Assembly: GCA_000310025.1 (NCBI GenBank)
Contig: FN647768.1
Coordinates: 368,497-409,944, forward strand
Origin: Ectocarpus siliculosus
Taxonomy: Eukaryota > Sar > Phaeophyceae > Ectocarpales > Ectocarpaceae
Reading direction: 5' to 3'
Length of the DNA stretch: 41,448 bases
In this document: positions 1 to 41,448 of the stretch, in pieces
Layout of the letters: each line of letters starts with the position of its first letter
Numbering within the stretch: position 1 is the first letter of the stretch
The notes under the pieces: generated by a model
Seen by the model: only the letters and a program-made list of their open reading frames with translations
Told to the model about the DNA's origin: nothing
Databases searched by the model: none
Translations under genes and position numbers: made by a program

Positions 1-149
1 TGGACTTTTTTCCTCAGTTCTTCCGCTGCAACCTCTCTTGGGATTCAGCGGGAGTGGTGGCTTCGCCCAGAGTTCGGGGGGGGGGGGCGTCGACGACAGG
101 ACGCGCCGGTGACGGTTGTAACGGCAGCGGCAGCACCGGCGGCGGTATG

Positions 150-551
150 CGGGCGAGTATGCCGGCGACCATGGACATCAACGATCTCCACGTCTCCCTT
201 GGCCATGCACACGAGCGCCTCATCCGAGTAGCGGCCCGGCAAATGAAGATCCGAGTAACCGATTCCCCGGTCGTTTCGCGACGGGTGCGCCGTCGGCAAG
301 GGCATCCGCAAGGCGATCTCCACGACGACTTCCTCCACGGCCTCGCGACCTCTTCAACGCCTCTTCGCCGGCCTCACGGGCCCACTCCCCCCCTCCGCCG
401 GTGGTGTCACCTACTGCCTCGCCTTAGTCGATGACCACACCAACTATGGCAGAGAATCAGGGCGGGAGGAAATGTGTTACCATGATTCTAGACGCAACAC
501 CAGCGAGTGCATTGTATTGCCCCTCGAGACCTTGGTACACCCAGATTGACC
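150..551 (+). pseudogene. Ty1/copia pol remnant (GAG-pre-integrase plus integrase start)
   Basis: This is a broken fragment of a Ty1/copia retrotransposon polyprotein. From the ATG at 171 one frame reads MDINDLHVSLGHAHERLIR, which resembles the GAG-pre-integrase domain (LHxxLGHxxxxRL). After about 280 the similarity moves to another frame. From 286 that frame reads CAVGKGIRK, and further on AGLTGPLPPSAGG and then CLALVDDHTNYG. This is the start of a copia integrase catalytic core (xxDxxGP...GxxYxLxxVDDxTxY). The frame stays open to a stop near 549-551, but similarity fades after about 450. The frameshift and the absence of RT and RNase H downstream mark it as dead and truncated. Family assignment is by motif reading only. 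Confidence 0.7.
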
Positions 552-2334
552 TTTGAATGACGTCCTTCGCGGGTTCGAACGTCGCGGTCATTTTCTTCTC
601 GCCCCTTTTTTTTTTCATCTTCTTTTTCCTCATGCATACAGCACGTAGTTCGCTGTCTCGTTTTTTTTTCTCGTCTTCTTTGTTTTTCAGTATTTTTCTT
701 TGAGTCTTTCTCTCGCATGCATGTGGTTTTTGCTTTTATCCGTTCCCGTGAGTGCTGTTGAATGCACTTTCCGATTACGTATGCGGCCGCTTTGTATACC
801 GTGGGACTTGTCAATACCATCAGTGGGGACTTGTCAATACCATCCGTTGAGACGATTGCTCACGTGAGTGAGCATATTATCGTGGGTTCCTTCAGCTATA
901 TGCCCCTCTGTGCGTGGCACCGATAAGGTTGTACCGGCAAGTAGTCCCAAGCCGGGGAAAACAGAAAAAACAAGGCACCTGCCTCATGTGCATACTCTTG
1001 ACATGCCCTACTGCCGCGGGTCGATTGGTTAGGTCCGAAGCCGCAAGATTCCTCCACCCCGTGCAGTACAATGGCTGCTATCGTGGCACGTACAGCAACC
1101 GCGACAAGTCAGCGTGCGACCATACAACAGGCCCCGCGCTTTCTTTTTTCCGTTGAATTTTTTTTCTTCAGCGAGAGTACGTCTCGATTGGGATGAACCG
1201 CATCCCATGTTTGGGGAGGTACCTATCTGAGCGGCGTGGCGAGCGAGACTGCGGTGGCTTGCCGTCGCTTATCTTACTGCACCCTCCCCCCTCGTGCTAA
1301 ATGCACGCAGCGGTGAGGTCACAAGAGTAGCGGGACGCGAATAGGAACACGGCCGACACGATGGATGTTGGACACGCGTACACACCTTTATATGGAGAGT
1401 CGCGTGCTGGTCGCTTCCCCAATGCTTGCGCCGTGTCCCGTCCCGCCCTTTTCTAAACTGCCGCCGCTACTGCGTAAGGCGGCTGCTGCTGTCCTTCCGT
1501 TGCCTCACGCGCTCTGTAGCTGTCACACGTTACCCGACTTCGCTACAGCCCCTGCGTGGACTCGATCACGGAATGACACCCCCAACTATAGAGTAATAAT
1601 TCCAAACGCCGTGACCCTGGGTTTCCGGTAGAAAATGAAGCCAAATTCTAATTCGACTGTTACAAAATAAACACCAGTTTATTCTATCTGCTTCGACGAA
1701 CAAACCTTCCTTTTATTCTGGGGGGGCTGTTTCGTACAAACCCCTTTTCTTCACTGTCCCTGCCGCGAGATTGGGACCGGCGCTGCCTCACTGTACCCCC
1801 TGGCCCATCAGCTGATGCTTCACTGACTAAACATGTATTACTTGTATGCTGCTGGCTTTTTCTAAGACTCCACTGATAGGTCTCAAAAGACTTTCTGTGG
1901 TTGCACAGACAGAGAGACAGATTTTTACCTACACGCACCCGCCTGGTCGGGGATCCTCCTCCTCCGTCTGGATATATATGATCCTGTACAATACTCATGT
2001 GGTCACAACTACAGCACATAAGGTCCTCACTCAAGCTCTCTTCTTTGCTCTCTGTTCTTGTCTCCCTCTCTTTTCTCTTTCCTCTTTCCTCCTACGCCTC
2101 CCCTGCTAGCTGCTACAATTAAGGAGTAATAAATACACATACAGAAAGACTACCCATTCGAGATATACCCACAGTCGAACGGGATGTGGTGGAGTCTCTT
2201 CAGTGAGTGGAGGAAAACCGGCTGGGTGCTGGACTTATTTCGAGTCTTTTTAAGTCTATACACAAATGATTTATATCAGTGATGCCAGCTGGTGCTAAGT
2301 ACAATAACATCTATCTACAATCTGTATAGGTAAC
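552..2334. other. Intergenic stretch without recognisable gene
   Basis: I see no conserved protein or RNA gene here. Local structure includes a 19-bp direct repeat (gggacttgtcaataccatc) at 803-821 and 826-844. There are T-rich and pyrimidine-rich tracts at about 590-700, and a long pyrimidine tract at about 2036-2106. The short open frames are low-complexity and lack family motifs. Confidence 0.5.
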
Positions 2335-2430
2335 TTACATTTTACAATACATCCCCTGTAGTTCTCTACTGGGTCAACGACAAAATATCGGGGAGAATCC
2401 CTCCGTTGTGTCGTGTATTGTAAAATGTAA
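2335..2430. repeat. 16-bp perfect inverted repeat with 64-nt loop
   Basis: The arm ttacattttacaatac at 2335-2350 is the exact reverse complement of gtattgtaaaatgtaa at 2415-2430. An inner cccctgt (2353-2359) also matches acagggg just outside the right arm. This could be a small foldback element or an RNA hairpin. It lies about 70 bp from the retrotransposon insertion point. Confidence 0.6.
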
Positions 2431-2496
2431 CCTTCACAGGGGACACGGCGCAGTGTCTATTGTCAGCTTGCTGGTTTGTTAGATATTAGGAATAGT

Positions 2497-2501
2497 ATTG
2501 T
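2497..2501. repeat. Candidate 5-bp target-site duplication (3' LTR side)
   Basis: ATTGT here matches ATTGT at 16493-16497, immediately outside the other LTR. Its last two bases (2500-2501) also belong to the 300-bp repeat shared by both LTRs, so the exact LTR edge is ambiguous by two bases. Confidence 0.5.
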
Positions 2502-2799
2502 TTAAAGGAGGGGAAGCCGTGGGTGGTAGCTTGCTCCTAGAGATAGATGAAGGTAGGTTCTGTCGTTGACACGCTTGTCCACGATCACGTAGAGATGAGA
2601 AAGTTGCTTGTTATTGCTGAGAGACGATCAGCAAGGGTCTGAGGTGAAGTGGGGATCCAACTTCACCTCAGGGGGGGTACGCAGACTAGACAAAATCCTA
2701 AGAGGGTAGGTGTCTGAAGGGTATACCTCCTGAGACCGACCCACATCCTATCAACAATAAGATGTACCCTATTTAAGCTAGCAGCCACACTCCTTAACA
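2500..2799 (-). repeat. 3' LTR
   Basis: This 300-bp repeat shows no mismatch by eye with 16193-16492. In element orientation it begins TGTTAAGGAG and ends CTCCTTTAAAC, an imperfect terminal inverted repeat of the usual TG...CA kind. The base after the last C is A here, which would give a CA end, but T in the other copy. It contains a 12-bp perfect stem-loop at 2639-2650 / 2660-2671. Confidence 0.95.
2639..2671. repeat. 12-bp perfect hairpin inside the LTR
   Basis: The stem ctgaggtgaagt (2639-2650) pairs with acttcacctcag (2660-2671) across a 9-nt loop. The same structure occurs in the other LTR at 16332-16364. It could act in the RNA as a polyadenylation, packaging or dimerisation structure; that role is inferred. 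Confidence 0.75.
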
Positions 2800-2812
2800 C
2801 TAGCCCACCCTG
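2800..2812 (-). promoter_or_regulatory. Candidate polypurine tract
   Basis: On the element strand the bases just before the 3' LTR read CAGGGTGGGCTAG. This is a short, imperfect purine run in the place where the plus-strand primer is expected. It is weak and assigned mainly by position. Confidence 0.35.
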
Positions 2813-3810
2813 AATATCATATATGCAGATTCTATACTCAAATCAATGCTCAACTCCTAAAAGCTACAACGAAGATTTTAGCTGACGATTGATGCTCGCT
2901 CATGAATCGAAGATATGACTCTTCACAAAACATCCAAAAAGGAGGGTGAGTTGTAGAAACATCCCGAATCAACCCCCACACCATCATTGAGACGAAAGAT
3001 GGATGCGAACGGCCACGAGACGACACATCGACATCTCAATGACAACGCTCCTATCAATGAAGGGATAAGGCCAAGAAAAATATGTAGTGCTGCACAGCAC
3101 GCTATCCGCAACAGACGACGGCAAGAGAAATAAAGTCAAAACCTAAACGCCACACACCACTCTTTTACGCGCACCCCCGCGTATAACAATGGGAGGGATG
3201 AGGGCGACTACCCGAGAGAGCCCCAAAATACTGCAACAAAACTCAAAACCCAAGCAAATTTCCGAACGAATACGGCCTTTGATACTGGACGCGACGTAAA
3301 GGGGAAGATATCAACGCAACCAATCTAGGAAAGCGTCAAAGAAGAGCAGGAGAAATGAATGACAGGCGAACACACTGACAACAATTTCTAGCGTGTCAGA
3401 GAACTCAAACCGTATAGAGAGGCGGCCACGGCAAGACCTGATGAAAACCAAGAATGCAAAGCATGAATGATCAACGTCTGAGAAGCGATCTGACGAACTT
3501 TCCCTGGCTCGCGGGCAAAGCACAACACAGGAAGACTCAGATAACACAGAAAAATCGCAGAGATACACACAACAACACAACGACTCAAGGGCTCGACGAT
3601 GATGAAGGCGTCGCCGGCAGGTAGCGATGACGGAGACGAAGTGGAACGAAGTGTGGATGACGACGAATGTCCACGGGAGAAGACGACGCCACGGGATGGA
3701 AGCCCGAAGTAACAAGCCTAGATGACACTTCGGCGATACGGTGGAGCTAAAAAAAAAATGAGTTGGCGAAAGGCGAACCAAGGGAAACACGAGAAACTCG
3801 GTGTTTGCCT

Positions 3811-4025
3811 GGTCAGAGGCGAACATACCGACGAAACTTGGGGAACTCGTTGTTGAAGTGTTCAGAGGCAAACAACACCGACGAAACTTGGGGAACTCTT
3901 TTTCCAAGTGTTCAGAGGCAAACAACACCGACGAAACTTGGGGAACTCTTTTTCCAAGTGTTCAGAGGCAAACAACACCGACGAAACTTGGGGAACTCTT
4001 TTTCCAAGTGTTCAGAGGCAAACCA
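3811..4025 (-). repeat. 50-bp tandem repeat (about 4.3 copies)
   Basis: Three units at 3861-3910, 3911-3960 and 3961-4010 are identical over 50 bp. A diverged unit precedes them (3812-3860) and a partial one follows (4011-4025). The core reads ttcagaggcaaacaacaccg. The period is not a multiple of three, so it is not maintained as protein. Confidence 0.95.
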
Positions 4026-4050
4026 CACGGAGAAAACAAGAAGGAAAAGA

Positions 4051-4092
4051 AAAAAAAACAAACAAACAAACGAACAAACAAACAAACAAAAT
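4051..4092. repeat. Simple A-rich / (CAAA)n repeat
   Basis: An A run is followed by about nine caaa/cgaa units just downstream of the Pol stop on the element strand, where it reads as a (TTTG)n tract. Confidence 0.85.
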
Positions 4093-4127
4093 CCAAGACA
4101 GACCAGCTCGAACCTAAAACGGCGACG

Positions 4128-7100
4128 CTAGGAAGAGAGATTGGGAACAGCCGACGGTAAGGAGTCAGTAATGTGAGGAGTGCGATTCCGGGCGTCGCCC
4201 AAAGGGCGCGAGCGATGTTTTTCTAAACACCACGATCCACAGACGGCGTCCAAGGCGGTGGAGTAGAGGTGCGCAGGCAGAGGGAGAACGCTGGGGCCCG
4301 GGTCATCCAGAAATCGAACGATGTACGAGCCGTCCTGATGAGCACCAATACGTCCTGCCCACCATAATCCGTCGCGGGCCTTGTACCACAGCCGCGCTCC
4401 TACTGGAAGGGGCGAAATGCTGAAGCGACGGAGCCAAGTCGCGTGAAGCACAAGGTCAGCCCCAGGAGGCAAATAGCGTTCGCCACGATTCCGGGCGAGC
4501 TCCCGTTGTGCCGCGCGTGTCCGAGCCACTCGATACGTGCGGTTACCCTGCTTGCTTTGGCAGACCTCTCGAGACCAGTACAAGAGGATGTGTCGACGGA
4601 ATTGATCGAGGTCGGACTCCCGTTCCCAAGAAGGAGTAGTCAGGCCTAGCCAATGCGTCTGGTACAGGACAGCGAGAACGCCGCTACGGCCCCGCACCAA
4701 TTGGTGTCCCGAAATGTAGTCGACCTCGAGGCGCCCGACAGGCACCGACACATCATCCGCGGTGACGTGAAACGGTGGACATTTATCGCCGAAAGAGTGC
4801 AGGACATAACGCGAAAGCTCAGCGGGTAGAGATTGGGGCAGGTCGTCCTTCTCGTACGGATTGCGACAGGGCTTGCAACGAAGGACAGATACGCGACATC
4901 GAGCTGCTGGGCCGGAAAGATCAGAAGGCAGGTCCAGGTAGAGGAGTTTACGCGCCAACGGGCTTCCATCTGGGGTGGCGTCGGCCGACGCGGGACCCAC
5001 CGCAAGAACTTTGTAAGGCCCCGTCCAGGAAAGCGCGAATTTGGCCTTGAGCACCTGGTGATCCGTGTCGTTCCGCACACCCTGTCGAATTGTAGCAGCC
5101 GTGTTGTAGACCCAAGCCCACCCGCCAACAGTAAATTGCGGGAGCTTGTGGATGGCGTCCAGCAGGGATGAATTACGGCGTTCGACTCGCGAGATCTTCA
5201 GGGCGTTGTACTCACGGACCAGGTCGTAGGCCCGGCGCTGACGATCGACAGCCAAGTTGCAGTACTCGAGTTGGTCACGGGCTAAGCTTTGATGACCACC
5301 TACCGTTGGATGATCGAAGACCGAAAGCGGAAGCCGCGGAATGCGTCCGATATGGATCTCGTTCGGCGCCAATCCAGTCGACTGGTTCACGGAATTGTTG
5401 TAGGCAAATTCAACGTGCGGGAGATGTATGTCCCAATCGTTTTGCTGTTCGTTGACGACTACCGCAAGCATCTGAGCCATCGTGTGATTGACGCGTTCCG
5501 TGCCGCCGTTGGTTTGCGGGTGGTAGGAGCTGGTGGTGACTTTCTTGATTTTCATCATCTCGTAGATCGCCATGGAGAGCTTCGAGCAAAAATGCAGCCC
5601 GTTGTCCGACAATAACGTAGTCGGACATCCCCACTTGGTCATGTACTGGTTGACGAAGATGTGAGCCGTCCCTTTCGCCGTAAATTCCGCCGCTGTAACC
5701 GCGAACATGTCGGCTCTCCGGCTGAAACGGTCTGTGAACAATAGAATGTAGGAGTTGCCCTTGGCAGTCACGGGCAGGGGGCCGAAGAAGTCGACGCCGA
5801 CGACCGTACCAGGCCCCTGTGGCAATGGCATAGCGATGACGGGCCACCGAGCGGTTTGACGCGAAGTCTTGCGAGCTTGACACACCAAACACGCGCGAAG
5901 CCACCAGCGTACGGATCGATCCAGACCAATCCACCAGTAGAAACGCTCAAGCAGACGTTGTGTACGATGAACACCAAGATGGAAGGACGCGGCGGTATGG
6001 CAGGCATGAAGGACCCACGGACGCATCAACATGGGCACGTAGACACGGGGCACACCAGTATCCGGTAGACGAGTGGTCCTGCCGCCAGAGCGCCCGATCG
6101 GCGATGGCGCCGGTTTATGTACGAGGAGGGTGACGTTCTCATCGGTCGTGTGCAGCCTGGTTTTCGCCGCCAACGCAAGGACATCGTTCAACCGAGGGGA
6201 GCGGAGCGGGGCACTAAGGGTGAGCAAGTCAGAAGGGGGGGGGGAGGGAGAGCCACGAGACAGAAAGCGCATAGCCACCACGCATTCGCTCTCCCGCTGT
6301 TGTTCCCTAGCCCAGTCCACAGTGCCGAAACTCTGAACGCAAGCTCGCAAATGTGAGGGGTCCAAGTCAGTCGGCTCCAACCCAGAGACAAGCGATCCCA
6401 CGGAAGAGGCTGGAGAACGAGGGGCATCAACGAGTGGTGAAGTTGCAGACCGCGGTGTCACCTCAGGAGGAGGCATTGGGCGGGGCGAAGTCCCAGGCGA
6501 AACCTGGATAGAGGGCAAAACCGAGGATGCAGCGCGCGCCGATGCCGACGAAGGCACCTGTGGCGCAGAGGCAGTCGACGAAAACGCCGACGTTGGCGTC
6601 GCAGATGACGGCAGGGGACGCGTGCCGGTCCGGATGGTCTTGTTTGTCGAGCGGGACCGGCTAGGACGACGGGCAGTGGACGATGCCCGAGGGACGATGG
6701 TAGCCCGCGGCTGGCGTTCGAAATAGGTGGGACCGGTGACGGTGCCTCCAGAAGCAGCGGTGGTCTTGGCCCGAGTTCGTGAAGAAATGAGCGGTCCCCG
6801 CTCCGGAAGCGAAGACAGGACGTGCACATATCTATTCGCCAAAGACGCGGCCGGAGACATTCCGCGGGACGTAGCCGGGGCCAAACAGGAAACAGGCACC
6901 GGAGACGCGAAAACATGTGAGACCACGAAGACTCCCGAAGACCTCCGAGAATCTTGATAATCAATCGGTGAGTCCGATCGAACATCCAGCAGGCGCGGGT
7001 GATGACGGCGGAAATCCCCAAAATCGGATGGCTGTAGCGCTGGGGGTGAAAAGACACCCGCCGAGCAGGGAGGGCGGAGCCCACCCAAACCGACCTCCGG

Positions 7101-10100
7101 CGTAGACGACGAGTGATAGTTGAGTCCACAAGCCCGAATGAGGAAGACACCAGCGTGATCGACACCATCAATGCAATCGGGGCCGGTTGTGTCCGTGTCT
7201 TGCGCTGGTAAAGGCAGCCGCGAAAGGAAATCCGCGTTGCCGTTTGCCGAACCTTTCCGATATTTCAGGGTGTAGGTGAAGTTGGACAGGAATTCGAGCC
7301 ATCGTTGTACCCTGGCGTTGTGTTCTCCAACCTTTCCAATGCTCTCTAAGGCTTTGTGATCTGAATAGATGATGAACTTGGTTGACCACAAATAGCCCCG
7401 AAGGCGCTTAATGGCCCAAACAATGCCACCAGCTTCCAGATCCAGAACAGTCCAGTTCCGCTCCGCCGGAAGAGTAGCGCGGCTGATGTACACAATGGGT
7501 CTTACCGAGCCATCGAGTTGTTCTTGTTCCAGGGAGGCTCCAAAACCGTCAATGCACGCGTCGGAGCACAAACGGAGAGGACGGCTGTTGTCCTCGACCG
7601 CAGCCCAATCCGGGAAGACCAAAATCGGGGGACGCGCGAGTTCGCTCAACAACGTTTTGACAACCTTGACCATGCCCGGGGTGTACTTGAAGGGGACGCC
7701 TTGTTTGAGAAGAGAGTTGAGAGGCCGCACCTTGGTGGCGAGATTCTGAAGGAATTTCCGGTAGTAGCTGAGGCCACCGAGGAGGCTCCTAAGCTGCTTA
7801 ACATTCGTCGGCGGCGGCATGTGCGTGAGCGCCCGAACCTTGACGCCATCAGGGCTAACCCCAGCCGGGGAGATGGTGTGACCGAGGAAATTGGCGTGGG
7901 TGGCGCCGACACGAGCCTTCCCTGGAGACAGCTTGAGGTTGTACTGGCGCAGCCGTTTGAAAAACTCGATCATGTTGAGCACGTGTCCCAGAGGTTCCTC
8001 ATCGAAACAGATAACATCATCCAGATAGGCAAGCACACGCTCCAGACCGTGCACCACTCTGTTGATGACCTTGACGAACCAAGACGGGCTGGCATTGGCT
8101 CCTTGCGGCATCCGAAGCCATTCGAACAACTGCGTGGGAGTGCAAAAGGCGGTGAGCGGGACAGTGTCTTCGTCACAAACGATCTGGTGGAAGGCCGAAT
8201 TGAGATCGAAGATGGAGAACACTTTCCCGGTGTAGAGAGAATCCAAGATACCGTCCACCCGAGGGAGAGGTTGTCCATCCAAGTCCACCAGGGCGTTGAG
8301 TCGTTTGTAGTTGACGGTGATGCGAACCGATCCGTCCTTCTTGGGGATGACGACCAGGGGAGAAGCCCAGGGAGAAGTGGAATGCTGAATGAGCCCTGCC
8401 GCCAAATACTGGTCCAAGACGGCATCCACTTTCTTCTGCATTAACGGGTTAATACGATACGGGCGTGATGCGACGGGCTTCGTCCCTGCGGGGACAGAAA
8501 GAGTGAATGGCATGACGGTGCAGGAACCAAAATCGGTTTTCGAAGTAGAGAACACGTCGGAATACTCAACAAGGGCGTCGGCCAAACGATCAATAGCCTC
8601 CGGTGTCCATCCCGGGTTGTGTAGATCGAAAGCGATGTCGTGCATATGTGCGGGCAGCCTAGTCCACAATCGCAGAAAACTGGAGCGCTGGGCCTCGGAG
8701 AAGCGGTCAAGCAGTTCTTGTGGAGGCGGCTTCGGAGGAGGCGGGGCGGAGGCTGGGTCCGGAGAGCGGCGATTCCCGGACTTGGGGCCAACGGCGTTGA
8801 CCCGATGCGGTGATGTAGAGGACGGGGGGGCGGTGGGAGTCGAAGATGGAGCCGCCTTCAGGGTTTCTACCGGTACTCGTAATAGCGGTGCAGCAGACAC
8901 GCCAATAACGTCGCCCGGCTCCAATTCGGCACAACCTGCAAGGGGAATACGCTGAAGACCATTGGAAACAAATGCATCGGGGGACGAAAGTGCACCCACT
9001 TCAGGTCGGAACGATACGAGATATTCGCCGATCAGCGCAGGCATGCCCGAAGAACGGACGAGGTCCACCTCAACAAGGGCAGGCTCCGGCCCCAAGGAAA
9101 TGCCCGAGCTCCCTGCATATTTGAGGTGAAACGAAGAGGCAGGAGCGTCGTCCTGTGTAGCGTAAACACAAGCGCCAGCGGTGAAACGTGGAGAGAGCGT
9201 GAGCTCGCCCATAACCCGGCCGTCCGGTCCAGGGTGGGGGAGGGTGGTGAACACTCGAGAGTTGAACCGCATCCAGCTATCGCGACCCAGAAGCACGGCG
9301 TGCCCCATAGCGGCATCTGGAACAACGCAGGCCCAGACCGCCAACGAAGCGGTAGCTCGAGCTCCACGAAGAAAATTAACGGTGAGACGAACTGACCGAG
9401 TGGTCACAAGGGCGGGTCCATCACCAAACCCACCCCAACGACGAGAGGGCGAAACACGAACGCTGCCAGCTGTCAAGGCTCCAGCAGCTATCATGGCGGT
9501 GACCACGGAGTCGGACACAAAAGACGCAGGAGACCCAGAGTCCAGCAGTGCCACTCGCGCGAGTTGAGAAGTGGCTGTAGGTCCGCCATGCAGCAGAACC
9601 CGGGTGGTGTAAGAGTCCGAGTCCAACAGGAGCGTGCCACCGACCAGATCGGGCCCGTGTTCCAGAAGAGGAGGTTGGTCTGCACAAGCGGAGGTCGAGG
9701 CCACCAGATGAACACCAGGAGCATGGTCCCCCGGAGCGTCCAAACGGAGACAAGCTGGGTCTTCACCCCGGTCCTCCCGTGACGACGAACCGGCCGCGGT
9801 AGCAACCTCGTGGATGCGTCTACGGCCATGGGGAAGAGGCTGCGAAATGGGGGGGGTGGGGGAAGTGGAGGCGGAGAGAGCTTCGCCAGACAGGGGATGA
9901 TCCCGCAAAAGGCGCCGAACTTCCATCAAAGCTTTTCCCAACAAGTTTTTACCGCTAGATGCCCACTTGGATGAAATGCTAGCCTCCGGAAAGCATGCAG
10001 ACATGCCGATACCCCAAACACGATCAAAGGGGCTGGCTTCCGCAAGGAGGCGGGTACCCGTCTCCAGTAAATGTTGTTTCATGTCGTGGTTCTGAGCGAA

Positions 10101-11258
10101 TTTGGCATACGACCCCGTAAGCACGATCTCTTCTCGACGACGCTCCCATTCGGCATAATCAAAAGGACGTACGTTACGACCCAAGTACTTGTGTGTCTTA
10201 GGATCGGTTGCAGCCATGATTTTGTCATACGACGTCATATCCCCAAACAACTTCGCTTTTTCAGACATCATAAATTGCTCACCACATGAATAACGTACCC
10301 CCAGTACGTCAAAAGCCGAGGGAGTCCATTGCGAGAACACAGACGGAGGTTTCCAGAAGAGGAGGACATCATCCGAAGCGTACTCGCATTTGTCATCAAA
10401 CGGCGGAGCCGGTGCAGGGCGGAGGGGCAAAGAGCGGGCACCAGGCACGGGCGGGGGTGAGCCAAGCGGACGGGTCCTCATCTCCGACGGGGAGGACCCA
10501 GAAAGCGAGGGAGGAGCGGGCGAAGTCGTTCCGGTCCATGATCCGGAGGGCGGCCTACGAGCGGCGGCTCCGGCGAGGTCAATGTTAGCAGAGGCCATTC
10601 GGCTATGAGAGACCCGTTCGTTAGGAGAAGTCTTTCCTGCGGCAGACGAATGTGCGTGAATGGACGCAGGGCGCTCTGGACTACTCCCCCGTGACAAAGG
10701 AGCCGAACCTTCCACCGAATGGTGGGCACTACCATCCGATCCCGATGGCAGTGGTGCAGTCAGCACGTTGTGGGCAGCAGAGGAAGACGCATTCGTATCA
10801 GGTGCTGTCACACGGGGGCAGCGGACGGTCGAAGACAACGAAAGCTGCGAAAGAGAAGGAGAATCGACAGGATCCCCGGCGAATGTAGAAGAAGGCTCGT
10901 GTGCTATCCGAGAAGAGGCCCGGCTGACAACACCAGAAGAGTCTTGGCGAACAGTAGTAGACGAGGTTCTTGTTCCTTCTGTAACCCGAGACGACGAGGT
11001 GAGCAGGGGTGAACCGCTCGACGTCTTACCTCCCTGTCGCCCACACCACAAAGGTTGTGCCGGAGTGGGTTTGTCATGTCCAATACCAGCAGACGATGAG
11101 GCGGGCGATGAGGAGGCGGGCCGAGAAACTAAACGTGATTGGGGGACATCGGGAGTATCCAAAGAAGTAGGCTGTACACGAACATCTTGGGAGACTCCAA
11201 AAGGGTGCACGGTGGTTGCTGTTGACGGTAGTACCGGCTGAACTCCGCCATCGGCAAG
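4128..11258 (-). CDS. pol: Pol polyprotein (NADAR-PR-RT-RH-IN-chromodomain-Tudor-like)
   Basis: The frame is open from the codon after the Gag UGA (11258) to the stop at 4128-4130. It is in the same frame as Gag and has no ATG for its first 220 or so codons, so it probably depends on readthrough rather than its own start. Numbering here counts from the GTG at 11210. Ser/Pro-rich disorder spans 1-275 and NADAR about 282-437. Retropepsin has D557-S-G and LLGRD near 640. RT spans about 870-1110 with YLDD at 1062-1065. RNase H spans about 1212-1335 (D1217, E1259, D1284, D1327). A Ser/Pro-rich linker covers 1336-1640. Integrase has H1738, H1744, C1774, C1777, D1807, D1869, E1905 and GPY at 2064-2066. 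The chromodomain spans about 2155-2216 and a Tudor/agenet-like fold about 2266-2322. All visible catalytic residues are intact. Confidence 0.95.
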   Translation of the reverse strand, partial: LADGGVQPVLPSTATTVHPFGVSQDVRVQPTSLDTPDVPQSRLVSRPASSSPASSSAGIGHDKPTPAQPLWCGRQGGKTSSGSPLLTSSSRVTEGTRTSSTTVRQDSSGVVSRASSRIAHEPSSTFAGDPVDSPSLSQLSLSSTVRCPRVTAPDTNASSSAAHNVLTAPLPSGSDGSAHHSVEGSAPLSRGSSPERPASIHAHSSAAGKTSPNERVSHSRMASANIDLAGAAARRPPSGSWTGTTSPAPPSLSGSSPSEMRTRPLGSPPPVPGARSLPLRPAPAPPFDDKCEYASDDVLLFWKPPSVFSQWTPSAFDVLGVRYSCGEQFMMSEKAKLFGDMTSYDKIMAATDPKTHKYLGRNVRPFDYAEWERRREEIVLTGSYAKFAQNHDMKQHLLETGTRLLAEASPFDRVWGIGMSACFPEASISSKWASSGKNLLGKALMEVRRLLRDHPLSGEALSASTSPTPPISQPLPHGRRRIHEVATAAGSSSREDRGEDPACLRLDAPGDHAPGVHLVASTSACADQPPLLEHGPDLVGGTLLLDSDSYTTRVLLHGGPTATSQLARVALLDSGSPASFVSDSVVTAMIAAGALTAGSVRVSPSRRWGGFGDGPALVTTRSVRLTVNFLRGARATASLAVWACVVPDAAMGHAVLLGRDSWMRFNSRVFTTLPHPGPDGRVMGELTLSPRFTAGACVYATQDDAPASSFHLKYAGSSGISLGPEPALVEVDLVRSSGMPALIGEYLVSFRPEVGALSSPDAFVSNGLQRIPLAGCAELEPGDVIGVSAAPLLRVPVETLKAAPSSTPTAPPSSTSPHRVNAVGPKSGNRRSPDPASAPPPPKPPPQELLDRFSEAQRSSFLRLWTRLPAHMHDIAFDLHNPGWTPEAIDRLADALVEYSDVFSTSKTDFGSCTVMPFTLSVPAGTKPVASRPYRINPLMQKKVDAVLDQYLAAGLIQHSTSPWASPLVVIPKKDGSVRITVNYKRLNALVDLDGQPLPRVDGILDSLYTGKVFSIFDLNSAFHQIVCDEDTVPLTAFCTPTQLFEWLRMPQGANASPSWFVKVINRVVHGLERVLAYLDDVICFDEEPLGHVLNMIEFFKRLRQYNLKLSPGKARVGATHANFLGHTISPAGVSPDGVKVRALTHMPPPTNVKQLRSLLGGLSYYRKFLQNLATKVRPLNSLLKQGVPFKYTPGMVKVVKTLLSELARPPILVFPDWAAVEDNSRPLRLCSDACIDGFGASLEQEQLDGSVRPIVYISRATLPAERNWTVLDLEAGGIVWAIKRLRGYLWSTKFIIYSDHKALESIGKVGEHNARVQRWLEFLSNFTYTLKYRKGSANGNADFLSRLPLPAQDTDTTGPDCIDGVDHAGVFLIRACGLNYHSSSTPEVGLGGLRPPCSAGVFSPPALQPSDFGDFRRHHPRLLDVRSDSPIDYQDSRRSSGVFVVSHVFASPVPVSCLAPATSRGMSPAASLANRYVHVLSSLPERGPLISSRTRAKTTAASGGTVTGPTYFERQPRATIVPRASSTARRPSRSRSTNKTIRTGTRPLPSSATPTSAFSSTASAPQVPSSASARAASSVLPSIQVSPGTSPRPMPPPEVTPRSATSPLVDAPRSPASSVGSLVSGLEPTDLDPSHLRACVQSFGTVDWAREQQRESECVVAMRFLSRGSPSPPPSDLLTLSAPLRSPRLNDVLALAAKTRLHTTDENVTLLVHKPAPSPIGRSGGRTTRLPDTGVPRVYVPMLMRPWVLHACHTAASFHLGVHRTQRLLERFYWWIGLDRSVRWWLRACLVCQARKTSRQTARWPVIAMPLPQGPGTVVGVDFFGPLPVTAKGNSYILLFTDRFSRRADMFAVTAAEFTAKGTAHIFVNQYMTKWGCPTTLLSDNGLHFCSKLSMAIYEMMKIKKVTTSSYHPQTNGGTERVNHTMAQMLAVVVNEQQNDWDIHLPHVEFAYNNSVNQSTGLAPNEIHIGRIPRLPLSVFDHPTVGGHQSLARDQLEYCNLAVDRQRRAYDLVREYNALKISRVERRNSSLLDAIHKLPQFTVGGWAWVYNTAATIRQGVRNDTDHQVLKAKFALSWTGPYKVLAVGPASADATPDGSPLARKLLYLDLPSDLSGPAARCRVSVLRCKPCRNPYEKDDLPQSLPAELSRYVLHSFGDKCPPFHVTADDVSVPVGRLEVDYISGHQLVRGRSGVLAVLYQTHWLGLTTPSWERESDLDQFRRHILLYWSREVCQSKQGNRTYRVARTRAAQRELARNRGERYLPPGADLVLHATWLRRFSISPLPVGARLWYKARDGLWWAGRIGAHQDGSYIVRFLDDPGPSVLPLPAHLYSTALDAVCGSWCLEKHRSRPLGDARNRTPHITDSLPSAVPNLSS
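4245..4415 (-). other. Tudor/agenet-like domain at the Pol C-terminus
   Basis: Pol residues about 2266-2322 follow the pattern G-x-x-L-W-Y-K-A-R-D-G-L-W-W-A-G-R-I, then D-G-S-Y-I-V-R-F-L-D-D. This matches the beta-barrel pattern of Tudor/agenet or SH3-like chromatin readers (GxxVxAxxxDGxWYxGxI...YxVxFDD). It would sit behind the chromodomain on integrase. The call is pattern-based and needs a profile search. Confidence 0.6.
4563..4748 (-). other. Chromodomain of integrase
   Basis: Pol residues about 2155-2216 start VGRLEVDYI, continue through a strand ending VLYQTHWLGL, then SWERESDL and ILLYWSRE. This is the chromodomain pattern (VExIxxxR...YLVKWxGY...TWExxxxL...Ixxy). In chromoviruses this module directs integration toward marked chromatin. 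Confidence 0.8.
5211..6023 (-). other. Integrase: zinc-binding domain and DDE core
   Basis: The HHCC finger (CHTAASFHLG ... CLVCQ) is followed by VGVDFFGP, LLSDNGLHF and NGGTERVNH. These give D1807, D1869 and E1905 with the D-E spacing of exactly 35 residues typical of retroviral and Ty3 integrases. The GPY/F motif (SWTGPYKVL) lies downstream. Confidence 0.95.
7206..8603 (-). other. Reverse transcriptase and RNase H
   Basis: The RT core reads SPWASPLVVIPKKDGSVR, then FSIFDLNSAFHQI (catalytic D1002), LRMPQGANASPSWF and VLAYLDDVICF (active site YLDD). The connection region FLGHTISPAGVSPDGVKV follows. RNase H supplies LCSDACIDGFGASL, VLDLEAGGIVWAI, IIYSDHKALE and GSANGNADFLSR. The order and motifs are typical of Ty3/gypsy. 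Confidence 0.97.
9231..9632 (-). other. Retropepsin-type aspartic protease
   Basis: Pol residues about 527-660 contain ARVALLDSGSPASFVS, with DSG in place of the more common DTG, and the later strand HAVLLGRDSWM typical of the retropepsin fold. It would mature the Gag-Pol products. Confidence 0.85.
9900..10367 (-). other. NADAR domain (YbiA/RibX-like) within Pol
   Basis: Pol residues about 282-437 match the NADAR pattern in order. VLLFWKPPSVFSQW and the strand before VRYSCGEQFMMSEKA correspond to FSNFYPxxF and YxTxEHYFQAxKA. Then come YDKIMAATDPKTHKYLGRNV, a W-x2-R-R region, YAKFAQN, HLLETGTRLLAEASPFD, RVWGIG and GKNLLGKALMEVRRLL. The helix glutamate and the C-terminal GxNxLGKxLMxVR are present. 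Known NADAR proteins remove ADP-ribose from guanine bases or act on riboflavin-pathway intermediates. In this element the substrate is unknown; reversal of nucleic-acid ADP-ribosylation during the retroelement cycle is inference. Confidence 0.87.
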
Positions 11259-11261
11259 TCA
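11256..11261 (-). promoter_or_regulatory. Candidate stop-codon readthrough site between Gag and Pol
   Basis: On the element strand the junction reads AAA TGA CTT GCC. Gag ends at this TGA, and the same frame continues without interruption into Pol for about 2,376 codons. The UGA-C context is known to be leaky in other readthrough systems (UGA CUA type); here the third base after C differs. There is no ATG for about 220 codons of Pol. Confidence 0.65.
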
Positions 11262-14200
11262 TTTCTTACCCTTCCAGCCCCTCTTAGCCGAAGTGGAAGT
11301 CTCCGACGAGGATTCTGTGTGTGAGGACTGTTTCATGTCCGATGTGTCAAATGAGCGGCGGGCTCGTCCGGAGGAGTGATTACGGGGTGGGTTGCGTCCT
11401 GTAGGGCGTCTATACGAGGTCATGCGCTTTTTCCACCGACTCCAAAGTGCGGGATCTTTTTCCATGCAGAGCTTGATGTCATTGTTAAGCAGGCCTGTGG
11501 CGTTAATGAAACCACGAGTACAGGATTTGAAGGAGTGATCTTCGCCTAAGCAGTTGAGGCACTTGCCCTTGTACAGCCGAAGCGCGTTGCGGCGGTCTTC
11601 AGCTGAGACCAAGGGGGTGAACAATGGCGGATCATTCTTGGTTAGAGCCATCTCACTAGCGACATTGTACACCTCTTGAAAGTGTCCTTGCAACGGCCAG
11701 TCGCTGTAGTGCAACAGAAAAGGGTCCCGATCATCATTAGGCAGAGGGTCAACACTCATCACCGCAGCCGAAGAACCTCGGCTCCACGAAGGGGTCACCG
11801 ACGAATGCAACGCCGAAGAAGCTACAGCACGCGAAACCGCAGACGAACTCCTAGCATTCGTGGAAGACACCGAAAAAAAATCGTCCCCATGTACCGCCGG
11901 CGTGTGCGCGAATGCCCGCTTGTCCAACACATCCCACATGTCGTCCAAACACGAAGCATGTCGCCCAAAAGGGGCTTCCATGGAGAGCTGCTCATCCTTG
12001 TACACCTGTCCAGACACTACGGGAAACTGCTTCAACATGGAGTCTCGAACAGCTATCTGCACTTGTGCATCCGAAGGCTTGAACGCGTGATGAGAAACCA
12101 TGACAGTCATGGCCAGAGCCTTATAGCGACGAATGTATTCTCCGTACGTCTCGCCGGTGGACACGCCAAAACTACGAAGGCGATCGATCCCCGAGCTCTT
12201 GTCTTGAGTGTCCCAGGCGGCCGCCAATTTCTGGATAAAGAACGCGTACGTCGAGGGCCCGGCCGGTTCCTTGCGCAGATGGTTTTCTACCTGTTGGAAA
12301 GTGGCATCAATAAATTCCAGCGTGGCACGGTTGGTGGTTTGACCTTCAACGACAGCAGCACGAACACGTTTGCGCAACAACGGAAGCCATCCTGCGACCC
12401 AGGTGGAGGAAGCGAAAGTCTGCTTGCGTTTGACGTCGCTTTTGTTGAGGATCTCGGTGACCACGCCCTTGCAGCTAGACGCGAAACGAGCAAATTCATC
12501 AGGATCAGAACCAAGGGGCAAGCGTGTGACACTATCAAGTTGTTCCGGCTTCAGCTTGTCCATCTTGTCTTGAATGCGGATGGTGTCGGCCTCCGCTGCA
12601 GCGGCGTCCGCAGCGTCCAAAGCCTCCTGCCTCGTCCTCGCCCCCGTGGAAGACAAAGGCAAGCTAGCATCATCCTGAGGCAACGGCGATGTCGCGTTGG
12701 CCGGTGACGCCATGACGTGGCCGGTCGCCGGGCGAGGATCGATCAGGATAGACGTACGCGGGAGGGGGGGGGGCACCACCAAAGGCTGTTGTAGCAGAAC
12801 TGGGGCGGTCGACGCTGATGACACCACCAAAGGCTGTTGCGGCAGAGCTGGGGCGGCCGGCGCTGATGACGATGACACTGCCGTGGTCCTGGCAGCTGCC
12901 TCATCGTGAACCTCGTACCCTGAACGAACTCCCGAGGAACTCGAAGCGTGGTCTTGCAATGGTGCCAAATGCGCCCGTGACGAAAAGGGAGGGGCAGAAG
13001 GTGGCATGCTAGGGGCGTTCGAGGGCACAGAAGGTGGTACATTCGAGTCGGCAGCAGCATCCACAACTTGGCCAGGCGTTTGCGCGCGCAGGAGAGTGAG
13101 CACTTGTTCCAACAGCATTTCAGTACGGGAAGCCGAAGTCGAGGCGTGTGATGCAGCATTGCGTGGTGAACCAACCCGTTCGTCCAAAAGCAAGGAAGAT
13201 GTGGGCTGATCTACCACGGTGTGTGTAGGGGCATGGCTTTTAACCGCGGCGGAATGTTCACGAAGTTGCATGTTGGCAAGTTTGAACGCCAAAGTAGACA
13301 CGGGCGGTGGTCCTACATCAGCGGGGGGGGGCAAAACCGGTGGCGAAGAACAGAGTGAACCATCTTCTGAGGCAGTCTTACGTTCCCCCAACAGCCCAGA
13401 ACTACGAAAATCACACCGATCATACTGCACTTGCCTGCGACCCCGACCTGACTTCCGCCGCCCTTTGCCCCCTCGACCGCTGTCCGAGCTGGTCGCCCTG
13501 CTGTTGCCCCCGCTCCTCGTCGGGCTCCGGCTGCGGCTACGCCTACGCGAAGGCGTGTTGCTCCCGCGGCGGTCGCTGCTCCGGCTGCGACCACGCCGAG
13601 ACGAAGGTGCGTGACGTGGCTGGCGGTCGGTGCTCCGGCTCCGGCTCCGGCTCTCGCGGTGTCGACGCTTGGACGAAGATTCCGCGTACCCCCGCCCGCC
13701 ATCTTCAACACCCGGCCCTCGCGAAGTGCGCTCGGCCGTCCCGCTCTTGGCCGTGGGGGCTTGATCACCCCAACGGCTCCTCCGGCTGGCGGAGGCAGGA
13801 GCCGCCGACAGACTGTAGTCCTTGGTCCCTCCGGAACCATGCGCACGGCGTGCAGAATCCTGCTGTGGGAGCTGCAGATCATGCTGAAAATCGTCGTTGG
13901 TTGCCGTACGAGCGAGCGGCAACCGAATGCCCCCGTTGTGCACCACCACCGCGGTTCCCTGGGGACCCTCGGTGAAGGAAGCCCTACGGAGAGCAGACAC
14001 TAACAGAAACACACTCTGTCGTATGGACGGTTCTAACTGGTCGAGGAACGGACTCGATACAAGATGTGCAAAACCAAGGTCTGTATAAGAGTCAGGACAG
14101 CGGTCACGCACGATGTGTTGGAGGCCAGCCCACGCAAAAAGGGCACTAGTTCGGTCAGCATCATGGAAGGTGATCACATCTGTGGGCGTGGAAAGGGGGC

Positions 14201-15119
14201 GGGACAGAAACGCTGTGTCTTCTGCGTGAAACCTGTACTCCTCGGCTTCGTCGTCTGACGCGCCGTCGGCATCCCCGGCCGGCCCACCCAGCGTCACAGA
14301 AAACTGGGGAGCAGCAGCCACTTCCGGTGCCGCCTGGGGCGTGGGAGGGGGCACGACACGACGACGGGCGGGTCGCGAAAGCAAAGTTGAAGCTTGCGGC
14401 CGGCGCCCGAGGTCCTCCAGCCGTGATCGGAGCGCCCCTTGCTTCGCCCTAGCAGCCCGGACATACTCCTCGCGCGCCGCTAGTTCCGCTTTCTTCTGTG
14501 CAGCAGCCCGAGCAGCCTCGCGCTCCTCCTCCTGCTTCCTCGCAGCCTCCGCCAGAGCAGCCTCACGCTCCTCCTCCTGCCTCCTCGCAGCTTCCGCCAG
14601 AGCAGCCTCACGCTCCTTCGCCTGCTTCCTCGCAGCCTCCGCCAGAGCAGCCTGACGCTCCTCCTCCTGCTTCCTCGCATCATCCGCCAGAGCAGCCTCA
14701 CGCTCCTCCAGCAGCTTCCGCTCTTCCGCCGCCGCTACCTCGCTAGCCAGACCGCGGTGCCACATCTCGGTCAATTCTTGAAAGGCGGCGAACTCATCTT
14801 GCGACAAGTGCATCACCATGTCTTCCTGCGGGAGCGAGAAAGGGCGAGCGCAAATGGGGGAACCAGGAGACAAACGAGCTGCCCTGACCACGTCGCGCAG
14901 GGAGATCCGTCCCGCGGTGTACGCTTGTTCCAGGTCCGCCGGATCCGCCGTGGCGATGTTGTACCTCAGGTCATCAGCTGCGGACGCGCCTGGAGTGGAC
15001 TCGCTCTCGTCGCCCGTCCCGGCCCCGGCAAGCAGCTCCGCGGTGGACGGCTCGCCCTCGGCCTCGTAATCGAGGATTTCCTCATTGCCGTCCATCAGTT
15101 CCACATATCCGCTGGACAT
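11259..15119 (-). CDS. gag: Gag polyprotein
   Basis: The chosen start is the ATG at 15119 (MSSGYVELMDGNEE), giving 1,286 residues. The same frame is open a further 576 nt upstream to a GTG at 15695, and may receive ribosomes by -1 slippage from the leader ORF. In order (counted from the GTG), it has an acidic N-terminal region and a coiled coil with five 15-residue repeats (about 330-404). An unidentified 500-610 region precedes an RS-rich stretch (about 678-755, many SRSR). Proline/serine linkers and a capsid-like helical region (about 1045-1270) follow, then one CCHC knuckle (C1379, C1382, H1387, C1392) and a basic tail. It forms the particle and binds RNA. It is unusually long for a Ty3-type Gag. 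Confidence 0.9.
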   Translation of the reverse strand: MSSGYVELMDGNEEILDYEAEGEPSTAELLAGAGTGDESESTPGASAADDLRYNIATADPADLEQAYTAGRISLRDVVRAARLSPGSPICARPFSLPQEDMVMHLSQDEFAAFQELTEMWHRGLASEVAAAEERKLLEEREAALADDARKQEEERQAALAEAARKQAKEREAALAEAARRQEEEREAALAEAARKQEEEREAARAAAQKKAELAAREEYVRAARAKQGALRSRLEDLGRRPQASTLLSRPARRRVVPPPTPQAAPEVAAAPQFSVTLGGPAGDADGASDDEAEEYRFHAEDTAFLSRPLSTPTDVITFHDADRTSALFAWAGLQHIVRDRCPDSYTDLGFAHLVSSPFLDQLEPSIRQSVFLLVSALRRASFTEGPQGTAVVVHNGGIRLPLARTATNDDFQHDLQLPQQDSARRAHGSGGTKDYSLSAAPASASRRSRWGDQAPTAKSGTAERTSRGPGVEDGGRGYAESSSKRRHRESRSRSRSTDRQPRHAPSSRRGRSRSSDRRGSNTPSRRRSRSRSPTRSGGNSRATSSDSGRGGKGRRKSGRGRRQVQYDRCDFRSSGLLGERKTASEDGSLCSSPPVLPPPADVGPPPVSTLAFKLANMQLREHSAAVKSHAPTHTVVDQPTSSLLLDERVGSPRNAASHASTSASRTEMLLEQVLTLLRAQTPGQVVDAAADSNVPPSVPSNAPSMPPSAPPFSSRAHLAPLQDHASSSSGVRSGYEVHDEAAARTTAVSSSSAPAAPALPQQPLVVSSASTAPVLLQQPLVVPPPLPRTSILIDPRPATGHVMASPANATSPLPQDDASLPLSSTGARTRQEALDAADAAAAEADTIRIQDKMDKLKPEQLDSVTRLPLGSDPDEFARFASSCKGVVTEILNKSDVKRKQTFASSTWVAGWLPLLRKRVRAAVVEGQTTNRATLEFIDATFQQVENHLRKEPAGPSTYAFFIQKLAAAWDTQDKSSGIDRLRSFGVSTGETYGEYIRRYKALAMTVMVSHHAFKPSDAQVQIAVRDSMLKQFPVVSGQVYKDEQLSMEAPFGRHASCLDDMWDVLDKRAFAHTPAVHGDDFFSVSSTNARSSSAVSRAVASSALHSSVTPSWSRGSSAAVMSVDPLPNDDRDPFLLHYSDWPLQGHFQEVYNVASEMALTKNDPPLFTPLVSAEDRRNALRLYKGKCLNCLGEDHSFKSCTRGFINATGLLNNDIKLCMEKDPALWSRWKKRMTSYRRPTGRNPPRNHSSGRARRSFDTSDMKQSSHTESSSETSTSAKRGWKGKK
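11520..11561 (-). other. Gag CCHC zinc knuckle
   Basis: CLNCLGEDHSFKSC fits CX2CX4HX4C exactly, the retroviral nucleocapsid knuckle that binds genomic RNA. Confidence 0.93.
14484..14708 (-). repeat. 45-bp tandem repeat encoding a 15-residue coiled coil
   Basis: Five units follow the pattern EEREAALAEAARKQE with small changes. The DNA repeats with a 45-bp period, in frame. Charged and alanine-rich periodicity predicts a long coiled coil, probably for Gag multimerisation. Confidence 0.9.
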
Positions 15120-15436
15120 GGTGTTCTCTTTTTTCAAAAAGACAGGGCCAGAGGAAGGGCAGCTACTATCGATTTTTACAAGTGCAGAACGGCCAGCAAC
15201 AGTAGATGTGTCACCCCCAACCGCTGTTGCGACAGCAGAACCGATTGCAGCGGAAACAGTAAAGCGGGGCGTAATCGCGGTAGAAGCAAACCGAGGTCCA
15301 TGCGAAAAACGGAGATACCCACAGGACAGCATACGTCCGGCGATAAAAGCTTGATGCACACGAGGTTGAAGCGGATCCAACCAAGCAGAAAAGGCGTCCA
15401 AAAGCACACCATGCCACGCATACACAGCAGTGGAAG

Positions 15437-16030
15437 CTAGCACAAAAGGACCGGTATTAAATGGGGACACGAGATTGTCCGACCAAAACACACGCAGAGC
15501 AGCACGGCGTTCCTCCGCAACGGGTGCCGAAGTGCGAGCAAAGACCGCTGTGGGTTTGCGGTGTTGAAAGGTTTCCAATTCGAATGCCTTGAGGGTGAAT
15601 GATGCTCCAAAAAAATTTCCATGTGATTGCGAAAAATGGAGGGAAGGCTGGTGGGGCGGCTGACACCCAATTTGTGTGCACACAATGCTCTCCACGTCGA
15701 AACAAGCGGAGTCAAATCGGAGAGCACCACAGGGAAATCCGCGGACATCGGCCGGTACGCCGGCATGAATGCAGTAGAAGTGGTAGCGGACGCGGGAAGC
15801 ATGCTATCATCTCGAGTCCCGCTACACAAAGACAGCAACTCCGGTTGCTTCATGCAAAGCGTGTCCGCCACCGAAATAACTTCATGGACCGCCGATGCAG
15901 ACAAAATAGCTTGGGAGGGGCGGCGAGCGTAGGAAAAATCACCTACAACATCGCGATGACCGCCGAGACGCGTATCCTTCGCAAGGTCCCAGTCCCGCGG
16001 GCGCTTAGCGAAAGCATCGCAAGCCAGCAT
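15437..16030 (-). CDS. Leader ORF of the retrotransposon (197 aa, unknown function)
   Basis: This ORF starts at the first AUG after the 5' LTR; no ATG occurs on the element strand between 16192 and 16030. It matches no family I recognise. Its last third overlaps the 5' extension of the Gag frame, which is open in the -1 frame relative to it. At 15608-15614 it contains U UUU UUG in phase, so a -1 slip would read straight into the Gag frame. Without a slip, translation stops at 15437. Alternatively one base of the seven-T run was gained or lost, and the true Gag simply begins at 16030. Confidence 0.55.
   Translation of the reverse strand: MLACDAFAKRPRDWDLAKDTRLGGHRDVVGDFSYARRPSQAILSASAVHEVISVADTLCMKQPELLSLCSGTRDDSMLPASATTSTAFMPAYRPMSADFPVVLSDLTPLVSTWRALCAHKLGVSRPTSLPSIFRNHMEIFLEHHSPSRHSNWKPFNTANPQRSLLALRHPLRRNAVLLCVCFGRTISCPHLIPVLLC
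15608..15614 (-). promoter_or_regulatory. Candidate -1 ribosomal slippery heptamer
   Basis: The element strand reads ATG GAA ATT TTT TTG GAG in the leader frame. The heptamer T TTT TTG therefore sits in the required X XXY YYZ phase. After a -1 slip the next codons are GGA GCA TCA, which is the Gag frame. I did not identify a pseudoknot downstream. Confidence 0.5.
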
Positions 16031-16173
16031 CCTCTACAAGAGAAGAAGCAGAGAAGGCTAAGTCTAGAATCTCGTGGGTGGTGAGACCAAATAACAAACA
16101 ACCCCGTGATTGTGAAGAAAGCGTGACAACAACACACAGCAGTGGAGGCCGCGTCCAGCACCCGCTTACCGTG

Positions 16174-16191
16174 TAATGCCAGCTGACGCCA
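16174..16191 (-). promoter_or_regulatory. Candidate primer-binding site
   Basis: On the element strand, one or two bases after the 5' LTR, the sequence reads TGGCGTCAGCTGGCATTA. The opening TGG fits the complement of a tRNA CCA end. The matching tRNA is not identified. Confidence 0.55.
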
Positions 16192-16192
16192 A

Positions 16193-16492
16193 GTTTAAAG
16201 GAGGGGAAGCCGTGGGTGGTAGCTTGCTCCTAGAGATAGATGAAGGTAGGTTCTGTCGTTGACACGCTTGTCCACGATCACGTAGAGATGAGAAAGTTGC
16301 TTGTTATTGCTGAGAGACGATCAGCAAGGGTCTGAGGTGAAGTGGGGATCCAACTTCACCTCAGGGGGGGTACGCAGACTAGACAAAATCCTAAGAGGGT
16401 AGGTGTCTGAAGGGTATACCTCCTGAGACCGACCCACATCCTATCAACAATAAGATGTACCCTATTTAAGCTAGCAGCCACACTCCTTAACA
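16193..16492 (-). repeat. 5' LTR
   Basis: This copy shows no difference by eye from the 3' LTR over 300 bp. It should hold the promoter. The only TATA-like motif is CTTAAATAGG at 16461-16470, only about 25 bp from the LTR start, which would leave a very short U3. The 12-bp hairpin lies at 16332-16364. Confidence 0.95.
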
Positions 16493-16497
16493 ATTGT
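16493..16497. repeat. Candidate 5-bp target-site duplication (5' LTR side)
   Basis: ATTGT directly outside the 5' LTR matches ATTGT at 2497-2501. Confidence 0.5.
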
Positions 16498-18176
16498 AAA
16501 AATCATGGAAGATGGAACGAAGTATATACAAACGGCAGTACATCACTCGTTTTTCAAATCTACAGATTTTTTAATTTCAGGGACAGCAGTTGTTTCCCGC
16601 CGTTTTCTTATTTTACAAAACGTATTTGATCCTTTGGGGTAACGTATCAGTGATGTTTACAGTAGATGAGAATGATACACCTGGTGCATGGTAGGTAGGG
16701 CTTGGCATTCAGTTTGTATCATGTAATACAATGTAGCTTGTTTCTTGTTATGTTTGGTGTTGGTAAACACCATCAGTAGAGCACGGAAATTTTTCAAATG
16801 ATATAGTCTACATCCAATGTGTGTGGCGGTTGTTGTCAACTTCCCTGGTGTTCCTCAGAGCGGTTTGCCGAGATATCTTGTCGCAACCATGTCGTAATCA
16901 CGTTGTAGAGCATCCGTCATGAAGGTCAGCAGCAGCAGCGAGTGGCAGTTGGTCTCTCGGTGTGGAGCAGTGGTGTGGACATGTTACGGAGTACGGCGAA
17001 GGATACAACACGTAGAAATTACCCACCTGGATGCACAGCGATCAGTAGCGAAGACGATGTGTGTCAGCCACGAGGTCAATATGGGAGAGCACCTTAGCAC
17101 GAAACCCGATACAGCAGCTGGTTCGCTGAGCGTGTGCATGAGATGGCGATACGACAAAACATTGCGGCCGAACACATTCCGATTCGGGACAACACACATG
17201 TCTACATCAGCTGTTGTTGATTTAACGCGCGTGACCTTCAAGTTCGACTTCGCTCTCCCCCCCCACACGCGTTCTCTCTCTCTCTCGCTCTGATCGATCT
17301 CGTCGACACGAACAAAAGAAGAGAAGCAACAACTGGAGAAGAGAACAGCAGGTAAGTGGGGTACCGGTGACTGTTCGAGAATGTGTGCGTATGTATTCTG
17401 CTTGGCTCACAAGGACAACAACATGCATCACTGACTAGGGTGTCCACGGTCCGTGTCATGTGTCATTGAAGGTAACCTTGGAGCGCGGCAGTATAGGTCA
17501 GCAGTGGAGCGGGTGTTGAAAAGCACGATGACTCTGGACTAGCAGCTTTTCAACAGCAGGCACCTACCCATACGCCGATGGGTGTAGAGGACGTGCGTAT
17601 AGCGATATGTGGCAGCGTGTGTGCAAGTGGCGCATGCGGTAGATACTGCAGAGGCGGCGAATTCCTTGCGGCAAAAATGCGGCGAAAATCGAATATCTTG
17701 CACACAAACAAGTCAAATCTGCCTGCGGTCTGTCTTCGTCTGAGGCGATCTTTTTGCTTCCACCATCACAGAAGCACCCCCGAAACAGAGATAAGTGAGA
17801 CGTACACAACGCTGTAGGCCAAGGGTGGCCAATATACACATCCTCGGAGGCACCGGGGGCAATAATTAGAGCCCATTGCCCGCTGTTAGCAGCGAAAGCG
17901 AGGAAAGCAAGCGCACACCAATCCTGCGCGGCAGCAGCAACAAAATATAAGCAGCAGAGCAGCAGCTGCTGCTGCTGCTGCATCAGCTACATGTAGCTGA
18001 TGATTATCAGAGCTAAACAGCGCTCTCAGTCCTCCTCTGACTGACTGGTGGTGTCGGGCGAGGCGTGAGCATGTGCACTGGTGACCTCTGTGGTGGCGTA
18101 GGCTCCATCCATATCTATCTACGCTTGCTTTGATGTCTCTCTCGGCCCCCTTCTTTTCGCGCTTCGCGCGAAGAAG
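16498..18176. other. Intergenic stretch without recognisable gene
   Basis: I see no conserved coding or RNA gene here. Features are a TC-rich run at about 17257-17290, a CAG/CTG-rich hairpin-prone segment at about 17951-17980 next to a 22-bp palindrome, and a CG-rich palindrome (cttcgcgcgaag) close to 18165. The last 200 bp probably serve as promoter region of the hydrolase gene. Confidence 0.5.
17981..18002. repeat. 22-bp perfect palindrome beside a CAG/CTG hairpin
   Basis: The segment is catcagctaca followed by its exact reverse complement. It directly follows gcagcagctgctgctgctgc, which also folds on itself. Confidence 0.8.
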
Positions 18177-18184
18177 TATATATA
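18177..18184 (+). promoter_or_regulatory. TATA-like element upstream of the hydrolase gene
   Basis: TATATATA followed by a T run lies about 200 bp before the hydrolase ATG. It is a candidate core promoter by position only. Confidence 0.35.
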
Positions 18185-18383
18185 TTTTTTGTTGGACCCC
18201 TTTGTATGGGAGTGGAGTCCAGGATTCCGCGGTCAATCTGTCAATACGGACTCACCGCAGGAGTCAACGACCCCCGTGTTTCACCCTACAACAAGTACCC
18301 TTCTGAAGACGCTGGGCACATGAACTATACAACTTACGGACGGCCGTTTCACAGGACGCAATTACGCACCAAGCGTCACCATC

Positions 18384-21300
18384 ATGGCAGGAAGGAACAG
18401 CGGTGGGAGGTCAACGACTTCTTCTCACCCTTCCGTCGTAAGCTACGGCAGGGAGGTCAACATCGTCGAGAGATGCTGGGAAGTCCTGCCCACCGGCTCC
18501 AAACCCAAGGCAGGCCTCGTCCTCATCCACGGCGGCAATTGGCACAGCGGCTGGTTCGGGGAGCTTGGCGACCTGCTGTCTTCCGCAGAGTACTCGATTC
18601 GCGTTTCGGCTCCGGATCTTATCTCGCATGGGCTCTCTGATGATCCTGTTCCCGGATACAGGTGCAGAGCACATACCCTCCTCTCATGATAAAACACCTG
18701 TGTGTTGTGGTATATGAGGCTCGCCCTGGCCCCGAAGTTGGCCGCCGAGCACGTGTTGCGATGTAAACAATACTTGTAGATATAAGCCTAAGGTTTACGG
18801 TGTTTGAATGAAGAGAAGGCTTGCCCCTCGATACGATTCTTCCCCGCGGGTCTCCGTACAAAAGTTGTTTTCCTGCAGCAGGTGCCTTTTTGTTTCGTAG
18901 GCTTGGGTATTTGGAGGGAGGCGAGCGGGGGCTACACTGCTCCGAGAGCACGGGGGGCTCAAGCTCGCTCATAAGCACCTACGTACTGAAGTTCCTTGCG
19001 CCGTTCTACAGATTAGCCTAGAGGCGCAACAACTTTAAAGTTCTCATTTTGCCCGAGGCTAGAGTGTCTTGTTTCCTCTGTGGCAAATCAACACGTTTCG
19101 TGTGGAGTGAGGTTCAAGCCCTTACATTTGGAAGAACAACCACCTTCTTGACCACTAAGCGCTCTGGTGGTGGCGCAACCTGCGGTCTAGGCAATGGTAG
19201 GTCACAAGTTACCCCCATTTACTGTACCGTGTAGAGCTCTACTTCCGACGAGCTCAGCCCCTTTTAAGCGCCCTGGAATCATAGAACCGCTCCAGAATTC
19301 AGAAAGGTCTACAGGACATCTTCTCAGCGGAACCAAAGGCCATCGTGTCACCCGAGTGGCGTGCTAACAGTCCGGCGTACTCCCTGTTTACATCGTGTCT
19401 GCTATTTCCCCAGAGCCTACTGTCCGGACTTCGCGAGCCAGGCCGAAGAAGTCGGAGCGGCCATCGCCCGCGCGCGTGCCGCTCTCCCGAAAGGCTGCCC
19501 CCTGTTTGTTCTTGGAGAGTCCATGGGCGGCCTCTGCGCTCTTCAGCACCTGATTTCGGAGAAGGCCAACGACCTCACCGACACCGTTGACGGCGTAATT
19601 CTGTGCGGGGCCCTTCTCCAGATCGCGCCAGGGCTGCTGCCTCCGAAGGTCGTGTTCAAGCGCCAGAAACTCTCTGAGCGACACAAGATAGATGCGTCTC
19701 GGTTCGGATTCCACCTCCCACGCCCACCCGTACATACACCCGCTGACTAGCTTTCAAGCGAATTCTGTTTTCTCTCGTCTATCCCTCGTCCGAATCGAGG
19801 ATCCCCAGGCAAAACTCCCAATTATGGCTGAACTCAAGGCCGCGAAAAACTTCATTTTCAAGGCGTAGACTACATCAAAATTCTCCCTATGGGGCTGGGT
19901 GCGCGTTGATGGCACGCCCCCCCCCCTCCCCAGCTCGTCGGTACGATCCGGGTGATACCGTTACCTGACCAAAAACACCATCAAGCGCGTACCAGAATCT
20001 GGAGACCATCAACGTAGAGGCTGCGAATGAAGTATTTGTACAGAAGCCTTTCGAAATTTTGAGTCCTTTGAAAGCATGATCAATCACGGTGAAATCGCAC
20101 ACGAACGACTAAACGCGCAATATTGCAAACGCGGTAAGTACCATATTTCACGGCCTACCATGCACGTGCCAGTTTCGGTTGACCTCTACCATGTTTCCAT
20201 CGAGGCTGAGGGTTTCCGAACTAACGACCAATCCCCGACAACAAGCCTCCTCGCAGCCCTCACACTCTTCCCTTTCGGCGAACACTTCTCCATCCACCGT
20301 TCGCAACTGCGTTTGTACACGCAGGCGGTTTTCCCCCTGCTCCAGGCCGTGGGGTGGCTCATACCAAGTCTGGGCGTGCCAGGCGCGGCGATCGGAGGCG
20401 AGACGTTTGACACGGCCTTCGGAGACCCAGCCGTCGGCCCGGCAGCTCGAGCGGACCCCTTGGTGACCGAGATGGCACCGCCGAGGCTCGGAATGATGCT
20501 CGGATTCCTGAAAGCCATGGACGTGACGAAGCGGGAAGGGCCGGTCAAACTCAAGGTGAGAAAGCGAGGAGGGACGTCTGCCGTGCAGGTGGCGCAAAGG
20601 GGCTGGTGGGCGCGCGAGTGTTTTTTTTGCGTGCGAGAATCAGAGGTACAGCGGTTAGACCCTTCTTTATGGAAAAATAATCTTGCAATTATATCTTGGC
20701 ATTTTGACCCAAGATTTGCTCACATTATATCTCCGCGAAGATTTGCAGTATCGCGATTTATGGGGGAAATATCTTGAATGTTGAAAAAGCGGCGTGTTGT
20801 TCCTCTCTTCTGCTTGAAGTTGAAAAAGGCACAACGGCCACTTGGTCCACAGAAAATACCAAGGTGTGGCGAAAAGTGAGCATGACGCAGTTGTAGAAGG
20901 GGCATCCCTCCCCCAGCTGTATTGCCTCAACACTGTGGGTGGATACTAGCGATGGGCGCCTACCTGGGGTGCAAAATTGAATCTGTTGCCCACGAGCTCA
21001 TTTCAAGCGGAGAAACAAAACTGCTCCATTGCTGTCCAACTGACAAGAAAGTGCATCAACCTGAGGCCGATGACACCCATGCACGTATCTCACGATGTAC
21101 CAGGCGTACCGAGGTCAAACCTCCGGCGCTGTCATCTGCACCCACGGATTTGGCTCGGGTGCAAACGGATTGGGTGTGGGGTGATTTGATGAAGAGATAG
21201 AAGCGTCGCACACGACAGAGCAGTGTTGGCAAAACGTTCCTCCTACTCTATTTTTCTACTTCAAAATAAAGTACTCTTTGAACGGTCCCTCGACAGACTG

Positions 21301-22484
21301 GTGATGACGCACGTGGAACGAGCCAGGGCAAATACGCATTTTTTTCGCGCGCCTTGGTTGTTTTCGTTCGCTGTCGGCGCCCGTGGCGCCGACACAGTGA
21401 CGCCAGGGTGCGTTAAAGACCCTTGCGAGTGTGCCACGTGCAGATTTCATGGCGTTATGGACGATTAGGTTGACTGACCTTCGGTGATCGCGCCGCACTG
21501 AGGCAAGATTTGTTACGCCGCCTCACGATTTGTCGGAAGGCTCGTTTCGACAGATCTTGGGTCAAGATTTGTTCGAAAGGGCAGATTTCGGGCCTCGAGA
21601 AATCTTGGCCAAGATATATCGGAAGATTTCGCTCCCATAAATCGTGAAACTGGCAGATCTTGGCCAAGATCAAGATTTATCGACAAGATTTTGTTCCCAC
21701 AAATCGGGGTCTTATGAAAGAAATACGAATATTTGTATTTGCTCTGTGACATATTCTTGCACCCCGTGAGGACCATGGGGATTTGCGTCGTGTTGCGTGT
21801 CCGTATGACGTGCTTCTGCTGGTGAAGCCGCTTATTGAGGTCGTCTAGCACCCAGTTCAGCCAGGCGAAGTTGGTTTTTCGCTCTAAGGTTGCAGCGCTG
21901 GTGGGCATCCACTCGAGGAATGAATACGGCAGGAATTTAGTTTGTCCTGACCCTGCTTGCCGTACCCTCGTGCCCAGGTGAAAAGCGTGCTGATGATGCA
22001 CTACAAGGGGGACCAACGCACCCTGTACGAGGACTGCCAGCGTTTCGTGGATGATCTGCCCATGGAAGACAAGGTACAACAAGAAAGAGGCATGTAGGTT
22101 CTCCGACTGTCTCTCTATGTGTCTGCATGTGGGTGTGTCTCGCTGCCTCTCTCCACTCTCTCCCCCGCCCTCGTTGGTAGTCCCTGAGCGCTTTTCTCTG
22201 TCGGATGCCGAACAAAGGTGAACACATGCTCTCTGCCGAGGTTCTCTGATCAACTTCTTCGTCGAGCTCACAAGTCAAGTTTCCCCAAGGCTTAGCTTGC
22301 ACAAAGCTTGCCTCATGACGCAGCCACGCCTGGCTAATTACCATCTTGGTGATGCATTAACGATCATCCCCAGGTGTGCATCCCGCTTGAGGGCGACAGC
22401 CACCAGATCTTCCAAGATACACCGGAGAAGAGCAAGAAGCACATCGAGACCGTGGGTCGCTTCATCACCGAGCGAGCCGGCTGA
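18384..22484 (+). CDS. Alpha/beta hydrolase, monoacylglycerol-lipase-like (5 exons)
   Basis: A serine hydrolase of the MAGL/lysophospholipase (Hydrolase_4) type, probably splitting monoacylglycerols or lysolipids. Exons are 18384-18661, 19414-19648, 20325-20555, 21978-22073 and 22374-22484. All boundaries are GT-AG, the phases agree, and they give 316 residues, close to the usual 300 or so. The oxyanion segment GLVLIHGGNWHSGW is at about 44-57. The nucleophile elbow GESMGG carries Ser129, Asp260 lies in HYKGDQRT and His290 in EGDSHQIF. Exon 3 ends KLK and exon 4 supplies the strand VKSVLMMHY before the catalytic Asp. The exon 3 acceptor could instead be at 20346, also in frame. The ATG at 18384 is the start nearest the core. 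No signal peptide is seen. Confidence 0.85.
20664..21712. mobile_element. Probable degenerate TIR element (MITE-like) in hydrolase intron 3
   Basis: The left end reads ttatggaaaaataatcttg. The reverse complement of the right end near 21708 reads ttgtgggaacaaaatcttg, followed in both by a second atcttg. Both flanks (about 20664-20782 and 21500-21712) are packed with aagattt / atcttg words and share cgatttatggg in opposite orientation. This suggests a non-autonomous DNA element with long, decayed inverted ends. No transposase is visible inside. Confidence 0.45.
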
Positions 22485-24799
22485 CGAACCAAAACAAGAA
22501 TCGACCGCAGATTCGTGGAGTGTCATCTGTTGGTGTGGTTTGTGGTTGCTCTCACTGCTGAGGTGTAGCTGTGGTATGTTAACCACTCGAGTGCACTGCG
22601 ACTCGTCATCAACCAGGCACTGTCCCCGCACATACGCAAGAGGATAGTTGTTGAAGTCTTCCGGTACGGTTTGAACATCCCTTTTTTTCTGCGTGGCAAG
22701 GGTTGCATGTGCCAGCGGAACGTTTTTCGCTTGTGTGTCTTCACGTAGACTGAGTATAGCTTTGTCCCTCCTGAGCTGCGAACGCCATTTGGAGGATATA
22801 CACACCGCGAAGGCTTGCTTATATAACGGGAGTACATTTAGGAGTGGCGCGGGGGGTTCAACGTCATTGCACGTTCGCCGTACATCGCCGCCCACAAACA
22901 CGAGCGTAACTCGAAACTGACACTACTGGCCTGGGCGAACTCGATACTTTTGCCGCAGGGCCGGTGCTAAGGGCTCCCCAGCCACGACACGAGTCACATA
23001 GAGCGAGCCGTCGACTGCAGGTTATTACCGTATGTAAATAAATAATTTGTGCATGCGAATACCAAACTAGAGCGGACCCTGGTTGAGCCGGCGGTAAAGA
23101 TGGTCCGAGGCGGTGTGTTCTATAATGTTAAGCAATCGAGTGAGGCGAAGCGGCCTTGTGTTCCCTGAAAAGCTGGTCGGCAGATGCGGGGGTATATACT
23201 AGGGAATTCGTAAATCAAGTTAGGCCATGAGCGTTATTGAGTCACATGTGTCACTGGAGCATGCCGGTCGTCCGAACTTTCTTCCATCTTGAAGTTGGTC
23301 CAAAGTACTTAGAATGGGAGCAAGTGGATTTAGAAAGGGGTTCCGTATTGGCGAAATCAAGGGGTCACTTGAACAAGGGTAGAGGTCGGCACGGTTAGAC
23401 ATTTGCAGTCATTGTTTTACTTGTTCCCCCTGGCTGGTCGGTAGCACGACTCGGAGGCTCTTCAGCGCCCCCTGTTATCCTTGTCAATATCTACTGCACT
23501 CAAAGATATTCATGGATTCTGCTAGTCGTTGCTTAAGAGTATTTTCGAAGGTACGGCTGTAATAGTTTCTCAAGTATCGGGCCATGTCTACGACAATGAC
23601 TATACGGTGTCAACTACTAGGGGCTCGAACGGTACTACAAGTGAGTGTGTCATACTTGGCGTTGTCGGCGTGTCAAACGCAGTGGTTCGGTGGCATTGCG
23701 TTTTGTCTTTTCTCCTACATAATACGTGATTGATGATGTTTTTCTTTGTGCGCTTTTCTCCACTCTTGATTAGTCGAATGTACCCTGTTTCGGTGTGAGG
23801 TGATAGGCCCATGTCTATTTCTTCCCCCCGCGTAGGGTAACTTGATGCTGCCACATTCTTGTATTCCATCTATCTGGAAGCAACCTCCTTTTCAGTCCCA
23901 GAACGTGATAATCAAGGTTCGTGAACAACTACAGGGCGTTCGTTTGGTACGTCCGTGAGTTGGTGAAACATTCTAAACCCGCCTCCGCGCGAATAGCGGC
24001 GACGACCCTATGCGCCGTGTAAGTACGTGAAGGTAGAGCAGCCGATGAGCTCATATATGGGAGGGCGTGGACAGAGGGGTAGAGCCTACGCGATCGGCGG
24101 GTCTACGCTGTTCCGCTGGAAAATGGTGGCACTGGAACAGTCCCCTAACCGCGGTCCGCCTCCATCCGCATGTACCGTGTGAGAAGGAGTGTCATCGGAA
24201 TTGAAGGAAAGAGGTTGCATCTGCGCATCATCCGAGTAGTTTAATGAGGACTAGGGAGGTGCCAGGGGAGACCGCAAGGGGAGTCAAGAGTTCTTGCGGA
24301 TGGAAGCTACTCAGCAGAGATCGGAACATATGTTAATGTGAAGACAACAAGCTTCTCGGGGTAGGGAAGAGGAATTCAGAATGTTTTTAAGAATGCAGTT
24401 ACTGTACAAACAACCGTTTCTCTTCGGGCTGGGTCAGATTGTTTCGCATACAGCCGTTCGGGCATCTCCACTGGACACAACACGCTGTACAAGGTCGTAG
24501 GTACCCAAATTCCAACACGTTTGTCCCAAAGGGGGCGCAATATCCTGGTCTGAGCACCAACGTCTGGGCGAACCGAGCCTACGCAAGTGAGAAGAACGAG
24601 AATGTACCCATGGCTGCCTGTCCTGACAGAGAACCCCAAAGAGCGGTGTCGTTCTGAGGTAAGTGAGACCCGAGATACAAAGCACCAACTTACAGTAGCT
24701 GTGCTACATCAACGGAGAGAAGCAAGCACCGTCGAACACCCTCTCACTGAAAACCAAACCCGGGGCACGACCAGCCCAAGACGGGTGGCGCCCCGTGCG
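22485..24799. other. Convergent intergenic region without recognisable gene
   Basis: It lies between the 3' ends of the hydrolase gene (+) and the methyltransferase gene (-). Open frames are short and without motifs. I identify no RNA gene and no clear repeat. The 3' UTRs of both genes should extend into it. Confidence 0.5.
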
Positions 24800-27475
24800 T
24801 CAAACATCGACCACGAACATGTGCAAGCGTATTCCCGTGCCCCGAAAATCGGGGTGAATGTCGTCCTCGCTGGTTCCTCGGACGCTCCTTTCTCCGCCTA
24901 GCTCCTCCCTCAGATCCTCAAAAAACGCCTCCTCTGAGACATGCCTTCGTTTATGTGCCAAGAGCACAACTACCCGCCGCCGTCCCGCTCTCTCCGACCG
25001 GCTGCGGCCGGCATCAGCCATCAAACCCTTCATTGGCGACGTTTTGATTATCGCCGGTTCTCCCCTACCGCTTTCACAGCCGGAGCCATCGAGGGCTTCG
25101 CAGCTGTCGGAAGCAGCAGTGTTTGAAATTTCCGTGTTCTGGTCCTCTCCGGTCACGTGGTCAGAAATTGTTCGAGGTGGCGACGGCGCGGTGTGGCTGA
25201 CTTGGCCACTACCCTTGGTGTTGTTTACGAGCGAAACGATTGTTTGGAGGAGGTCGCCATAAGCCGACGCGTAAGGCAAGGCGGCGATATCCGACCCCAG
25301 CACCACGTCCCAAGCACGAGAGCTTCCGCTGTCGCCGTCTCCCCCGAGGGGAACACCAGCAGCGTGCATGTCGTCTGCACAGCCCCAGCGAAGCTTTTGC
25401 ACCGAAATGGTGGCCGCAGTGGCCGAAATGGTGGCCGCAGTGGCTTGTGGTGGCCTTCGATCCGCAGAACTCTCGACGCTATTGGTGCTGCCGCCTTTGG
25501 AGTCCGCATTGCACCCGGTTCTCTCCTCCTCTGCAGCGGTGGCGTCTTGAGCTTGCTGCTGGTCGCAGCAGGAGGCGGTACTAGGACTTCGCCGAGAGAA
25601 ATCGGGCTGGAGATTGTCCGTCACGTTTCTCTGGGTCAGTTTCAGGCTTTCCTCGTCTCCATCGGTTAAGCATACCTCGGCGGCTCCTAAAGGGTCGTGG
25701 CCCAGGGAGGGGGGCGGGGGGGCATCACCAGTTACTCGCCCCTATCGCCGCGCCACGTAGTAGTAAAACTTTTTGTCTTCGCATGAAATTCGTATCAACC
25801 TGTGCAGGCCGTTCGCTTGTACCAGATGCCAACGGGGGCGGCGGGGCTATGGGCGCATGAAGAACGGTTTCGGGATCCGATCGTGAGTTCTTGACAACAC
25901 GAGAAGAACGGTCTGGCGTGATGTGACGATTTCGACGAGCAAGATAAAACAACCTCAGGGATTCTACAAATAGGTGAAAAACATGCAGAACATGGGCACA
26001 CAAGGTCGCTCTACCATCTGCCCTACGGGATCCAACGGGGTTCTTGCCTACAGACTCGAGACTCACCAAGAGTCGCCGCGGCAATACCTAGAAATCCTGT
26101 GCCAGTACCTGGAGAAGAAAGCGAGCGGGTATGGCAAGTAGTAGGACAGCCTGCTTTTCGCACAGGTATGGCGGGCCACAGCGGCGGGAGTGCTTCCAAT
26201 CACAACCAAACCAACGAGTGTAAACAACAAAAAATGTGGTGCAAATCAGGGCTATGACCAGCCAGCATCCATCTCAAACTGAGGGTGGGTTTCCACCTTT
26301 AAATGTCATGCAGTGGTACTGTAGAGCAGCAAAGAGCGCAGCTCGCGCCGGAATAGCACAACACCCACCTAGCTCTATCACCCGTTTCCCGCGCACGAGG
26401 TAAGGGTGGCGCTCAAGGTACTCCGCGAGAACATAGGCAGCTGGGTAAACGCTAGCCCCAAAGCCAATGTCCGTCCCTCCCTTTCCATCTCCTTTCCAGG
26501 CCTTGTTCGAAAGATGGGTGGAGGGGGCGGGGGGGAGGGAGGACGTTGTCACGTGAAGTACGAATGCTGCTGTGATAACAGGTCGTGTGGTGCGGCAAGT
26601 TCTGATCCTACTACTTGACGACATCGCATCTGTCCACAAAACACACTCGCTCTTGCTGAAAAGCCCCACCCAACGGGAGAGAGAAAGGAAAAGAGGAAAG
26701 AGGAGGATGGCCCAAGCAGCAGCAAGCAGAGGCGACGCCGCGTGAGGGGGTCAAGGTCAGTTGAAGCACCGTTCGCAAGACCTCTGGCGGCGACCTGAAT
26801 CCTCCGCTGTGCAATCGATTCTCTGGGCATCGACGACTCTCTGCTCTGTCTGGCTGTCAAGACCGCCGTTGCTAGCTGTGAAGAAGAAGGAAGGTGAGCC
26901 TGCAGGCTGCGCAGCGATGACAACAACGATGTTCAGGAAACCATGGTTCCGGAAGCACCCAATAGTTGGGGGAAAATATTGGATGTTTCAATGCTTCATG
27001 TCCCTTGTCCTGCACCGCTGTCTCAACAAGGTCCAGCAATATTCCACGGGGTTCGTCGGGCTGGAGCACACTCTATCCTTATGTTTCACAGCCGTACATT
27101 AGGAAGTGTTGGTTGTTCTGCTGTTCGGCGTTGGTGGCACACACCCTGTTCCTCCAAAGCACGTTTGCGGTAACTACTTCTTAATGTATCACGGATACGC
27201 AACGCGTTCATGCGATCCTTGGGCTGGGAAGCAGCACTTGGGAGAGATTTTTCCAGCTGTATCCGGCCGTTGGGCATGTCTGGTCTCCTCGCTGTGCGTT
27301 GCGTGCACAGGCAGCTACATGTCAGCGGCGCTGGTCGCCCACCCACCTCCTGTTGTTTAATGTACTTGGTCACCTGTTGTATTTTGAGGAGTTTGCCGTC
27401 GATGGTGAAAAAACGTTCCTTCAGTTGGAGCTGATCCGTGAACGGTGACGCGTAGGAGTGAAGCACTAGCGCCAT
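24800..27475 (-). CDS. METTL21/Methyltransf_16-type protein methyltransferase (3 exons)
   Basis: A SAM-dependent methyltransferase of the seven-beta-strand class that methylates protein lysines or similar targets. Exons on the minus strand are 27475-27374, 26501-26297 and 25686-24800, joined in matching phases to 397 residues. Exon 1 gives ERFFTIDGKLLKIQQ, the family's N-terminal strands. Exon 2 gives GGTDIGFGASVYPAAYVLAE and motif I VIELGGCCAIP (75-85). Exon 3 opens AAEVCLTDGDEESLKL, the acidic motif II, then LRWG (W203), WDVVLGSDIAALPYA (D235) and a late strand RRRVVVLLAHKRR. Two low-complexity insertions lengthen the protein, one between motif II and LRWG and one before the last strands. 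Motif I has Cys-Cys where GxG is usual. The exact substrate is unknown. Confidence 0.82.
25402..25443 (-). repeat. 21-bp exact tandem duplication inside the methyltransferase
   Basis: ccgaaatggtggccgcagtgg occurs twice in direct succession, in frame. It encodes a repeated seven-residue Ala/Thr/Ile/Ser segment just ahead of the LRWG motif. Confidence 0.9.
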
Positions 27476-28382
27476 GACACTCCACAACACCACAACGCAC
27501 ACGCGCGTTTTGTTGTTGACACCCCTCCGCAAAGAGCGGGCGGCCAATATCCCGCGCCCCCGGAACAGGCTAAGAAATGCAGGTGGGCGTTTGTCAGAAT
27601 TCACAGTCTCGCGATGTGTACCCACCAGCGCACCAGTGCACCAACCAGCGCTAAGGGGTTTTGGCGCTAATCAAATAGCATCATCGTCTGCGGGGTGCGG
27701 CTGGAGGAGCATCTGGTACAACACAACTGGGAACATGGTAAGAGAGAGTGCAGGGGGCCACAGTTTACTCCATATGTCGTCTAGAACATCATATTCCACG
27801 GGCTGACACAGACCGCAGACAACAGACAACAGACCTCTTTCAACATCAGCGCAGAAGAATGTCTCTTGCGAACACCACACAGCGACGTTGCCTAGACTAT
27901 GCTTTATTACTAATGCGATCGGATTCATTTACTGCACTGTTGGTAGTGTGTGGAAGTTGAATAAATGCCCTCGAGTGTGTAGACCACGTCTTCTCCACAG
28001 CGATTCGTCTACATAGAGATGCCACAGCAGTACCGATCTCGTTCACCATTTAATGCTGTGCAGCTTCAAGACCTGTCTAGGTGCAGTTCTATGTTTTGGT
28101 CTGGAAACTTTCGTTGTTGTCCCTCGGCATCAAATCCGAGGCACGGATATCTACTTCCGGAGAGCAAATAAGTGCTGCGGGTGTAGCAGTGCTGTGGGTC
28201 TGACTCATCTTCTGCTGGAGTAGAACTACATCAAGTACACACCCCTACAAATATGCACAGCGCAGAGGGCCAAAGGAAATGGTCTAGGGTTATTGGAGGG
28301 ACAGTTCGTGCGGTGCCAGCGTCGGTGCTAACAGCGTCAGGGAAACCCGTGTACCTCTCTTCCGTGCGCGTGTGCCAAGCAG
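27476..28382. other. Divergent intergenic region, probable bidirectional promoter
   Basis: About 0.9 kb lies between the methyltransferase ATG (27475, -) and the first visible dehydrogenase exon (28383, +). It must contain the missing first exon of the dehydrogenase with its ATG, and promoters of both genes. I see no other gene. Confidence 0.5.
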
Positions 28383-31300
28383 AAGTACTCGGTGGCCGCA
28401 ACAGCGCAGTGGTTCTTGGAAGGGTCCCGGAAGTACGGCGCCAAGGGCTTCGCCAACGCCTGCGCCTCTTTCTCGCCCGGCGACCTGGACGTGGTGAGAA
28501 CGCCACGATACGAAACGCAGTAGTAGTAGGTGAAAATCTCGCCTAAGAAAAAAATGTGCACATGTCGCGATAGACAGAGCAGCGCAGAGTGTATGCGTAG
28601 CTCACCCGAGTGTGCCGTTTTCAGACTGGGTTGACAGTGCAGTCGCGTGTCCTGATTCAAAGTCGAGACCCACTGTGCAAGAAGATCAACAGTATTTCTC
28701 AACCCCATCCGTGTTAAGACTAGTGGCGGTCGGAGGAATCCGCCCGAAGCTGCTCTGAGCTCTTCCGGTTTTACACACTAAAATCAACATGGGGATACTG
28801 TAGCATGACGCGACAGCAGAAGGACGCAAATGTGTCTTGGAGATGTTCCGAAACCCGCGATGCAGGATGCCAACAGGAGAAAGGGAAAAAAAATCCATGA
28901 TAATACATAGTTGTTGTGTTTCAGCTCTTGGCCCTCCTCTTGCCCTCCTCTTGCCCTCGACGCCATTTCAAACGAATGAAACCACAGAACATGCGGAGCA
29001 AGGTCGCTTGCGTGACGGGCGCAAACTCCGGCATCGGCTACTGCGCGGCCAAGTCCCTCGCCGAGCGAAACTGCACCGTGCACATGCTCTGCCGGAACAA
29101 GGCCAGGGGGGAGGAGGCCAGAGCACGCCTCTCCGCGGAAACGGGAAATGAAGACGTCTACCTCCATGTCGTCGACGTTTCGGACTTTCAACAGGTGCCG
29201 TAGAGGAAAAGGGAAGAGAGGATAAGTTTTTGTTTATTTTCAGGTGCTACTGGTATATTTTCATTGTATCTGTGGCGAAATCATCACGTTTTGACTGTTT
29301 TTGCACGGTGCACTACTTGCGTATTATGTTGCACGTGTGCTGTTAATTTTTTGCGGCGTCCGAGTTCGCTCCCATCTTGTCCACGCATCAACCCCCCCCT
29401 CTCGACGTACAAGGTGGAGACCTTCGCCGGATCCTTTCTGGAGTCCAACACCCGTCTCGACGTACTGATCAACAACGCCGGAGGAATGCCCGCCGAGAGG
29501 ACGGAATCGGCGCAGGGGCACGAGGCCATCATGGTAAGACCGAAATTGCTGCGAGGTTGCCGGGGTGGAATTCGCCCCGCACACCGCCATCTGGAAAACA
29601 ATGTTCGCGTTTCACAAGAGTAGACGCTACCCCAGACTTGGGAATAGGGCCGTTTTCACCGCTTCAGTTGTCGGGCTGTTGGACCTCGGATATTCTCCCG
29701 AGGGATGTAATCCCTAGTAAAAGCGCGAACGATCTCCTCTCGTAGAATCAGCACAATATAGCTGAAAAACAAAATCCCGGCTTCGTTGGAGGGGTAGGAT
29801 TTTCTATCGCAATATTTAATACTCCACGGCCGTGTAGGATTCGAGTGAGTAGCAGTCGTCTGCGGCCCTTCCCCCCCCCCCAAGCCTGACAATACTACAA
29901 CACGATCGCGATCCCATCTGCAGGCGACGATGCTGGGCGGCACCTACCTCTTGACGAAGCTCTTGCTCCCAGCCCTCGAGAAGGCCGCGATGACGGCAGA
30001 AGGCTCGGCAGCAGCAGCAGCAGCAGCGACATCATCAGCGGAGGGGGGCGCGGACTCGAGACCCGGCGGAGGCAAGACGGGGGCCCGCGTGATCAACGTG
30101 TCCTCCGGGGGGATGTACACGGTGTCCGGGGCGGGGATCGCGGCAGACGTGGACAGCAAGGGAGTCGATCCCTATGACGGGACGGTCGTGTGAGCACCGG
30201 GTTTCTGTCCCACCTGAATAGATCGCCGGAGCGCAGACAGACCCCAGTTTCTGGTTGGGGGAGGGAGACGGCGGGAAGCATCACAACCCCAACCAAGTGT
30301 AAATAGAGCATAGTCTTCCCTTCGAGACGACGAAGTAGCACACAGACAACAGAACAGCCGTAAGAAGCCACTTTTTTTATCTTGCACAACGCAAGACAAG
30401 TTTATACTCAAGAGGTTTGAGCCGAGATACCCCTACGGCACTGAAGAACCCCGTTCCCCCTTCACGCCCCACCCCCCATCCCAGGTATGCGCTGGCTAAG
30501 CGAGCGCAGGTGACTCTGACGGAGCGGTGGGCAGCCATGCACAAAGATGGAGGCGTGTCTTTCAATTCGATGCACCCGGGGTGGTGCGACACTCCCGGGT
30601 TAGCCTCCGGGATGCCGGACTTCCGCGAGCGGCAGCAGGGTTCGCTGAGGTCCAGCGAAGAGGGGAGCGACACCATCGTCTGGCTGGTGATCATGTGTTT
30701 TGTGTGCCTAGTGTGTGTAAACCATTTTTTTTTGGCACCTGCATGGACTTCAGCGTGAAGTGAAACAGGCTGTTCGAGAGACAGGCAAGAGAGAGAAATT
30801 GAGAGAATGATGATGGAGGCGTGGGTACGAGAGAGGAGAGAGAGTGGGAGAGACATAGAACAGAGAGGAAGAGAGATAAAGATATGTAGACAGACAGATC
30901 GAGTAGGCAAGACCAATAGAGAGACTGATAAACCGCCAGGCTAAATTAATAGGCAAATGCTTTGCGATCAGCGTGCAAAACGAGCACTCGATCTCCCCCA
31001 CGCTACTAGTTAGTACCCTTCGCGTGGGTCAGCGAGTGTATGGCGTGCCCGGCCTCGTCTTTGGGTGAGTGCAGGTAGCCCAGCAGCCTCCTAGCGATAG
31101 TGACGCTCCCCCTCCGAAGGGATCGAAATGCTGGAAAAGTTTTTGAGATAACCTTGGACATCGCTTGCTGGGGGACGAAACCACGTTTTTAATCCCCCAA
31201 GTGACACTCGGGTTGCTTGTGAATTACCCGCCCAACGTACCCGCCCAGTACGGTCAGTCACAAGCTAGGCACACCGCTTGACATTTTTCATGCATTTTTC

Positions 31301-31734
31301 AAGGAATACTTAGAAGCAGACTAAGGACGTGACGTTGAAGCCGGCCAAAACTATCACGCGCTGATTAACCCCCCCAACTCCGGACGGCGGAATCCCGGCT
31401 TATTGTTCCGTCCCGGCATTGTAGGGATGCGAGGTCAATGGCCAAACGACACGCACAACCTCGAGAGGCACTTTGTGCTTTCAACCGCGCTGAGTCTTTT
31501 TATAGTTCAGCCGGTCAGCGCAGCCGATTCTAATATTTAGTAGAAAATCACCTCCCTGCCCACGGTATTTTTCTGTGCCAGGCTTGTTCACGGGCGGCGT
31601 TCGGGGAAACGGGCAAGTTCTGGTTCGATCGAAAGGCGACCCGGACCCACATGCCATTAGCGGGCACTCGGATGTCTCAAAAGGAGGAGGGCGATCTGTG
31701 GGAAGCGGTCGAGAGGGCGTGCTCGGAACGCTAG
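28383..31734 (+). CDS. DHRS12-like short-chain dehydrogenase/reductase (6 visible exons)
   Basis: An SDR-family NAD(P)-dependent oxidoreductase closest to DHRS12. Exons 28383-28493, 28988-29194, 29414-29533, 29924-30189, 30485-30686 and 31582-31734 join in phase to 352 residues plus an unseen start. The N-terminal segment TAQWFLEGSRKYGAKGF is typical of DHRS12. The Rossmann motif TGANSGIG is in exon 2, LINNAGG in exon 3, NVSSGGMYT in exon 4 and YALAK (Tyr/Lys of the active site) in exon 5. SMHPGWCDTPG follows, and exon 6 ends with GKFWFDRKATRTHMP. Exon 4 carries a polyalanine/Gly-rich insertion. No in-frame ATG precedes exon 28383 before a stop at 28329, so an upstream exon is required. Substrate unknown. 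Confidence 0.88.
30765..30905 (+). repeat. GA-rich purine tract in dehydrogenase intron 5
   Basis: About 140 bp of nearly uninterrupted gaga/ggag-type purine sequence lies about 80 bp after the exon 5 donor. Confidence 0.7.
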
Positions 31735-32263
31735 TCTGTGTGCAGCAGCACTTGCACGTTGCGGGAGTTACGTGCGGCCTACGGAAGTGGGAGTGGGTAG
31801 CTTGACGTTTGGCGTCGTCGTCAGTATGGTCACGTCGTTGAGCGCCTGGCCGTCTCTCTCTGTCAAGCCCGCGACATCACAGAGAGAGAGACGCTACAAT
31901 GAACTCTGGTCAAGGTGTTCAGAATCGGGGGTGGGACAGAGAACCCCTGCGTTCATCTACCACGGAGGGAGAGAAGGAGAGAACTACCCTCGTAAGTTCA
32001 AGCCCCAATGGGTCGAAGAGGATCTACGAAAATGGCCATGGCGATCAAACGTAATGGGCCCCGGGAAGTCGCAGTCTTACGAGAGCTTGATTCCTGTTGA
32101 AGGAGTAATATAGAGCGAGGAATTCCCGAAGTATTGATAGGAAGGATCGAGCGTCCGTCTCTTCATACGTCGAGTTTGGCATCCCTGGAGAGTCTAGGGC
32201 CCGACCTCCGAAATTGATCTTTGTTTAACTCTCCGAAGATATTTTCTTGTTCCACTGCTTAGC
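31735..32263. other. Intergenic, 3' flank of the dehydrogenase gene
   Basis: No gene or structured RNA is recognised. It probably contains the 3' UTR of the dehydrogenase. Confidence 0.5.
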
Positions 32264-32571
32264 GGTCGCTCCGGTGATCTAGTTGGGATCCTCGAAACCT
32301 TCTAGAGGTCAGGTCAGGGGTTCGAATCACGGCGTAAGCGAGCTTTTCTTGCAAAGTGAGTTTTTCTCTCGCTTCCGCTCCTGGCCTAGTGGATAGCGCT
32401 AGTTTGTGTGTACACAGAGGGAAGAGAGTGCTGAACTCTTCTCGCATTAAAAATCGAAGGCAAAGTACGGCAGGAGGGGAGGGTAGAGAGGGGTCCTTCT
32501 GTGTGACCATGGGTTGGAGTAAACGGCACTATTATTAGTGCTGTGAGCGCTGATTTGAAGCAATGACAAAA
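32264..32571 (+). mobile_element. tRNA-derived SINE, copy 1
   Basis: A short interspersed element of about 308 bp. A tRNA-like head has an A box TGATCTAGTTGG (about 32275-32286) and a B box GGTTCGAATCA (32319-32329). The body includes a second A-box-like TGGCCTAGTGG (32382-32392), and the tail ends in A-rich gacaaaaaacaaaaac. A second copy lies inverted at 39627-39952. The two share an almost identical segment of about 80 bp across the B box and beyond. No clear target duplication is visible. Confidence 0.85.
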
Positions 32572-35006
32572 AACAAAAACTTCTTTCAGCGCCGTCCCCC
32601 TAAAAGACTGTTCTGTTTTTTGTTTTTCCGACAGTTGATATGCGGCGATTCGCAGACGGTTCTTTTGGGTTTGCCTTTGTTTCAAGCCGCTCAGACTCCT
32701 CCCTCCTCTGCATCGGAAACGTCACATTTCCGTGGCCACGAGGTGTCCAAAAGTTTCCCAAATGACTTCGACTTGCACTCGAGCTGCAGCTTTAAAATGC
32801 GTTCGTTCAACCCTTCTCACCACCCTCCGAAAGAAAAAAGAGACAGGGGGCATTGTTCAGCGAAAATCATCCATTAGAACGGGGAAGATAATCTACGAGA
32901 GGCCGAACACTGGTGTTGCCTCTGCTACTAGGTGAAGCAACTCCCGCTCGAAGGACATGTATGTGGTGAACGGTCGAATTGGGAAAGGCGACAAACAATG
33001 AACACCCCCCCGTCCGCTGCCCCAAACCAATCCTTTTACCACCCGATCTGTTCTCACAGCTGTAGCGGTTCCGTATCCGTCCCTCTCTCTCGCGATACAC
33101 ACGCTGGCTGACCGATTGACTGCGTTGAAGTGTTAAACGTGATACGTATTAGGCCGACAAGGCCGCTATCCGAACGAACAGCTTAAAACACGAAATGCGC
33201 CCCGCTCAGTAAGCACCTTGCCCTTTCTGGCACCACTGCCCCCTTACTGGCCGCTGACTTCTTGATGAGCTCGCGTCGTTACACACGGTGCAATATTTCG
33301 TGCCGATTCGCTGCTGCTGCGGCTGCTACCGTCAAAGGTGTACGGCCGAAACAGGACGTCAATCGGTAAATATTTTACAATCACTGCCATGGTTGTCCCT
33401 CTCCCCGCACATTTCTCAGAACGATCTGAACACACACAAACAACCCTTTCCTTCGAGAAAAGAAACGCGCTGGTTTCGGAGACACGATAGGCGCCTCCAA
33501 TCCCATAGCAATGGCTCCCCTTCACGATCCCATCACCGAAACAGTTACAGTTCCCACACCAGCATCTTCTTCACGTTCACGCAAAGTTCTTGACGAGTCT
33601 CACATCATACACGTGTATGGTTCACATCACAAAAGTCCCCAGTACACAACAGACCTTTACAACAGCAACCACAGGCCCCCTTTCAACAGCGACCCACAAG
33701 AAAAAGGAGGGCAAAGTTAAAGTTCTGAAGGAAATTGCCCATGCCATAGATAGGTAGGTAGGCGGTACTGGCTGGACGCACATCTTGTCGCCGCGCAAAG
33801 AATAAAGTACTACAGTAAGTGGTGTCATCACCATCCTACCTGGGGTGTGACGCCAAAAGAGCACATATATTTCATTCAAGTCTTCTACCTGACGGCAAAA
33901 CAAAAATGACCCTGTAGGGCAAACATCCTCGGCAGAGATATGCTGTTCGGCAGAGATCAGAAGGAACCTTGCTACAAAACAAATCGTGAATTGAGCAGGC
34001 GATATTTCTCCATCGCGCAAACATGGCGTTGCTCTATTTAGCCTTACCGTGGTTTGAACCCCTTGAATAAATAGTCAAGCTGCTGTCTCTGTCTGCTTCG
34101 GCGAACAGGAAAACTCAAAACAACCCAAAAAACACTTCTCCCCATCCATGCCCTCATAAGGAATACTCGGTGTTTTCCTAAATTCGTTCCCTAACACGGC
34201 TACAAGCAGGCCCGCGGGGAAAACGATGCAGCCCTTTTCGAAGCCACGGCTGAGCAACCAAAACGATTCATGAAAGCGCCGTCGGATTCAGAACGAGTCT
34301 CATCACCCGTCTTTGTCTGTTGGTCTAGACGACACAAACAATGGAACTTCGCTGAATGAAACTAAGACAACAATCTTCCAAACCCCTACAACATACGTTG
34401 GAGGGCGTTCGTCGTGAACATTCTGTTCATCATCGTGCAACTACTTGCGCCATCTCTTACCGTATACGCGTCAGAGACCCCGACCCTAAACCCTAACCCT
34501 ACCTCTCGATTCAACGAGAAACGGGCTGTAAGAAGAGGAACACGAAACAAGCAACGTTACCTGCACAATTTCACGTCACCACGAAGAAATCCTCTTGACA
34601 AATGTCCGGGATTTTTTTCGGCGCGGATCAGTCTATTTAACCATACTCACAGCAAGCAACCAATCACCGGAGGGAACGAGCGAACGGACTTTCGAACCCG
34701 CTTCTCTATTGCTACTTTTACAAGAAACCCCGTATGCGTGCACGCCCTCCCCTCCCCCGTAGAACAGCGCTCCCACTCGACAACATCGCAGTGAACAGCT
34801 ACATGCCCCAAAACTAATTAAGACATACCTACATACCATTCAGAAGTTATACACCTGTGAGACAGGTTGATAACCCCTACCCTATGCTGTAGCGGAAAAA
34901 TTGTAGCCTAACCCTATGAACCAAGGACCCCAGCCTTGCCCAAAACTATAGGTGCTCTAGTGCGGCCGCTACTGTACACCGATTTATCCGCGCAAGTGTA
35001 CCACAT
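32572..35006. other. Convergent intergenic region without recognisable gene
   Basis: It lies between the dehydrogenase (+) and the FG-GAP gene (-). I see no conserved ORF. It includes an interstitial telomere-type tract at 34484-34501. Confidence 0.5.
34484..34501 (+). repeat. Short interstitial telomere-type repeat
   Basis: The tract ccctaaaccctaacccta contains three CCCTAA-like units. Two looser ccta words occur around 34880 and 34908. It may be a scar of break repair or chance. Confidence 0.6.
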
Positions 35007-38000
35007 CTACCCAACGGGCTCTGGACAATTCTGACAAATACTTCTATTCGGATATCCCACGGGCGCCTCAATGACCGCCAGCCTAGGTCTTCTGTCCCAG
35101 AGAATCTTAACCAAGCCCAGAAACATCGCGCTCGCCACCGTCGACACTACCGCGATCAACATCTCGTTCGTCCAAAGGTCTTCGGCGCTGTCGTTGTCGC
35201 TGTCGCCGGTGTCTTCAACAGAGAAGGAGCGACAGATTTGATTTGGGGTGTTTAGGGGCGGGGACAGGGCATCGATTGGTGGTGAAAATGGGTAGCTAAC
35301 GCTATCGTGGTGGACAAGATCTGATTTCACCAAGCATCGACATGTCATTGAACATGCCCTGCTTACATTGCCGCGTTGGGTTTTGGGACTCTCGCGTATT
35401 TCGGCACATTGAGTATATATACACCATAGCATGTACGTGCCCGGAGTTTGTCCTCTTCTCTGTCCATCGAACGTTTCGGGCCGTCGTTGTTCGGACACTG
35501 AACCGTTCGGGCCGACCTACCACAGAAGTACATTCGTTCTGAAGCTCGAAAGAAACGCAATAGAATCACCGCTGTCGGTACCAGCGGTCGGTATCTACGA
35601 GTTGACCAAACGTCTGTCATCAACTCCCTAATCCCGTTGTAAGAATGACTATTACAGTATCGATTTCGACCGATACATTCGGGCCAGTCAAGACGCAAAA
35701 CACATGGAAGACGTAACTTGCTAGCCTGTCTCTCTCCGCGTGAAACTGTAGTTTATTGTTGAGACCGTGTGTATGGGCGGTGGGACCAAAAATATGGACA
35801 TGTTGTGGAGGCGGAGGCCGTGTGCTGTAACTCGTGTCTCCAAACGTCCCGGGGGGTGATTCCGAACTTGACGTGTTTCACTGCTTACGGCGGCCCCGTA
35901 ATGCATAACTGACGGAGGTTAACCCCTCCGTGTGGTCAACGGTAGGAGTAGGCGGTGATGTCTTGTCTCCACCTCCACTGGAAGTCAGTCAACTCACGAA
36001 ACATGACAACGGTGCCAGTCAACCCCTCAAACACAGCGGTAGTAGTCCTACCTGCAGCTGGATCGGCTGTGACGAGGCGAGAAGTGGGCGAAGAAGTAGG
36101 AGGAGAAGGCAAAAGGAGCGAGCCAAGGATGGATGTCCGTCAGCGATGCCGTTGCAGGGTTCAGTTTCGACGCGGGGGTGCGGTGGCGGGGAGAAGGGGG
36201 TGGTAACGCAGCGAAAAATTGCTGCCAAGGTAGGATCCAACGCCATTTTTGTGGTTAGGTGAACCGTTGCCACAAGGGTCCTATAGCGTTTTCGTCTTAC
36301 TGAAGGTCAATCGTGGTACGGGCGGTGAGGGCAGGCAGAGCTCGAGATGATGCCGTGGTTCATGCCAACATTCGGTGACCGGAAAAGCTGCGTGGCACCA
36401 AGCATCAGCCAACCGTGCACTGGCCGAGAAACGAGGGTAGGTGGAGGCCTGCCTTGCGTGGAGAGAGGAAACGAGACCATAATCAATCCACGTCCTGCCC
36501 ACGCTTACCCAAGAATCGCGCCACTCAAGCAAGCGTTCGACAAAAATGCCTCATGTTTTTAGCGACCTCTGTTCCTCCCTCTCCCGACTCCCCTAGTTTT
36601 GGCTCTTGTCTCACTTGTGACGTCATCCGGAGACGGGGTTACGGCCGGAGTCGGCGCCGGCGTGGCTGTCGTTCCTGTAGCATCGCTGCCGCCATCGTCA
36701 TCATCGATTTCTATCAGGAGGTTCTCGTACCAGACCACCTCGGCGTCGTCCCGCGTTGCGGTCGCTATATCGATGTCGCCGTCACCGTCGAGGTCAACAG
36801 CGATCAACTAATCGGTAAGAAGCGTTGTTGAGATGACGGTGGGGACGCGTGGGCGAGGGGCATGCGTGGTGCGTGCCATTGCGTCAGGGATGTACACGGT
36901 CAAGGATGAGAACGGGACCAGCATGCCTGGAATTTCGTCAGGGTTGTGCGTGGACAAGGGATGAGAACGGCGGCATGCATGCGATGCGTCAGCTACGACG
37001 GCTCCAAATTCTGCGCTCTCCCTGCCTGCACTAGGCTCTCGCGTCTCTCGACGTCGAACCATTGCAATGTATCTGCTGACAGGGCACACTGTGGTGGGAA
37101 CCATGAGGTTGCACCATGCCCAGAAATAACAACAACGACTTTGTCGGCGGGAGAAACCCAGCATATACTGGCTGTGGGCGCTCACACCCACACCCTTTCG
37201 AACATTTTTGTCCTTGTACTATTTGTCGAATGAAGTCTCGACATTGCTTCGTTTGGATGGAGACCGCCGGATATTGGCTCATTCCTTGTACTTACGTCGA
37301 GTGAAATTCTCCATGTTGCTGCGTTTGGATGGAGGCAACAGCAATAGGGCGCTGGCGCGCGATGAGCGCGGCATCGACAGCAGCAGTGGACGGGAGCCTT
37401 CGCAACAACATAGCACCGGCCCGCTCATAAACACCTATTTTGAGCGAGGCTCAAATCTTGTTGGTCCCCACAACCGAGCAAAGGCTTCTATGTAGGAATT
37501 AGTGTAGCGTGGGCCGTAATGCTCAGTTTCGTAGGACACATTTCATAAAATCTGAACCTCGGTTTCTCACGAACATATTTCTTACAAGCGGGCTGGCACT
37601 GTATTGTCTGAAACACTCACCGAATGTACCCCAATGTCAATGGCGATGGCGATGGCCTCAGAGAAATTCCCCGTCCCATCCGTGTTCTCGTACCACACGA
37701 TGTGCCCCCCGACGTTTTCGCAGGCCAACAGATCGATATCCCCGTCGTTGTCTAGGTCCACGGCCACCACGTTCCTCGCAGAATCGAGCAAGCCGACGTC
37801 CCTCCCCTCCGCGAAGCTTCCCAAGCCGTCGTTCTCGAGCCAGAGAATGCGGCCGTCGGGGAAGTTGCCGGCGGTGTGGTTGCCGTCGAATGACGCTGAG
37901 ATGATGTCCATGTCTCCGTCTCCGTCGATGTCCGCCGTAACGACGTCCCTTTTTGTGGAAATGGGAGGCAATACAATCAACCATTTCGACGAAAATCAAT

Positions 38001-40460
38001 ATGCGATAACATACGTCATACTGTATTCGCGAAACCATATGTCCTGCCGAACTAACAGGGCTATCGCACTTACGTAAAGAGGTGCTTTGTAGCTCCCCCT
38101 TTTCTTTCTCGTTCTTCTGCTCTGGAAACAAGCTCGAGAATAAAAAAACACAGACGAACTACCTCATGTGACCGTACCTAGAACAACACCAGACCTATCA
38201 AGCGCAGCAATACTGCCAACAAACACAAACATTCACTCACTTGCCACCAGCAGGGTCGTCGGCCGGTTCCAAACTCACGCCAAGAGAAAACGCCCCACTC
38301 CCGTTCGAGTTCTCGTACCACGCCAAGCCGCTGAAAACGGACGCCGAAATGACGTCGAGGTCGTCGTCGCCGTCCAAGTCCGCCAAAGCCAGCGTGATAG
38401 CACCGTCGGCGGTCGTCGAGATATCAACGCCGAGCGCAAACGTCGCCTCCCCGTCGGTGTTTTCGTACCACGTGACTCGATCTGGCGACGGCGGCGGCGG
38501 CGAGAATGGTTTCGGTTTGGAAACGGGATAGGCGGAGCACATGCGTCGATGGTGACGACTTGGGGGTCATTCATGGGACAAATGGCGGCGGAACCACACC
38601 AGCCACCGACAATACGGGAAGATACATATTGCCATCCATCACAGAGCGTTTGCTTTGTTCGACGGCCTCAAGCTCGTGTGCTTGAACCATGTAACTTGTT
38701 GCCCACCCTCCGCGCCGCAGTCCATGCGGGCACGTAGGATCAGACCCGAAAGCGCCGTGGTCGTTTCGAAACATCCCTCTGTCGTCGTGCTACTACTGCT
38801 TAGAGCCGATTCTTCGTACTAGCCCAACGAACCCGCCCCCTGTGGGTGCGGGCCTTTGGTTGGGGCCGGTGTGAGATTTTAGGACTGGGCTTCGGGCAAG
38901 AATTTTCGTGCCTTGGGCAGCTGCACCACATCGCAGATGAGCCATAGCAACGATACATGAGGAACTAATGCCAAACATTTCCCAACAACAACAACATTTC
39001 CAAGCATGACAGTACAAATCAGACTATCAACGGCTGTCCAAGTACGAGGCACGCTTACCGCCTTGTTTCGATGCCATAATCACGTCCAAGTCCCCATCCC
39101 CGTCGAGATCCGCCACCTTGACAGATCGTGACTGATCCCCGTCTTCATATGTATCGATGTCAGTGCCAACCGAAAATTCGCCCAGGCCGTCGAGATTGCT
39201 AAACCACGTCAACTGGAAGGTAGTCTGAAAGGCTACGACGACATCAGGGGACCCGTCGCCATTCAGGTCTCCGACGTCAATCGATCTGGTTTGGGCGGGC
39301 GGAGACGGCGCCGGGAGGTGTTCGAAGAGTACGATGTGCATGAGATGTGGTACATAACCAGGTTCACGAGATCATTTTTGTCTTGTCGATGGTTGTCAAC
39401 CTTTGTCGACGGAGGGACGGCAGTAGTAGTATGCCATGTTGTGCGGGTCAGAGAACTCCAGCTCCGTGCAGGGTTCGTGGTCGCAGCAAACGCAAAGATG
39501 ATGAGGCCAAGGGGGTTTTCCACATGTAGCACCCCCACGATTGACTGCTGTCTCAGGAGAAGCCGAAGCTACCTTACCACGGAGAGCAACAGGAACCCAC
39601 TTCCCAACTGAACAGCGGCGGCACACTATTTTTTTGTATTTTTTGTCTTGACATCAAATCAGCGCTCACAGCACTCGTTCAGTGTTACTCCAACCCGCGG
39701 TCACACAGAAGGGCCTCTCCCTCCCCTCCCCTCTTGCGGTCCGTTGCCTTCGATTTTTAATGCGAGAAGAGTTCAGCACTCTCTTTTTCCTCTGTGTACA
39801 CACGAACTAGCGCTATCCACTAGGTAGGCCAGGAGCGGAAGCGAGAGAAAAACTCACTTTGCAAGAAAAGCTCGCTTACGCCGTGATTCGAACCCCTGAC
39901 CTGACCTCTACAAGGTTTCGACGATACCAAACTAGACCGCCGGGGCGAGACCGGCACCACGCGAGAGCGAAAAACAAAAACATGGCCGAGAAAGGTCACA
40001 CAGCGAGCAAGGCTTTACACGCGTGTCGATCCACTTACGCTGCTCCACCGTAGCCGGACGCGACGTCCACCGCTTCCGAGAAAGTGCCCTTGCCATCCTC
40101 GTTCTCGTACCACCTCACCCAATCCTCATCGTAGGATCCCGCCAACAAGTCCAGGTCCCCGTCATCGTCCAAGTCTGCCGCGAAGACAACAACGACATCC
40201 TCGGCGTCCGAGTCGACCTTCGTCCCGATTTCGAAGGCCACCGACCCAGCACCCTCGACGGGGAGGACCCGAGATGATGCGGTCAGGAGGCCCAACAGAC
40301 AACACGCAGCAGGGAAACACCAGCTTCCCGCTGAGTTTGATTTTGATGTAGGTTGCGTGTTTATTGCGATTCGCCGAGGTAACCAGGCGCCGAGAGAGAG
40401 GTCGCACGTTGGAGGGAGGCGCCCACCCCGGGGGGGGGGGGGGGGAGCAGGGAGATGCAC
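35007..40460 (-). CDS. FG-GAP/VCBS repeat membrane protein (6 visible exons)
   Basis: A probable secreted or cell-surface beta-propeller with calcium-binding DxDxDGD loops, anchored by one C-terminal helix. Minus-strand exons are (40460)-40039, 39285-39059, 38481-38241, 37948-37621, 36807-36615 and 35212-35007, all GT-AG and phase-compatible. Each inner exon carries blades of the type VADLDGDGDLDVIMAS followed by WYEN. Clear examples are AADLDDDGDLDLLAGS, VGDLNGDGSPDVVVA, LADLDGDDDLDVISAS, TADIDGDGDMDIISAS, VDLDNDGDIDLLA and VDLDGDGDIDIATAT. The last exon encodes the membrane helix LIAVVSTVASAMFLGLVKI and a short tail with CQNC. The first exon has a hydrophobic, signal-like stretch CFPAACCLLGLLTASS but no in-frame ATG, so a start exon lies upstream. 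Ligand unknown. Confidence 0.8.
39627..39952 (-). mobile_element. tRNA-derived SINE, copy 2 (inside an FG-GAP intron)
   Basis: On the minus strand it reads from a tRNA-like head (CGGTCTAGTTTGG, then GGGTTCGAATCACGG) through the same body as copy 1 to an A-rich tail (gacaaaaaatacaaaaaaat). It has a 4-base insertion (tacc) at the second A-box-like motif relative to copy 1. It lies in the intron between exons 40039 and 39285, in the same direction as the host gene. Confidence 0.85.
40430..40445 (+). repeat. G16 homopolymer
   Basis: Sixteen consecutive G lie close to the 5' end of the first visible FG-GAP exon. Length errors here could hide the true start frame of that gene. Confidence 0.9.
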
Positions 40461-41448
40461 GTGATTTAGGAGGGAGCACTGTTGATATTTATTCTCATCC
40501 CATTTCTCCGGGAGCTAACCACGAGGGTACTTTCCGACGAAGAATTCAGTGTCACACAACATACACACACGAGGTGCATTATTCTACGATAGATCGTCAA
40601 CTGGTGAGATCGCTGAGGAGGAAACGTCGAGAAGGCCTGCCCACGCCCGCACCGAGGAACAACCCCCCTCCAAGTTCGCGCAAGGGTGGGGCAACAAGTC
40701 CTTCTTCTTCTGCTCCCCCACGTCGGAGTGAATCTGGTCAAGTTGCGCCTTCACCACATCGGTATTGCTAAAATAGGCAATCTCTAAAACAAGGGGTCGC
40801 AGGGAAAAATAACATGTCGAGGGTGCGGGTAATACACTCTCGATTGTATCGTTTTCGAATGGAGCATACAGGTACCCCCTGTGTGGCTTGACTTGAGCCT
40901 CTATGTGGGTGGTATACGTTTGGGGACATCGCATGGCCGGTGCAAACCGTCGGCGGCGGTGAAATGCACTTGATTGGTGACCTTTGCTTCTATTGGCTAG
41001 TTTGTGTTAATGCTGCTTGGCCTCGCGTGTCGAGTGTGAGAAATCGGCTCAGTGTGTCAATGTCTTTGTCGGTCTTCCTGTTCCGACGTGTCTCCTGCTG
41101 CCAAGTTTGACGGGGATCTGACGTCATTAGTGTAATATATCGCGGTTTGTGTTCTCTTGGTCCGTTTAGACTATGCGTACACCCATCTGGGTAGTAGTTA
41201 GCCCGCAACTGCGGGAGGCGTACAGTGTACGCATGTGCACGTAGCAGTATTAGGAGGGGCCACACCGTGACCACACATCAAGCTGGGCCCTACACACAAA
41301 CCACGAGCGCACGTTCACAGCATGGGAGTCTCCCACACTACACTTTCTACAGTTTTCCCAAACGACCCATGGGACTCCCATGGGTGACCCATGGGCCGCC
41401 AAGGGGCACCCCGTTCAAGGCCCATAGGCACTTTGTTGCCCATGGGTC
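40461..41448. other. Upstream region of the FG-GAP gene
   Basis: It should contain the missing first exon and promoter of the FG-GAP gene on the minus strand. I cannot assign an exon with confidence. The right edge holds a cluster of CCCATGGG palindromes. Confidence 0.45.
41366..41446. repeat. Cluster of CCCATGGG palindromes
   Basis: CCCATGGG occurs at 41366-41373, 41377-41384, 41388-41395 and 41439-41446, with a near-copy (cccatagg) at 41421. The first three are spaced exactly 11 bp apart. The cluster is cut by the window end. Confidence 0.85.

Follow-up and report, generated by a model that had tools for sequence, protein, structure and literature searches.

A NADAR domain inside the Pol polyprotein of a gypsy retrotransposon is already published for Ectocarpus and is not new. 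The accessible part of PMC12477816 (2025) describes an Ectocarpus gypsy lineage with a YbiA-type NADAR at the Pol N-terminus in all its families, and suggests horizontal transfer because the matches were almost all bacterial; the species of our window may already be covered there. The same accessible text makes no mention of readthrough, a stop codon or a frameshift. Our literature search, outside which most subscription journals lay, returned no second paper on NADAR in gypsy Pol. On the biochemical side, the NADARs tested in PMC11125620 and PMC11543638 hydrolyse guanine-linked ADP-ribose, according to the accessible portions of both papers. What is new here is the evidence for a probable single capture of the domain, for its conservation at a level like that of reverse transcriptase (RT), for probable readthrough of a UGA-C stop, and for a standalone Ectocarpales gene as its nearest neighbour in trees.

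The window is a 41,448-nucleotide stretch of the Ectocarpus siliculosus genome (G000:C36:368497-409944; the genome searched comprises 189 Mb in 492 contigs). It contains a complete element on the minus strand, whose features are listed here in their order along the element:

16193..16492, minus strand: 5' LTR, 300 bp, 100% identical to 2500-2799
11259..15695, minus strand: Gag frame, 1478 aa, counted from a GTG
11520..11561, minus strand: CCHC zinc knuckle CLNCLGEDHSFKSC near the Gag C-terminus
11259..11261, minus strand: Gag stop UGA followed by C (AAA UGA CUU), in Pol's frame; proposed readthrough site
4128..11258, minus strand: Pol frame 3' of the UGA, 2376 codons to its own stop; first AUG is codon 221
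11175..11192, minus strand: SQDVRV motif at Pol codon 23 (24 with the stop counted), 5' of the first AUG
9903..10358, minus strand: NADAR domain of YbiA type, Pol residues 285-436, from Pfam
9522..9548, minus strand: aspartic protease motif LLDSGSPAS, read by eye
7872..8348, minus strand: reverse transcriptase (PF00078), with YLDD at 8016-8027
7278..7592, minus strand: RNase H (PF17917), from Pfam
5865..6038, minus strand: integrase H2C2 zinc-binding domain (PF17921), from Pfam
5517..5816, minus strand: integrase core rve (PF00665), E=1.6e-6, under the gathering score
2500..2799, minus strand: 3' LTR, exact repeat of the 5' LTR
2497-2500 and 16493-16496: candidate 4-bp target duplication ATTG, read by eye

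Gene order identifies the element as Ty3/gypsy (Metaviridae). Along Pol, NADAR is followed by the protease motif, RT, RNase H, H2C2 and rve, giving the PR-RT-RH-IN order between LTRs, with the protease (PR) assigned by motif alone. The protease region had no Pfam protease match and the Gag frame no Pfam match. Because its LTRs are identical, the window element is a young copy. Two tandem arrays lie within it: one of 50 bp at 3777-4076, in the interval from the Pol stop to the 3' LTR, and one of 45 bp at 14491-14733 within Gag, encoding Ala/Glu-rich repeats that resemble a coiled coil. A Tudor-like stretch at the Pol C-terminus (4347-4391) had 4ii1 as its sole PDB match, and with just this one match at E=1.1 we dropped a Tudor domain as a candidate. 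Elsewhere in the window, inverted repeats of 106 and 118 nt at 32283-32522 and 39685-39930, about 7.2-7.4 kb apart and 97% and 86% complementary, perhaps belong to another element.

Profile and structure searches both identify the domain as NADAR. The original prediction had placed a full-length NADAR in Pol, between the Gag stop and the protease, and had proposed a profile search of Pol among its checks. Pol residues 285-436 match Pfam NADAR (PF08719) with 154.6 bits (cut-off 35.1; E=3.4e-45), over profile positions 2-163 of 163, the full model, a score that rules out a chance motif match. All six predicted motif blocks lie in place on the minus strand, and the domain (9903-10358) falls between the UGA at 11259-11261 and the protease motif at 9522-9548, as proposed. 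Among solved structures, the Phytophthora nicotianae NADAR 8bau matches the window domain at E=5.4e-17 and YbiA 2b3w at E=1.7e-4, and a 51-sequence profile brought these to 3e-36 and 2.1e-20.

The window element is one member of a large population of NADAR-bearing copies. The NADAR profile gave at least 150 scored matches on the genome contigs among 230 candidates listed, with an internal stop in 21 of the 150. We took 40 match sites with surrounding stretches of up to 5.2 kb, chosen mostly for a high score or a long open frame, with two divergent sites added; since this sample is non-random, conservation among the copies is biased upward. All 40 are copies of such elements, with a protease region and RT downstream of NADAR in that order. 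Sorted by identity, they fall into five families labelled A to E, the window element belonging to A. Copies of family A are 97-100% identical to it in NADAR, those of the other families about 57-62%, except for L029 and L030, which stand at 44 and 47%. A 10,887-aa open frame at C3:3913787 was set aside as probably arising from a run of N, one of its four sampled pieces (L220) being all N.

Residues of the predicted ADP-ribose pocket are conserved across all five families. The accessible part of PMC11543638 names the P. nicotianae NADAR residues that bind ADP-ribose or are important for catalysis, and the window carries E311, K318, K341, R345, W355, R359, E391, D396 and W399 at the pocket positions, thereby matching the E43, K50, R79, W89, R93, D130 and W133 pocket of guanine-ADP-ribose hydrolase NADARs. 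Across 41 sequences (the 40 genome copies and the window), the equivalents of E43, K50, E125, D130 and W133 are conserved in every one, and those of R79, W89 and R93 in 39; the exceptions are L029 and L030, which carry a locally shifted reading frame. The position of E125 is Glu, rather than Asp or His, in all 41 and in 22 of 22 gypsy sequences drawn from several sources, which assigns the domain to the YbiA subfamily. In those same 22 sequences the only variation at the nine pocket positions is Cys for R93 in three, and the equivalent of K75, which is K115 of the E. coli C7 NADAR and is needed there for rescue from DarT1, is Lys throughout.

Selection between families has preserved NADAR about as strictly as the polymerase, as shown by a dN/dS comparison of the kind that the original prediction had called for. 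We estimated omega with a codon model (GY+F3X4, IQ-TREE). Across the five families of the Ectocarpus genome it is 0.123 for NADAR (36 of the 41 sequences), against 0.114 for RT (39), 0.155 for PR (34) and 0.086 for RNase H (34), all rough values since synonymous sites are probably close to saturated when families are compared (codon tree lengths 5.9-10.5). The NADAR set omits the five of 41 sequences with a stop (L009, L020, L040) or a shifted frame (L029, L030). Within family A (10 sequences) omega is 0.184 for NADAR, 0.367 for PR, 0.449 for RT and 0.425 for RNase H, and pairwise pN/pS is 0.142 for NADAR against 0.602 for the spacer before it. Pairwise NADAR pN/pS is not low elsewhere: 0.487 in B, 0.776 in C, 0.486 in D and 0.605 in E, the B and E figures taking in decayed copies. 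For comparison, PR stands at 0.716 in C and 0.940 in E, RT at 0.223 and 0.261, and RNase H at 3.542 in C, the last on few changes. Comparison across families thus gives a strong purifying signal; inside single families only A shows it clearly. Pocket conservation and low omega favour the earlier claim that the domain is functional, the activity itself being predicted from sequence.

An RT-based search points to a probable single gain of the domain. The search gave at least 111 proteins among the matches listed, 24 of them at 54% RT identity or more. Thirteen of these 24, among the matches listed, carry NADAR; of the other 11, eight begin too late to show the NADAR region, P0127 contains a NADAR fragment, and two are without the domain: P0136, a gene model with helitron sequence fused to it, and P0138, with about 280 residues before PR. 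P0147, an outgroup in the tree, is likewise without NADAR and has about 300 residues before the protease. We built a 37-row RT tree without family D; in it the 17 NADAR rows all fall in one 26-row clade with support 100/99, alongside seven rows that begin too late, the P0127 fragment and P0136, the sole row without NADAR. P0135, P0138, P0147 and P0148 lie outside this clade, with long branches flagged by the tree program at P0147 and P0148. NADAR and RT path distances correlate over 22 rows (Mantel r 0.79, with none of 5000 permutations as high). Because the 17 NADAR rows form one RT clade and two outgroups are without the domain, NADAR was probably gained once near the base of the lineage and retained since. 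One gain is likewise the simplest reading when set against repeated captures, though the NADAR and RT trees are not in full agreement: the FastTree trees place the P0137 group and P0131 differently.

The arrangement is probably wider than one genome, because P0002, P0003 and P0137-P0143 belong to other records. P0001, a protein of Ectocarpus sp. CCAP 1310/34, shares 95% identity with the window element over NADAR and 97% over RT; it carries NADAR and groups with the window at 100/99 in the RT tree; the published lineage of PMC12477816 is known here by its description. NADAR also occurs in other long proteins. P0004 (3614 aa) combines OTU, NADAR and DUF4326 with a weak match to tyrosine recombinase (E=9e-4); it may represent another kind of mobile element that bears a NADAR independently. 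P0005 (2912 aa) joins a DprA-like domain and NADAR in one protein.

Readthrough of the Gag stop would likely produce NADAR-Pol. UGA followed by C is a leaky stop context. The case for readthrough rests on the frame shared by Gag and Pol, the one UGA-C stop between them and a motif conserved before the first AUG. A single conserved in-frame gag-pol stop occurs in the five families, with Gag in frame in four: the Gag knuckle, the stop and NADAR share one frame with a single intervening stop in one copy each of A, B, C and E, and in family D one copy has UGA-C in the Pol frame. Stop contexts are AAA UGA CUU or CAU in A, AAC UGA CAC in B, AAC UGA CAG in C and GGA UGA CUC in D and E. The UGA-C site turned up in nine of ten copies of A, five of seven of B, all 13 of C and two of three of D, and in family E we read it in one of 8; it lies in the NADAR frame in 9, 2, 8 and 1 copies of A, B, C and D, counts that do not measure the frequency of stop loss since the search seeds contained TGA.

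Conserved sequence just 3' of the stop also suggests that this stretch is translated. SQD[VA]R[VI] is present at codon 24-25 (stop counted) in A, B, C and E and absent from D, and in A, B and E it stands 5' of the first AUG; because it is conserved before the first AUG, the sequence after the stop is probably part of the protein. In the otherwise variable spacer before NADAR, SQD[VA]R followed by L[WR]CG and VLT recurs between families, possibly as cleavage or docking sites. No stable RNA structure was found in the 90 nt 3' of the stop in one copy each of four families, where folding z ranged from -0.39 to -1.10 against mononucleotide shuffles.

In our trees the gene nearest to the gypsy NADAR is a standalone Ectocarpales gene, not a bacterial one. 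This gene lies in the same genome at G000:C24:2125206-2127003, with four exons read by eye; it is 86% identical to its Ectocarpus fasciculatus counterpart (P0010) and also resembles Pylaiella littoralis P0011. Its N-terminus has a Cys/His-rich motif (CKLPGCSRPCFIEPNGRVHDYCGVTH), to which both of these proteins have a counterpart. In a 141-row FastTree tree the gypsy NADARs form one clade (0.75), and the algal standalone gene adjoins it (0.88). With 75 of those rows, gypsy and three algal genes form one clade at 99/94, and with 19 named bacteria, 10 viral contigs and 12 gypsy rows the gypsy and algal clade holds at 97/80. In these last two of the three trees the algal gene falls among the gypsy NADARs with weakly supported placement, and AU tests do not reject the gypsy NADARs as one clade (p 0.66 with likelihood 8.2 higher; second tree p 0.181). 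Joining the algal gene to P0019 (Nannocystis), P0014, P0016 and P0022, all bacterial-type rows, is not rejected either (AU p 0.355). The best named bacterium among the matches listed was Nannocystis pusilla, at 54%. A viral donor was discarded, as the 10 viral-contig NADARs used, of 80 fetched, stayed outside the gypsy/algal clade. Host capture, host domestication and a shared bacterial source are all possible histories, and the position of the algal gene as nearest neighbour in the trees weakens the published idea of a direct bacterial transfer.

The original prediction also proposed what the domain does. Its core, a captured, intact and selectively maintained NADAR in a Ty3/gypsy Pol, stands on the profile, the 40 of 40 copies, the pocket, omega and the RT tree, while the stripping of ADP-ribose from element RNA or cDNA and any anti-defence role stay conjectural. 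Our main reading, to which we give a probability of about 0.5, is that NADAR was captured once and kept as a working part of Pol, and that it acts as a packaged ADP-ribosyl-base hydrolase cleaning element RNA or cDNA. Occasional UGA-C readthrough would yield Gag-NADAR-PR-RT-RH-IN. NADAR would enter the particle with Pol, presumably to be freed by the protease. There it could clear the template RNA or newly made cDNA of ADP-ribosylated guanine (or a comparable N-glycoside), just as the betaretroviral dUTPase, from a similar position, cleans nucleotide pools. Readthrough, packaging, protease release, catalysis, substrate and benefit are steps that we infer. Because tested NADARs act on ADP-ribose on guanine, cleaning of nucleic acid in the particle is the most economical reading.

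Host enzymes and published activities bear on what the substrate might be. Six-frame searches of the genome, which can miss intron-split genes, gave no match for DarT, beside NADAR or elsewhere, as a DarT-NADAR toxin-antitoxin pair would have, and none for Tpt1/KptA; they gave four exon-sized PARP matches (best E=4.5e-6) and one exon-sized Macro match. With these results, the DarT, Tpt1/KptA, PARP and Macro searches identified no host enzyme that modifies nucleic acid. The PARP and Macro matches would suit a NADAR that strips host-PARP ADP-ribose from element proteins (RT, integrase, Gag) or from chromatin proteins, a role we consider distinctly unlikely given that characterised NADARs act on guanine-linked ADP-ribose, with no protein substrates reported in the accessible parts of PMC11125620 and PMC11543638. 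Destruction of small ADP-ribose derivatives that serve as host alarm signals, proposed for phage NADARs in the accessible text of PMC9503650, is unlikely here: the same text argues that Macro and NADAR domains in eukaryotic RNA virus polyproteins act on macromolecular ADP-ribose, and a Pol-fused, low-stoichiometry particle enzyme would be a poor scavenger of a soluble signal. It is a long shot that the packaged enzyme shields reverse transcription from a brown-algal guanine-ADP-ribosylating defence and that the Ectocarpales standalone NADAR was domesticated from the element.

Other readings dispense with ADP-ribose hydrolysis or with function altogether. NADAR could be a non-catalytic binder of ADP-ribose, NAD or RNA ends, including NAD-capped RNA, that aids Pol assembly or template choice; a location between Gag and PR would fit a docking part, and the accessible text of PMC12477816 suggests a role in processing RNA intermediates. 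A pure binder, however, need not keep the catalytic glutamate E391 or K318, both invariant in 41 of 41 sequences, and we find this reading quite doubtful. Retention of the riboflavin-intermediate N-glycosidase reaction, an activity named for NADARs in the accessible part of PMC9503650, would have no link to ADP-ribose and is highly improbable, since the pocket matches an ADP-ribose complex and such cargo has no evident reason in a retrotransposon. That the domain merely drifts as a passenger is hardly credible: a stop or shifted frame does appear in 5 of 41 sequences and a stop in 21 of 150 matches, yet omega across families is 0.123 and 17 of 26 rows in the RT clade keep NADAR, with only P0136 lacking it. 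Pocket conservation and this omega largely refute a decayed domain at the family level.

That an ADP-ribose enzyme is kept about as strictly as the polymerase implies a bearing of ADP-ribosylation on retrotransposition in these algae. Because Ectocarpus is a laboratory model, both the marking or damage of element nucleic acid by host ADP-ribose and its repair by the element are directly testable there.

Individual parts of this arrangement have parallels in several known systems. The betaretroviral dUTPase sits between Gag and PR and is expressed by frameshift. It is an enzyme at a like Gag-Pro-Pol place, but an unrelated one, reached by frameshift rather than by stop readthrough. In Tca2 of Candida albicans, according to the accessible part of PMC2194720, gag and pol are split by UGA as they are here; a 3' pseudoknot is proposed for Tca2, whereas the window element has no stable structure after its stop, and no NADAR is described in that text. 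Tx1 LINEs of Crassostrea gigas, described in the accessible part of PMC12477816, carry NADAR in ORF1, likewise inside a retroelement protein, but they belong to another retroelement order and the domain sits in a different protein from gypsy Pol. P. nicotianae NADAR 8bau, a guanine-ADP-ribose hydrolase, has the same domain and pocket residues as the window; as given in the accessible part of PMC11543638, it was solved as a standalone protein with fold extensions, unlike the Pol-embedded domain. The Ectocarpales genes (P0010, P0011 and the locus at G000:C24:2125206-2127003) share one clade with the gypsy NADARs at 99/94 and 97/80, and they differ in being standalone with a Cys/His-rich N-terminus where the gypsy NADAR is Pol-fused. 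Also close is the lineage of PMC12477816 (Gypsy-12_Ec32 and others), whose accessible description gives the same YbiA-type NADAR at the gypsy Pol N-terminus in a brown alga. That text is without a selection test, and the omegas were computed here; its almost wholly bacterial matches contrast with the brown-algal standalone gene that stands nearest in the present trees.
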